From Gaeumannomyces sp. JS-464 (lineage: Eukaryota; Ascomycota; Sordariomycetes; Magnaporthales; Magnaporthaceae), in the NCBI GenBank assembly GCA_002197995.1, contig NGZR01000006.1, positions 2,903,001 to 2,967,000 on the forward strand: a DNA stretch of 64,000 bases, in the 5' to 3' direction. The notes beneath the pieces are model-generated. The model did not search any database, was not told where the DNA came from, and saw only the letters and a list, made by a program, of their open reading frames with translations. Of this stretch, positions 1-64,000 are shown piece after piece (the first letter of the stretch is position 1; each line of letters begins with the position of its first letter). A program made the translations under genes and the position numbers.

Positions 1-113
1 AGGCGGGCCTGGATGGCGGCGGCGACGCAGTAGCTCGGGTACGTTGCCTGGGCGGCGTCGGACGGCAGGTGGATGTGCCGCAGGTACGGCTGGAGCGTAG
101 TGGTGCGTGTCAT
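1..113 (-). CDS. N-terminal fragment of an unidentified protein (gene runs off the left edge)
   Basis: An ATG on the minus strand at 113 opens a frame without stops to base 1, 37 codons long. The peptide has a short basic/polar start, then a His-Ile-His-Leu-Pro segment and an Ala-rich stretch ending Ala-Ile-Gln-Ala-Arg-Leu. Some fungal octanoyl/lipoyl transferases start with a similar His-Leu-Pro plus Ala-rich segment, but 37 residues are too few to decide. The remainder lies outside the window. Confidence 0.35.
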   Translation of the reverse strand, partial: MTRTTTLQPYLRHIHLPSDAAQATYPSYCVAAAIQAR

Positions 114-610
114 GGTGGAGGGCGGGCGGGCTGGCTGACGTAGGGGGCTCTCTGGTGGAGGATGTTGAAGGTGGTGGTGGTGTGGTGCGAGTTGGATTGG
201 ATTTCCATCGCGTCGGGCAGCCAAGGCATGCGTCGCCTACCGTCACACCCCTCCTAATCGTCACCCCTCTAGCTCCCCGCCCCGCCTGGAATGTGGGGCG
301 CGATGATGCTGGTTTGCAGGGACGGCCCGCCGTGGAAGTCGATGAACTCCCCCTCCAACCCAAGTTTGGAACCTGAAGGGAAGGAGCGGGACGGCACGCT
401 GGATGGCGCGCAGCCGGTCAAGACCGAGGCAGAGGCTGGATTCTATTTCTCTACCCTTTTTGGTTATCATTTTGATGACGCTTATTCTCGCTCCAACGAT
501 CGAACCGAAATTTACCACAAGTGTTGTGCTAACATGCATGCTTATTGGATCCACTGGAAAATGTCCAGCTCTCCCAGGCCCCGCGAAACAAGTCTCAAAA
601 TGCAGCATAT
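114..610. other. Intergenic region
   Basis: This lies between the start of the edge gene and the 3' end of the next minus-strand gene, so it should hold the promoter of the edge gene and the 3' UTR of the neighbour. Short open frames exist on both strands, but none has a recognisable motif. I see no RNA gene or repeat. Confidence 0.4.
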
Positions 611-1276
611 TCACTCGCAATCCTTGCATCGCGCGTGAACCCTGCAGTGCCAGCACGTCCATTCCATATCAGACACCGACACATGGCAGTTGCAGCAGGC
701 CCAGCCACGCTCGCGGCTTCCATCCTGCTCTGCGGGCGGCGCCTTGGTGACCTCGCGCGGCTCTTCGATCACGGGCGCCTCCCTGCAGAAGTGCGCAAAC
801 GTCTCGGCCGGACACTGGTCCAGGAGGCCCTGGATGTGCCCGCCGGATCCCGTGCTGCTGGTCCGCCGGTGCGCCAACCGGGGCATCACCTCGCGGTGCG
901 GAATGTCCAGCATCTTGTCGTCGTCCCTGGATATCTTATCGAGCGTCTTTCTTAAGCTTCTACCAGCCTTTGTAAACCTCTGCCAGAGCTTTCTTATCTT
1001 GCTGCTGAATACAGACTTGCCGTCGTCGTCGTCGCCGTCGTCGTGAGCCGTCGCCGGCGCCGGTGCTGGCTGGCTGAGCGTCTCCCGTACCCGCTTCTCC
1101 AGGTCGCTCTCCGCGGCACAGAGGGCCGACAGCGCGCTGGGGCCGCCGGCGGACGGGCTCGAGAAGAGGCCCGGGTCGAGCTTGGGGAACTGGAACTTGT
1201 CCGTCGACTTGTCCGCCCCAATGTGTGCCTCGGAGGCCTGCTCCTCGGTCCCTCTGCCCGACAACGGCTCAGCCAT
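611..1276 (-). CDS. Hypothetical protein with C-terminal Cys/His zinc-binding motif
   Basis: Single-exon frame of 221 residues from the ATG at 1276. The frame stays open upstream to 1564, with another ATG at 1342, but that part reads like untranslated leader. The N-terminal two thirds are polar and low complexity, with an Asp run at about 80-85 followed by a basic segment rich in Lys/Arg. The last 30 residues contain a CCNC pair, then CWHC and HARCKDC, a spacing suited to a small zinc ribbon like those ending many uncharacterised fungal proteins. Function unknown. Choice of start is the main uncertainty. Confidence 0.6.
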   Translation of the reverse strand: MAEPLSGRGTEEQASEAHIGADKSTDKFQFPKLDPGLFSSPSAGGPSALSALCAAESDLEKRVRETLSQPAPAPATAHDDGDDDDGKSVFSSKIRKLWQRFTKAGRSLRKTLDKISRDDDKMLDIPHREVMPRLAHRRTSSTGSGGHIQGLLDQCPAETFAHFCREAPVIEEPREVTKAPPAEQDGSRERGWACCNCHVSVSDMEWTCWHCRVHARCKDCE

Positions 1277-2779
1277 TGTCCTCTTTGCGGAATCGAACTG
1301 CAGCTTGACACGAAACATTGCCAGCGATATCGTCCGCCGCATAGCACGATGGGGGCTGGCTGTTGCTGCTAGCTGACAAGGATAATGACGCGGTACTGCG
1401 CCGGCCCAGGAGACGACCATCGCTTGCTTACGGACAATGGTTCGGCTGGTTTTATAATAGGTGAATGAGAGACTGAGATCTCTTTGCAAAGGGAGCATTG
1501 TGAGCCCGGCGGGATGAATGGACTGCCTGGTGTGGCTACAACAAAGAATTGCTCCCAACAACAAGTGTGAAAACGCCTCCTGGTCTTTGAAGTGTATAAC
1601 CCATCAAAGGCGGGAGACTTTTTATTCAAGCAAGACCATCGTCTGCTCGCGCCGCGGTAACGACCTGGTGGTCTAGGTGCCATGGATGGGCGTTAGGCGG
1701 CTGGCTGCACGGGTTGGTGCTTTTTACAATGCAGAGAAAGTCGGGGAACCTCTGCAGAAAGAAAAGGAAGGGGCAGGGAACAGCAGGCAGGGAAAGCCAC
1801 GGAAAGGCCAAAAAGTGAGGATTCCGGAGCTTGAACCGGATTGCTGGAGACCTCATAATGCTCACTACCAGGGTCGAACTGGCGACCTTCGCATTATTAG
1901 TACGACGCTCTAACCAACTGAGCTAAGCGAGCTGGTTTGCTATTGATTGGCTGCTGAGGCACCGAGAGGCGTAGATATGCTTCCCTGTTTTTTTCTTTGT
2001 CTTTGTGTGTGACTCGTGAGGGTTTCTTGCGGTGGAGATGGGTTTTGTCAAGGCCGGCTTGCTCCCGAGGAGCGGGCGGGCTGGAGAGGCGCGAGGCGGG
2101 CATAAAATGCCGCAAAATTCACTTCGGCTCGGCTGGTGGCCATGCAAAAAAAGTCCGAACTGTAATGCTCTTCTGTTCAATGTCCGTCGCCAACGGCTAA
2201 TGGAAGTAATCCTGCAGTATTCCCCGTGGGAGGATGTTAATGTATTCGTGTGCCTTGTGAAAGAACAGGAAAAGGAGAGCCATGGAAACAAGTCTGAGAC
2301 GCCGCCCAAAAGAGAGAGAATACAACCGGGAAAGCGAAAAGACCATGAAAACTAACACCAAGGGGCCATGTCTACCGAGCCCCGAGAAAGTCATCGCAGC
2401 CGCCCGTATATCTGTCAAGCCAACACCCGAACCAATGCAAGTCATGATGATGATAAGCGTGTGTCTTTCTCTCGCGTTGTCGCACTCTTTCTCTCCTTTC
2501 TAAGCGGTCCTCCTCTCTTTCTCGTGTGAAAACCCATGTAAGCGAGGCGTATACGTCGAGTGGTATTCCGTAAGCTGGATAAAGGGAAAAATAAAGGAAA
2601 AAGGAATATTGGAATGATCAGAAGCAAACAGGGTGGTGTGGATGCAGTGCGTGCGCAATGCCGAGGGTGATTGTAGGGAGGCAGAGGCCAGCTCAGCCGC
2701 GGTTTTCCTTGTCTTTGTCTCTTCTCTGTTGTTACAACCCAGTGCGCGCATTATAAACCATCGCCATCTAGCGCCGTCC
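1277..2779. other. Intergenic region containing tRNA-Ile
   Basis: Between the zinc-motif gene and the 3' end of PBS2. Apart from the tRNA at 1859-1932 I find no coding frame with recognisable composition. The left part should be the promoter/leader of the minus-strand gene ending at 611, and the right part the 3' UTR of PBS2. Confidence 0.5.
1859..1932 (-). tRNA. tRNA-Ile(AAT): tRNA-Ile, anticodon AAT (read as IAU)
   Basis: Reading the minus strand from 1932, the acceptor GCTCGCT pairs with AGTGAGC (one G-T). The D arm is GCTC/GAGC. The anticodon stem TCGTA/TGCGA encloses loop CTAATAA, giving anticodon AAT. The T arm is GCCAG-TTCGACC-CTGGT, and the discriminator is A. There is no intron. The 74-nt cloverleaf is intact, unlike the tRNA-like sequences in the A+T-rich block. 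It stands alone between two minus-strand protein genes. Confidence 0.96.
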
Positions 2780-4955
2780 CTATCTGGACCCTCCATGGCC
2801 TAGCTCTGTGCCTACTGCTGGGCTGGTGGCGGGGCTGACCGAGTCGAGCGGTGCGGCGTGGAGCGCTGGTCTGTCCGTCTTGGGCAGGTTTCCCCTAAGC
2901 TTGCGCTCGAGGGCATCGCGCACCCACTTGGCCACCTCTTCGTCGCTCCCGTTAGCGGCATCGGTGAGGGATAGCTTGCCGGTCGCCTCGGCCACCCCGC
3001 TTGCGTCCTCGTCCTCAGCCTCCTCCGTGATGGCCGTCGGCTGGGCGAGTGGCTTGAGCCAGGGGTGGGTCAGCAGCATGGGGTACGTGTGACGTTTCCT
3101 GGGATTCTTGTTGAGGCACGAGCGGACAAAGTCGCGTGCCGTCGCCGAGTAGCCCTCGGCGGGCAGGTCGGGCGGGTCGCCCTCCACAATGGCCTGTTTC
3201 GGAAAGATTTAGGTCAGTATGGACTTTGGCAGCGACTGTCTGTGGCCGTGAGGGTGCACTTACGCTAAGCTGGCTGAAGATTGTCGACGACACCTCGGGC
3301 GGGTACGGATACTTGCCCATGGCGCACTCGATGACAGTCAGTCCCAAGCTCCATATGTCGCTCTGGACGCTGTAGGTGCCGCCTGAGCCGTGCGCTCCCG
3401 GGGCGAAGCTGCCTCCCGAGATGCGCTCGGGGGCCATGTAGCTCTGGCAGCCGATGTTGGTCTTGGCGATGGAGGCGACCAGGTTCCCGCTGACGCCAAA
3501 GTCGCAGATCTTGGTCTGGCCGCGCGTGTTGACCAGGATATTTGTGGGCTTGACGTCGCGGTGGATGATGTTATGATCGTCCTTGAGCGACTTGAGCCCC
3601 ATGACGGTCGAGTGCGTGATCTTGCGGATCACGCTCTCGGGGATTCCCCCGCCGTACAGCTTGTCGATGGAGCCACCGTCCATGTACTCGATGCACATAT
3701 AGACCGCGCCCTCCTGGAAAAAGGCCCCGTAGAAGTCGATGATGTATGGCGACACGCACTCGTGTAGGATCACGAGCTCCTTGAGGATCGTTGTGAACTT
3801 GGCCTCGTCCAGCTCCAGACGGAGCTCTTTCATGGCCATGACCACGCCTGATGTTGTGCTACCACCGTCGACGTGGTTCGTGCTCTCCGAATCGCTGGCC
3901 TGGCCCGTGTCCGATACCGTGCTGAGGGCTGACGACTGCCGGGACGGGGCGCCGGGCTTGAAGCCGCTGAGCCCCTGGCCAAAACGGGGTACTCGTGGCT
4001 TGGCATGCCGGACCTTGTACACGGTACCGTAGTTTCCCTTGCCGAGCTCGTCCAGAACCTGGATCTCGTCGAGCGAGATGCTGAAGGTCTGCCCACTGGC
4101 GAAATTGACGCCTGTCCTCGTGATGGTGGCTGCACCCTCGAATGTGATCCAGCCCTTCTCCGTGTCGATATACCTCCTAAAGTCGTTCAACTTGGAGTCC
4201 TTAACCCCGCCATCCTTGGGCGGGCCCTGGCTTTTAGCCGTTTCGCCATCTGCACCATCTGCTGGCCCGCCAGCGCCGCCGAGATCCGAGAGCTTGGGTG
4301 CGCCGAGCGGGGAGCCACCTGCGGCCCCGGGCAGGCCGCCGAGCCTCATCTGCCGCCTCTCACTTAGGCTTGGCGGGGCTTTGCGAGCACTAGGGACAAT
4401 GGGGGCCGATTTGGGGAATCCGGGTGGCAGAGGGCGACCGCCCAGGCTCATGCTGCCGAGATTGGCGGCCATGTTGGGCGGCAGCCTTATGTTCGTGGGG
4501 AGGCCGCCCTGGCCCAGGGTCGGGGGCGATTGACCGCCGGCCATGGGAGATAGGGGCGAGCCCATGGAGGACGAGCTGCTGCCTCCGCTAGAGAAGCCCT
4601 GCATCGGGGGCCGGCCCAGGCGCGAGCTCTGCAGGGCACGGGCGCGGGCCATGAGGTCGATGGGTAGGTTACTGGCCGAGGGCGGAGGCCTGCGAGCGTT
4701 GTTCAGCGCGCCGGCGACGGTCGATGTGGACGACATGCCGCTGGCGGACTCTGGGTCTGAGACGGTGCGCAGGGACGGCACGCGTTTGGGGATGACACTG
4801 GGCGACGGCGGATCCAAGGGTGTGCTGGCCCCAGAATCGTCGTCTAGGGGTACCTCGGAGCCAGGCGAGGTCGGGTTGCTATCGTATTGCTCATCGGGCG
4901 TCGCGGGTACCCAGTCGGCCTGGGGAGGCCCTGGTGGCGGTTGTGTCTGAGACAT
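2780..4955 (-). CDS. PBS2: MAP kinase kinase of the high-osmolarity (HOG) pathway, Pbs2/OS-5 type
   Basis: Two exons, 4955-3264 and 3193-2780. The 70-bp intron has a GTAAGT donor, a CTGAC branch and an ACAG acceptor. The product is 701 residues. Residues 1-260 are Pro/Ser/Gly-rich and disordered, typical of Pbs2 scaffolding regions. The kinase domain starts near 296: Gly-rich loop GKGNYG (305-310), a fungal-type insertion of about 45 residues, VAIK-type lysine in MAMKEL (K376), HRDVKP (465-470), DFG (485-487), and activation-loop Ser/Thr in the SxxxT arrangement between DFG and APE (about 495 and 499). Known role of the family: a cytosolic kinase that is phosphorylated by Ssk2/OS-4 and activates Hog1/OS-2 in osmotic and fungicide stress. 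The family assignment rests on the SISLDEIQVL segment before the domain and the insertion after the Gly loop. Both exons are free of frameshifts. Confidence 0.93.
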
Positions 4956-5721
4956 GGTCGCGGGGCGGCGTGTCCGTCTGCGTAGTGGCGGCGTCTTGGT
5001 TGACTGGTGGGATTATGCCGATGGCCACATGCCGTGCAAGGTGTTGGGCGAAGAAGAGGAGAAGTCGTGCGAAGAGAGCGAGAGCAGTCGCGGCGGCCTG
5101 AGGTGTGGGAGCTTCGGCCGAGTTTTTGAGTGCTCTTCTCTTGTGCACTCTTCTGCCCACCCAGTGGGGAGCTATTTCTGGGAACGCTGGCACACTCAGC
5201 GCGCTGGTCTTGTTTGCCTCTTACTCTGTACGAGAGGGGAAGCCGGTGGCGGGCGGGAGTCTGCCGAGAGAGGCCTCTTCGGGAGCAGTCGCTGACTCGG
5301 ATTTGCGCAAGGATATGGTGGGCGCGGGGAGGCGGGCAGCGTTGGAGGAGGGAGGGTTGGTCACCTAGGTCGCGGGCAAAGGCAGGTCGTGGGCTCGACA
5401 CAAGAGAGGCCTCCTAGAGAGGGAGAAACGAGATTGATATCAGATTCGGCGGGTTCGGATGGCATTACCCATGGATGCTGGACGCAGACAACACTAAAAA
5501 GGCAGCAGGCGCGTCCGAGGGGTCGGCCGTAGTTCAAATGGAAGTTGTGTTGCGTCAGACCTCGACTTTATGGGTCGGGCTTAGAGTGGGCCTGGGCTGC
5601 CACTTTGGGCCTAGCTGGGTTTGGGGCTAGCGTTGGGACTGCGAGGCTCGTTGAAGTCGGCTTCCATGTCACAGGGCAACCATTCCATTTGTGGCAGTCG
5701 AGCCGGACAGGCAGGTCCGGG

Positions 5722-5751
5722 GTTGGGGGTTGGGGGTTGGGGGTTGGTCTG
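5722..5751 (+). repeat. Tandem GGTTGGG-type G-rich tract (possible G-quadruplex)
   Basis: Four to five successive runs of three to five G separated by TT occur in about 30 bases of the plus strand. The pattern matches the general G-quadruplex rule of four G3+ runs with short loops. It lies 0.77 kb upstream of the PBS2 start codon and on the opposite strand to that gene. No function is implied by sequence alone. Confidence 0.7.
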
Positions 5752-7037
5752 GCTTGGGTGCGATGGCGACGGCGCAGAAGTCGCATATGACGGCCACGAT
5801 TTCTTTTTTCTTCTTTTCTTTTTTCACTCGCGAATTTCTTTTTTATCGTCCTTCATTCCGCGGGGCCCTCGCCTGGGCGCACCTTCCATGTCAATTTGAC
5901 CGACTGCTCCTCCGTTGACAACCCAAGCTCCACTGTAAAAAAACCAGTATAGCGAATCATTGGCTAAGCTATGCGCTGGAGGGGCTCCCTGGCACACGCC
6001 GGCAAGCAGCACTGCCTCATTACTCCTGACCTTTAGCCTGCGTCGCCTCCCAGAAGCGCGAGCCCGACGTGCAATTGAAGGTGCATCTATGATGGAGTTG
6101 CTACAGATGGCCACCGCCAGGTGCGACGGGGCTGCAGGAGGTGTGTGGTCGTGGCAGCAAGAGCAGCAGCACCAGACGCAGGCACTTCGCCCGGTTCGAA
6201 ATAGCATCATCTAGTGCCGTCAATACCTTCATGCCTGCTGCGCTGCTGGTCGGCTTCGCTCTAATAGGCTGCTTGAGCACGAGCGACGGCTGTGATAATC
6301 GATGACGTTGCTGGTGGCATTTGTGGCTTGAGGCGATGGGGCCGAGGGGTAGCATCCAATGGCACGCATTGGAGAGGGCCGTCACTGACGTTGCAGCCGA
6401 CAGGGGCCATGGCCTGGCCTTATTGTGTAGCTACACGACAAAACGTCCAGTCGAGCTGTCAGAGCCTGCATGTCTCTCGGTTCCTCGTGCTGAAGGTGTC
6501 AGATTCACTGGCCCTTGGGTCTCTCGCCTGTCCAGAGACACCCTCACACTACGTAATAATCACCTGGATCGGGCCCCGTCTCCACATCCTTCTAGGCTTG
6601 GCCCATGTCGGGGGAGCCGGGGCGGGAGTCGACCAGGGATGGCATGCAAATCAGGATCCCGACGATCGCCGCCCACATGAAACATGAGAAACAAACGAGT
6701 GACAGGTCCCGACGAGCGATCTTCTGGCCATGCCCACGAGCCCACCTCCCCACGGCAACACAACAGATGGGCAACCGAGGGTGCGAGGGTCTCGAGCTGT
6801 CACCCTGTCTAAAAAACGAGGCAGGCACGCAGAGAAACCCCGTCGCAGGCCCGCCGCCAACTCGGTCGGTTTTCCGGCGACGTGGGTGTTTCCTATTCCG
6901 GACCCTCCGACCCACGCCAAAAGCAGGCCCGGCCATCCAATGCTGTCGGCGGCCAGTCGGCGGCAGCGTGAAGCCTCGACTGCCCGCCCTGTTCACCGAC
7001 GACAGGCGGAGCATCCACCGCCCCCATCTCGGACCTG

Positions 7038-7061
7038 CAGCAGCAGCAGCAGCAGCAGCAG
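7038..7061 (+). repeat. (CAG)8 microsatellite
   Basis: Eight perfect CAG units. An antisense frame reads through them as an Ala tract, but there is no support for a gene here. Confidence 0.9.
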
Positions 7062-8037
7062 CGTAATCCATGAGGACGGCAACGTGCTGCTTGATGCAGG
7101 TCTGGCCAACATCCATCCTGTTCTCGCGCGAGCCGTGCCTCGTGTTCGCGCCTCTCGCCCCATTGAATGCAACGCTTGCAGCCGATAAGGGGACTTGGCT
7201 GGGGTCAGCACCCATGCGGTTAGGGACGGCTGCGTTGGGCCAGCCAAGTTTTTTTTTTTTTCCCCCGCCAGCTCTCCAGCTTCCAAATTTAAACAGCCGA
7301 CTCGATATTGCACCCCACCCACGCCGATGCAGGATACCGGCTCAAATAGACGAAGAGGCTCCTGCAAGCCCTGCCACTAGGATGGCTGTGCTCCTGCGCT
7401 GTACCTTACTCCAGCATCCAGCCCAGCCTCGCTTGCCTCAGCTTCGGGGGCGATTTTGACGGAAGCGGAAAAAGGGGGTCTGGTCTATCGGTTTTTGCCA
7501 CCGCTGCGCAAGCCTCATTGAACGCCGTGCTCACTTGATAGGACATGTGTTGCGGGAAGGTAGAGAATCGATGCATCACCGCTTTACATTTTGAATTGCT
7601 TACTGCGCGAGAGCCAGGCGAGGGCCATTGGGGGCGGCCGGGGTGCAACCCAGACGTTCGTGCCTTGGCTGAGGTCGAGTCGGCAGAGAGGAAAAGTGGG
7701 AGGGTCCATGACGTCATATTGGACCCTGCCCGCAGCGACGGCAAGCCGCCTTTTTGCACTGGCGGACACACCATCTGGTACCTCTATCACGTGCCATTCG
7801 TTCGACTCCCAACAAGTTCGGGCCTGGTCCCCAGCTCCAATCGCAACCCCAACCCTGACCACGCGCCGGAACAGACCTCTCCCACATCCCCATATGGCAT
7901 CCGGCCGCCGAGCCACACACAACAGTCGCGGCGGCCGGCGTCTGGTGCTGCTGCGGACTGACGGCGGGCCTCCGGACTTGCCGACAGCGGCTGAAACGCA
8001 CCTGGCTGAGTCATGCCGCTGCTGCTGCCGCCGTGAG

Positions 8038-8139
8038 GAGACTGAGAGACGGAGACTGAGAGACGGAGACTGAGAGACGGAGACTGAGAGACGGAGACTG
8101 AGAGACGGAGACTGAGAGACGGAGACTGAGAGACGGAGA
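8038..8139 (+). repeat. 14-bp minisatellite, about seven copies
   Basis: The unit AGACTGAGAGACGG repeats almost perfectly about seven times. Because 14 is not a multiple of three, reading frames through the array cycle through different peptides. The Ser/Leu-rich frame on the minus strand is therefore likely a by-product, not a protein. Copy number probably varies between strains. Confidence 0.9.
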
Positions 8140-9057
8140 TAGAACCGGCTCTCAGCCACGGGACACCTTGGAGCCAGAGCTGGGGCGTCTTGGCTGTCTC
8201 CGGCTCGGGGACGGACGGCTTGACAGACAGTCATGGAGGCCCCTTGTTGAAGTTCCTCGCCAGCTCGCTCTTCACACCTACCAGCGGCCTCGGGCCGGTG
8301 CATGCAGAAGGCTTGTACAGCTCTTGCACCCCTGGGCTTTGCTTTTACTCGGCTTTCTTCTTGCATGTACACTTCATACGTGCTGTGGCTCCCGGGGAAA
8401 CGCGGCATTGACGCTTCGTCCGTACGTGCAGACAGAGCAGATCAACTGCTCATATGTACTCCTGCCTCCTTTCGGGCGTCTAGGTCTTCTTCCCTCGTGG
8501 GGCCTTCGTCCCATCTCGATATGGCCCGTGAGCACGCCTCTGCACAGACCCGATCTTCGTCAACTCGCCCTAACCAACTACCAACTCTAACCCGTTCGCA
8601 GTCTGGACGACACAGTTTAGGCGGGAAAACCTTTCTCGCGAGAACCTCCAGCCAGGCAAAGGGCGCGTTCGTCCATCCTGTCGCAAAAAGCTTAAGCCCG
8701 TCGGCTTCGTTACATGTTCTACATCTTGCGTCCTGCCGTCGTCTGCTGCGCGCTGGGGCCGGCGCGATAAACGTGGTCGATGTGCGTACCGCGTACATAC
8801 GGTCGTCGCTCAGGCCTGAGCGAGCCGGAGCAATCAGCCCGCGCGAGCGAGCGATCGGGTGTATTTGTAGTCCATCGTCGCCGCTGCTGGATGTGACAAG
8901 GCTCTGGTGACAGACAGACAAAGCATTAGTTTTTTTTCCTTCAGATCAAGTCCCAGCAGTCAGCTCTTGCCCCTCTTGCCCCCGCCCCCTCTCTCTCCCC
9001 ACCCACCTCAGACTAGCCATCCCGGCAGCCCAGCCCGGCCCATTGTGAACTTTCACC

Positions 9058-10022
9058 ATGGGTCTCTACGACACGCCGCCGCCGCACGTGCCGCAATGGC
9101 TCCCGCTGGCCTCGACGGGCGTGCTGGTGATCGGCATGGTGTGCTGGTACTCGGCGTACACGCTGATCACGATCAAGGCGATCAAGGATAAAAGCTATGG
9201 CATGCCCATGATGGCCACCATCGGCAACTGGTCCTGGGAGCTGCTATATTCGTTCTGCGTGGCCGAGCACCCGTTCGAGATGGTCGGGCTCGGGCTCTGG
9301 TTTTTCCTTGACGTCGGCATGGTCTGGACGACCGTCATGTACGCGCATCATGACTGGAAGATCTCGAGCCCCTGGGTCGGCCGCAACATGGGCAAGATCT
9401 TCCTGGTGCTCATGCCGTTCGCGCTCTGGGGTAATTATACCTTTTCGTCCTGGTGGCTGTCGGAGCCCGGGGCTGGGTCGGGCGACAAGACGGGCAAGTG
9501 GTTCCGGGGCCGCGAGGGCTACGACACGCTCGAGCTCGGCATCTGGAGCGCCCTGATCCCGCAGTGTTGGATCAGCGCCGGCAGCCTGGCCATGCTGCTC
9601 TCGCGCCAACACAGCGGGGGCACGAGCTTTACGATTTGGTAAGCCATCATCTCCTCGTCTGCGGAGGGCAATCTCTGCGTGGCTGACTTCCTGCCCGACA
9701 ACCCGTCTGCAGGTTCCTCAGGGCGCTCGGCTCGGCGTCCGGCATGTTCGGGTTCGAGGCGCTGCTGTGGTGGTACTGGCCGGAGCAGCACGGCTTCTTC
9801 GCCAACCACTTCCACCTGTTCCTGTCGAGCATCTACCTGGGCGCCGACATGATCTACCCGTTCGTGCTGTACCGGGTCATGCAGACCGAAGTGATCCTGC
9901 CCGACGGCAGGCACATCGGCGCCGAGCACTACCGCATCGAGCAGGCACTGGCCATGGCGGCGGCGGCGGGGCAGATCAAGGGCACGCCGGCCACGGGCGT
10001 TGTGGACAGGAAGGGCCAGTGA
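9058..10022 (+). CDS. Seven-transmembrane Pyr4/PaxB-like terpene cyclase family protein
   Basis: Two exons, 9058-9638 and 9713-10022; the intron has GTAAGC and TGCAG borders. The product is 296 residues with about seven hydrophobic spans and no signal peptide. The pattern GMPM....NWSWELLYSF (about 48-66) followed by FFLDVGMVWT (83-92) matches the Pyr4/PaxB/AtmB membrane family. In that family the acidic residues of the WE and xxxD segments (here E61 and D85) serve as the proton-donating site in meroterpenoid or indole-diterpene cyclisation. The ATG lies in a TTTCACCATGG context. No prenyltransferase, GGPP synthase, P450 or epoxidase is nearby, so this is probably a conserved stand-alone paralogue, not a pathway gene. 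The substrate is unknown. Confidence 0.7.
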
Positions 10023-11765
10023 GACGGGGGAGTTGTGGTAAGACGGGCGGGCGGAGCTTGTCGTCACTGTGCTGCGGGGGAGGTGGCGTCGTGCAAGCGG
10101 CTATGCCCAGCCTGTCGCTGGTTGGCTGGAGGAGGTGCTGGGCTTCTGGTGGAAGAGGGGGCTTGAGGAAAGGGGTTGAAGGATGGACAGGGAAGACCGT
10201 AGAAGACAGACGGAGCTAGGGTGTCGGGGAATAGCTGGCAGACAATTACGCGTAGATTGCAAAGGTGATCCCAGCCAAGACAGACAGCGTTCCCATGCAT
10301 TGGTCTCCTGATCGGGAAACCTGCATCGTTTTTTATTTATTTACTTTTTATTATTTTTTATTCGCCGTTGGACATGTCGCTGGATGGAAACAAAATAGAC
10401 ATCCAGTCGAGCCGTTCCTCTACTCTCTTCCAATGTCTGCCAAGTCGGCGCAGTAGATGCCCGGTTTGGGCGCAGAGGCTGAAAGCACCGTTCTGGGGAA
10501 CAAAAGACCAGACCAATCACGGCGGGGCGTTGCAAGCTCGGACGCACACCACAATGACCTCACGACTCTGCAAAGCTTGTTAGCATTGGTGGGCTTGGTG
10601 CTTTGCCAAGGGCGTTGGCATCTTCGCGTGTGCGCTGTTGCTCCGCCCAGCCCGCTCTGCCCATGTGGACGCCGCACCGAAGTCTATGTACTGCAGAGTT
10701 ACGGGGAGCCATGTCAGTGCGAGAGATAAGGTCGACCGGTGCTGGGCTCGGACGCGACGCTGATTCAATGGACTACGATGCGTTTGTGAGGACTGGCCGC
10801 TGGCCGCTGGCCGCTGGCTGAAAGTTTAGTGAGCGAGTTGGGTGAGCGATTTGGGGAGCGATTTACATATGGATGCTCGCCATGCAAATCTGTCATGCAT
10901 TTGTTGTTCTTGACCAGGGCTGCCTGGCTGGGTCTAATCAGATCGTGCTGTGATGCAGTCGGGCCCGGCAGAGGAAACAGGAAGAAAAAAAAAATGCACT
11001 GCCACCAGGATCCAGGCACGGCGTTTTAGCCTTCTCCATTATCGAATGGCACGTCTCCGTTTAGCCCCGTGGTGTGTTGGAGTGGGGCGCGCCTGCCGCT
11101 GCCAGCCAGGGCCGCCGCCTTATCGCAGGGACTGGCTGGTGGCCTGCAAACGCGGTGCGGCAAAACCTGTGAGCGAGCTGTGCTTCGCCGTTTTCAGTCA
11201 GCCATTGTTCCCCCAATGCCCGGGTTACCTTGCTCTCCCCTTTTGCCCGCATCGACTGCGCGCCACCAGCTCTCGATCGAAACGGACCAAACCGAGCTCT
11301 TTTTCTCCCTTGGCCTCTGCAACCGCAAGACCCGCACTTCTTGTCTCGGCAGGCCTCTGTGCTGCAATATCTCGTCTCTTTTAAGCCCCCGTCTCGCTTG
11401 CGCTTTGCCCTTCTCGCGTCGACCTTCCTGCAACCGGCCCGTCTGTCGACAACGCCCTCGCCCAGACCACCGATCCCGTCAAAGATGCCCTGCCAACAGT
11501 GCGCCTAACGCCTGGCTGGCTGGCCTGACCTGACTGACTCCGAGACCGCCGACGGCCCCGACCGAACACGGGGACTCCCTTTAAAGCGCCGTCTGCTCCG
11601 CGCCGCCAACGCCTCGCCTCAAAAATCTTGAGACAGCAACCCGAGGTCCCAGCGACCTGACTAACCCGACCTTCTTTCCTCCTCTTTCCCACCATCCCCG
11701 AAAGGGCCACGGGCGCCCTGCTTGTTCTTTGTTGCCTGTATCTGGCCACAGACGTCCCGCCGCCC
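10023..11765. other. Intergenic region
   Basis: 3' region of the membrane-protein gene and the promoter/leader of the transporter gene. From about 11180 to 11765 it is rich in C/T, with many CTTTT and TCTCC blocks, typical of fungal leaders close to a start codon. I see no RNA gene, mobile element or convincing frame. Confidence 0.45.
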
Positions 11766-13668
11766 ATGGCCTCATACTTCTCGTCCCCGGCGTCGTTCCG
11801 GGTGAACAACATGGGCGAACTGGCGCCGCAGCTGATGGCCCAGTCGCCCTTCCACGTCTTCAAAAAGCAGCAGAAGCCGCACGATGCCCACCCAGACCTC
11901 CCGCACCTCGCCTTTCTGGTGTTCGGCGCTGTCATGGAGGTTGTCTGCGTCAGCCTGCCGGGCTACATCATCGCCCGCCTCGGCCACTTCGACGCCGACA
12001 AACAAAAGTTCCTCGCCAACCTCAACGTTATGCTCTTCACCCCCTGCCTGATCTTTACCAAGCTGGCCTCGCAGCTCAACGCCGACAAGCTTTCGGACCT
12101 TGCCATCATCCCCGTCATTTTCGTCATCCAGACCCTCGTCTCCTACCTTATCTCGCTCGCCGTGACGAGGTGCTTCGGTTTTGGCAAGCGCGCCTCCAAC
12201 TTTGTGACCGCCATGGGGGTACGTCACTCGGACCACCAGCGCCTTCTCCCCGTGTCTCCGTACGACTTGTACGAAACATGCTAACGGCTCTGTCCTCCTC
12301 TAGGTCTTCGGCAACTCGAACTCGCTGCCCATCTCGCTCGTCATCTCGCTTTCACAGACCATCAAGGGTCTCCACTGGGATAGGATTAAGGGGGACAACG
12401 ACGATGAGGTGGCGGCGCGTGGAATCCTGTATCTGCTCGTCTTCCAGCAGCTTGGCCAGATGGTTCGCTGGAGCTGGGGCTACCACGTCCTCCTCGCGCC
12501 CAAGGACAAGTACGACGAATACAACGACGAGCAAATCGAGGAGGGCCGGCAGCGAGATGCCAATGGTCATGGCGAGACACGGGCTCTGCTTGCTGACAGC
12601 ATCGAGGGTGTCGATCCGCGCGGCTTCGACTCGGACGAAGACGACGAGGGCACCGTACGCTCCGACTCGGAGGGTTACGAGCCCGCCGGCCGTACACCCG
12701 TTGCCACCGCCAACCACTCGCGTGCCTCGCCGGCCGACTCGGAGGACGAGGGCGAAGGCTCTGGCCTGGAGAACGGAAACCGCGGCCGCCCCTCCAGCGC
12801 GCCCAACGGAGCCAAGGCCGGCAAGCACTCGCGCTACTCCAAGCCGGCAAACCCTGCAGGTCTCGCACCGCCCCTGCAGCAGCAGTACGACAGGCTTCCT
12901 GACGCCGGCGAGCACATGCTCTCGTTCCCGCGCATCCGTAACAGCGATGAGCCGGAGCCACCGACCGGCGTCAAGGGCCTGCGGGCACGGGCAGGTCAGC
13001 TCAAGCAGCGCAGCCTGGACGCGGCCTCGAGCTTCTCACGCCGCCAGTTCGCGCGCCTCCCAGCATCGATACAGCGTGGATGCGGGCTGGTCTCGCGCGC
13101 CGCTTGCAAGGTGTACGGGTTCCTGTGGGAATTCATGAACCCACCGCTGTGGGCGATGCTGATCGCCATGGTGGTTGCGTCGGTGCCGGACCTACAGCGC
13201 CTCTTCTTCCAGGAGGGATCCTTCATCCGCAACAGCGTAACGAGTGCCGTGTCGTCGAGCGCCGGCGTGGCTGTGCCTCTGATCCTGGTGGTGCTTGGCG
13301 CCAACCTGGCACGCAACACGCAAAACCACGACGTCCTGGACCCGGAGGAAAAGGCCATCGGGACGCGGCTGCTGGTGGCGTCGCTGATCTGCCGCATGCT
13401 GCTGCCGACGCTGGTCATGGCGCCCATCCTGGCCTTCTTTGCCAAATATGTGCCCATAAGTATCCTCGACGACCCCATATTCGTCATTGTGTGCTTCCTG
13501 CTCACGGGCGCCCCGTCGGCACTGCAGCTGGCCCAGATTTGCCAGATCAACAACGTGTACGAGGGCGTCATGGGCAAAATTCTATTCCAGAGCTACGTCA
13601 TCTGGATCTTGCCCAGCACTCTTGTGCTCGTCATGGCCGCACTTGAAGTTGTTGAGGCGGCCAGGTGA
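11766..13668 (+). CDS. Auxin-efflux-carrier family (PIN-like, Ecm3-type) membrane transporter
   Basis: Two exons, 11766-12218 and 12304-13668; the donor is GTACGT and the acceptor CTCTAG. The product is 605 residues. About five N-terminal membrane spans start near residue 45 (LAFLVFGAVMEVV), with the family's NVMLFTPCLIFTKLAS segment. After the exon junction comes FGNSNSLPISLV, the conserved GNxxxLP motif. A long acidic, Ser-rich cytosolic loop of about 200 residues precedes a second bundle of about five spans. Fungal members sit in the ER or plasma membrane, and the S. cerevisiae homologue Ecm3 affects cell-wall integrity. The transported substrate is not known. The stop codon overlaps a GTGAGT string, so a further 3' intron is possible but not needed. 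Confidence 0.88.
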
Positions 13669-15834
13669 GTCGGCGGGGTCCGTTGAGTGGCAAGGCTGTG
13701 TGTAACTGTCTCCTTTCTTTTGTTAACATGTGGATGAATATCCTTTTCCCTTGCCTGTCTTTTTTGTTTTCTGTCCGGAGCGAAACACATTGTTCTGTAT
13801 TTAACTTAGCTGTCCATAGCCTGCGTCTTTGCAACGGCCGAGACGAGATCGTTGTCCGCGCATGGCAAGGGCTGGAGAGAGGGCAGTATCAAGATTGGTA
13901 AGCCTGGAGTCTGGAACCCTTTTTTGCTTCCGCTTTTTCTTTCTTTCTTTTTATTTTATTTTATTTTTTATTTTATTTTTTATAAACCCATCCTATCGTT
14001 TTCTGGTAGGGGAAGCATGTCCGTTCGGGTTGGGACAAGATTTAGGCATCACACAGGGTGTGTTTATGTTTTGGCCTCGGGGCCGACTTGTTATAGATAT
14101 CCGGCGGTGAAGCATGCCGGCCAGCGGAGAAGTGAAAAGGCCATGGGCAAAATTGCGTGGTGAGAAACAGCGAATATATATGGCTGTCGCAGCCCAAATT
14201 TCCTGTCAGCCGCCCGGCCCGCAGATACGACCTCGTGATTATCGGCGCCTATATGCAGGCGACTGGCACCATCCTCGTTCGGGGTTCCCCGTGGACACGA
14301 TGCCCCCTCCTTGATCGACGTGCCGCAGACGCTACAGGCGCAGGCGACCACCTCCCGCACAAAGAGAAACAGGTTTCAGGCAGCTTGAGATTCTCCCAGC
14401 AGACTTGATGGCCGGTGCGGTCCGGAATCACAGATGTTAAGACACCCGTAGGGACCGGCTAAGACAGGCGTTGCCAGTCGAGGTGGCAGGCATTGTGCAT
14501 CCACGAGACTCCGCACTCGCACAGCTCGCCAACCCCCGCATTCTCACTTCTTAGTCCCCACGGGGACCATGTCGTTACCTGGAATACTGGCACACATGAC
14601 AATACAGCGGCGGGTCAATACTCGAACCGCCACTGCGGGTCCGAATCGCCGGTCCGGTTGTCGAGTGTCCGATGGCCTTGCTCTCGCGGCGACACTCTCC
14701 CTGTGCGTGTTTCTCGCGCCTTGACACCCACCACAAGGCGGCGCGCACCGCCACGTTGGCGGCCAGCTAAGTCGAGGGCGAGCGAGTGGCCGACGACTTA
14801 CCGCGGCCCGGTCCCGGACGCACCAGGAACAGCTAAAAGGTGTACAGGGGCAGGCTCATGGTGTGGAAGCCGAGGCTGTGCCGGCTAGCTCTTTTAGGTC
14901 GCGAAGGGGCCTCGGGCACGTTTTGACGTGCGAGGGCGCTCGAGCGAGCGAATCTGGAAAAGGCCATAGCCGATCAAGTAAATGGGCAGTCCGGTTAGGT
15001 GCTCGTCACCAGCCAAAGGATGCAGCGATTTGCCTGCTATGGACGCTCTCTGTTCTGGTTCTCTGTGCAAGGGACTTGCGCATGTTCTAGTCGTCCAACA
15101 ACCGCTCGATGCTCGTGTTGCCGGTTTACGTTTTACCTATAAATCAGCGCTCGGACCCAGACGGCGCGTACCGACACGGCAAGCAGCGAAATGCACCATT
15201 GGGACGGCCCAGGAACGACGGGAGATACAAAATGCCGACGGCCGGAAGCATATTGCGGAGGAGCGCCTGTTTGTTTGCGTCGCCAGAGTTCCTCTTCGTA
15301 TCCCTGCAGCTCGGACGGCGGCGTTTCGGGGGAAGCCCCGTTCAGCTGGGCGACCATCCTTTTTGTCATGACTGGAAAATGCTGCCGCCACGATAGGCTT
15401 TATTCTCTGTGTTTTGGCGAAGATGCAGACTAGCAGGCTTACACAGCCCTGATAGCGGGCGCGCAGGATGGAGCCTTTGCTTTTTTGTAAGGCCTTCTCG
15501 TCCTTTTCAGTGTCGAATATCACACGCCATGGCTCTGGGCATCCCTCCCCGGTGGACCTGGACAAGATGACCCAGCTCACTACCGGATGTCGCCATGGCT
15601 CGTCGACATGACGAGCCCGGGGTCTCCACTTGGCGACAACGAATTAACCCACGCGACGATAACGGAGGGGGTAGAAGCAATGCTTTCAGGAGAGGAATAC
15701 TGACGTAGGATCCCTGTCCAGCCATTTCGGCAAACCAGAGAAATAGCATCATGGCAAAGACTGTCAAATGCAGAGCAATAAAAACTTGGGCTCGTATTGC
15801 AGGGGAAAGGACATGTTCTACAACTAAAAGCATC
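13669..15834. other. Intergenic region, no supported gene
   Basis: Downstream of the transporter the plus strand has T/A-rich pentamer-like tracts (13940-13985). The rest holds overlapping short frames with no family motif. It separates two convergent genes, the transporter (plus) and the dioxygenase (minus), and is longer than needed for two 3' UTRs. A rapidly evolving or multi-exon gene cannot be excluded. Confidence 0.4.
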
Positions 15835-17128
15835 CTATTCGGCATCCAGCGAACATCGCGGAGGGTTGTTGTTGACCTGGATCCCGCCTCGCTTCTTCTC
15901 GCCACTGTCTGGAAACGGCAAAACCCAACCTCCCTCGCTCTCGGGGGTCGCTAGCCACAGTCGCAAAAGGTGGCGCCTCGGGGTCGGAGGAGGGTAGTCT
16001 ATCAAAAGTGTCAGGTCGATCTGGGTTTCTATGCCAGACGCGCACAGAACCAAAAAAAAAAAAAAAAAAAAAAAAACTCACCCTTGTATGCCGTCCTGGC
16101 GTGGAGGATGTGGACATTGCTCAGGAACTGGATGTCGCCGACCTCAAGCACCATGTGCAGTGCCAGCCGCTGGCACGTCTCTTCGAGAATGGCGATAGCG
16201 CGCTGCTGCTCCTCGCTCAAAGGCGGGATGAGCCCCTTGTCGGAAAAACGGGCTAGGCTGCGGACGTAGTACGGGTCGAACTTGCAGAACACGCGGCGCC
16301 TCCCGCCGGGCTCGACGTAGAAGACGGGCTGGCGCGTCCACTCGTCCTGGCCCTGACTGGCCTCGCCCTTGCGGTCAAAGTACCAACGGGCTTCGTCAGG
16401 AGCTCGGCCACGTCCGGGCGGTTTTGCTGGAGGTCGTTCCAGACGGCGTGGCTGCTGACCAGGTCGCTCTCGCCGCCCTCGGCGGCGCGGTGGACGCACA
16501 GGAGCCCGACGAGGTCGCCGTCGTCGGCATGGAAGAACTGGGGGGCCGTGGTGCGGTAGATGCGCACGCGGTGGATCTGCGTCGCGTCGTCGCCCACGTC
16601 CTTGACGTGGCCCAGCACGTGGCCGCGCCTGTTCTGCGACACAAAGTAGCCCAGGTGCGTGCCCAGGCCCATGTAGCCCACGGCCGTCTTGTGCGGGCCC
16701 CAGGCGCCCGCGGGGAAGCCCTTGAGGAGCACGAAGCCCTTGCCGTCGAGCAGGTCGGCGCGCAGGGTGGCGAGGACCTTGCCGAGGTGGGGGAGGGGGA
16801 AGTTAGACTTGCTGATGCCCGTCAGGTCCGTCCCGCTGGCGATGAAGGCGTCAGCCGCGGCGCCCAGCTCTGTAATCTCGAGCTCGGTTAGGCGGTGTGT
16901 CCAGGCGGCCGGGTCGGCCTCGAAGCGCTCCTTGCGCCAGACCGTGGGGCCGGCGATCTCCTTGGGGAACCCGTCGTACGGCTCCAGGAGGCCGTAGATT
17001 GGGTTGTGCTGGCCCGACGTGCGGATGCCGTCTGGGAAGATGGACCGGTCTGCCTCGTCGTTTCGTGCGGGCTTGGCTGGCACTGCCGCGGCCGGCTCGG
17101 GCTCTGAGACGAGGATTCCAGGGGCCAT
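15835..17128 (-). CDS. TauD/TfdA-family Fe(II)/2-oxoglutarate dioxygenase, one frameshift
   Basis: Exons 17128-16082 and 15998-15835, with GTGAGT and ATAG borders; the donor is followed at once by a long T run. The expected product is about 403 residues, usual for the fungal family. The iron site HxD appears in FFHADDGDL, and the distal His plus 2-oxoglutarate-binding Arg in VHILHARTAY. The C-terminus has the RRHLLRLWLA and GGIQV signatures. At 16385-16386 the frame shifts: a TTT needed for the conserved WYFDRKGE segment reads TT. Everything on both sides is conserved, so the gene has either a recent mutation or a base-calling error. The family oxidises taurine-like sulfonates, sulfate esters or other acids; the substrate here is unknown. 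No signal peptide; probably cytosolic. Confidence 0.85.
16052..16076 (+). repeat. A25 homopolymer inside the dioxygenase intron
   Basis: Twenty-five consecutive A on the plus strand, which is T25 on the coding strand. The run begins within the GTGAGT donor sequence of the dioxygenase intron, as its last T, so length changes fall next to the splice site. Homopolymers of this length are prone to miscounting. Confidence 0.9.
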
Positions 17129-17827
17129 TTTGGGTTTTGAGCTTTGGGGTAACGTGTATCTCTCGGTCTCTCTCTATCCCTTGCAGTCCTCAGAGTTTAG
17201 GCTGGTGGGCAAGTGGTAGATATGTAAACACGCCAGCTCGCACAACGGCCGAGTTCGGAAGCTAGACAATGTCGCCCTCAAGAAGTCTCAATCCAGGAGG
17301 CCAGGCCGGTCACCCGAGTGCCTGGTTGTCGCAGAGCACCGCGCTGCGACGCTCCCCGAGGTCACATCCTAGATAACAAACGGCACTCCTTTCTTGGAAC
17401 TAATAGGCCGGGTTGGGCCAAGGGCGGCAGCTCCGTCGCACGAGGGCCTAGACAGGTCAGCAGAAGGGTCGGCGGTGGAAGCTGATTGCGTGATTTCTTC
17501 GAAGCTGATTGCGCGAGAGCTCGAGCGACCAATTCAGGGGAGGGCCTGCACTGATAGGGAACGTCACGAGCCCGCACCCCGCAGCTTTGCGGCTGAAGAC
17601 CAACGCAGCCGGTGTGTGCCTGAGATGCACAAGGGCGATGTCGGGAGATACAAAGGCCCATTTGTTACGTAGGTGTTATCCGATTCTCCGTTGCGCCGGC
17701 CATGTGTGCGTCAAGCGACGCAGACCCGAATGAAGAGCCCACGCAGGCATACAATAGTGCCGCCCTTGATCTTGCCCATTATTCCCGCCGCCTTCCTTTG
17801 CGCCCCCCGTCCTTAACCACTAGCAGC
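17129..17827. other. Intergenic region
   Basis: Upstream of the dioxygenase (minus) and downstream of the DUF1275 gene (minus). It presumably holds the dioxygenase promoter. I see no repeat, RNA gene or convincing frame. Confidence 0.4.
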
Positions 17828-18719
17828 CTACTCCTCCGAAGCCGGGTCAGAGGGCCAAATAAACCAGGTGACGACAATAAATGTCTTGAGCACGGCAGCG
17901 GTCCACAGGGCGCCGGCGATGCCAAGGCTGCTGTGGGCCATGAGCCCGCCGCAGAAGGCGCCAAAGAGCAGCAGCAGCGGGGCGGCGGCGCGGCGGTTGC
18001 GCTCGGCGTTGCGCAGGCCAAACAGGTCCGGGTCGCTGAAGAGGTCGCAGTAGATGGAGGTCAGCACGACCGAGGTCAGGGCGTTGTACTTGAGGGCGCG
18101 GCTGGTGACGGCCTGGCCGCACGACTGGAAGGCGATCAGGGCAATGGGCACCAGCACGTTCCAGGTGATGTCGTGGGCGCCGGCGGTGGGGCCGAAGGTC
18201 AGGACCACGGCAGCGGCGGTGCACAGGGCGGCCTGGACGGCGAACGAGGCCACCAGGACCCAGCGCTTCTTGGGGCCGAAGGCGCGGTGGAAGCGGCTGA
18301 AGAAGAATGAGCCGATGCAGAAGAAGCCGAGCGAGGTGAGCGACTTGATCCAGCGCGTCGACTCGGACGGGGCGGCGAGCCCGAGGCCGATGTAGACGGT
18401 GTTGCCTGGGAGGGTGTTAGTTCTCGAGTGTGTGGCAGAGAAGGGCTCTGTATCATCAACCATTCACCCGTCTGCATCGACACAAAAGACCCCCAGATGG
18501 AGATGGACGAGCTGTCCAGCAGGCCGGTGATGATTAGCAGAACAGCAGCACAAGGTCGGCCCAGTCGCGCTGGACATCGACCGTCAGCCTCTTGCGGATC
18601 GACTTTTTGATGCTGGTGTTGGTGTTGCCGTTGCGCAGCAGCGACTGCTCCTCGTCGTCGACGAACGAGCCGGGCAGCCTGGCGCGAGCGGTGGTGCCGT
18701 ATCCCGTTGTTGAGCTCAT
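17828..18719 (-). CDS. DUF1275 (YoaK-like) integral membrane protein, one frameshift
   Basis: Exons 18719-18468 and 18405-17828, with GTGAAT and CCAG borders; about 276 residues once continuous. A polar N-terminus of about 50 residues is followed by six hydrophobic segments. Family signatures are GLLDSSSISIWGSFVSMQTGN across the junction, then NTVYIGLGLA, and later SRALKYNALTSVVLTSIYCDL. Near 18535 one base is missing, so the frame hits TAA directly after DLVLLFC; the next frame continues the expected ITGLLD. The role of DUF1275 proteins is not established. The neighbouring dioxygenase is on the same strand but 0.7 kb away. Confidence 0.82.
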
Positions 18720-19801
18720 GTCTATGCTGGGATGGTATAACTGGGACGTCGAAGGGTAAAGCCAGGGAACCAGCCAGGGAGCCTCACAGGACGGGCGGCG
18801 ATGAGAAAAATGGCCTGATCTCTGCAGGGAGGGCGAGATGAAGGGCGGCAGAACAGAAGGGGAGGGGCCAATTGAAGAGCCTGCCAGAGAACCGCATCAG
18901 ACCGGGCCTGCTTTGGTCGTCGCAGACGCGATTTTTGGACCTCGAGCTCTGCCAGGGGAGCTTCTCTTTGGAGTGGGTCGCCGAGGTTACGCAGCTGGAC
19001 CAAAGCCAAATTCACACTGTCGCATATTTCTCTTCAGCCACTTCCGCACCCCCCGCGACGCCAATTCTTTCCCAGAGAATGCGTTTCTGAACATGGCGTT
19101 TTCTGCCGACATGGGCTGCCACACCATTCTAACCCAACCCTGTCCCTGGCGATGCAACAGCTGCCCAAAACCGCGCAGCGATTGGTGCCCTGCCCTCGAG
19201 CCCCAAAGCACTGCGCCAGAATGCTTGGCCCCCGGCATCTGGCATCTCTCGGCCTTCTCTCGGGCGAAACCCGCCAAACCAGGCCGAGAAGGGCCCCAGA
19301 ACCAAGCCGACGTCACAGCTCGCCTTCCCCTCTTGGCTGCCGGCCCTGGCAGTGGAAATGGGGCGGCGACGCAAGCATTCCTCGCAGTCCCAGTCACCAT
19401 GGTTCGACCCATGCGCCCTGGACAGCTCGTCTCCGCCGTGGGCGACGGCACCAGGGGCGCGAGGGGAACTGCTGCTGCCCCCACACGCCGGCTTAGCTCA
19501 TCCCACCCGAGGTCCGCCCTCGCATGGGCGATGACGATATAAGGGAAGTCGGCGCGTCTCCAATTCAGGCACAGGGGAGATCGGTCGCAGCATAAGGAAG
19601 CTCCTGCAGGCCTACAGTAAGCAACCATCTTGCGTCGTTGGCTGGCTTAGGCTCCGAGACAGCAGGAGAATTGAAGCTTGCCATAAGCTCTCCCTGCCCT
19701 CTCTACAGCGTTGCGCAGGCCGTTCGTTGCTTGTTTTTGCCTCCTCCGTCTCTCCCCTAGTTCTCTCTGTCCCTCTCCTGCAAAACCTTCTCCACCCCAA
19801 A
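18720..19801. other. Divergent promoter region of DUF1275 and oxalate decarboxylase
   Basis: The genes on either side point outward, so this kilobase should contain both promoters. A TATAAG element precedes the decarboxylase and a CT-rich leader directly precedes its ATG. Frames of up to 234 codons cross the region on both strands but carry no family motif. Confidence 0.5.
19538..19543 (+). promoter_or_regulatory. Possible TATA element for oxalate decarboxylase
   Basis: A TATAAG hexamer lies 264 bases upstream of the decarboxylase ATG and is followed by C/T-rich leader sequence. This is a motif match only. Confidence 0.35.
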
Positions 19802-21238
19802 ATGCACGTCAGGCAGCTGGTCCTCGGCGCCGCCCTCTCCGGGCTGGTGGCCGCTTCTCCCCACCGCGACAGCCCCCAGCAACGTCTCGCCAAGGGCCTG
19901 GAACTCCCCGACAAGTACTACACCTTCAACAAGAAGTCCGATCCGTCCAGGCAAAAGCCCTACACTCCCGGCCACAGAGACCCGCTCGACCGCTTCGTCG
20001 ACCCCGAGCGCGAGGGCCTTGACCCCCTGCCCTGGCGGAACGGCCAGGGAGCGTCGGTCCTGGGCCCGTGGAACAAAGAGCGCTCCCGCCAGAGCCCAGA
20101 CATGGTGCGGCCGCCCAGCACCGACAGCGGCAACATCGCAAACATGCGCTGGTCGTTTGCCGACTCGCACATCCGCATCGAGGAGGGCGGCTGGACGCGC
20201 CAGACCACGGTGCGCGAGCTCGGCACGTCGACGCAGCTGGCCAGCGTCAACATGCGCCTAGGCCAGGGCGTCATCCGCGAGCTACACTGGCACAAGGAGG
20301 CCGAGTGGGCCTACGTGCTAGACGGCGAGGTGCGCATCACGGGCCTCGACTACGACGGTGGCAACTTTGTCGACGACCTCAAGAAGGGCGACCTGTGGTA
20401 TTTCCCCTCGGGCGTGCCGCACTCGCTGCAGGGCCTGAGCGAGAACGGCACCGAGTTCCTGCTCGTCTTTGACGACGGCCGCTTCTCCGAGGAGTCGACC
20501 TTTGTGCTGACCGACTGGCTGGCCCACACGCCCAAGTCGGTCATCAGCAAGAACTTCAACCTGCGGCCTGAGATCTTCGAGCACCTGCCCAAGCATGAGA
20601 AATACATCTTCAAGGGCTCCGTGCCGGGCCCCATCGACGAGGAGCGCCCGCGCGGTAGCCACGTCAAGAAGAGCAAACACCGGTTCAGCCACAAGATGCT
20701 GGACCAGCAGCCCATCAAGGCCAGCGGCGGCGAGGTGCGCATTACCGACTCCAAGAACTTCCCCATCTCCAAGACCGTCGCGGCGGCGCACGCCATCATC
20801 GAGCCCGGCGCGATCCGAGAGATGCACTGGCACCCCAACGCCGACGAGTGGTCCTTCTTCCTGCGCGGCAAGGCGCGCGTCACCATTTTTGCGTCCGAGG
20901 GCACCGCCCGCACCTTCAACTACATGCCGGGTGACGTCGGCATCGTGCCCGCCAACATGGGCCATTTTGTCGAGAATATTGGCGACGAGCCGCTCGAGAT
21001 GCTCGAGGTGTTTCGCGCCGACGAGTTCCGCGACTTCTCGCTGTTCCAGTGGCTCGGCGACACCCCGCAGCGCCAGGTCGCCGACACGCTCTTCGCCGAC
21101 GACCCCGAGGCCGCCGAGAAGTTCCTCAAGATCATCAACAACCCCAAGCCCGACCCGGTCGTCAAGTCCGACGCCAACCTGTTTGAGGACTACCAGCGCC
21201 GTCCCAAGAGCGAGGCCGAGCAGGCCCCTGAGCTGTGA
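19802..21238 (+). CDS. Secreted bicupin oxalate decarboxylase
   Basis: Uninterrupted 478-residue frame. Residues 1-18 form a signal peptide (basic start, hydrophobic core, LVAAS cleavage region). The frame is open for 25 codons upstream, but only the ATG at 19802 places the signal sequence first. Cupin 1 has the manganese ligands in HWHKEAE (H162, H164, E168) and H207. Cupin 2 has HWHPNADE (H342, H344, E349) and H388. The lid position that is SENS in the bacterial enzyme reads SEES (229-232), keeping the Glu linked to decarboxylase rather than oxidase activity. The reaction is oxalate to formate and CO2, used by fungi to control extracellular oxalate and pH. No frame damage. Confidence 0.93.
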   Translation: MHVRQLVLGAALSGLVAASPHRDSPQQRLAKGLELPDKYYTFNKKSDPSRQKPYTPGHRDPLDRFVDPEREGLDPLPWRNGQGASVLGPWNKERSRQSPDMVRPPSTDSGNIANMRWSFADSHIRIEEGGWTRQTTVRELGTSTQLASVNMRLGQGVIRELHWHKEAEWAYVLDGEVRITGLDYDGGNFVDDLKKGDLWYFPSGVPHSLQGLSENGTEFLLVFDDGRFSEESTFVLTDWLAHTPKSVISKNFNLRPEIFEHLPKHEKYIFKGSVPGPIDEERPRGSHVKKSKHRFSHKMLDQQPIKASGGEVRITDSKNFPISKTVAAAHAIIEPGAIREMHWHPNADEWSFFLRGKARVTIFASEGTARTFNYMPGDVGIVPANMGHFVENIGDEPLEMLEVFRADEFRDFSLFQWLGDTPQRQVADTLFADDPEAAEKFLKIINNPKPDPVVKSDANLFEDYQRRPKSEAEQAPEL

Positions 21239-23354
21239 TAGAGTAATGTTTATGAGTATTGCGAGCACTTTTACGCCAGTACTTGTCATGAGCAAAGCAG
21301 TTTACTGTATTTCCTATGAATGTATCACCAAAGCTAGGCAGATAATTTACGCAGGTGCATTTTGGTGCTTTTGTCCTTGACCTTTTGTCGGTCATGCTGG
21401 GTCCGGCGAGAGCAGCGAGGCAAAAGCCTTGGCGGCCACGGTGCTTTTCCGACAGTCACCGGCCCCGGCAGGTTTCCGAATACACGCTGGCTGTTAGGCC
21501 CACGACTCCACTATGTACACCACAACGGCCCTGGTCGAATGATGGAGCAAGCCAAGCCGGCAGAGAATGCCGCGTGCATTCATTCGAAAGCTTACGAAGA
21601 GGTGTGGGTACGAAGCAACGCTCCTGAGCATGTCGGCCCTTGTTTCCTTAGTCTCATTCTGCCCCGTTTCGAAGCCGCTGTCTTGGCTGCGTGCTATTCT
21701 CCCGAATTCTCCAAAAAGCCTGGGCAGCTTGTGCCGTACGGCCCGGAGGAGCCAAGCATGGGGTACAAGGGTCATACTCGGCCGGCAACTAGCGATTTTT
21801 CCTCCACCACACGTCTCCACTCCCAGCAGACTACACCTACATAGACCAGGCCGAGACGGCGCAAGAGGATGGAAGACGGCCTGCCCATCCTTCCTTGGCG
21901 GGATGATTACGTAGTACAAGACCGTCAGCTACTAGTGGTAGTGTTCAGCTCGGCGCGGTGTCGGGATTCGGGGCTGGGGACCTTGGATCTGCGAGGTTTC
22001 GTTGCCGCGTTGCTTTTGTCGGGGAGGCACCCAAGCAACGGCATCCTGGGTAGCATAAAGTTAAACAAGATTGTACCCACCCATTCATGAAAACATGATA
22101 GATTGAGGTCGGCGTGGTTATTCTTGCTCGTTAATAGCAATACAAGAACGGCAAGTGACATACGGAAAACACTCCCATCAAGGCTCTGCTTATCAGGGAA
22201 GTGGTGGACGAGACGGGGCTGCGTGCGTATCGCCGTCGCACGCCGCCGATGTCAATACGCGACGCCGGACGATCCCCGCCCGGCGGCCGAGTAAAGACCG
22301 AAGCGAAGATAAGCAGGGTCAGCGGCCTGATGAGCGTCTTTGGTTAGGTGGCAGGTCAGATCTCGCCGTAAATAGGCAGTATGTGACTACTGATCACGGC
22401 CAGCAGGTTGGCGTGGTTGCCCGCAAGCGATTGGTGTCTGTTCCTGGCACGGGGGGGAGGGGCCGCACCCAGCCCCTCGTGCGGGGGAACGTGGTGCTTA
22501 AGAGGCTCTGCAGCACTTGGCGCTTGGCTAGGGCCATTGGATCTCGAGCCGCCCGCTGGCCCATGGCGGGCCTGAAAGCCGACGCTGGATTTTCGGAAAC
22601 CCCTGGAAATAACTGTCGGCCCATCGCCGATACTTCGGCGACAACCTGAAAATAGCAGGCGGTGAATTACAGCCCGAGGCCAACGCGAAAAAGGGTTCGT
22701 CCCTAATCTCCGAGGATCTCGCAAGACACATGTGTAAACATACCGGGCCTTCCAAGACCATCCGGGGTTGGGGATTTTCCAGCCGCAGATATAAGGAAAT
22801 GAGGGCATTTTCTGGGCTGGCGAACGTGGGAAATGTTGTACAAAAGGGAGCATGACGCCCTCTGCATATTTGAAACAAAGACAAGAAATATCTGTACCAA
22901 CCCGCAATGTCATTCTCAAAACTGGGATAAGCACGACCACGACGGCTGCGAGTGACATTCCTGCCTCGGAGCGACCCCATCTCGCCACACCTCGTCCCTC
23001 TGCATTCCATCGACAGACTCGAACTTTGTCCAGCGCGCGACCGAGGCCTGGCATGGATGACGCCAAGGCCCGGTCTGCAGGAGGGAGGGCGTGTAGAGAA
23101 GTATAATATACGAGACGTGGATCGGATTAGGAGGCTCGATTTCGCAACCTCTAATTGCCCCATCGACGGCGGAAGCAGCAGGCATCCCCATCAACCCTGC
23201 TTGATGCCATATAGGCGCAAAATGTAAACAAAACCAACACTGCCGGCAGATAACCAGCTGGGCTCGGCCGAGAGGAGCCGTGTCTAGACGAATAGGTAGG
23301 TAATTATAGGGGCGGGTGAAAGTGGGCGCGACGCCCACTGCCAAGTGATCCTAA

Positions 23355-23387
<33 letters not shown>

Positions 23388-24987
23388 ATTTTCACTAGCC
23401 CGCCAAGCACAGCCTCTCCACCAAGCGCCTCGGCACGAGAGGGAAGAGCTATCGGCCGAACACGCTCTCGTTTTATTTATTTTTTTACTAGTCTTTGGAA
23501 ACCATAGCTGTGGCTGCGAGAAAGTCCCGGATCTGCGGGTGACGGGCGCTCCGACGATTACCACAGAGGCCACGGTAGTGCTGAGTCTGAGTCTTACATC
23601 CCGGCCAGCGAACTGGCGTCTGCGGCGTGGGTAGACCCAGCCAGCGGGCGCCCCTGCACCAAGACATGGGGTCCTCGGTACACGGGCCTGCACCCTGGGT
23701 CGGAACAGGGGATAAACTCAATGGCAGTGGCTCGTTGAGAGCCAGGTGGTGCCCCGCAGCGTCGGCCCCTCATTGCACCGCGGGCGGCTGCTGGTCAGAC
23801 CCGCTGACTCGGCGAGCTTGTTAGGTCCGCCTCTCCAAGCTCGCTCTGGCCTGCAATACCCGCCCGCCCTGGTATTTGGACACAGGGCGGGTGAAATAGG
23901 GCCTGTAAAATAACCTTATGACTGGAAACTTGCAGCTTGATGCTACACAGTGTGCTCATATGATTGCTCGTGCTTGCTTTCTGTCGCCCTGTAAATGTCC
24001 AAAGTACTCTGCTGTACATGGCAACCACTCGGAACGACAGCGCAACAACAGCATGCACGCGCACGTCGAGGTGGCTACCAATCCCACCCTCCATGCTGGC
24101 CCTGCCTGGTTCACCAATCCTGCCCGGCGCCCTCCCTCACTCGAGCATGCAGCCTGTGTGCCGCAAATCAACACCACGCACGAAAGCGTCGCCCATCACA
24201 GCGACAAACCGGTCGTTGTGACATGCCGAAGAAGAGCGAGCCTCCGTTCCTGCCGTGTGACCTGGGCCATCACGGCCAAGGAGGGAGGCGTGTGCGTCTT
24301 GTATTGTTTGTTTCGCAGATACGGTTCTATCCCGTCCCACTTACTCGCGTTTGGTTGCGTTCGGTGCGGAAATAGGGGGCTATGCAAGACCGTGGGGGAT
24401 CAGGGATGAGGGGAAGCTCGTCGACATGACGAAATCGCAAGAGGGGACATGCTTGGAGATAGGTGAGGTAGATAGATAGGTAGGGACAGTGGCGGTTTCC
24501 AGCCTGCCGAGGCTCCCAAGATGCGTGTGTGCTCTGCGCCTTTTCCCACACCTCCTGTTCGCGTCTCATCCCCCGCCGTCAGGGTGTGCTTTGCTTACTG
24601 AGGCTCGGGAATACAAAGAAAGCAGGTTTCGCACACTGGCAACTGTTGCTGTCCTTGCTGATCGGCGCTTTTAGTCTGCGCAGCGACGGCAAGCCCGGAG
24701 GCCAGATACACCGAGATATTTTTGGTATTGCCTTTCTCTGCTGGCACAATAGCGCCTTCCGATCCTCTCTTACCCTCTTCTCTCCCTAACCCCCTGGCAT
24801 TATCCTTCCCATACTGCTCCCAGAGTTCTACCACTGTTTTTATCCAGTGCCAGTCCCCTGGCCTGGTGTCAACCTCACCTCCCTGTGCTCCACGGGCCGT
24901 TTCTGGGGCTTCATTACTGGGCGACATCTCGTGTCTCGTCCGCATCCCCGCATCCTTGCACGGCATCTCGTCGAAACTGCTGCCACA
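21239..24987. other. Long intergenic region, no supported gene
   Basis: 3.7 kb between two plus-strand genes. Many frames of 70-240 codons overlap on both strands without membrane, catalytic or repeat signatures. It contains a C29 run (listed), scattered AT-rich patches near 22080 and 23100, and a pyrimidine-rich leader before the permease ATG. No cloverleaf or transposon end was recognised. Confidence 0.4.
23357..23385 (+). repeat. C29 homopolymer
   Basis: Twenty-nine consecutive C. Runs of this size are rarely assembled at true length and can form G-quadruplex or i-motif structures. Confidence 0.9.
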
Positions 24988-27210
24988 ATGGGCAAGGTGC
25001 AGCACTACGTCGAGGCGGCCAAGGAGGACCTCCGGACCGACCACACCTGGAACAAGCTGGGCAGGCTGGCCAAGCGCGGCGCAAAGGCGCTGCCCGAGGC
25101 CTCGCTGCACTACGTCGCCGAGAAGGCGCCCATCATCGGTTGGCTGCCCAAGTACGACTACCGCTGGCTGATCAACGACGCCATCGCCGGCCTAACCCTG
25201 GGACTCATGCTGATCCCGCAGGGACTGTCGTACGCAAAGATCGCCGAGATCCCCGTCGAGTACGGCCTCATGTCGAGCTGGCTGCCGGCGAGCATCTACA
25301 CCGTCATGGGCACGACCAAGGGTGCGTGGTGTTTTGATCCCAGTGTGACGATATCATCTATGGTATCTTGCCTTCTGACCGCAGACGAGGAAAAAGCAGA
25401 CCTCTCTACCGGCCCGACCTCGCTGATTGGGTTGCTCACATCCGAGGGCGTGCACCAGTTTGAGCACGAGTGGCCGCCGTCGCAGATCGCGTCGGCCATG
25501 GCGTTTTGGATGGGCGTCTACGGCATGATCCTGGGCTTCCTCAACCTCGGCTTCCTGCTCGAGTTCGTGTCGCTGCCCGTGCTGGCGGGCTGGATCACGG
25601 CCGTAGCCATCACCATCATCCTCAACCAGATGCCGTCGCTGCTGGGCATCAAGGGCGTCGGCAGCGGCACCGCCCAGCAGATCAACGACATCTCGCCAGG
25701 CTGCCGACGGCCAACGGCTGGACCTGCCTCATCGGCTTCGCGGGGATCTTGTTCATGACCATCCTCGAGAAGTCGGGCGCGCGCTGGGGCTCCAAGAACA
25801 GGATCATGTGGTTCTTCTCCATCACGCGCGCCTTCTCGACGCTGGTGCTGTTCACGGGCATCAGCTACGCCGTCAACAGCCACGCGGCCAGCCCAAGAAG
25901 TTCCTGTTCGAGGCGACGCAGGTCTCGGCCAGGGGCCAGGAGCCGCCGTCGATCCCGCCTCCCGAGCTGATCGGGCAGACGGCGATGCGGTCCATCGCGC
26001 TCTTCATCGGGCCGCGGTCGAGCACTGCGCCATCGCGCGGGCGTTTGGCGTCAAGAACGACTACGTGCCCGACCAGACGCAGGAGCTGTGCTACTTTGGC
26101 GTCACCAACTTCTTCAACTCCTTCTTCCACGCCATGGGCGTCGGCGGCGCCATGTCGCGCACCTCGGTCAACTCGCAGTGCAACGTCAAGTCGCCCCTGA
26201 GCGGCGTCGTTACCACCGCCGTCGTGCTCATCTCCATCTACTTCCTCGTCGGCACGCTCTACTGGATCCCCAAGGCCACGCTGGCCGCCATCATCATCAC
26301 GGCCGTCTGGAACCTGATCCACCCGCCCTCGCACTTCTACCACTTCTGGAAGACGTCGCTGGCCGACTTTGTCTCGTCCATGCTCGCCCTCTGGGTCGCG
26401 CTGTTCGTCAACGCCGAGATCGGCATCGCCGTTGCTGTCGGCTTCAACATTGTTTACTGCCTGCTGCGCCAGACGTTCGCCCGCATCACCGCCTCCAAGG
26501 CGCCCGCGCGCTCGGAGCTGGCGCGGTCCATCGATGCCGGCCGCGACCGCGACGCCTGCGGCGGCGAGGAGCGCAACGCGCGACGGTGCACGTCTTCCGC
26601 TTGTACCGACAACTCTTTCCCAACAGCTATGCTACCACCATCGCCATCCTCGACAGCATCCAGACCTACCACGCGCCCGCGTACGACGGCGCTCACGGCC
26701 CGGAGTCGCGCAAGGGCCGCAGCTGGTCCGTCGGTGGCCGAGCAGCGCATCCGGCGCCTGCGCAAGGCCGCCGCGTCGTCGACGCGTCCGCCCTGCCGCC
26801 CATCGGGTGTGGTGGTGCTCGAGTGCACTTTTACGCGCGTCAACCACGCCGACAGCACGGCGTGCACGCACTGCAGAACCTGGCCAAGGAGATCCGGCGC
26901 TACGGCGGCAGGCACACGAGGTACGCTTCGTGGGCATGAGCCCCTACGTGCGCGAGCGCTTCGTGCGCTACGGCTGGAAAATGGCAGACGATGGCGACGC
27001 GGGAGGGCGCCGGCGACGGAGAGCGCCGTCACGCGCGTCTACGAGTCCGTCCCTGCTGCCGTCCTGTCACCGCGCCGCACGCCGCTGGTCACCGAGGGCA
27101 GCGACGTCCGGCTCGACAGCGCCGAAGACCCGAAGAGGGCATGTGTTAAGCACGCCGAGCGGTCCAGCTCGCTTGACGAGTCGGGTGGAGAGAAGAGGCG
27201 GGACGACTAA
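24988..27210 (+). pseudogene. SulP-family sulfate permease with STAS domain, many frameshifts
   Basis: The ATG at 24988 starts exon 1 (to 25321); the intron ends with AAAGCAG before 25400, joining TTK to DLSTGPTSL, a family hallmark. The rest of a high-affinity sulfate transporter follows: LGLMLIPQGLSYAKIA, SLPVLAGWITAVA, NSFFHAMGVGGAMSRTSVN, and a C-terminal STAS region (GVVVLE, FTRVNHADSTA, RFVGMSPYVRERF). The reading jumps frame at least eight times, near 25690, 25882, 26012, 26575 and repeatedly between 26720 and 26930. Most jumps are explained by loss of one base from a short run. Fungal homologues are about 800 residues, take up sulfate at the plasma membrane, and answer to sulfur starvation. 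Either a recent pseudogene or a poorly resolved stretch of assembly. Confidence 0.85.
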
Positions 27211-27763
27211 GCTAGGGGCGCACTCAGTTGGCTCGTTATAGAGTATGGATAGCTACAGGCAGGTCGGAAATGGAAGGCGGAGGTGTGGACAGGTCCTGTG
27301 ACGGCATCAAAGGGGAGGGATTCGGCGGTTCGGCTCCCCGAAACATGATTCCGATGATGATCGAGATGATTGTGCATGCCGCTGGGATCGGTAGGCTGGG
27401 TTCCTCGCATCTTCTTTTTCTTTCTGAGCCAGACTCCCTCGATCTCTTGTGTGTTTTGATCATGTCTTTTATGACCCCGTAAAGGCGCCAGCAGCCTAGC
27501 GTATATACCTCATTCGATGTTCGAGTTTTACGAACTGCTTCTGTCCGTGGATCGATTTCCCGGCAGTCCTTTCCACCCACAGACTAGACTTCCGCCCGAA
27601 AGATCACGAGGCTTGCCGTAGTTTGGTGCTCCGGGAACCGCATCTTCGTCACTTAGACTCGAGATACGGCCGGCAGGCCGTCCATGCATACAATATTGCA
27701 ACAGTGTAAAAACACACCGCCGTAACAGCCTTGGGTGTGGGACTGGAACGGTCGCATGTACAC

Positions 27764-27796
<33 letters not shown>

Positions 27797-28815
27797 AATT
27801 ACGCTAATGCTGTCCCGGCATCTTGTCAAGGCAGAGGTCAACAGGAGGGTTCTGGACCCTCCAAAGCCAAGTCAGGGAATTCGGAGACCCCGACAGCAAA
27901 GCAGCGACGGGCACGCCCGGTGTCGGAGAGGGCATCGGGGGTGCAAACGACGCTAGTCTGGCCACATACTCGGCAAATATTACGCTCGTGTCGCCCCTTT
28001 TCTTGCAAGAGGGGGCTTGGAACGGTTGCCGCCTCCCATGCTGGGGGAAGCAGCCAGTGGGACTGGTTGTCGCCACCAGTCCGCTGAACTTGGCAGCTGT
28101 GCCAGGTGGGGGCATACCGGCTCGTCTTCCGATCTCGAGTGTATGAGGTGTCTTGAGAAGTAAATAGCAGTACTTCAATGGCAAGCCTGCTCATTCTGTA
28201 CTTTGTGGCTGAGTCCTCACCCGTCTTCTCTCCTCCCCCTCCACGAGATCCGCCTGCGGGCACCCACGGCTTCCCTTTCTGTCTGTCCCTGTTTTCCATG
28301 TTTGGGTTAGGAGATCCGAGGAGTGGAAGGGGCGATAGGAGCCCGCAGCCAGTTACGCAAGCCTTGGCGCGGGATGAAGCCGGGACTTGAGCCGGAGTGG
28401 GAGGGCTCTCTGCTCATTTGAACACTTCGTGGTAGTTTGGTGCGGTAGTCCCTCGGCCTGCTAAGGTGACCGTTTCCCTGCTGTCTGAATCTCTGTCTGT
28501 ATTAGTTCCTAGCTTGATTGCCAAGGTTACAGTGGAGGTTTAGATATGCATGCAGGGTTTACGTACACCGAAGACCAAATTTGGGCATGAAAAGAAAACC
28601 GCCCTGCGTACTTAGACTCGGATAGGGGCCGCCATATTCCAAAACAGCGTCGCAATCTTACCGGGAAAAACTAGGTTGTTGTCTACTTGGAGGAAGTGTT
28701 TGCCGGGGACAGTTCAGGGGTATCACGTGACGGAGTCTGTATCCCTGGTGGGGCAATGGACATTGATGGTTGCATAGAAAGCATTCAGCAGCAATGACGG
28801 CGGAGACGCGGCGTC
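27211..28815. other. Intergenic region
   Basis: Between the permease and the first regulator relic. It holds an A28 run at 27767-27794 and otherwise no recognised element. Several short frames on both strands lack any motif. Confidence 0.4.
27767..27794 (+). repeat. A28 homopolymer
   Basis: Twenty-eight consecutive A about 550 bases downstream of the permease stop. A poly(A) retrotransposition tail was considered, but no coding remnant lies directly upstream. Confidence 0.9.
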
Positions 28816-31135
28816 CGCGGCTGCCAGCATGTAAAAACTGCTCCTAGAAGAAGGTCAAGTATGAGGAGCGGGGGCGCGTTCCCAGTCGAGCCCTCAACGG
28901 CGTCCCCTCTCTTTCCCCGACCTGACGCGCAGCCAAGTGCGACAGCACCCACCCAAGATGCCACTGGTGCGCCCGCAACAATGTCGCTGCCTTATGTTCG
29001 ACTCGGCCGGCCAGCAGCGGCTATCTAGGAGCCTGATTGACGAGCTGGAGCGCCAGGAGGCCGTGCTGTCAGCAGCAGCCGCCGCCGCCAAGACAGCACC
29101 AGCAGCAGCAACGACAGCGCTCCCGCCAGCCTCAGCCGCGGCACACACTCCGGGGCCGCACGGTGCGTCGCCAGCAAACGGCCAGAGAACTGCCACGGCC
29201 AGCCACGCGCCGCCCGAGCACCCCACACCCATTGGCAGCTGTCCATCCACTGCCGCCCGCGCTGGCGCCGGCCTGGCTTCATCTCAGTGCTCTTTTCCGA
29301 CCCCGAGTGGCGGCGCACCAACGAGGGCCTCCTCCAGACACTGGCCGGCGCTGCCGGGGCGCCCTCGGCAGGCGTCGAAGCGTGTCCGCTGCCCAACGCC
29401 GCCGTGGCCAAGGCTCTGTTCGAACGCTAGTCAGTATGGCCCATGCCTGTATCTCATGCATTGCGCTTGTCACGGCTAACCACGCAAGCCCCAGAATCAA
29501 CTGGTCCCATGTCTTGGCACCGTCCTCCTCCGTCGCGAGGTGTGAAGCTCCATGCATGCATCTATCCTGAGGCACCCCGCAGGAGTCGCCTCCTGACCCG
29601 CACGAGCTGTTCCGTGCCTACATCATCTGCGCCATCGCCGCCGTGATACCCCATCGCAATGGCCAGCATCGCCAGCGCCCTGAGGGCTACTACCGAGCGG
29701 CACTGCAGCACCTGGACTCGGCCTTTTGACCGCGGGCTGGACTCGATCCAGGACCTTCTCCTCATCTGCCGCTTCGGCGTTTACCACCACATAGTATCTC
29801 CACCTGGGATATTGTGCGCCTCTGCATGCGCCTGTGTGTCGAGTAGGGCCTCCATTCAGGCGACAGCGAGGACCCGGCCGACCGCTGCTCAACCAAAAGA
29901 AGCGCCGTGTCTTCTGGCAGGCTTACCTGATGGACCGCTACAGCTCCACCACGCTCGACCGTCTCTTCGCCATCGACGACCGCGACATCGACGTCGGCTT
30001 CCCGGCCGATGCCAACGCGAGGACGTCGCCCTGATGGGAGTCGGGCCTGGCGCCATGGCCCGACGTCTCCTCTCGGCGCAAGGGGTGTCGCCACGGCCGC
30101 CGACGAGCCGAGCGAGACCAGTGTCTTCCTCTTTTGCGTGCGCCTCCGCCAGGTCTCGTCCCGTATCCACGCCGAGTTCTCACGCCTGCGCCAGGACCCC
30201 GTTGTGCACTCCTAACCGCACCTTGCTGTCGGCCGCATCTACACAACCCTGAACCGCCTGCTGCAGGACATCTAGGCGTGGCGTGCGAGCGCGCCGCTGT
30301 CCTCGTCATCGGCGCCACTGTCGGCTCCAACAGTAGCCTCCCCGACACAGCGCCAGCCCCGGTGTCTGTATGAGAGCCAGGAGTGTTTTTGATCTGCTGC
30401 ACGCCCGCGAGAAGATGTCGCTCCTGCGTAGGGCCGTTGATCTTATCCCCAAGACCAACGGGGCATCTCCGGCACATATTCTTGCTGTTCCTCCGCACGC
30501 CCGCGCTCGAGACCATCGACCGCTATGTTGCCATGTCGCGGCGCCGGGTCTTTGTCGTGCACACTCGATCCTATTTCCACATGATGTTTGTCAGCGGCGT
30601 CTCTGCCATGTACTGTGTGGCCGCCTCTTTGGCCTGCCCGGTCGCTGCCGGCGCGAGCGACGGGTCGAATTCCGGCGCCGAGATGGATGCGACACCAAAG
30701 CCCGGACCGGGACTGGGCCAGGACGTCGTTGCCGTGGCACGCGGCATGCGCGTCTGCGAGGAGGTTCTGGTCGTCATGTCGGAGCAGCTTCCCGGCGCGT
30801 CTGCCTACGTCACCGTCTTTGGTGCCTTGCGTCGCCACATCACCCGCCAGCTCCGGCTGGCCGTGCCCCACACCGCCCACGACCTTGCCCTGCTTGTTGA
30901 TCCTGTCCCCGCCTCTGCCGCCCTGACTGATGCCGGACCCGAGACAGGTGCGCAACAGCCCCCGCGGCAAATGCAGATGCTGTCGTCTTCGGCTTCATCG
31001 ACCTCTGCTGGCCGACAAACGGCCTCGCCGGCTCAGAAGACCAGCCGTCAGGGAGCCACGAGGGATTGGAACACCACGCGCTTGGCTACGGCGATGGAAA
31101 CACGGTTGTCCATCACACTGGCTATGACTGGATGA
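28816..31135 (+). pseudogene. Relic of a Zn2Cys6 transcription factor with fungal MHR domain
   Basis: At 28830 a reading gives CKNC, then a TAG where the basic residue should be, then KKVK. After a likely intron come KCDSTHPRCHWCARNN and, in another frame, CLMFDSAGQQRLSRS. Together these are a Zn2Cys6 cluster plus linker and a short coiled coil. Around 29720-30000, pieces in changing frames read SIQDLLLICRFGVYHH, WDIVRLCMRLCVE, VFWQAYLMDRYSSTTLDR and AIDDRDIDVGFP, the core of the fungal-specific MHR domain. A later frame (30383-31135) carries the usual C-terminal helical region. Nonsense codons and several frame changes indicate real decay. The intact aldolase on the opposite strand just downstream may once have been its target. 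Confidence 0.75.
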
Positions 31136-31574
31136 GACGACCATGGCCAGCACCATGCTTCTGCCTCTGCGCCAGGCTTTCCCTTTCACCACCCCGCCCT
31201 AGGAGGAGCGGCAATGTCGACCGATCCCCGAGTTGATGGCGGGCTCGGTCCCTCGGGCATTCAGCAACTGCCCAGCTGCCACGGGAAGACTTGTTGCAGT
31301 GGGTGTTTGCCAACGACGAGTCCATATGGGGTATGGCACGACGCTCGGGGAATACGTCTACGGTGATCCGAGCCACGGCGGCCTTCTTAACCGAGGGATT
31401 TATAGGTGCGAAGGGAGCAAAAGAGGGTAACGAGAACCCAAGTCTAATTTCTGCAGTTCTGTCTAAGCGGCATCTACGTACTCCCCCGACACCTTATGCT
31501 GGGTATCTGAAACATCTATTTATACACTCGGGAAATATGCCAAAAAGTTCTATATCAACCACCGACTTCCTAGC
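31136..31574. other. Intergenic region between convergent genes
   Basis: Between the 3' end of the regulator relic (plus) and the 3' end of the aldolase (minus). No recognised feature. Confidence 0.4.
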
Positions 31575-32404
31575 TCATGCCTTTTTGACGCCGTTTCCGT
31601 TCTGGGCTCCGGCAACCTTGGTGCTGATAGCGGCCATCTCGCCGGCGCGCTTGGTGGCGCCCGACATGATCAGCGGGCCGTCGGTGGCGGCCATGACCCA
31701 CCTGACGCCCATGGCGCAGAACTTCTCGACCAGGTCGAGACGGGCGTGCAGGCCGCCGCAGCCGGCGAACTTGCCGTGCTTCCTGCAGGCGTCGACGGTG
31801 CGCTGGTAGGCCTCGGTCAGGCGAGGGTTCTCATACTCGCCCGGGATGCCCATCTCGGCCGTCAGGTCGTTTGTGCCGATGAGCAGCGAGTCGACGCCCT
31901 CGACGGCGGCGATCTCGTCGACCAGCTCGAGGGCCTCGACCGTCTCGATCATGGGGATGACGAGCGTGGCGGCGTTGGTGAGCGGGTTGGCGACGGTGGC
32001 GGGCATGGAGCGGAACTGGTGCACGGGGAGGCCGTTGGTCGAGGAGCGGTGGCCGACGGGCTGAAACTTGGCCACGGCGACGACGTCCCTAGCGTCCTGG
32101 ACGGAGCGGATGTGCGGCACGATGACGCCCAGGGCGCCGCCGTCGAGGACGCGCGACACGAAGAAGGCGTCCTTGCTGGGCACGCGCACGATAGCGGCGA
32201 TTCCCGCGTACAGGGCGGCGTTGCAGAGCTGGGCGGTGGTCTCGAGGTCGAGCTGCGAGTGCTCCATGTCGATCAGGATGCCATCGAAGCCGGCCGTCTT
32301 GGCAATGCCGACGATCTCGACCGACTTGACGAGCTTGACGGTGAGCAGCGACGCCAACTCGCCGCGCTCCATCTTTTCCTTCATCGAGTTGGGATTGCTG
32401 TCAT
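31575..32404 (-). CDS. HpcH/HpaI-family class II aldolase (2-keto-3-deoxy acid aldolase type)
   Basis: Frame ending at 31575. The first in-frame ATG is at 32384 (269 residues, starting MKEKMERGEL). A better start is the ATG at 32404, reached if one C is missing near 32400 (ACC reading AC), which would add about seven residues. As written, that upstream ATG makes a seven-codon uORF whose TGA overlaps the downstream ATG. Family motifs: DMEHSQLD (metal-binding Glu), IVRVPS, GVIVPHI, PMIETVEALELVDEI and SLLIGTNDL. These enzymes cleave 2-keto-3-deoxy sugar acids or hydroxy-heptenedioates to pyruvate or related keto acids plus an aldehyde. Fungal L-rhamnose catabolism uses such an aldolase. It is flanked by two regulator relics and a lactonase relic, suggesting a former sugar-acid pathway locus. 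Confidence 0.87.
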
Positions 32405-32859
32405 GGTTGCGGGTGTGGTGCCGTCTGAGCGGACGGGGTCGAGCGAAGAACGAGGAGGGGTGGTCGTGACTGCGTGGCGGTGGTGACGATGGATGTACTG
32501 CGAAAAACGTGCCCGTGACGTGAATCGACAGACAGCCCCGCTGGCTGCCGCTGCCGCTGCATATATACGAGCGGGCGCGACCGTCCTCCATCCCTCGAGC
32601 CGCCCCTCTTGATCCCGTCCATTACCGGTTCCGTTTTCTCCCCTCCGAGGGGCTCGGGGTGCTCCCGGCGGCAGCGCTCTTTAGGACTTTGTCCGTCCAT
32701 CGAGTCCAAATTCAGCCTCTCCTACGTGACCGGGTCCCTGTTTTGGATCCACGCTGCCCGTCAACCATGATCTCTTCCCCGCGTCGGGCGGCTTCCATTC
32801 CACGTTCCGCCGCGTCGCGCACCAGTGTGTCCTAACCCTCGGCCGTTGTCCGAACCAGC
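32405..32859. other. Divergent promoter region, aldolase / second regulator relic
   Basis: Between the start of the aldolase (minus) and the start of the second regulator relic (plus). Around 32558-32567 a CATATATACG string reads as a TATA-like element for the aldolase, about 160 bases before its start. Divergent placement of a regulator and an enzyme is typical of fungal catabolic clusters. Confidence 0.45.
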
Positions 32860-34354
32860 ATCCAATTGCCTCCACGACCGCCCAGCCAGCGCCAGGCTCC
32901 GGCGCCAAACGTGGCCAGGCCTGCGAGAGATGCTAGAAGCGCAGGCAGAAGGCATGTGTGTGCCTGTCCCTCGAGCAGCGGTCCGGATTCTAGAGCCCAA
33001 GGTGCAGCACCCCGTTGCATCGATGTTGTGGCAACCCCCAACCTGGCGGCTGACACCCCAGAGTGCGACAGGCTTCTGCCCGCCTGCACCGCATGCGCTG
33101 ACCTCGGCATCGAGTGCCTCATGCGTGCCCAGGAGGTCGACCTAGCCGCAAACGATATCGGGTCACCCATGCCTCCATCCACAGTTACATGGAAGCCCTG
33201 AGGCGGCGCGTAGCCGATCTGCAGCAGAGTCGGCCCGACGATGCCGCTTCTCCACCCCGGAAGCGCTTCCGCACCGACTCCTTCCGCCGGGGAGGGCCCG
33301 GACCGCCTCAATGTCTCCGCCGCACCCGGCAATGGATGGGGCAGGCGAGCACGACCCTGCGTGGCTGTTCTGGACCTTGTATGTGCATGATCGGTCGCTG
33401 AGCTCCGCATGGACCGGCCGTTTAGCATCCAGGATAGCGATATTTCCGTTCAAGTAGGCTGGCTAGCCCCGTGATCACTCCAGTACACAAGGATTAACAG
33501 GCCGTCCAGATTCCACCAGACGACGACGGCAACTGCCTGGAGGCTCCCTCGGAAGCGGTCCGGGCCAAGAGAGCTGCATGCCGCCACTTGATCCGCCATG
33601 CGCAGCTCATATCGAGCTTGCGGGATGGCGGCGACACTCCAGCCCCGTTCTCTCCTACAGCAACCTGTGCTTCTGGCGAGATTCGCTGGCCCCCACCGCT
33701 AGGGATCTCCGCATTCCCGCCCAGGAGTGGACCAACTTTCTCGAGCAGCTCTCCTGCCGTGCCTTAATGTGTCTCACCCGGCCCGGAACTCTCCAAAGTG
33801 CTGATGCACACGCGGTAGCGTTCGGCGCTGCAGACCCTGAATTCTCGCTGGGAAACATGGCAGATGTTGAAAGGGACGGCATCGGCTCGTGCACGAGGCC
33901 CATTGACCGGCTCTACACCCGGTCAGGGTCGGATGCCCGTCTCTCCAACACTTTCCTCGACGCCTACGATGCCCTTTCGGCCGCCGTGATGCTCGTCTGC
34001 CTGGCGCGTCGCTGGCCGAGCCAGGTACCACCAAGCCCGACGGCACTGGCACAGGTGCTCAACGCCATCAACAAGGCTTGCGCCGTCATCGCCGAGATCT
34101 CTGGCCGGTTTCATGGGCTCAGGGCGTTCCAGGAGCTGGCCATCAAGCTTTCGCTGAGGGTCATGGAGGACGGCGACAACCAAAACAGCAGTGCAAGGGC
34201 GAGGTTCCAAAGCGTGCCCGACAGGCTTCCGCTAGCTGTCCCTCGACGGCTGCGTCAGTCCCTCTCTGCGTCTTTTGCTTCGGGGCCAGGTAACGAGCGA
34301 AGCGAGGAGCTGCGCAGAGAAGGACAAGAAAGCATACGCAGCCAGGCAAGATGA
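32860..34354 (+). pseudogene. Relic of a second Zn2Cys6 transcription factor with MHR domain
   Basis: At 32922 the reading ACERC-stop-KRRQK is a Zn2Cys6 first half with TAG in place of a basic residue. After an apparent intron (its donor now GCATGT) comes CDRLLPACTACADLGIECLM, completing the cluster, and in another frame SYMEALRRRVADLQQS, the dimerising coiled coil. Near 33410 MDRPFSIQDSDISVQ is the standard motif of MHR regulators, followed by an intron and VQIPPDDDGN. A frame from 33578 to 34354 is open for 258 codons but contains part of the domain only. Its TGA overlaps the ATG of the lactonase relic by two bases, which is unusual in fungi. The early TAG and frame changes mean no full protein is made from this sequence. 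Confidence 0.75.
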
Positions 34355-35358
34355 ATTTCTACCCCCCACCCCCCGTCAGCGAAGCGGAGCTCTACGTTCG
34401 GATCCCCGACGACAAGCGGTGCATCGGGGAGGAGTTTGAGTGGAGGGCGGGTTTGCAGCGGCCTTCCAGCACATATTCCTCGAAGGACCCGTGGCCGACG
34501 CCGAGGGCAACCTCTACATCGTCGACATCCCCTACGGCCGGATATTCAGGATCGACGCGCAGAAGAATGTGACTGTCTGCGTCCGTTAGGACGGCGAGCC
34601 CAACGGGCTTGTGGGCACTCCAGACGGGAAGCTGCTGGTGGCAGACTACAAGCAGGTGCGTAGACGGCGACACGGCTGTCGCTTCTCAAAGCCCCGTCGC
34701 TAACGATGAACTGCACGCTTTTGCTCACAGGGCATCCTCGAGTTCGACCCCGCCGCCGGCGAGATTAAGCCCAAGCTGGGGCGCAAGAGCCTGGAGTGGT
34801 TCAAGGGCCCCAACGACCTCATCATGGACTCGCAGCAGAACCTCTACTTCACGGACCAGGGCCAGACGGGCATGACGGACCCGACGGGTCGCGTGTACCG
34901 GCTGTCGTCGACGGGCAAGCTGGACACGCTGCTGGACGACGGCGCGTCGCCCAACGGGCTGGCCCTCTCGCCCGACGAGCGGTTCCTGTCCGTGGCCATG
35001 ACGCGGGCGAACCAGGTCTGGCGGCTGCCGCTGCATGCGACGGCACCACGTCCAAGGTCGGCGTCTTCTTCCAGTCGTTCGGCACGGCCGGGCCCGACGG
35101 GCTCGAACTGAACGAGGAGGGCAACCTGTTTGTGTGCCCCCCAGCCTCGGGTCCGTGTTTGTGGTAGGCAAGCAAGGGATCCCCAAGGCGCGCATCGTTA
35201 GCGGCACTTAAGGCATCAACCTGACCAACTGCTGCTTCGGCGGGCCCGAGCACAAGACGCTCTACATCACCGACAGCCTCGAGGGCAACGTGCAAAAGGT
35301 GGAGTGGCGCTGCAGGGGCGCTGTGCCGGCTCCTAGGCTGTCTAGGGCTGCCAAGTAG
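34351..35358 (+). pseudogene. Relic of an SMP-30/gluconolactonase family enzyme
   Basis: The ATG at 34351 starts MNFYPPPPVSEAELY. A frame change near 34455 leads to FLEGPVADAEGNLYIVDIPY and GRIFRIDAQ. Then TAG replaces the residue before DGEPNGL (34588). A normal intron (GTGCGT...CACAG, about 34655-34730) joins to GILEFDP. There follow GPNDLIMDSQQNLYFTDQGQ, GRVYRLSSTGKLD, DDGASPNGLALSPDE and RANQVWRLPL, the blades and metal-binding NDL/SPNGL residues of the beta-propeller lactonases. Further frame changes occur near 35040 and 35140, and TAA sits before GINLTNCCFGG. About 300 residues are expected. The family hydrolyses aldonolactones, which fits the aldolase next door. Stops and shifts together show real inactivation. 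Confidence 0.85.
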
Positions 35359-36100
35359 TTTTGACGATAATCTCCAGTGACATCAGAAATAACAACATGA
35401 CAAACGTACACAATGTCAAGACATCATCACGCTCGCCCATTCGCATCCCGCTACAGGCCACGACCCGGTTCGGGCCTCGTCCGGACCAACACCAGCCCTA
35501 AACGAGCGGCGCCATGTGTTGCAACGCACGGCCTTGGCACGGCCACCCTAGCTTCCCCGCACAGGGTGGACCGTCAATGGTTGCCCCGGAATTGAGTCTC
35601 GTGCCCAGTCCCCGGGCCAAGGCCGGGGTCGGATCCTAGGCAACGTGGGGACCCCTCGGAGCCAGTCCGACGGCCAGCACACCGGCGCCATACCCTGCCA
35701 TGATTCGATGTCCCCTCTCCGCCAGCCCCCTTTCCCCGCAGCAGAGTCACGAGTCCCAAGGATCTCGAAAAATCCGGGGCCTCCCCCAAAACCCCAGATT
35801 TAGGAACAGAGCCGAGCGAGATGTGGGGTAGTGTCGAGCAAGGACGGCATGCATCACTGCTTCTGGTACACACCGACAATGCTACCGAGCCAGTGCGGCT
35901 GGCTGACGGTGCAGCCTGATGGTGGGTGGCAGGGTGGTTGGCGAGCTATACTTGCTGCGGGGATGGCCAAGCAAGGGAAGAAGGCCGGCGTCTGTCGATA
36001 TTCATCTGTTTAATAAGAGGCCCTTCCCGGGCACGCACCCTTTTTGCTCCCACACGCACTCCACCCCGATATCGGCGCGCATGGACTTTTCTATGGCGCA
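35359..36100. other. Intergenic region before the A+T-rich island
   Basis: GC-rich sequence with no recognised gene. Base composition changes abruptly to RIP-type DNA between about 36060 and 36200. The join itself shows no transposon end I can define. Confidence 0.45.
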
Positions 36101-38468
36101 CCCATATAAACGAACATGGGCTTTAATGCAGGCAGGCGCTCGATCAAAAAAGGGGAAGTAAATAAAAGTTATCGCCAAATGCATTTTATTAGTAAAAAAT
36201 AAAAACCTGGTGTTAAACCTCCAAATTACACATAAAAAGTTAAAGGGCACGGCGTTAAGGCCGTTTATCTAGGGCTACAAAGGGGCTTAAAGGCTCGCAA
36301 AAGGATTAAAAAAATCGCCAAAAGCCGGCGCAAGCGCTGGAAAAGGCGCGGAGGCCCTCCCGGCCGGCGTTAAAAGCAAAGGAGTGCCGAAAGTAAAAGC
36401 TGGACTTTTGTTAGCCTTATTAGCCTCGTTACGTGCATCCAGGGAGGCACCCAGTTCATGTTAAAAGTAATCCCGCCTTGCGTTGGCCCGTATACCCGTG
36501 CGGGCGCGGGTGCGAGGCCCTGCCGCCGGCGCCTCGTTAAACGGGCCGGCGCTTAAAAGCCGGCCTTTCCTAACCCTAACCGGCTTTGTAACTCGCAGTA
36601 AAAGGTCGTGCGTAAAGCGACTACCCGGGTGCAGTTAAAAGCTATTTACGGCGGCGATTTGCAGGCTAAAAGCTTGCAAATCCCGGCGCTAAACCTTTTG
36701 CAGTGCAATAAGCTCGTAGGGGCAGGGCAGGCCGTATTACGCACGCGTAAAGTTAGTGCAAAGGCCGATATTTAGGCCGGCTAGGTGCTTGCGGGAGGGG
36801 AACGTTAATAAAGCACGGAGGTTAATTTGTTCGAGGAAATTAAGGCACCATAACAACGCTCGCAAAAGGAGGGCCCCTGCTTACGAACGGCTGGCGTAAT
36901 CCCACTTTACGCGCGGTGGGAAGCCCGTTGGCAGTCCTTAAAAGCCGCGATTTTATGCTCCGTTTGCAAGCGAGTTGCCTGTTTAACTTAGGCTAACGTT
37001 AATCGAAAAGAAAGGTCGTACGTTTTAAAGGATCCGTAATTCCCTTCGGCGCCGGCGGTATTAATTACGCCTTAATTAGGGTTGTATTTGGTATAATAAC
37101 AAGCCTATTGCCGTTAAAAAAGCCAAACGGTTTGTTATAAATAGTTAATTAAACTTGTTTATTTAAAAAAAAACTTTTTTATAAGCTTATTTATAGCTTT
37201 TTTATACGCTTAACGGTTTTTAGTATAAACGACGTGCTTTTAAAAGGTAAAAAAAGCCGGCCCGGGTATGGGAAACCTTGTTAAAGTCGTGTTAGTAAGC
37301 ATTTAAACTTTAAGCAAACCAAATCCGTCGGTAACTGTTATTAAAAATACGTAAATCCTTTTTATTAACCTTATTAACCTCGCTTTTATTAGGGCCCGGC
37401 CCGGCCCTTAACTTTCGCCAGGCCTCGTTTTGGGAGTTTTAATTAAGCGATTTTTCGAGGGCTTTCGCGGCTGCAAATTTGCTCCATTTCTTTTTTATTT
37501 AAAGGATAACGTCGGCGTTTATATAATAAACGCAAAGCTGCATTTTTGCAAAGGGAAAACGGGCTTAAAAGCCGGTGCGCAAGCGGGAATTTAAATTCGT
37601 AAAGGCGATTTTAAAGGCGGGGATTTCGAAAGCCGATAAAAAATCGCGGAAAGCACCAAAAAGCTAAAAAAAAGTCGCTTTCGTTTCGTTATTTATTAGC
37701 TTTTAAAAAGCCGGTATCGTCGTGCGTTCGTTAGTTAGGATTATAACCGTTAAAAGGTGCATATTATTACGGTTCGTTTTATAAGTAACGTCGATTTAAA
37801 AGCAGTGCGGGTTAGCTCGAAAAAAAAGGACGGCTTTTTCGTATACCCAAATAACGCCGGCAAAAGTGGTAGTCGTTTTAAATTTCCCTAAAGGAAATTA
37901 AGCGGGTTAAAAGCTTTAAATACGACTTTCGGGTCGCTTAAAACCCGTATTAAAACCGCGGCAAATTTATATCCGTTAACCTCCGCTTTTTTATAAGCCG
38001 CCTTATATTTATATAACGTTAGTAAGCTTTAAAGCACCGTAAGAAAACAAGCCCGGTAAAAGTCGAGTATCGATCGCGTGCGGACGGTAAAATTTTCGAA
38101 TAAAAAGTGTAAAAACCTTTAATGCTTATTAGTAAAAGCTAAAGCTTGTTAGCGAACGGAAAGCTTTATTGCGTTAAAAGGGAAGCGACCGTGGCTTTTA
38201 TTAGTGCATATAATGCACTAAGATATTAAAGTTATTAATTACGTCGTATGGCGTGATTTAGGGTTTATACTTACCTTGTAAGTGTTTCACTTACCTTGTA
38301 AGTAAAACGCTTACCCCGCACTTATTTATATATAAGTGCGGTATATATACAACTTTATTTATTTATATAAGGGCCTTTTTTCCCCTGCGCTAGTTATAGG
38401 AATTCCTAATGCTAAGCATGCTTTTAATACAATCCTTTTCCTTATATTACTTTTAGCATTAATCCTAA
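36100..38468. other. RIP-mutated DNA of unknown origin
   Basis: Left of the retrotransposon. Minus-strand translations between about 36450 and 36960 contain runs of plausible coding composition interrupted mainly by TAA/TAG, as expected for a RIPed gene or element, but I cannot assign them to a family. No LTR, terminal inverted repeat or polymerase motif was recognised. Confidence 0.4.
38268..38345 (+). repeat. Cluster of short palindromes
   Basis: The unit ACTTACCTTGTAAGT, itself a near palindrome, occurs twice 19 bases apart, with a third partial copy. It is followed by a 26-base palindrome: CCGCACTTAT, six A/T bases, ATAAGTGCGG. They lie 120-200 bases outside the retrotransposon end. Possible subterminal repeats of an unrecognised DNA transposon. 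Confidence 0.7.
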
Positions 38469-38914
38469 TGTTATAATTAAAGGTTTACTCCTAAAGTAAA
38501 GCACTTTAGGGGTGGAAAGGATAGTATCGCCGGTTTGGTTAACAAGGGGAACACGTAACTTAAAAGGACAATTTAATTGCTTGCCTTAAAGGATGCTTAG
38601 GAGCTAACTTAAGTTAACTAATGCTAAAGCCTTAATTAAAACTACTTAAAACAGTAGGAAATCCATCCTTTATATACACGCTGCCTTTTGCCATATGTTA
38701 GGTCGGATTTATAGCTTTACTACAAATCCATAAATCCCTTTTGGATTTATTACTTTGTTACAAATCCACAAATCCCTTTTGGATTTATTGCTTTACTACA
38801 AATCCACAAATCCCTTTTAGTTTACGTAACTTTACGTAACCGGGGCGGGGCGAAGCACCACTTTAAAGCCCCCTTTTACTTTGTTATTTTGGGGCTTACA
38901 TACTGGTCGTAACA
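38469..38914 (-). repeat. 3' LTR of the chromodomain element
   Basis: 446 bp with TGTTA...TAACA ends, colinear with the other LTR. Differences between the two are nearly all C/T or G/A. It contains about three tandem units of roughly 39 bp built on ACAAATCCACAAATCCC, and a GCCTTTTGCCATATGTTAGG block conserved in both copies. Confidence 0.95.
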
Positions 38915-38935
38915 TTAGGTTTCCCCTTTTAAGCC
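38915..38935 (-). other. Polypurine tract
   Basis: On the minus strand the internal end reads AAAAGGGGAAACC directly before the 3' LTR. This is the primer position for plus-strand DNA synthesis in LTR retrotransposons and confirms the orientation. Confidence 0.8.
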
Positions 38936-39028
38936 AAATCCTTTTAGCCACGTTTTATCGCCCCGCTTTTTATTAGTAGTAAGTACTTTCCTTTTTTACC
39001 ATTTCCCATCCCTTTTTATTTTAACAAA

Positions 39029-39572
39029 ATGTCCGGTCGGGTGCGAAAACGTCCTTTTACAAAAAAAACCGTTAGTCGTAAGGAGCTTTTAGCGATTGTT
39101 TTCCTTAACTGCTACGAAATGCTTTCCTATTCGTACTATTACGAGGTTTTAAAGCGTAAAAGGTGTAAAGCCTCCCTTTAAAACTCGTTTCGGTGCGTGG
39201 AATGTTTTCGGATTAACCGCTCGGGGTGCGACATCCTAAAGCCTTTTCCCTTTAAATTTCGAAACATCGTCGTTTAACACTTTAAACTTAAAGCTAAGTT
39301 AAAAAAGGCGGAGGAGAAAGTCCTCCGTTTTCGAAAACAAAAACGAATGTGGCTGGAAAAGATAATGCGCGCGGTACGTCGCGGCATTAACTCGGTGGAA
39401 AAGTTGGAGCGTATCGAGCGGGAGGAGGCCGACCAGGCGGCCCGCTAGGCTGCCTCGCTTTTCGAGCCCTTTATGGCTCCTTCCGTTCCTTTCGGCTGGT
39501 AAGTGCCCGGGGTTAATCCTAACCTAAACCTGCTTGCCCTTTTTAACCAGGGTAAGTTGTAACTTTTTTTAA
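39029..39572 (+). pseudogene. Opposite-strand accessory gene inside the retrotransposon (zinc-motif / coiled-coil protein)
   Basis: The ATG at 39029 opens a plus-strand frame of 158 codons to TAA at 39500, opposite to gag-pol. It is broken only by three stops that are single C-to-T changes of Gln codons (TAA, TAA, TAG). The reading starts MSGRVRKRPFTKK, then CKASL, RCVECFRINRSGCD (a Cys motif resembling Zn2Cys6 halves), then a charged segment (KAKLKKAEEKVLRFRKQK, VEKLERIEREEADQAA) predicted to be a coiled coil, ending FEPFMAPSVPFGW. A GTAAGT donor at 39499, a CTAAC branch and a CCAG acceptor at 39550 suggest a 52-bp intron with a short last exon ending at 39572. I recall similar unnamed proteins in other fungal genomes, but cannot verify this here. 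Function unknown. Confidence 0.8.
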
Positions 39573-39583
39573 CAATTTCCTTA

Positions 39584-39654
39584 GGTTTTATGGCGCATTA
39601 GGCGTGGCTTTAATCTTTTTGCCGAGGTTTCGGGTTCGAATCCCGGCACGACCG
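39584..39654 (+). pseudogene. tRNA-like sequence 1 with Pol III A and B boxes
   Basis: Contains TGGCGCATTAGG (A-box-like) and GGGTTCGAATCCC (B box/T arm with intact stem). The 3' acceptor strand CACGACC partly matches GGTTTTA at the 5' end, and most mismatches are RIP-type. The anticodon arm no longer folds, so no identity is assigned. An inverted repeat and a long T run follow directly. Confidence 0.65.
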
Positions 39655-39704
39655 TAAAGGTCGACGAGTTTTCGGGCTTGCCCCGAAGCTCGTCGAATTT
39701 CCAC
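39654..39704 (+). repeat. Inverted repeat after tRNA-like sequence 1
   Basis: Arms around TCGACGAG...CTCGTCGA, with TTCGGG/CCCCGAA toward the loop and a CTTG loop. Outer mismatches are A/G or T/C exchanges, so the original arms were probably about 23 bp and perfect. A tract of about 20 T with one interruption follows at 39705-39726, a potential Pol III terminator. Confidence 0.75.
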
Positions 39705-39787
39705 TTTCTTTTTTTTTTTTTTTTTTGCTAACCGTTCGGTGCAAACTTTTTTGCCCTATTTGGTTTTAGTAAACACACCTTTTTTTT

Positions 39788-39858
39788 AACCAGTGGTATA
39801 GTGGTAACATTTCCTACCTTTTAGCCGGAGGTCCTAAGTTCGATTCCTAGCTAGGTTA
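39788..39858 (+). pseudogene. tRNA-like sequence 2 with Pol III A and B boxes
   Basis: The A box TGGTATAGTGG and B box AGTTCGATTCC are both near consensus. The D-arm pattern GGTATAGTGGTAACAT resembles Gly/Glu/Asp-type tRNAs. Acceptor ends AACCAG and CTAGGTT pair after one RIP-type change and one missing base. The anticodon loop holds CTTTTA but its stem is damaged, so identity is left open. A T8 run follows at 39862. Confidence 0.7.
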
Positions 39859-39870
39859 GGGTTTTTTTTG

Positions 39871-39924
39871 CCACGACCGTTTATACGCACGGGGTACGGC
39901 CGGCGTGTGTATAAACGGCTGCGG
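39871..39924 (+). repeat. Inverted repeat after tRNA-like sequence 2
   Basis: Core arms CCGTTTATACGCAC and GTGTGTATAAACGG are separated by about 14 bases. Extending outward gives about 20-bp arms in which every mismatch is a transition, so the pair was probably perfect before RIP. Confidence 0.8.
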
Positions 39925-39984
39925 TAGGCGGCCCGCCTTTTTGCCTTTGTTAACTTTCGTTTAAAAGTTTTTGCTAATACTTTT

Positions 39985-41110
39985 ATAAAACCTCCTGGCA
40001 ATTTTCGAAATTAGTTCCTTTTTCCCACGTGTTTTTTTCGTAGTTATACCTTTTCCATTTAACCAAATACTTTTTAAACTTATGTTTTAGCTTATAATTT
40101 AGGATTTTTTCGATTTCGTACTTTTATTTTAGGTTAATTTCTATTAATTCGTTGCTTTTAAAGCTTAATGGCGTTAGTTTAAATAGGGAAATATAAAAAC
40201 CGGGTAGGATTTTATGGTTAGTGGTAGTTAAAGTTTATAATTTACGTCCGAAACCTTTTTTAATACCTTAAACGGTTCCAGTTTTTTATGGTTTAACTTA
40301 TCGCTCGGTCGTTTCGTTTTAATATTCCGTCGAAAAAGATAAACGCTATTCCCCTTTTTAAAGGTCGGTTTTTCGATCCTTTTTTTATTTGCTTAAGTAA
40401 TTATGCGGTGCCGTAGCTTTTTTAGCTTTGCTTAAAGGTGTTTATATAGTTTAATAAGCTTCGTTATTTATATTTCCGCTATTAGGGCATGTTTTCCTGC
40501 CTTGGGTTTTTTATACGCTGTAAGCGTAAACTTATAATTCGCATAAAACGGTGTAATTCTTATGCTTTTATAAATTAAGCTGTTATAAGCGAATTAAGCT
40601 ATAAGGAATAGTTGTACTTAATCGTTTTGTTTATAATTAACGTAATAACGTAAATACTGCTTTATGGTTTAATTCGTCCGCTTCGTTTATCCATTTGTTT
40701 AAAAGTGGTAGGTTATAAACAAAAAGTGCTTTGCTTTTAACTTGCTTATAAACCTTTTTTAAAACTTGCTTATAAACAGTTTGTTTTTATTCGTAATTAG
40801 GCGGTTTAGCGTGCCGTATTCCGCTATTACGTGTTTAATAAAAACGTACGCTAGTTTTATAGCGTCGCTGCTTTTTTTATATGGTAAAAATAAGGCGTAT
40901 TTAGTAAGCCTATCCATTATTACTAATACATTGTCGTACTTTACTCCGGTTATCGGTTTTTTGGATTGGGGAAGTTTAATAACGAAATTTATAGTAACTT
41001 TTTGCCATACCTCGCTCGGCGCTAGCAAAGGTTGCAAAAGCTTATAAGGTTTATATTTGCTAGCTTTGTTTTTAGCGCAGCTTTCGCAATTTTTTATCGC
41101 GTTTTGTACT
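39985..41110 (-). pseudogene. Integrase and chromodomain region of the retrotransposon
   Basis: Minus strand. The CESC half of the zinc-binding domain is at 41073-41090. The catalytic core (40759-41037) reads WQKVTINFVIKLPQSK, VLVIMDRLTKYALF and LITNKNKLF. The first Asp of the DDE triad is Asn (INF for MDF) and so are the aspartates of SDRD (TNKN). A C-terminal chromodomain at 39985-40120 keeps YEIEKIL, YLVKWKRY and TWE, with the aromatic-cage Tyr and Trp still readable. Chromodomains of this clade guide integration to H3K9-methylated chromatin, which fits its residence in a RIP island. Confidence 0.9.
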
Positions 41111-41559
41111 TTAGCTCGAGTTTTTGCGAACCCGTAATGTTATTATAACCGTTTCCACGTTTTGGTTACGCTTTAATGGTTATATGCTAGTTGGTTATAA
41201 ATTTGTTGGATTTTTTTTAAAGTTTAAACTTTTCCTTATCGGACCGTTTTAGCGAAAATCTTTTATACCGGGATTAAAAATCCGTTTGGTTTTTTTGCTA
41301 AAATTACTTGTGTTTTTTTAAGTACTGCAACTTAATGGTTCGGTCGTTAGCTTAAAGCGTCCGCCCGGCCGTTTTCCAACCTTTTCCAGTACTTAATCCG
41401 GACGTCGTAATTTTGTAAAAACTCGCTTTAACGGATTTGCCGTTTATTTAAGTTTTTGCTTGTAGTAAAGTGCGTTAGGTTTTTATAATTTATATATATT
41501 ATAACTTAATGCTTTGCTTTACAAAAGTGTAGCCGCCACTTTTTAAATGCTCGAATTAT

Positions 41560-42520
41560 CGCTAAAAGTTTTTTATCGTAAATTTGGTAATTTAACTTAA
41601 GTTTATTTAACTTTTGCGAGAAAAACGCGCAGGGGTGCAACCGCTTTTAATCGTTTCGCTGTTCGAGTTAACCGCTAATCGCGTAATTCGACGCGTCGGT
41701 TTTAACTTCGAAAGGTTTTTTTAGGTTTGGGAGTGTTAACACTGGTTTTTTTAATACGGCGTCCCGTAATTATTCGAAAGCTTTTTATTTTTGCCTTCCC
41801 TAATGGAATTGGTGGTCGTTTTTAATAAAGTTCGTAAATGGTATAGCGATTTTGCTATAATTACGGATAAACCGTTTATAAAAGTTTAAAAACCTTAAAA
41901 ACCCTCGTATTTCCGTAACGTTTTTAAGTATAAGCCATTCCTTAATTTCCTTAACTTTTTTAGGGTTTATGTAAACCTATCCGGGTATAATTATAAACCT
42001 TAAAAAAGCGACTTTTTACGAATGCCATTCGCATTTTTTTAGCTTAACGAGGAGCTTTGCGTTAAGCAGCTTTTGGAGCACTTTATATACGTGCTATTTG
42101 TGCTTTTCCATCGTTTCCGAAAAAATTAGGATATTATTTAAGTACGCGAAAATAAAAATGTCGAGGTATTCGCGTAATATATAATTAATTATCCTTTAAA
42201 ACGTGGTTAATGCGTTAATAAGCCCGAAGGTTATTATTAAAAACTCGTAGCATTTAAGCTTTATTTTAAAAGCCGTAAGCCACTTTTAACCCTTTTTAAT
42301 CCGTATTAAATTGTAAGCTTTCCGTAAGTTTAAAGCCGTAAAGTACTAAGCTTTGCCGAGCTTATCGCGCAGTTCGTTAATAAAAAGCAAAAAATACCGA
42401 TCTTTTATCGTAACCTCGTTTAACGGGCGGTAATCGATGCATATTCGTTCCGTCCCGTTTTTTTTCCTTTTTTATAAGATCCCGTATCCTATTAAAAAAT
42501 CGAAGGGTTTAATATGTCCC
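41560..42520 (-). pseudogene. Reverse transcriptase and RNase H region
   Basis: The RT palm motif that should read YxDD is YLNNILIF at 42127-42144, both catalytic Asp now Asn. The upstream LDL motif reads LNL (about 42330), and the fingers motif reads FGLINALTTF at about 42200-42230 (Leu for Pro, as RIP gives). RNase H begins with KTDAS (41689-41700), followed by [13 protein letters not shown] and [13 protein letters not shown]. Stops occur where Gln or Trp is expected. All three RT aspartates are lost, so no activity is possible. Confidence 0.92.
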
Positions 42521-43139
42521 TTTCGTAAGTTTTTTTCCAGTTGTTTTTTTAGCACCTTTTATTGCCGAGGGTTAAGCTAATACAGTTTTTAGTATTTAAA
42601 CTGCGTTTTTGGCTTAAATTTAATTTTTAAATCGAACGGTTTATATTCGGGAAGCACCGTTTTTAGGTTTTTCCGGAACAGTTTTTCGTATTTGTGGTAT
42701 TTTTTCGGAACATTCGCGAGCCGTTTTTTAATATTAGTTGGATTGTTTTAATCGTTTTCCGCTTTAAATAATCGCGTACTCGTTAATGCTAAATGCAAAA
42801 GTGGATTGCCAAATCCTATTACCGTTATAACCTCTTTTCGTTGCTTTTTATGCTTACGGTTTAAAATTCGTAACTAGTAAACCGTTTTAATTACTCGTAG
42901 CTTTTCCTATTAAACCTAGCCGGTGGCCCAATTTATCCATAAGTTATTTTTCCTAAACTAAGGGATTTCGAAAATCACGTTTCCTTCCCTTATATTTAAC
43001 TTATCCAATATAATAGTAACGTTTTCCCCGTTTCGGGTACGTAATGTTACTAGCTGTATTTTTCGGTTAATTTATCCCTTATTATAAGCGATAGGTATTC
43101 CTTCGACCGTTTTTAATTAATACGGTTGGCGTTTTTAAT

Positions 43140-43215
43140 TTATAAGGATACTATACCGTTTAACCGCTTATAGCGATACGTAATCGCTTTATGCTCCGCA
43201 ATCGATTATTACCTT
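43140..43215 (-). pseudogene. Retrotransposon aspartic protease active-site region
   Basis: The minus strand reads VKVIIDCGA followed by a stop and SDYVSL. The D-S/T/C-G-A core (43192-43206) is at the position expected for a Gypsy protease, between gag and RT. Confidence 0.75.
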
Positions 43216-44469
43216 AACTTTTTTTTTTAACATTTCATTCGGAATGTTAATAAGTTATACGGTTAATTTAATTTTGCTATCGCGAGGGTTTTTATCGGTT
43301 TTTTTTCTTTTTTCCCACTCCGTGCCCTTCGTTCGGGTAGTTCGCTTAGTTTTTTAATAGGGGAAACGAGTACCGTACGTTTATCCTTTTATTTGGGTCG
43401 AACGGGATATACGCTCGCGCGATCCCCTAATACTAGGCCTTCGCCTTTTATGCCATATGTTTTTTGCATTCCGCAATTTTACACTTTTCCTAATCGAGCG
43501 TTTTGGTAACGTATAGCATTAAGTACCGCTCGCTGGGCTTAAAAACTGCGGTAAACCTGCCGACCCGGGCTGGTTCCCACCGTGGCAATTGGAATGCCAA
43601 ACGGGGCTTAACTTTTAGCTCGCTTTTTAACCTCCGTGGAAAGAAATCGTGTTTAAGCTTAAGTTGTAAGTGGAATTTGCACTTTCCGTGGATACATTTT
43701 GCTTAAAAAAGGTACAAATGTCCAGGGTGTTCCATATTAATGCTAGGGTGGTCCTCGGGTTTTAGCGCAGTTTGTTCCGGTTTGCTAACGTTATCGAACC
43801 GGTAGCTAGCATACTTAACTTCCTGTTAATCGTTAAACCACGACAGGGGTTAACCGTTATTTCCGTTCGTTAAAGTAGCGTAACATAACGGGCTATTTGG
43901 GTATTTTGGGACTTTAACGTTTTAAAAACATACCGAGATATCGAAAGGCGTAAAAGCGTGCTAGTCCTTCCAGTTTGCTTGCTTTTCGCGGATTATAAGT
44001 ACGGAGGTTTCGCCGCTCGGGCTTTCCGCTCGTTTTTAAAACTCGGCCGTTTCGAAGTTTTAACCACCTCGGTCCATTTTAGCGTCGGTGTCGGAGTTTT
44101 TCGACTTTCGAAAAAGGTGTGTTTAACTTAAGGGTTTTTTTCGGGCTTTTCCTTCCTCCGCGTTATTTGCTAAAATTGCTTCTTTTTAAATCCCGCGAAA
44201 GGCGGTATCGTTTTCCCCTTCCGAGTTTTCGGGTCCGGAAATAATCCGCTGTTTTCCCTCGCTGTCGTACTCGAGCCTTATAGTTTTAAGCATGCAAATG
44301 CTTCGAAGCTTCCGAGGATACCATCCGGTAACCTTTTTATCGAATTAATGTGTGGCATATAATTCGTCGTAGTAATACGTCCAATTAAACGCCATTTTAA
44401 AGCATAATCCTTTTTATATTAAGCTTTTTTGCGTTCGTTAAAGGTTCGCTACCTGGCGGTTATTATCCC

Positions 44470-44525
44470 GTTAAAAGCAATTAACTTTTATGTGGCCAAT
44501 TTGGCCGCATTTAAAACATTTCCCG
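44470..44525 (-). pseudogene. Gag zinc knuckle
   Basis: The minus strand at 44518-44477 reads CFKCGQIGHIKVNC, a complete CX2CX4HX4C nucleocapsid knuckle. It is one of the few motifs that RIP has left intact. Confidence 0.9.
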
Positions 44526-45488
44526 TCCTTCGGGTTTTATTTTTGCTTTTTTTACTGCCCTTATTACTAGTAAACGGCTCCCGCACTAAGGTTTATAAAG
44601 TTTAAATGCGTCCCGTAAGCCGTAATAGGTTACTATTTAGCCTTTTTCTAATTAGCTTTGTTATTTTATGCCGCACTTTTGGAACTATGTCCTTTTTTTT
44701 TTTGTTATTATTCGTACAGTTTATCGTTAATGCGGACCGCGTTTTTAACGTAATTCGTAAAAAACTCCGGGCGATCCTGTTTTGCGAGTTTATTTTTTAC
44801 GTTTTCGCGTAATCCGTTATAAAAGTGCAGTATTAACGTAGCGTTATTCCAATCGAGCTTAATGCTAATCCGTTAAAAGTCCGTTGCGTATTTGGTTATA
44901 AGCCTTCGCTGTTTAAAAGCCAGCAAATCTTTTTCGGCAACTCGGGTTTCGTCGATTATACCGAACACTTTTCCGACCTTTTTTTCGAAGGTTTCGAAAT
45001 TGGCGAAAATAAGTTTAATAGCTTTTTGGTTATTTTTATACCTTTTAAAATAGTCGCTTTAGGTCGGCTGGAACCATTTTTTCACTTTGCCGTTTAACTT
45101 GGTAGCAGCGTAAGCGATTTTTTGTTTTTCGTTTACGAACTGTTATTCGTAAAATTTAAAGTAGCTTTTGCATTCGGTAAGGAACGTTTTAAGCTTACCG
45201 TCTTCCCTTTCGTAAAAGTCCGGGGACGGAAACTTGTACGTTTTAACCGTAATGGGCGTTTTAAAGGACATTAACTTTATAGTAAGTTGTTTTATTTCGG
45301 CTTAGCTTTTGGCGATTTCGTCCGATATAAGTTTAAAAAGGCTGGCCGTGTTAGCGGCTTTATCGAGGTTGTATTTAATACCGTTAAGGGTAAAAACCGT
45401 AATCTTTTCCTTTTTAGGCTTTTTGCTATTGCTAATTATGGCTATATTATCCTCCTTCCGACGAGGTATTAAATAGGATTAGTTAAAA

Positions 45489-45935
45489 TGTTACAATTAG
45501 GGGTTTGCTTTTAAAGTAGGGCATTTCGGGGGTGGAAAGGATAGTATCGCCGGTTTGGTTAATAAGGGGAACACGTAACTTAAAAGGATAATTTAATTGC
45601 TTACTTTAAGGGATGTTTGGGAGCTAACTTAAGTTAATTAATGCCGAAGCCTTAGTTAAAGCTATTTAAAACAGTAGGAAATCCATCCTTTATATATACG
45701 CTGCCTTTTGCCATGTGTTGGGTTGGATTTATAGCTTTGCTATAAATCCACAAATCCCTTTTAAATTTATTACTTTGTTATAAATCCATAAATCCTTTTT
45801 GGATTTATTGCTTTGTTATAAATCTATAAATCCCTTTTAGTTTACGTAATTCCACGTAACCGGGGCGGGGCGAAGCACCATTTTAAGGCCCCCTTTTACC
45901 TTGCTATTTTAGGGGCTTGCATGCTGGTCGTAACA
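45489..45935 (-). repeat. 5' LTR of the chromodomain element
   Basis: 447 bp with TGTTA/TAACA ends, aligned end to end with 38469-38914. The internal bases next to it do not begin with a recognisable TGG primer-binding site; RIP or an unusual primer could explain this. Confidence 0.95.
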
Positions 45936-46537
45936 CTTAACAGCTTTAATAGGTAAAACTCGTTATTTTGGCGTTTTAAAAGCCTCCGTTAGCTTTAAAG
46001 CGTTGCATAACAAAGCCGTACGTGCAGTTGGATATTTGGAAAGTGCTTATACGCAAACGGAGGGCCCGAAAAGCCCGCGGCCGTGGCTGGAAAAAGCACC
46101 CGGCCTTAAGCTTTTTAAAGCTTTAAAAGTTGGATTGCGATCGCACGGTTGTTATTTGGATCCCCTCGGCGTCGAAATAAGCGCTTATAACTTGCATAAA
46201 GGCCTCGTAAGTAGGGTAAAAGGTTAAAAGGACCCTTACGGGGTTAGCGGTTTAAAAAAAGCCGTCCTAATCCGTTAAAAAAGGTTATACCCTTGTTAAA
46301 AGCCGGTTTAACCTTGGCGGGAATCGAACCCGCGGCTTTGTCGTCGTTATCGCTCGAAATCGTAATTATTTCGTTTATAGTAACGGTTATTAAAAAATGG
46401 ATTAAAAATGGCACCAAATTTAATCTGCAAGCAAAATTACGTGGGTTGCGAAACCGGAAGCCACAGGCATTGCACGGGCCAAAAGTGGGGCGGAGTGCGT
46501 GTGGGAGCAAAAAAGGTGCGTGCTTAAAAAGGGCTTT
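45936..46537. other. RIP-type DNA right of the retrotransposon
   Basis: No protein motif recognised, apart from a tRNA-like T arm on the minus strand (listed). A 74-codon plus-strand frame at 46003-46227 has no family resemblance. Confidence 0.4.
46310..46388 (-). pseudogene. tRNA-like sequence 3
   Basis: The minus strand reads CGCGGGTTCGATTCCCGCC, an intact T arm/B box, followed by AAGGTT that can pair with AACC about 75 bases upstream. D and anticodon arms are degraded. It lies outside the complete element, between it and the truncated LTR. Confidence 0.55.
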
Positions 46538-46709
46538 TTTAACTAGGGCTTTAACATTAGTTAACCTAAGTTAGCTCCTAAACATCTCCTAAAGCAAGCA
46601 ATTAAAAGTTACCTTTTAATTACGTGTTCACCCTGTGCCCCGACCAGCGCTACTGTCCAAAACCACCCCTAAAGCGTCCTACTTTAAAAGCAAGCCCCTA
46701 ATTGTAACA
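46538..46709 (-). repeat. Truncated LTR in inverted orientation
   Basis: Read from 46709 downward it begins TGTTACAATTAGGGG and follows the first ~170 bases of the plus-strand reading of the 45489 LTR (GGAGCTAACTTA block, AGTTAAA), then homology stops. It has fewer RIP-type changes in some blocks and its own substitutions, so it comes from another copy. Its intact end abuts GC-rich DNA 55 bases from the MFS stop codon. Confidence 0.85.
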
Positions 46710-46764
46710 CCGACTCATCATGTACCGTTTCCGCCTTTTACTTGCATTACCGTCCCATTTCACA

Positions 46765-48833
46765 TTACGAAGCGGGGACAGCTTCTTCATCAGCGGGTTC
46801 ATGTGGCTCGCCCTCGTCCTCACCCACCCAGTCCGCACTTTCCAAGCCTTCCCCTCGGATAGTAAGGCTGCCGAGCCAGCCTAGTAATGCAATCCCTCCA
46901 AAGAGCCCCCAAGCTAGCACCTCGCCACGCGGACGGACCTGACTAGCGAGTGTAAAAAGACCTCCAGAGAGGAAAGGACCGATGCTCCGCCCGGCGGCCG
47001 AAAGGGTTTGCGCAATCCCATTTAGCGTGCCTAGCGTCTCGTGGGAGGGGGCCGAGTTGTTAATCTGCGAGAGAAGCTGTGCGTCAGTAAACCGTGGGAA
47101 GTAGGACCTCCAAGGCGAAGCGAGTAGATGCATGTCTACTCACCAAAAGCATAACACTGGAAAGCCCTCCGACGGCGCAAATGCTCTTCACAACAAGAAC
47201 AATGCCCAACTCTGTGTACAGCCAGGCTTTGCCGGTTCCCAGGCCGAACGCAGGCTCGTCCCCGTCGCTCCCTATCCAGGGCATTAAGGCCATGCTGACG
47301 GCCAAGCCGAGGAGCGCAAACTGGTAAGTCCGAAGATTGCCCATGCGGGCTTTAAGCGGCTGGAAGAGAGATACTGGAACAGGATGGTGGCCAGACCAGC
47401 GAACGAAAGCAGCAGCCCGATAGTTTCCGGCGAGAGCCCGCGGCCGCTGGGCCCAGGAGCGGAGGCGAAGATGGGGTACAAGCTGTTATAAGAGATATTT
47501 GCGAGCTGGAAGACGAGGTAGGTTGCCAGCACAATCACGGTGCGGTGGTTGAGGAGCCGTCGGAAAACGGAGCGCTGCCTCGAAGTCGAGTGCTTATCGT
47601 CGTCGTCGATGGCGGATACGTCAGTCGTCGTCGTCTGTTCGTGCCCACGCAGGGAGCCAAACGGAGTCTGCTCTTCGCTGCTTCCCCCAGGCGCGTTGAG
47701 CGGGGTGAGCGGATCGATGTCGTCGTCGAGGTCGTCATCGTACTCGCCAGGACCAGCCTGGAGTCGGCTCGCGCTCGTCGGCCACCTCGTACTCCAAGAC
47801 CCCATGCGGTCACGCGGGTTGTCTGGCTCGCCCCAAAGCCGGGCAGCCACGGAACGGGCCCACGCAAAGCCGGGCAGGTCGCCCTTGCGGCCAGCCTCGT
47901 CCATGGTCTCCTCAAACCAGACGGCCAGCACGATGACGGCCGAGACCAGCAAGGCAGCAGACGCCATGTTGGGGAGCAGGAAGGGGTATGCATAGGCCAG
48001 CAAGTCAGCGCCGTCGGGAACGAGCAGGCCACCCAGGGCAGGCCCCGTGATGCCGCCAATGCTGTACATGACGGGGAGCCAGGTGAAGGCGCGGCTCTGG
48101 TTGGAGCGGTCTGTCAGCTCGCCGAGGCAGGTGGGCACGACGGCGGCGTTGCCGTTGAGCAGGCCCATGGCGACGTGCACGACGACCATGTGCCAGTACC
48201 GGGTGCAGAAGCCGAACAGGGCGAAGCAGGCAGCGAGCAGGGCGGATCCCAGCAGCAGCACGGGCTTGCGACCAACGCGGTCGCACAGTGCGCCCCACAT
48301 CAGGTTGGTGGTTAGCTGGGCGAGGGCAAAGGCCGAGGCCAGCAGGCCGACATAAAGCCCCGTCTGGGCCTCAGGGATCTCGTCCATGGCGCGGACCATG
48401 GCGGGCAGGTAGGGCGAGATGGAGTTGAGCGCCGTCTGCTCGGCCAAGCTGAGCAGGGCCAGCAGCGCGAGCTGCCGGAGAGGGAGGAGTGTCGGGCCGC
48501 CGGAGCGAGCGGCATTATCGGGCTCGTCGTCGTCGGAAAGGGCCGTCGCCGGGCATCGGAGCCCATGGCGTCGTCGAACGAGCGGTTGGGATCGCCAGGG
48601 GTCTTGGGCGGGGCGGTTGGGAAGGTCTGGTAGCCCGAGTTGCGCCGCAGGCTGGCGGCCAGCGAGGAGCGGCGGCACGACCCCCAGAAGCCGCCATCGT
48701 CGTAGGAGCTGAGCGAGGGAAACGGCGATCCGGCGTGGAAGGAGCCCGAGGCCAGGCGGAGCGATGGTCGAGACGGGGAGGAGGCCGCGGGTGCCGAGGC
48801 CGCCGCGGCGCCGATCAGGTTAGGGTGCACCAT
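46765..48833 (-). CDS. Major facilitator superfamily transporter, two frameshifts
   Basis: The ATG at 48833 begins a polar, Ser-rich N-terminus of about 95 residues, then LLALLSLAEQTALNSISPYLP (TM1) and motif A as GALCDRVGRKPVLLLG. An acidic central loop follows, then TM7-12. The last intron (GTGAGT...TCGCAG, 47143-47065) joins VMLL to INNSAPSHETLGTLNGIAQT. Two breaks interrupt the frame: near 48555 (one base short before LSDDDEP) and near 47368 (CC read as C in YLLFQPLKARMGNL). The expected length is about 600 residues. The INNSAPSHETLGTLNG motif and loop resemble DHA1-like carriers related to yeast YCR023C. Substrate unknown. The stop lies 55 bases from the island's LTR end, so the 3' UTR must be island-derived. 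Confidence 0.8.
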
Positions 48834-49672
48834 CACAGGGGAGAGAGTGCAGGCTCAGCAGCAGGCGCCGGCCGGGGTTCGAGTGGGAATCGCGTCGGCG
48901 GTCGAGGCTATCATGTACGAGGCGAATTGGCAACTGGTTCGAGGGATGGGCTGGAGGGAACTGGACGAGGCAATTTCAGGAGCCCATCGGTCGCGTTGCA
49001 ACGCTGCAGGATTTTCGCCGAGGTGGGGGGCCTTCAGTGGGCTGGTGTCTGTGTCTGGCGCTTGTGTCTGGTGCCTGCAGCGCAACGCACGACGTGAACG
49101 AAGAGAGCGGGCGGATCGACGCTGATCACGGCAGGCCGAGACGCTAGCAGAGGCCATAAATAAATGGCGACACGCCAACGGTCCCGGGATTTGTCGGGGG
49201 CAAGGGGCGACAGAGCTGCATGCATTTCTGCAGGTCGCGCACGATGGAATCTCGGCTTTTGTGGTGCATTTGGATCCTGTTCTGTGCTGCGTTGCAGCCT
49301 GTGGTCGGTGATGCCGGTCGAGGGTGCTCTCCCGCTCCACTGGATTGAAGTAGCGCGACATGTCGCCATCTGGACCCGCTGAAATGGGGCTGCTTGGTGG
49401 GTCGCGTCATCGTGTTTCAGTGGGCATGGCCAGAACATTGATTGGGACGCCATGTGCGATGCCTTGTGCCAGAGAAACTTTCTGCTTTATTTTTCCTTCT
49501 TCATTTCTTAACCCTACCTAGGTATGTTCCTTTTTCTCCTGCCTGCCTGCCTGTCATTTGCTTCTGCGAAAACAACAAGGTCCGGGGATACTGTCCATCA
49601 CTGGTTGGAACCGGTCTGTGCTACCGTCACTGTTCCGCGCCGTCGCTGCTTCTTGCCCACACAGCCCGCCCT
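48834..49672. other. Intergenic region
   Basis: Between the start of the MFS gene and the 3' end of the SRPBCC gene, both minus. Probably the MFS promoter plus a 3' UTR. No recognised element. Confidence 0.4.
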
Positions 49673-50306
49673 CTACTGCTTGGCCACCGCGGCGGCAAGG
49701 TCGGCGAGAGCCTCGCGGCGCTTGAACTTGGCATCCTCGATGACTCCTGTGGTTTTGTGCCCGTGTCAGTGTCAGTGGCCAGCCACCTTGCTCGCCTCGC
49801 TGCTGTCGCTCTGTCTCGGCTGGGGTGCCACGGCCTGTCTTGGGCCTGGCCTGGAACCACGACTTACCAGCATCGGCATCGCTCGAGAACTGGCCGCTCC
49901 ACTGCACAAACGTGTGGCCCTCGTGCTTGCCCGACGTGATGGGGAAGAGGTGCACGGTGCTGAGGACCGACGTGTACGACAGCTCGGGCGACGCCGTGAT
50001 GACCGAGTAGGTGATGTAGTGGTTGATGGTCTGTTTCTAGTCAGCCTGTGTATCTATCTCCTAGGTTGCGGACGCCCGCCCTACCGAGTGCTCCTCCTGC
50101 TTGACCTCGAGGACGGTGCCGTCCTTGAATGTCCACTTGACCAGGTCCGTGTCGGGCGACGCGCCCTTGACCCACTCGCTCTTGTCGAGCTTGCTCCAGA
50201 ACTTGCCAAAGTCCTGCAGCTTGATCAGGTGCCAGACCTGGGCGAGCGGCGCGTCGATGACGGCCGACTCGACCACGCTGGCGGCGGTGGGGATCTGGGA
50301 GGTCAT
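49673..50306 (-). CDS. SRPBCC (Bet v1-like / polyketide-cyclase-like) protein
   Basis: Three exons: 50306-50085, 50030-49868 and 49746-49673, all with GT...AG borders and matching phase, giving 152 residues. The frame reads VVESAVIDAPLAQVWHLIKL (strand 1 and first helix), FGKFWSKLDKSEWVKG, VKWTFKDGTVLEVKQEEHS, HYITYSVITASP, HTFVQWSGQFSSDA and a long C-terminal helix. This is the helix-grip fold of small lipophilic-ligand proteins. No signal peptide; presumably cytosolic. Ligand and role are unknown. It sits 0.4 kb from an SDR on the same strand, but co-function is not shown. Confidence 0.85.
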
Positions 50307-50713
50307 TCTGGGCGTTGCGTTATGCTGCCGTGCTCTGCTCTGGTGGTGGTTGTCGAGATGTTTCTCGTCTGTAGCTGTTACTACGGACGATCTGATGATT
50401 TCGTTCGTTGGTGACGGAATCTAGATCTTTGCCATGCACTTTGTTCGACAATGAATTTTGCCCGGCGTTGATTGTTCGTTCCAACTCTTTTCCAACCCAA
50501 CTTGGTTGCTTGAGCAGTCTGCCCGCACTTGCATGATGACGTCGGTCTGCACTACGACGCTTGTGCTTGTGGCAGGTGGGGACGCCACCTTGATGGCACA
50601 ACGGGCGGGGGTGACAGCACTAGGCGACTCTCCACAGACAGACATCCAAAAAAGGAAGGCACAGATCGAGATTCGAGGAGATTAGACCTAAGGCATCTAA
50701 AACATTGCAGCCC
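50307..50713. other. Intergenic region
   Basis: Between the SDR 3' end and the SRPBCC start, both on the minus strand. It should hold the SRPBCC promoter. No repeat seen. Confidence 0.4.
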
Positions 50714-51499
50714 CTATCCATCACACCAGCAACGCCCCGCCGTCAGTCCCAGCGACACTCCCGACGCGTTCCCGTCCTTCATCAGCCACAGGTACGCCTC
50801 GGCCACGTCCTCAACCTGCCCCGCCTTGCCGGTAGGCACCGTGGCCTCGGCCGCCTCGAACACGCGCTTTTTGGCCTCGGCGCCCAGCCCGTCCCACAAG
50901 CCCGTGTCCACGATGCCAGGCCGCACCATGTTGACGCGGACGGGCGCCATCTCGACCGCCAGCGCCCGCGTCATGGCCTGGATGCCGCCGGCCAGGAAGG
51001 TCACCATGGCGAACCCCTTGACCGGCCGCTCCGAAAGAGTCCCGCCCGTCAGCGTCAGGCTGGACGCCCGGGTGGGCGGCAGGTGCCGCGCCGCGACCTT
51101 GGCAAGCGCCAACTGAGCGATCATGCGGAGCTGGATTGCGGCGTGCGCCTGCGCGGGCTTAACCTCGCTCAGGGGCGTCGTGGTGATATTGTCGGCGGCC
51201 GTGAGGACGACGTGGTCCACCGGGGCGGCCTGTTTGGCAGCTTGGAAGAGCTGCTCCAGGTTCGCCTCGATGGTGTCGACGCCGGATAGGTCGCACGAGA
51301 TGCCCGAGATGCGCTGTGAATCAGCGCCTGTGGAGGATTGCAGTTCAAGCACTGCCGAAGCCAGCCGGGCCTCGGACGACGACGAGATGGTGACGCGGGC
51401 GCCGGCCTCGAGCGACGCAGCCGCGACGGCCTTGCCGATGCCAGCAGAACCGCCGATGACAAGCACGTGCTTGTCCTGAAGCTTGTTGTACTTGGCCAT
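50714..51499 (-). CDS. Atypical short-chain dehydrogenase/reductase
   Basis: The ATG at 51499 gives 261 residues. The Rossmann start VLVIGGSAGIGKAVA (G-x3-G-x-G), a DLSG segment and AADN after strand 4 are present. The classical Tyr-x3-Lys pair is missing: where YxxxK is expected the reading is GFAMVTFLAGG, as in a subgroup of SDRs annotated only as NAD(P)-binding. VRVNMVRPGIVDT follows. Near 50748 a run of four G seems to read three, so the frame ends RCWCDG rather than the usual TDGGALLV with a stop at 50721. Reductase activity is uncertain because of the absent Tyr/Lys. Confidence 0.85.
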   Translation of the reverse strand: MAKYNKLQDKHVLVIGGSAGIGKAVAAASLEAGARVTISSSSEARLASAVLELQSSTGADSQRISGISCDLSGVDTIEANLEQLFQAAKQAAPVDHVVLTAADNITTTPLSEVKPAQAHAAIQLRMIAQLALAKVAARHLPPTRASSLTLTGGTLSERPVKGFAMVTFLAGGIQAMTRALAVEMAPVRVNMVRPGIVDTGLWDGLGAEAKKRVFEAAEATVPTGKAGQVEDVAEAYLWLMKDGNASGVSLGLTAGRCWCDG

Positions 51500-52238
51500 G
51501 TCAGATGTGGTAGGTTTCGTTTGCTTGACCAGGGTGTTTGAAGGGCTGGAGTCTGATGCTATGGAAGGGATGGTGCCCGCCAAGATACGGTCAACTTCCA
51601 ACACTGCCGCCTCGAGTATTTATGCATCTGCCATGCGTGACATTAATCCCGCGAAACTAAACGGGCCGGAGTCGGATGCCTCCCAATCTCCGCAGGCGAC
51701 GTTCTTCCGACACATGTGTATAAGTTGCGCTGGTCGCTGAAAAGAACGTATATAAAATCCTGGGCTGGATGGAAACAAGCCGCCCTACTCTACTTCATGG
51801 CCTAATGTGACGGAGCATCGTTTAAACCCGTCCACCCGCGGTGCTGAGCGTGGATTACTAAATCGTAATAAATAACCCTAACCCTAGCCATAACTCGCTT
51901 TCCCGACGGGCATCATATTCGATTTATCACCGAAGAGCCCAACGGCGAGGAAGCTAAACCACAGCTTGAAAGCGGCGCACCTAACGCCGAGTTACTCAGC
52001 ACCCATCCCTTTCGGCCGCGTACTTTCCGCAGCCCAGCCTCCGCCAGGGCAGCTGCCCCAGGGTTACATAAATCATGTTCGCCAATTGTCCGGGGCGAGC
52101 CTTGTTTCCGGCGGGAGCCGCAAGTGGCGGGAGATGTGGGGAGTCCAAATGCAGTACAGCGGAGCTAACGGACCTAAGCAGGAGATTCCGAAAGCCACAT
52201 GCCATAATGCGTGGGTGGCACTCTGGGTGCATAAAATA
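51500..52238. other. Intergenic region
   Basis: Between the SDR start (minus) and the 3' end of the serine O-acetyltransferase (minus). Contains an AT-richer stretch near 51840-51920 with CCTAACCCTAGCC, which is not a telomeric array. No gene recognised. Confidence 0.4.
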
Positions 52239-53825
52239 TCATCCAAGAAAGTTCTTCACGCTCCCGCCGATGTTTTTCAGGTCTAAAAGGAAAGTGTCGT
52301 GCCCAAACATGCTCTGCTCCTCGCTCAGCTCGACGTGCGTGACGCGGCAGTTTCCGACAAGCCGTAGCGTGTCGGCCACCTCGCGCTGCTGCCAGGCCGG
52401 GAACAGAATGTCGCTGGCAACCCCCATGACGAGCGTTGGCGTATCTCTGAGCACAGAAAGGCCCTTGACCAAGTCGGCTGGTGGCTGTGGTGAGGTCGTA
52501 GCTGCCGATCCCAAGCTGTTCGACGGGATCGCGTCCGCCTCTGTGGATTCTTCCTGTTCTTCGTACGGGATGTCAGGCAGCGTCAAGCTGCAGGCCGCCA
52601 TTTCGGCAGGTGTCGCCTGCTCGCCTGACGTCAAACGCTGCTCGCGCTCGCCTCGCCTGGCAGCGGCAGCAGTCTGTGTCTCGGCGCCCAGATCGAACAG
52701 GTCCATTGCCTTGCTGACGTACAGGAGGCTATTCGGGTCATAAGTCAGGCAGAACTTCTCGCCGGCGTGGTCGAGGTACGTCTCGATCAGAAAATCAGGG
52801 CACAGCGCCGGCGGCTTGGTCGGGTCGGCGCGGCGGCGGCCGAAGCGCTGCTCCCACTCGGGACCGGACCTGTAGGTGACGGTGGCAATCTCGCGGGCCA
52901 GCTTCATGCCGGCGTGGGGCGGGACGCGGCTGCCGTCGTAGTAGAAGCCGCGGTTCCAGTTGGGGTCCATCATGAGCACCTGTCGTTGCGTGTGGCGCAT
53001 GGCGATGCTGTAAGGGTGACTGCGGGCGCAACCGCTGATGCTGACGACGCGACCGACGCGCGCGGGAAACAAGGTGGCGGCGGCCAGCGACTGCATGCCG
53101 CCCATGGAGGAGCCGACGGACGCGTGCAGGCGGTCGATGCCCAGAGAGTCGAGCAGCCGGAACTGGGCGCGCACCATGTCCTCGAGAGTCAGGATCGGGA
53201 AGCGGGTTGCGTAGCGGGCGCCGTCGGCCGGGTCGACGCTGGAGGGGCCCGTGGAGCCGTAGCAGCCGCCGATGACGTTGGTGCAGATGACAAAGTGCTT
53301 GTCGGTGTCGAGGGCGCAGCCTGGCCCAATAAAGCACTCCCACCAGCCGGGCTGCGGGTTAGCATCAGTCGACTTGGCGTGCGAGGAGGCCGAGAGCCCC
53401 GTGTGGAGGAGGATGGCGTTGGAGCGGTCGGCGTTGAGGGCGCCCCAGGTCTCGTAGGCGATGTGGAACTCGGGGAGGATGCCGCCCCAGTCGAGCAGCA
53501 GTGGCTCGCGGCAGTGGAAGTTGAGGGTCGCGCCGGCCGTGTACGAGGGCTCGGGCCCCGTCGAGTCGGATCGGCCGGTCGAGGCTGAGCGGGCGGCGGC
53601 CTCGCTCAGCCTGGCCGAGCGGCTTTCGAGCGCGTCGAGGCAAGGGAAGGCCATGGCCGGGTTGGAGGCGCTGCTGCTCCATCGCGCGGGCTGGAGGCGA
53701 AGCTGCCTACGCGGCGGCTGGCGGGACTCGAGGGTTGCTGCAAGGGCGCGGCGACTGGTTCCAGGGGCAGGAGAAAAGGGGCGGGCTTGCCCAAATCGGG
53801 CGCTGAGGCATCGCTGGGCCTTCAT
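52239..53825 (-). CDS. cysA: Serine O-acetyltransferase, CysA type (MetX-like alpha/beta-hydrolase fold)
   Basis: Single exon, 528 residues, no breaks. Residues 1-55 are rich in Arg, Ala, Ser and Pro without acids, a mitochondrial presequence. The catalytic domain from about 90 shows [39 protein letters not shown], the nucleophile elbow GSSMGG (S240), [18 protein letters not shown], and late Asp and His in ASDILFP (D472) and FGHDTFLL (H509). Members of this branch, such as Aspergillus CysA and fission-yeast Cys2, make O-acetylserine for cysteine synthesis, although the fold is that of homoserine O-acetyltransferases. An acidic insertion at about 400-450 separates the halves. Distinguishing serine from homoserine use by sequence alone is not certain, but FPCLDALE and the presequence favour CysA. 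Confidence 0.88.
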
Positions 53826-54185
53826 TGTCTTCTCTTCAGGGTGCTACCGCTGCGAACGCAAAGTTGCAGAGTAGCGAAGGCGGGGACTCCCCATCGTCGC
53901 GAGAAGTAGTTTTCTCCATGCTGCCAAAAACGCCGCGACCGGATATCGGCCTTGATCGATGGCGTGGAGACTAGGCAAGCCGCCATCCCACACTGGTTTT
54001 GCAAGACGACACTGATCTCGTCATCGCACGTGACCCAAGGAACTCGGCTGGCTGACCAAGCAGCATGCTGGGTCACGTGGACGCGCACGGTTGTTGCAAT
54101 CCGCCTCTTGTCTCTGCTTGGCTTTGATGGCCCGTGGGCGCCTCGGAGATCGGCAGCAGGTCACATCCAGGACATTGGCATCGAG
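53826..54185. other. Promoter region of the acetyltransferase
   Basis: Directly upstream of the minus-strand acetyltransferase. CACGTG-like strings (CGCACGTGACC at about 54024 and GGTCACGTGGAC at about 54071) form a pair in inverted arrangement. CACGTG is the core bound by fungal bHLH factors such as Cbf1, which controls sulfur amino acid genes in yeasts, so a regulatory role here is plausible but unproven. Confidence 0.5.
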
Positions 54186-54189
54186 CGAC

Positions 54190-54243
54190 TTGCTTAGTTA
54201 GATCCCCATGCTCCCCTTAATTAGATCCCATTTCCTAAATGGG
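54190..54243 (+). repeat. Left terminal inverted repeat of the MITE
   Basis: 54 bases, matching the complement of 54563-54617 except for one C in the run before ATTTCC. Confidence 0.95.
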
Positions 54244-54562
54244 TAAGAGGCCCACAACCCGCCAATTGGCCTGGCTGCCCAAATATGTCGGCCACAGCCA
54301 CAATGTGCCACACGTGATCCAAACGCGTTGTCAAACAATTGACGCAACCCGATCACCGCAATTAACGCACAATAACTCAACCCACGGGGCTATCGCTAAT
54401 ATTACAGCTATCAATTTCAATAAATTTTTTTCCTCCTATTTCTCATCTGCCTGCGCGCACGGCCTCCGGGGGCGGCTTTGATCAAAACGATCGCTAATTG
54501 ATTGCGCTTCGTGTGCTTTGCCTTTACTGTTGGGTATTGTGGCTGTGGCTGACCGCCTCGAT

Positions 54563-54617
54563 CCCATTTAGGAAATGGGGATCTAATTAAGGGGAGCATG
54601 GGGATCTAACTAAGCAA
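54563..54617 (-). repeat. Right terminal inverted repeat of the MITE
   Basis: 55 bases, inverted copy of 54190-54243. The near identity suggests recent movement. The element shows no obvious RIP damage, expected if copies are shorter than the size RIP detects. Confidence 0.95.
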
Positions 54618-54620
54618 TTC

Positions 54621-55794
54621 GGCATCGAGGGCTGGGGATCAAACAAAGTTTGACAACGACGCGCGGCGAAATTGAGCAATACGATGGGTGGATGGGCGCT
54701 GTCACCGTCAGGGTGCAGCTTGCAACCCGCGTACTCCGAGTGCTGGCACTCGACGTGTGTACTGCCACAGCATTGGCTGTGGAAATGCCCGGCTAAAGTG
54801 CATGAATCAATTGTTCAGGGTCCAGCCCAGCAGTTGGCGAGTGGTGGCTGTGTCTGGCTGGCTGGTCGGGATGTCCCGCAGCCACGCTCCACGCACGACA
54901 ACAAGCGCCCCAACGTGGACGCCAGCGTGTGCTGGGGTGCCGCGGGCGCTTGTCACGACATGTCCCATTTCGGCCACCAGCCCCGTTGAATCAGATCTCG
55001 CTGGGGTGTTCGGCCTCGTGCGGCATAGATCCACAGCCTGCAGACGCGGCTGCTTACGCCACCCACCGAGTGACTCGCCCCGCGCATTGCCGTCTCCTTT
55101 TTCTCCTTGTCGGGCCCTTTTGTGACTAGTGGCTCGGCATCGTCTGCGGCAGCCACCCAGCTAGACTCGGGGTTCGCCAGGCAGGCCAGCGCCTTCCTGT
55201 CGCACAAAACCAGCGAGACGCTGTACTGTAGCCCAGGCCGCCCAGGCTCTCTTTGCCCACGAAAACGCATGACCGTGGGCCCTGGACAACTAGCCCCTTG
55301 GCCTCCACCCCCATCGCACGCCCTACCGGGCCCGGCCATTGGGCCCCCGTCGGGTGCCCCCTCGCGGCCAAGGAAGCCAAGGTGAAGAGAGTGACGCGGC
55401 GTTTCCGTTTCTGTCCAACCCAAAAGGCCTGGGGAAATTTGCGAATGGCAGAGAGATGAGCCGACCCCACCAGAATCGGAGAATCGGGGTCCACGGGCGG
55501 GAACCCTTTGCTTCCTGGACATGGGCTGGATGGTCTGCTGCGCATGCTGCCGTCCCTTGTTGTGTCTCTCATGTTATTCCCTTTTTGCCGCTGTATCTTG
55601 GCCCGGCTGCTTGTCTGGTATCCTTTCCGATTTTGCATTTATTTCCCCGGTTTCCTTCCCTCTGCGGCGTGTTTTTTTTTTTTGCGCTCTTCATCCCGCA
55701 AGACACACCCAACTTCCCACATCGCACACCTAGCGACCCTAACTCCCACTTTCGTTCTCTCAGTAATTCGTCTAGGCCCACCAATCCTTTAATC
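54621..55794. other. Intergenic region
   Basis: Right of the MITE up to the small cysteine-rich gene. From about 55530 the plus strand becomes C/T-rich with T runs, a typical leader. Frames of up to 189 codons overlap on both strands without motifs. Confidence 0.4.
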
Positions 55795-56255
55795 ATGTCG
55801 CAGTACCCTCCCCAGGCCTACGGCTCGCCGCCGCCGCCGCCGCCTGGCGCGTATGCTTCCCACCTCCTCAGGGATACCCTGCGCCACAGCAGCCGGTACG
55901 TGTGATCGCGTCGCCCCGACTGTCGGCAGACAATGGTCCGAGTAGCGACCAAACTCCAACGGCTCCCATGGACCACCGTCTTGCGGCTCCAGCTGACGCT
56001 GACCTCCATCCTTTAGATGGGTTACTACCCGCCCCAGCAGGCACCTCCGCCGCCCCAGGAGGAGCCCAAGAAGGATGGCTGCCTTTACGGATGGTAAGCT
56101 GCACTTCTGGCTACTATCAATCTGTGGTGTGTTGCTCACGCTGACCGCGTTTCCAGCTTGGCGACCGCGTGTGCTGTTGGCTCTGCGGAGAGTCCTGCAT
56201 ATGCTGCATTGACTCCTGCTTTGACCTCCTGTGCTGCTGCTGCGACGAATGTTAG
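55795..56255 (+). CDS. Small proline-rich CYSTM-type cysteine-rich membrane protein, two frameshifts
   Basis: Three exons: 55795-55895, 56017-56093 and 56157-56255, with GTACGT...TTTAG and GTAAGC...CCAG borders. About 92 residues are expected. The N-terminal half is Pro/Gln/Tyr-rich (YPPQAYGSPPPPPP, GYPAPQQP, GYYPPQQAPPPPQEEPKKD). After DGCLYG the tail has about 14 Cys in 33 residues (CIDSCFDLLCCCCDEC), the CYSTM arrangement found at the end of small stress-related membrane proteins. Two one-base losses must be assumed: one near 55857 (T run) so that GAYA continues into PPPQGYP, and one near 56171 so that CLATAC joins the cysteine tail. With both assumed, all exon phases fit. Probably membrane-associated; role unknown. 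Confidence 0.75.
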
Positions 56256-57010
56256 GGGACGGCCACGGCACGATGAGATCAGCGAGGGCTTTGGAACAGA
56301 GCGGCTAGGCTGAAGGACCAGGACGCTTGGAGGTCGAGACCGGGCGCCGACATCAACGAACAACCATCTACAACGACAACGACGTCGAACGACACACGCG
56401 AGGGGTTGGCGCTTAATCGCATGCCGCATTTTTTGTTGCTTTTTTTTTCTTTTTTTTTTTCTTCTTTTGTCTTAATCCGCATCGCAATATACCATCTTGA
56501 CCAAGGACAGTCCGTCTACAATCTCGTGATGCTCTTGTCGGGCGGCCCAGCATTAATGCTGGGTTTCGTCAAATGGCCCCGCTCCGTAGCTTCCCATGGT
56601 GCCATCAAGAATAGCACAACGCCAGGTGTTTCCCCACAATAGCTCTGTGCGCTACAGTGTCGCCTCACGCCAAGGCGGGGCCCATTCGTTGCATGACGGG
56701 CCACAACTTCCACGTTCGCGCGTACGTACTGCTTGTCACATGTTCGGTCCTGCCGTGTCTCTCCATGTTACTCGTTACAGCTCCTTCCTCTCCAGTCCAA
56801 CCCGCTCTCCTTTGCGCTAACCCATCTGCTCCAAATGAAAGCTCACCTCTCCAGCGGTTAATGCCCAGCTTCAACCATCGTCAACACTACCACCGCCTAA
56901 TCCACGCAAGACCATCGCCGCCGAGACCGAATAAACTGATATCGGCCGACCCCAACGCCACCAACTTCCGCCATCAATAGCCTCCTTAACCACCGCCCTC
57001 CCTCGCCAGG
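56256..57010. other. Intergenic region
   Basis: Between two plus-strand genes. T-rich patch at 56430-56468 just after the small gene, probably its 3' end. From 56770 onward it is C-rich leader. No recognised gene. Confidence 0.4.
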
Positions 57011-58196
57011 ATGCACCGCTTCACCTTCCCGCTCATGCGGCACCCCCGCCCTGCGATTCATCCTCCGCCCGTGGTGGGCTCTCCACAAGACGACATGGGC
57101 GTCGGCGCCAGCAGCAACCCGCCGATGCCCGGCAGCTTTCCCGATACCGACCGCGTCCCGACCCCCTATCAGCCCAGCGTGCTCGGCGTGGTCGTGGTGA
57201 AGGCCATGATGACCAAAGCCTTGACCCTGCCCCTCGAGCTCGTTAACAGGATCATCGACTTTGCCGAGTACTGGCCGCATACATCGACACAAATCGACTA
57301 CGGTGCCACTCCCCGCGCGGTCGCGAGAGGCAGCTCGCCCCAAGAGGATGTGTTCCTGGTAAGCAAGATGCACGAGCTACCTGGCTTCCCTGCCGCCGTC
57401 CTCGCTAGTCTACTAACCGGCTGCCTCTGCCATCGCCTCCAGCTGCGTACCCTCCCACTTGGCTTCGTCAAGCAAGTGAACCCCGATCCCGACCACTACA
57501 AGACGGAAGAGGCCAAGCTCCTCCGTCTCTCGTCAGAGCACCCCGTCGAGCAGTTCCACAAGTGGATTGGCTCGCCTTCGCACGCCCTGCAACGCCCCTG
57601 CCGCAAAATCGTCTTCACCGTCACGAGCAACGACCAGGGATGGGGTGGCATTATGGACGACCAGAACACCTACCGGCATTCATATACCTGGTTCGAGGCA
57701 GGGCTGGAGAAGATCGACGCGTCAGGAGAGTGTGAGTACAGCCATCCCTCCTCGGCCGCTCGACTGGATACTGAGAGCCTCGGAAACAGGCGGCGACTAC
57801 TGCCCCGACCACCGACAGGCGTCACCTCGAACTTCAGCCACCTGCTGCGCAATGCGCCCCATCGTCCCAGCTCTCGTTGGAGAGCCGCACAAGCGCCTGC
57901 GGATGGAGCATCCTCTTGACCCTCTGGAGGAATACAAGATCCAGTGCAACAGGACGGCCTCGCGCGACGGCCCGCAGACCCACGTGGTTGAGTGGCGGGC
58001 CGACGACCACATCGATCCGGACACCCCCCAGGCCCAGGAGCTGGTCGATGTTGGCCGGGGCAGGGCCACGGGCACGGGCGAGTTTGTGCGGAACCTCAAG
58101 CTGGGCGACGTGGTCACCGTGTGGGCCAAGGCAAGGTTCGTTGGCTGGCAAAACAACCTGAGCTTCCTCAAGGTTGATGTGTACTGGGCGGTTTGA
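57011..58196 (+). CDS. Conserved fungal protein with F-box-like N-terminal motif
   Basis: Three exons: 57011-57358, 57443-57731 and 57790-58196, 347 residues. LTLPLELVNRIIDFAEYWPHTS resembles an F-box start (LPxEL..I...). The later segment HALQRPCRKIVFTVTSNDQGWGG followed by SYTWFEAGLEK, and the C-terminal VTVWAKARFVGWQNNLSFLKVDVYW, belong to a family widespread in filamentous ascomycetes, often called F-box domain protein, with no known function. Intron 1 (84 bp) is a multiple of three without a stop, so retention would add 28 residues. Intron 2 uses GTGAGT...ACAG. If the F-box assignment holds it would act in a Skp1-Cullin ubiquitin ligase. Confidence 0.7.
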
Positions 58197-58681
58197 TGCT
58201 TTGTGCTCTTGATCGATGCAAGCCATGTCCGGGGAGGAATCGCCCCCGGCGGCATTTATGGTTTTATGGCTGGGCATCCGGGAGTTGTTTTTTTTTTTTT
58301 TTTAGCTTTATGATTCAGAGGCTTGGTAGCAGGTCATTCTGGTATGCTTAATTTTCTCGGCACCTCTGCCAATCGACCGTCAATTGACGGGGCATTCCCG
58401 TCTCCTTGTTTGTCAACTTGCCCAATTTTGGACTCATAACATCAACATGACGTGCCCCGTGGGGTTTGCCCAATAATGACGTCAACGATTGGCTGCCGGG
58501 CGGACCTTGACGTCCGTAGTTGTGGTGTATAAAACGTCGAGACTGGGAGAGCACAGCTGCATGGTCGCGCGATTCCTTCGTAGAACTGCCACAAAGACCG
58601 CACTCTTCCAGCAGAATCAGTGATACATCCCATACAAATCAAACCACATATACCGCGTCGCCACAACCGATCCACGCCAAG
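58197..58681. other. Intergenic region / promoter
   Basis: A T18 run at about 58288-58306 follows the F-box-like gene. The right half contains a TATA element (listed) and C/A-rich leader of the next gene. Confidence 0.45.
58528..58534 (+). promoter_or_regulatory. TATA box of the 77-residue protein gene
   Basis: A TATAAAA heptamer 154 bases before the ATG, in front of an A/C-rich leader. A canonical TATA box is uncommon in housekeeping genes of these fungi and fits an inducible gene. Confidence 0.5.
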
Positions 58682-58986
58682 ATGCCCCGTGACGGAAGCG
58701 GTAGGGCCGACAACGCCGTGGACGAGCAGGCTGCCCAAGTCATCCATGGCGTCGACCAAGCTGTAAGTTGAGCGCGAAAGTCGTGCGCTTGTTCCACGCC
58801 GACCTCTGACGCCGCCTTTTCTCCATAATCTAGAGCAGCGAGGTCGACAGGTCGGGCAAGGCCGCCCTTCTGCCTGAGGGCGAGAAGGGAGCGGCTATCG
58901 AGGGCATGAATGCAAGCGGAGGACAGTCGCAGGGACTTGCCCAGGGACCCAGCGCGGGACAGGGCGGCGGGTCGAAGAATTTCTAG
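58682..58986 (+). CDS. Small hydrophilic protein, unknown function
   Basis: Exons 58682-58762 and 58834-58986 (GTAAGT...CTAG), 77 residues. The sequence is polar and Gly/Ala/Gln/Ser-rich, with no Cys, no hydrophobic segment and no signal peptide: MPRDGSGRADNAVDEQAAQV, then SGKAALLPEGEKGAA and a Gly-rich tail ending SKNF. The composition resembles small disordered stress or spore proteins, but I do not recognise a family. The clean splice signals, TATA box and ACGCCAAGATG start context support a real gene. Confidence 0.65.
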
Positions 58987-59642
58987 GCAGCCGAAGCCGT
59001 CGATCAAAATCGAAAAGGTCTTTTGTTTTCGTGGATGAATGGTGTCGTCGTGTCCAATGTCTTTCTTATTCCTTGGCAGCAGCCACAGCCACTTTGAGGA
59101 AATCGGGACCACATCTCACCGCCGGCGCAACCATGCAAGGAATTACGATTCGCGGAGTCTCATTTCCTCCGCCATGCCCGTCGCGACACGGCTTTCGGGC
59201 AGGACCCGATCTAAACCCCAGGGGCTCCGCAGAATCGCGCAAACTGTGCGGACACTGTGCGCACCAGGGCGTGGGCATGCGCGGCCACCAAGCTGCGGGA
59301 GCCCAGGATTCCTTATTAAGCGCAGGCCAATATCTCACGCTGCGATGGGGCGAGCGACGATATTGCAAGGTCTGCGCCAGGTAAGCTGTGCGTGCAAAAG
59401 TCTACGGCCAGGCGCCGGCGTCGTCGTCGAGGGCGCCATGTCAGCGTTCCAGGCCGAGTGAGACGGACTTCGGGCGGCTTGTCCATGAACGTTGCTCCTG
59501 AATCCCGGGTGGCCTGCCACCTCCTGGAGATATAAAGCCGGGCCCTTCGACATTGCGATGTTCAGTCCATCATGCGATATGCAGGCGACACAGTCCACGC
59601 TCCAGCAGCATTTCCAAAAACATCATCCACCCCTCGCCCACC
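58987..59642. other. Intergenic region / tannase promoter
   Basis: Between the small gene and the tannase. Contains a TATAAAG element at 59531-59537, 112 bases before the ATG, and a CA-rich leader. No other feature recognised. Confidence 0.45.
59531..59537 (+). promoter_or_regulatory. TATA box of the tannase gene
   Basis: TATAAAG 112 bases upstream of the start codon, a position and sequence suited to an inducible secreted-enzyme type gene. Confidence 0.5.
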
Positions 59643-61327
59643 ATGTCCGGCCCGTCATTGGCAACGCTCTGCGTCCCGGCCACCTTCGGGACGCCCTCCC
59701 TCTTCGGCATCTCCAACGTGACAGTCGCTGCATCCATCGCCAGCCTCAACGCCACGCTCAACACCTGGACCTTTTCCCAGCCGATACGCCACATCGAAAC
59801 CACCTTCTGCAACGTGACCGTGTCGTACACGCACCCCAAGCAGAACGACTGGGTCTCGGTCGAGGCCTGGCTTCCCGGCCCGGACACGTGGAAGAACATC
59901 CTCGTGGCGGCCGGCGGCGGCGGGCTGGGCATGGGCCGCAACTCGGCTAGCTACGGCCTGTTCATGTCGACCGCCGTCGGCGACGGCTACGCCACCACCA
60001 CCACCGACGCCGGCAATCCCGGCGACCTTGCCATCCTGGGCGGGTGGGCCTTCCTCTCCGACGGCAACGCGGACCAGGTTGCGCTGCACAACGCGGCTGC
60101 GCGCTCGCTCGAGGAGCAGGGGCTGTTGGGCAAGCAGCTCGTCCAGGCCATGTACGGGCGCAAGGCCTCGCGCTCCTACTTCAACGCCTGCTCTCAGGGC
60201 GGCCGGCAAGGGCTGATGGTGGCGCAGCGGTACCCGGACCTCTACGATGGCATCATGGCCAACGCGCCCGCCATCTCGCTCGACGTCGTCTCGTCCATCT
60301 TCTGGCCGCAGCAGCACATGGTAAGTCAGGGCCACGTGCCGCACGAGTGCGAGATGCACGCCATCACCGTCGCCGCCGTGGCCTTTTGCGATGCCCTGGA
60401 CGGCGTCGAGGATGGTGTCATCGCGGATCCAGCGCTGTGCCTCGAGCGGTTCGACCCCTTTTCCGTCGTCGGCAAGACGGTCAACTGCTCGGACGCCGCC
60501 GGCGGGCAGATTGCCGTCTCTGCCGGCGCCGCGGCCGTCGTCAACGCGACGTGGCACGGCCCGAGGTACGCGGCGAGCGGCAAGCAGGTTTGGCCCGGAT
60601 TCCGGCCCGGCGCCGACATCACAGCCAGCGGGCCCCGGAGGAACACCAACGAGTCGGTTGCCAACACGATCTGAGCGGCAAACGGCACCTGTGTCGGGAA
60701 ACCGTGGCCCATCGGGGCCATGGGCTTTCGTGCGTGGCTAGCTGGGACTTGAGCCTCAATCTCGCCAACATGACGAATGCCCAGTTCGAAAAGCTTGCCC
60801 GCTACGGCCACCAGGAGCTGCAGAGCTTCGCGGCCACGGACCCGGATCTCACCGAGTTCCAAAGGGCGGGCGGCAAGATGCTGACCTATCACGGCATGGT
60901 GAGTTTCGCCCGGTCCTGCAATGGCTTTTTCCCGGAGAGAAAAGGTTTACGGCTATTAACCACCAACTCCCGCAGGCCGACAACATCATCCCGCCAGAGG
61001 GCACATCCCAGTACTACCGCAGGTGACGGCCGACGCCGACGCCGTGTCGCCCGACGGTGCACAGATTCTACCGGCTCTTCGAGGTCCCCGGGCTGGCGCA
61101 CTGCTTTAGCGGCACGCGGGCCCGCCGACAGAGCTTTTCAGCCAGCTGCCGCGCGTTGGGTCGAGAACGGGACGGCGCCGGCGTCGACACCGCACGAGGT
61201 GCTGAACCAGGTCACGGGTAACATCGACCACCGCCTGCTTTGTCCGTTCCCGCACAAGCCGCAGTTCGATAAGGCTTGCGGGGACGTGGGCCGAGAGGCG
61301 TGCTGGTCGTGTCCAGAGCTGAAGTGA
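59643..61327 (+). CDS. Tannase / feruloyl esterase family enzyme, interrupted in its C-terminal third
   Basis: The ATG at 59643 opens an undamaged frame of 343 residues. It covers the alpha/beta-hydrolase core: NILVAAGGGGLGMG, YATTTTDAGN, and FNACSQGGRQGLMVAQRYP with the catalytic Ser in the CS of the family's CS-D-HC motif, then ANAPAISLDVV and CDALDGVEDGVIADP. Downstream, conserved pieces appear in changing frames: WDLSLNLANMTNAQFEKLAR, FQRAGGKMLTYHGM, an intron (60899-60975), ADNIIPPEGTSQYYRR (catalytic Asp), FYRLFEVPGLAHCFSG (His-Cys) and RWVENGTAPAS, ending PELK. Frame changes fall near 60665, 60735, 61022, 61060, 61113 and 61155. The expected size is about 530-560 residues. No signal peptide is evident, although the family is usually secreted. 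It cleaves gallate or ferulate esters of plant material. Confidence 0.82.
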
Positions 61328-61855
61328 GATGTGTACCTATGTACGGCGTGTGGTGTAAGGTGCTTTGAAGTACGGGATCACTGCATTATTTGGCAAAGAC
61401 GACTTTGGTGCTAGACATGTATGGCAACAGATCCACCGTATACCTACTAATTTAATGTGGTGCTACCTGCCCATTCGACCTGACGTTCTGCTTTGTTTGT
61501 TGTCAGCATCACCACCCAGATCTTGGCGTCTGAGACGCCGGGCACGGTCCAGAGTCCTGTAGCTGCGGAGACGACCCCGTGCTCGTTGCAAACTTCGTCC
61601 AGCCGTTCATCTCCTGGCTCATGTCACTCACGACCCTGCCGCTCCGGTCTGACACGTCGTCGCCCGCCTCCTGCAGCATCGTCAGAGATTGCGGGCTGAG
61701 GGCGCTCGAGTCGACCGAGTTATGTGCCTGTGATCACGTGCCCGACGCCGTCATGGGTGGAGATCCTTGCATCTCGCTGGCCATCGTCTGCGCCGGCATC
61801 TCTACAGGCTCTGGCGACCGGTACGGCGGCACAGACGAGACGGAGGGCTGAATTG
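61328..61855. other. Intergenic region between convergent genes
   Basis: Between the tannase stop (plus) and the kelch stop (minus). No recognised feature. Confidence 0.4.
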
Positions 61856-63971
61856 CTAGTGGCCACGCATGGGGCTGCCGGGGCCCGGGGCTTTGGCATC
61901 GTGGTACGTCGGGAGCTCAGGTTGGTCCGGGTTGGCCACCTCGGCAGCGGGCTGCTGCGCTTGCCGCCTCCTGCGCATGAGGAAGATGAAGAGGCAGACG
62001 CCGAGCGCGACGAGTACCAAGAGCCCGACAACGCCGCCCACCGCGCCGCCAATGATTGCATTGCGGTTGGCGTCACCGTTGCCACCGTCCCCCGCGGTCG
62101 AGTTGTTGCCGTTATCGTTATTGCCGCCGCTGAGGCTGGTTCCGTTGGCTAGCGTGTACGGTGGCGTGTACGAAGGGCGTGCGTAGGACGGGTTAAAGAT
62201 GTACTGGAGGTACAAGTCATCCCAGATTTGAGGGTTTCGCACGTTGGCCCCTCCGCTGGGTGTGCCACCTATGGCCGAGATGACGACTTGCGGCACGGGC
62301 GCCGCGCGTTTGGCGCCGGCCGCGCTGTAAACTCCGGTGTAGTTCTGGGAAGACAGCGAATAGATCTCAGCAGGCATGTGGTCGGCGCATTTCTGAGAAT
62401 CGCCCTTGTCCGACTGCATGCCACCGACGATGATGAGATTCTCGCCGACAGCGTGGCAGGTGTGTCCTATGGGCGTGGCAGCCTTAGCGGCGGCCCTGGG
62501 TTTGTGCACATGTACAAGCAAGGAGCAACAACTCACCATACAGGCCACCGGTTTCGCGGGTATGAACGCGGACCTAGATGAAGCTTGGGAGACTGAGAAC
62601 CCAGATATCCTCGGTCGCGGCTCCCGTGGCGTAGTTTTCGACGCCGCCGACCATGTAGATATTAAAGGACTGGTCGGGCGCCGGGACGGCCACGAGGCAG
62701 ATGTCGGATCGGCCTGTCGGGAACTTGTTGTCAATGCCGAAGGTGCTCTGGCGGAACCAGAAGCCGGTTTCGATGTCGTACATGTCGACAAAGTTCAAAC
62801 CGATCTACCGGGGGCGGCCTCGTCAGCCTCGGACACAATCCATCCGCGAGAAACCGGCACTTACGTTGTCGTTCCCTGCGTTTGCCTCGGGAATCCCAAC
62901 GCCGTAGCTGGTTGGGTTGGTCGTTTTCTGCCCGGCAATTTGCACGAGCACGCCCTTGCGGCCGACTGGGATGTGGACCAAAGCGCCGTTCATGCGAGGA
63001 CCGAACGGGGCTTTGTCCTTGGCGAGCGAGACCGGGACCGAGATGTTGGTTAATCTCGGCCTGGCCAGGCTGGAGTCCAGCTCCAGTATGCCACCTAGGA
63101 CTGCGGGCAGAGAGGCTGGCTGTTAGCAAAGCGGCGACTGGCGTCATAGCTAAGCCGACGAGATTGGTGGCGTACACTTGAACTCGGAGTTGGCCTTGTA
63201 TCCGGCATATGCCTTGTCGGATCGCTGCTGCACATAGCCGTTGAAGATGAAGCTGCGGTTCAGTGACGGCGCGTCGCAGTAGGATGCAGCCCCTGGCCTT
63301 TCCACCTTAACGCCCGTGTTTTGAAGTTCGAACCCAGTGCTGGCGAGGCTCCATCGCTCTGTTGCCACGTCGAACTGCCAAATGGCCGACGAGGGGATCT
63401 CGTCAGTCCTGGTAAAGCCGGGGTCTTGGGCGTGGTTGGACGAGAACCAGCCGCCGAGCTGGTAAACCTTGTTGGTCGGCTGCGAATACCACAATGCGTT
63501 CTCGATAAGGGCCCTGGGCACGTCGGGCCCCTTGCGGATCCATTTGTACGGCGAAGGGTCATGGTTCGTAAAGTCCTTGGAGAGGTCCAGCATGAGGAGG
63601 TGGTTGTCTAACACAGCGAGTTAGTTCCCGCCAGCCGATGCAGCCACCCGTGGGCAGCAGACATACGTACTCATTCCCTTGGTCCATGACCCCGACGTGG
63701 TGCTGTTGAAGGTGCCACCGTTTTTCGGCACGTAGGTATTGCCGCCGTCAATGTAGATTTTTCCATCGCCGAGCACGCTGGCATGCCTCCACAGGCGGCA
63801 GAAATGCTGCGACAGATCGTATATAGTGTTGTTGATGTCGGGAGCCGGCGCTGAGGTCGGGAGCACGGTGCCAGACGTGGATGAGGGGCTGGATAGTCCG
63901 GCAGTGCTCTGCGATAGCGAGAGGCCGGCCAGGAAGCCAGCCAGCGACACAAGCACAATCAGTCGTGGCAT
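61856..63971 (-). CDS. Kelch-repeat protein with signal peptide and one C-terminal membrane span; one nonsense codon
   Basis: Five exons: 63971-63671, 63607-63176, 63100-62865, 62804-62537 and 62466-61856. All have GT...AG borders and consistent phase, total about 615 residues. A signal peptide (IVLVSLAGFLAGLSLS) starts the protein. Kelch blades include HASVLGDGKIYIDGG, NKVYQLGGW, FIFNGYV, IYMVGGV and HTCHAVGENLIIVGGM. A Gly/Asn-rich linker precedes AIIGGAVGGVVGLLVLVALGVCLFIFLMRRRR, a single membrane span with a basic stop-transfer, then a short cytosolic tail. At 62574-62576 a TAG stands where blade context suggests Trp (SLPSFI-stop-VRVH), a TGG-to-TAG change; otherwise the frame is intact. 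Such type I fungal kelch proteins face the cell wall; function unknown. Confidence 0.83.
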
Positions 63972-64000
63972 ATTCACACAGGTCTCGCAACTTGGAAATA

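Follow-up and report, generated by a model that had tools for sequence, protein, structure and literature searches.

What are two tRNA-like sequences, each followed by an inverted repeat, doing inside a decayed fungal retrotransposon? Such a pair lies in the window, the whole stretch of 64,000 nucleotides from Gaeumannomyces sp. JS-464 analysed here, and a preliminary description had proposed that it was a functional non-coding feature before the element was mutated. We establish the architecture of these units, show that every scored copy of the element has them, and describe some covariation and a terminator signature. The sequences also point, more conditionally, to a role for the units as genes of short structured RNAs.

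Carrier element and its two units

The window is approximately 60% GC and contains an AT-rich block some 10 kb long, inside which the copy studied here is a RIP-like mutated, Ty3/Gypsy-like LTR retrotransposon of 7.5 kb (Table 1). Its class assignment rests on two LTRs and a likely 5-bp duplication, together with an integrase recognised by eye and, weakly, by Pfam. The LTRs, whose ends were set by eye on TGTTAC/GTAACA, have a spacing of 7020 and are 87% identical over 300 nt; the CCTAA and CTTAA that adjoin them are likely a 5-bp target duplication with one transition. Each LTR includes a threefold 38-bp tandem repeat (38703-38823 and 45723-45843). On the plus strand, the 3' LTR is followed by a broken accessory ORF and then by the two units. 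The accessory ORF shares the strand of the units and is opposite to pol, such that the units, antisense to pol, lie between two convergent reading directions (3' ends). A 105-residue piece of the accessory ORF from the L027 copy had no homologues at E<=0.001, and comparison of the ORF with Pfam gave weak matches only, all under the cut-offs.

A coding-looking repeat on the minus strand (45936-46540) directly adjoins the LTR element, and several of its matches occur in inverted pairs 2-7 kb apart. A third tRNA-like candidate with a perfect T-arm (46317-46334, minus strand) sits in this often inverted-paired repeat; its T-arm was not kept in several of 10 aligned relatives, and we rejected it as probable chance.

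Table 1. Positions in the window of the features of the retrotransposon copy and its two units
Feature	Position	Strand	Remarks
3' LTR	38469..38914	-	Direct repeat with the other LTR; CCTAA adjoins at 38464-38468
Accessory ORF remnant	39029..39502	+	By eye, a Cys-rich part and then a coiled-coil-like one; interrupted by stops in the window copy
Unit 1 tRNA-like part	39584..39654	+	30-copy alignment; RF00005 in L020 and L071
Unit 1 boxes	A-box-like 39591-39602, B box 39633-39643	+	By eye
Unit 1 hairpin, type A	39654..39704	+	Abuts the 3' end of the tRNA-like part
Unit 1 T-run	39705..39733	+	18 T at 39709-39726, then GCTAACC; Pol III terminator-like
Unit 2 tRNA-like part, type A	39787..39858	+	RF00005 in L006 and L019; pair counts
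Unit 2 boxes	A-box-like 39794-39804, B-box-like 39837-39847	+	By eye
T-run between unit 2 tRNA-like part and its hairpin	39862..39869	+	8 T
Unit 2 hairpin, type A	39869..39926	+	z -3.68 in the window copy
Unit 2 terminator-like TTTTTGC	39938..39944	+	5 T at 39938-39942; T-run plus GC signature of the host
Integrase (pol) piece	40759..41139	-	Open frame; Integrase_H2C2 E 0.012, under the Pfam cut-off
5' LTR	45489..45935	-	Direct repeat; CTTAA adjoins at 45936-45940

Both of the plus-strand tRNA-like sequences previously described, each with its inverted repeat, are present in the window copy. They do stand in tandem, their start-to-start distance being 203 bases and not the 204 first given. The inverted repeats fall within the announced 15 bases or so, the first abutting the tRNA-like part and the second beginning about 10 nt past it. 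As for the long T-runs said to follow the repeats, 18 T come after hairpin 1, whereas the 8-T run of unit 2 precedes its hairpin. By motif, the units have the layout of type 2 Pol III genes, an A box being followed by a B box and then by a T-run terminator, with the boxes of both units identified by eye; the Pol III-dependent feature proposed in the preliminary description is supported at the level of motifs.

The tRNA-like part of unit 2 measures 72 nt in the window copy and 73 in most copies. As expected from its heavy mutation, the window copy yields no tRNA by ARAGORN or at the Rfam gathering score, and no RF00005 match reaching E 3. In sister copies the tRNA-like character is clear: RF00005 was matched at E<=1 in 8 of 20 loci. 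ARAGORN called no tRNA in any of 30. The 11 RF00005 matches in these 20 loci (68 kb) all fall on the units and on their strand, two of them above the gathering score. Scores reach 28.0 bits (L020) and 34.0 bits (L071) in unit 1, and 32.9 (L006), 31.0 (L019) and 31.3 bits (L082) in unit 2, of type A in the first two and type B in the third; the gathering score was passed only in L006, L019 and L082, all in unit 2, and in unit 1 of L071. Restored anticodon arms, which had been hoped for, did not appear: the anticodon-side helix is present but its loop is 8-12 nt long, unlike a normal anticodon arm, and the units are therefore tRNA-like rather than tRNA genes. Their best identity to host tRNAs (38 distinct sequences sampled from 59 genes) is 62-64%, a value somewhat lowered by mutation, so that the units are not recent host tRNA insertions.

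The window hairpins fold with z scores of -4.68 (unit 1) and -3.68 (unit 2), none of 200 dinucleotide shuffles being as good in either case, and the unit 2 hairpin of L027 reaches -5.94. Median folding energies are -20.3 kcal/mol for the unit 1 hairpin (n=50) against -8.4 for random stretches of the same loci (n=200), and -27.0 kcal/mol for the unit 2 hairpin (n=46) against -10.5 (n=150), leaving out the loci in which unit 1 was not located by pattern (L069, L083) or unit 2 was not located (L061, L065, L071, L076, L077, L078, L080). Such folding is not confined to the units, since 8 of 59 host tRNA trailers reach -15 kcal/mol or lower. With stems drawn from L017 and L027, the stem cells of 40 aligned copies comprise 1400 Watson-Crick pairs among 1875, plus 359 G.U, 114 A.C and 2 others, so that the earlier statement that the arms differ only by transitions was nearly right. 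Both hairpins have fixed G.U pairs. The excess of G.U over A.C favours the plus strand only modestly, since two A.C pairs of hairpin 1 are frequent.

Copies, subfamilies and paired changes

Our search of the host genome (53.0 Mb) returned 260 candidates for the units, and all 40 that were scored match both units (at least bases 1-418 of the 421 of the query) and include element flank. Thirty copies were aligned and read, and all copies examined look heavily mutated. Searching with the accessory ORF gave 388 candidates, of which 40 were scored; 20 of these do not adjoin a listed copy of the units, one of them lying about 1 kb from the L002 copy. We read 12 of these 20 relatives, and in every one unit 1 is present, at least in part, at the corresponding position. 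The units are thus not lacking in other copies, as they would be if peculiar to this one, and accessory ORF and units keep a common strand and order in the copies examined. The best reading is that the units are a standing part of the element, with one or two per copy across a large family.

Within this family the layout is kept and the parts are swapped: unit 1 occurs with hairpins A/A', B or C, and unit 2 with hairpins A or B and a divergent variant. The tRNA-like types A and B of unit 2 have equal length and a common acceptor stem but different interiors. Hairpin A or A' of unit 1 accompanies a type B unit 2 in L079, L081 and L085-L087, and hairpin B is found in L080, L082 and L084, the first of which has lost the T-arm of unit 2. 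A deletion in L083 joins the two units, leaving a type B tRNA-like part with a divergent variant of hairpin 2A; unit 2 is cut short in L078. In L076 and L077 an LTR is inserted in hairpin 1 and unit 2 is absent. These last two copies, on different contigs (C2 and C34), are identical as read (600 of 701 bases) though mutated, which reflects either a recent duplication or an assembly duplication. The subfamily of L071 has a single unit with hairpin C (40 scored matches of 370 candidates; L139-L144 were also read). RF00005 matches occur in 4 of its 7 sources, the best at 34.0 bits, and the z score of hairpin C is -3.52 in L139 and a weak -1.60 in L141. All subfamilies come from one genome, so that independent events are few. 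Relatives in viral contigs were neither confirmed by protein search nor detected by pattern search (0 matches).

Such a family allows us to ask whether paired bases changed together; copies were not treated as independent lineages, and the p values of the covariation and T-run tests serve as guides only. At the inner paired dinucleotide of hairpin 1, 45 copies could be scored: 22 have CG/CG, 13 have TA/TA and none has TA/CG (p=0.0003), while the other 10 are mismatched (CG/TG 6, CG/TA 2, CA/CG 2). Four unpaired combinations used as control gave p values of 0.27-1. The outer paired dinucleotide did not covary significantly (p=0.13). Five of the 50 loci (L076, L077, L080, L082, L084) fall outside the type A pattern and were left out of this test.

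For the tRNA-like part of unit 2 we compared the 42 of 45 rows that are exactly 73 nt long with a structure drawn from members of the alignment. Covariation amounts to 0.304, against 0.240 after shuffling (reached in 0 of 500) and at most 0.197 in six slid versions. Two of the five measures are ordinary, since 62 of 500 shuffles matched the number of pairs changed on both sides and 420 of 500 the further pair types. Overall, 82.7% of cells are paired, with 92.1% and 91.0% in helices 24-29/42-47 and 49-53/61-65 and just 72.4% and 76.2% in helices 2-8/66-72 and 10-13/20-23. When the type A copies are taken by themselves, unit 2 pairs show no covariation, and a rescue of pairing within the mutated copies is not supported, as expected if mutation came after the copies had stopped working. 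Type A copies do show an overall excess (0.169 vs 0.028), which comes mainly from two pairs of hairpin 1. The compensations are thus few, lineage-level events. Together with the swapped parts in a kept layout, this partial covariation lends support to the repeated functional architecture that had been suggested.

The mutations themselves often appear tandem by eye (CC to TT, GG to AA, CG to TA; 40 copies, window 38740-40900), and site rates by next base (CA 0.51, CT 0.49, CC 0.31, CG 0.21) are unlike a purely CpA pattern. After correction for context, the unit 1 T-arm, which carries the B box, is the least mutated of 1486 windows of 20 sites, at about 2 sd. This hints at protection of the unit 1 B box from mutation; no protection was seen at the unit 2 T-arm.

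T-runs and host tRNA genes

In 47 of 48 copies of unit 1, GC comes immediately after the longest T-run, which has 9-33 T, and in 42 of 48 it comes after the first run of six or more T; 50 copies were examined, L076 and L077 being without such a run. For unit 1, no T-run in the first 44 nt exceeds 4 T in 49 of 50 copies, and hairpin 1 contains a T4 run in 45 of 50. T4 is also the first T-run of 19 of 59 host tRNA genes. In unit 2, 38 copies could be scored for the longest T-run ahead of hairpin 2A, which has 5 T in 23 of them and 8 T in 11; hairpin 2B has a run of 7-9 T within its 5' arm in all 8 copies that were read. These runs before or inside hairpin 2 should be able to stop Pol III, against read-through into that hairpin, and CC-to-TT mutation may have lengthened them.

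Of 59 host tRNA genes, 26 have GC directly after the first run of four or more T, against 36 of 383 runs in the background (p=6e-10). The set comprises the 59 of 62 matches listed, from 63 scored of 2743 candidates, without L071 and L072, which are subjects of this study, and L073, a tRNA-Arg gene. T-run plus GC is possibly a species-specific mark of Pol III terminators, as observed in host tRNA genes L031-L060 and L110-L138. The tRNA-Ile(AAT) genes (window 1859-1932, minus strand; L050-L055) have similar 3' trailers, in which a small hairpin, in several of the ATCCGG..CCGGAT type, precedes the T-run.

Outside the element, the single-copy locus L072 (C33:766079-768150, minus strand) is built on the same plan: a tRNA-like part at locus positions 1001-1072 (43.8 bits; 73% identical to a host tRNA-Val), then a hairpin of 15 bp with perfect pairing (z -8.96), and finally TTTTT. 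With no visible mutation, this locus resembles an intact host counterpart of the unit.

Known relatives and possible roles

The nearest parallels come from a virus and from another fungus. In murine gammaherpesvirus 68 (MHV68), the TMERs start with a tRNA-like part containing a Pol III promoter, followed by hairpins that yield miRNAs (PMC8223928). They resemble our units as tRNA-like parts coupled to a hairpin in the genome of a parasite, and the direct succession of a tRNA-like part and a stable hairpin that typifies them is found here, hairpin 1 abutting the acceptor stem. The units differ in having an LTR retrotransposon as carrier and one hairpin each. In Neurospora crassa, milR-4 arises from a Pol III transcript joining tRNA and milRNA and needs RNase Z; its host locus has two predicted tRNA-Ala genes with the milRNA between them and the star strand after the second (PMC3547838). 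Here too tRNA parts are joined to a stem in a fungus; unlike milR-4, the units combine tRNA-like parts with compact hairpins inside a mobile element, and what is known of them, as in the comparison with TMERs, comes from their sequence.

Among transposons, the nearest case that we found, judging from the passages of the source cited, is Helenus, which with Ajax and Cassandra (TRIMp3) belongs to LTR-type elements with a Pol III promoter derived from a small-RNA gene (PMC10886601), a feature that the units share by motif. The tRNA of TRIMp3 elements is mostly not functional, and in these short non-autonomous elements it is the LTRs that contain the small-RNA part (PMC10886601); the units described here are internal (39584-39944), outside the LTRs and antisense to pol, of which a remnant is present. 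Those passages of PMC10886601 mention no hairpin in Helenus, whereas the units have hairpins. Fungal tRNA-derived SINEs, such as those of Aspergillus fumigatus, are tRNA-related repeats (PMC5063351) that stand free between target duplications, unlike the scored matches to the units with their element flank. Fungal milRNAs that overlap tRNAs need scrutiny (PMC9757828).

A literature search covering titles and the beginnings of abstracts found no description of tRNA-hairpin units within retrotransposons. To our knowledge, the tRNA-hairpin RNA genes described so far belong to a mouse herpesvirus and to a small number of host loci. What is new here is thus the carrier, a retrotransposon, for a known kind of RNA unit.

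On balance, we favour the explanation that the retrotransposon carries, in each unit, a small Pol III gene whose product is a short structured RNA. An internal promoter, formed by the A and B boxes, and a cutting site for RNase Z would both be provided by the tRNA-like part. Pol III would make one short RNA per unit, ended by the T-run plus GC; RNase Z, cutting where the acceptor stem ends, would free the hairpin, which might then enter the Dicer/Argonaute pathway as a microRNA-like RNA or a decoy, the units being copied along with the element. It is from Neurospora milR-4 and the MHV68 TMERs that we infer that the units would be transcribed, cut by RNase Z and channelled into silencing. The hairpin sequence differs between subfamilies while its fold and position stay, which suggests that the fold is what matters, or else a target that changes fast; one fixed target would be a poorer fit than a fast-changing one or a decoy.

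Yeast tRNA genes act as road-blocks to Pol II, and the tRNA-like parts might likewise bind TFIIIC/TFIIIB and form a boundary or road-block where the accessory ORF and pol converge. In that case the hairpins and T-runs would help to end transcription instead of making a product. The position of the units between two convergent 3' ends suits this idea, as do the low mutation of the unit 1 T-arm and the T-runs before or inside hairpin 2, which fit a stop better than a product. Yet it leaves unexplained why different hairpins stand beside each tRNA-like part; the element's own genomic RNA has to pass through this region before it arrives at the 3' LTR; and the T-arm effect is small and absent from unit 2; we regard this role as rather unlikely. 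A functionless passenger, namely a tRNA-derived SINE inserted anciently into an ancestral element and carried along since, would account for a tRNA head with a T-rich tail, and plain inheritance could place it in every scored copy. We nevertheless judge it unlikely, given that the two tRNA-like parts are different, that hairpins and tRNA-like interiors changed with their pairing kept, and that all 40 matches scored among the 260 candidates come with element flank.

The 3' end of MALAT1 is made by RNase P and RNase Z cutting at a tRNA-like part. An accessory ORF mRNA made by Pol II could similarly run into the tRNA-like part and receive its 3' end from these enzymes, the hairpins protecting the RNA ends, as the common strand and order of ORF and units would permit. 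Such processing has no need of two tandem units with their own T-run plus GC, and at L072 no long plus-strand frame ends just upstream (1 kb, read by eye), which makes it very unlikely. Hardly credible, finally, is a tRNA-like primer for reverse transcription encoded by the element itself: the acceptor stem of unit 2 is indeed kept between types A and B, but the sequence next to the 5' LTR, compared by eye in 11 copies (the window copy and 10 of 12 fetched ones, the other 2 giving no match), fits the 3' end of neither unit, even allowing for mutation.

The explanation that we favour, small Pol III genes for structured RNAs, can be extended, by analogy and with no great expectation that it will hold, to a whole clade of fungal LTR retrotransposons with modular Pol III tRNA-hairpin genes that steer or swamp the host RNA silencing by which the element is normally kept in check. 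Adenovirus VA RNAs are a model of such swamping or steering. The hairpins, which change between lineages with their fold kept, could then be read as a counter-defence acting in the manner of TMERs or VA RNAs. If this is true, mobile elements would carry Pol III non-coding genes besides those for proteins. They would supply fungal microRNA-like RNAs from a source open to testing, and would give a direct system for studying whether retrotransposons confront RNA silencing by means of RNA.
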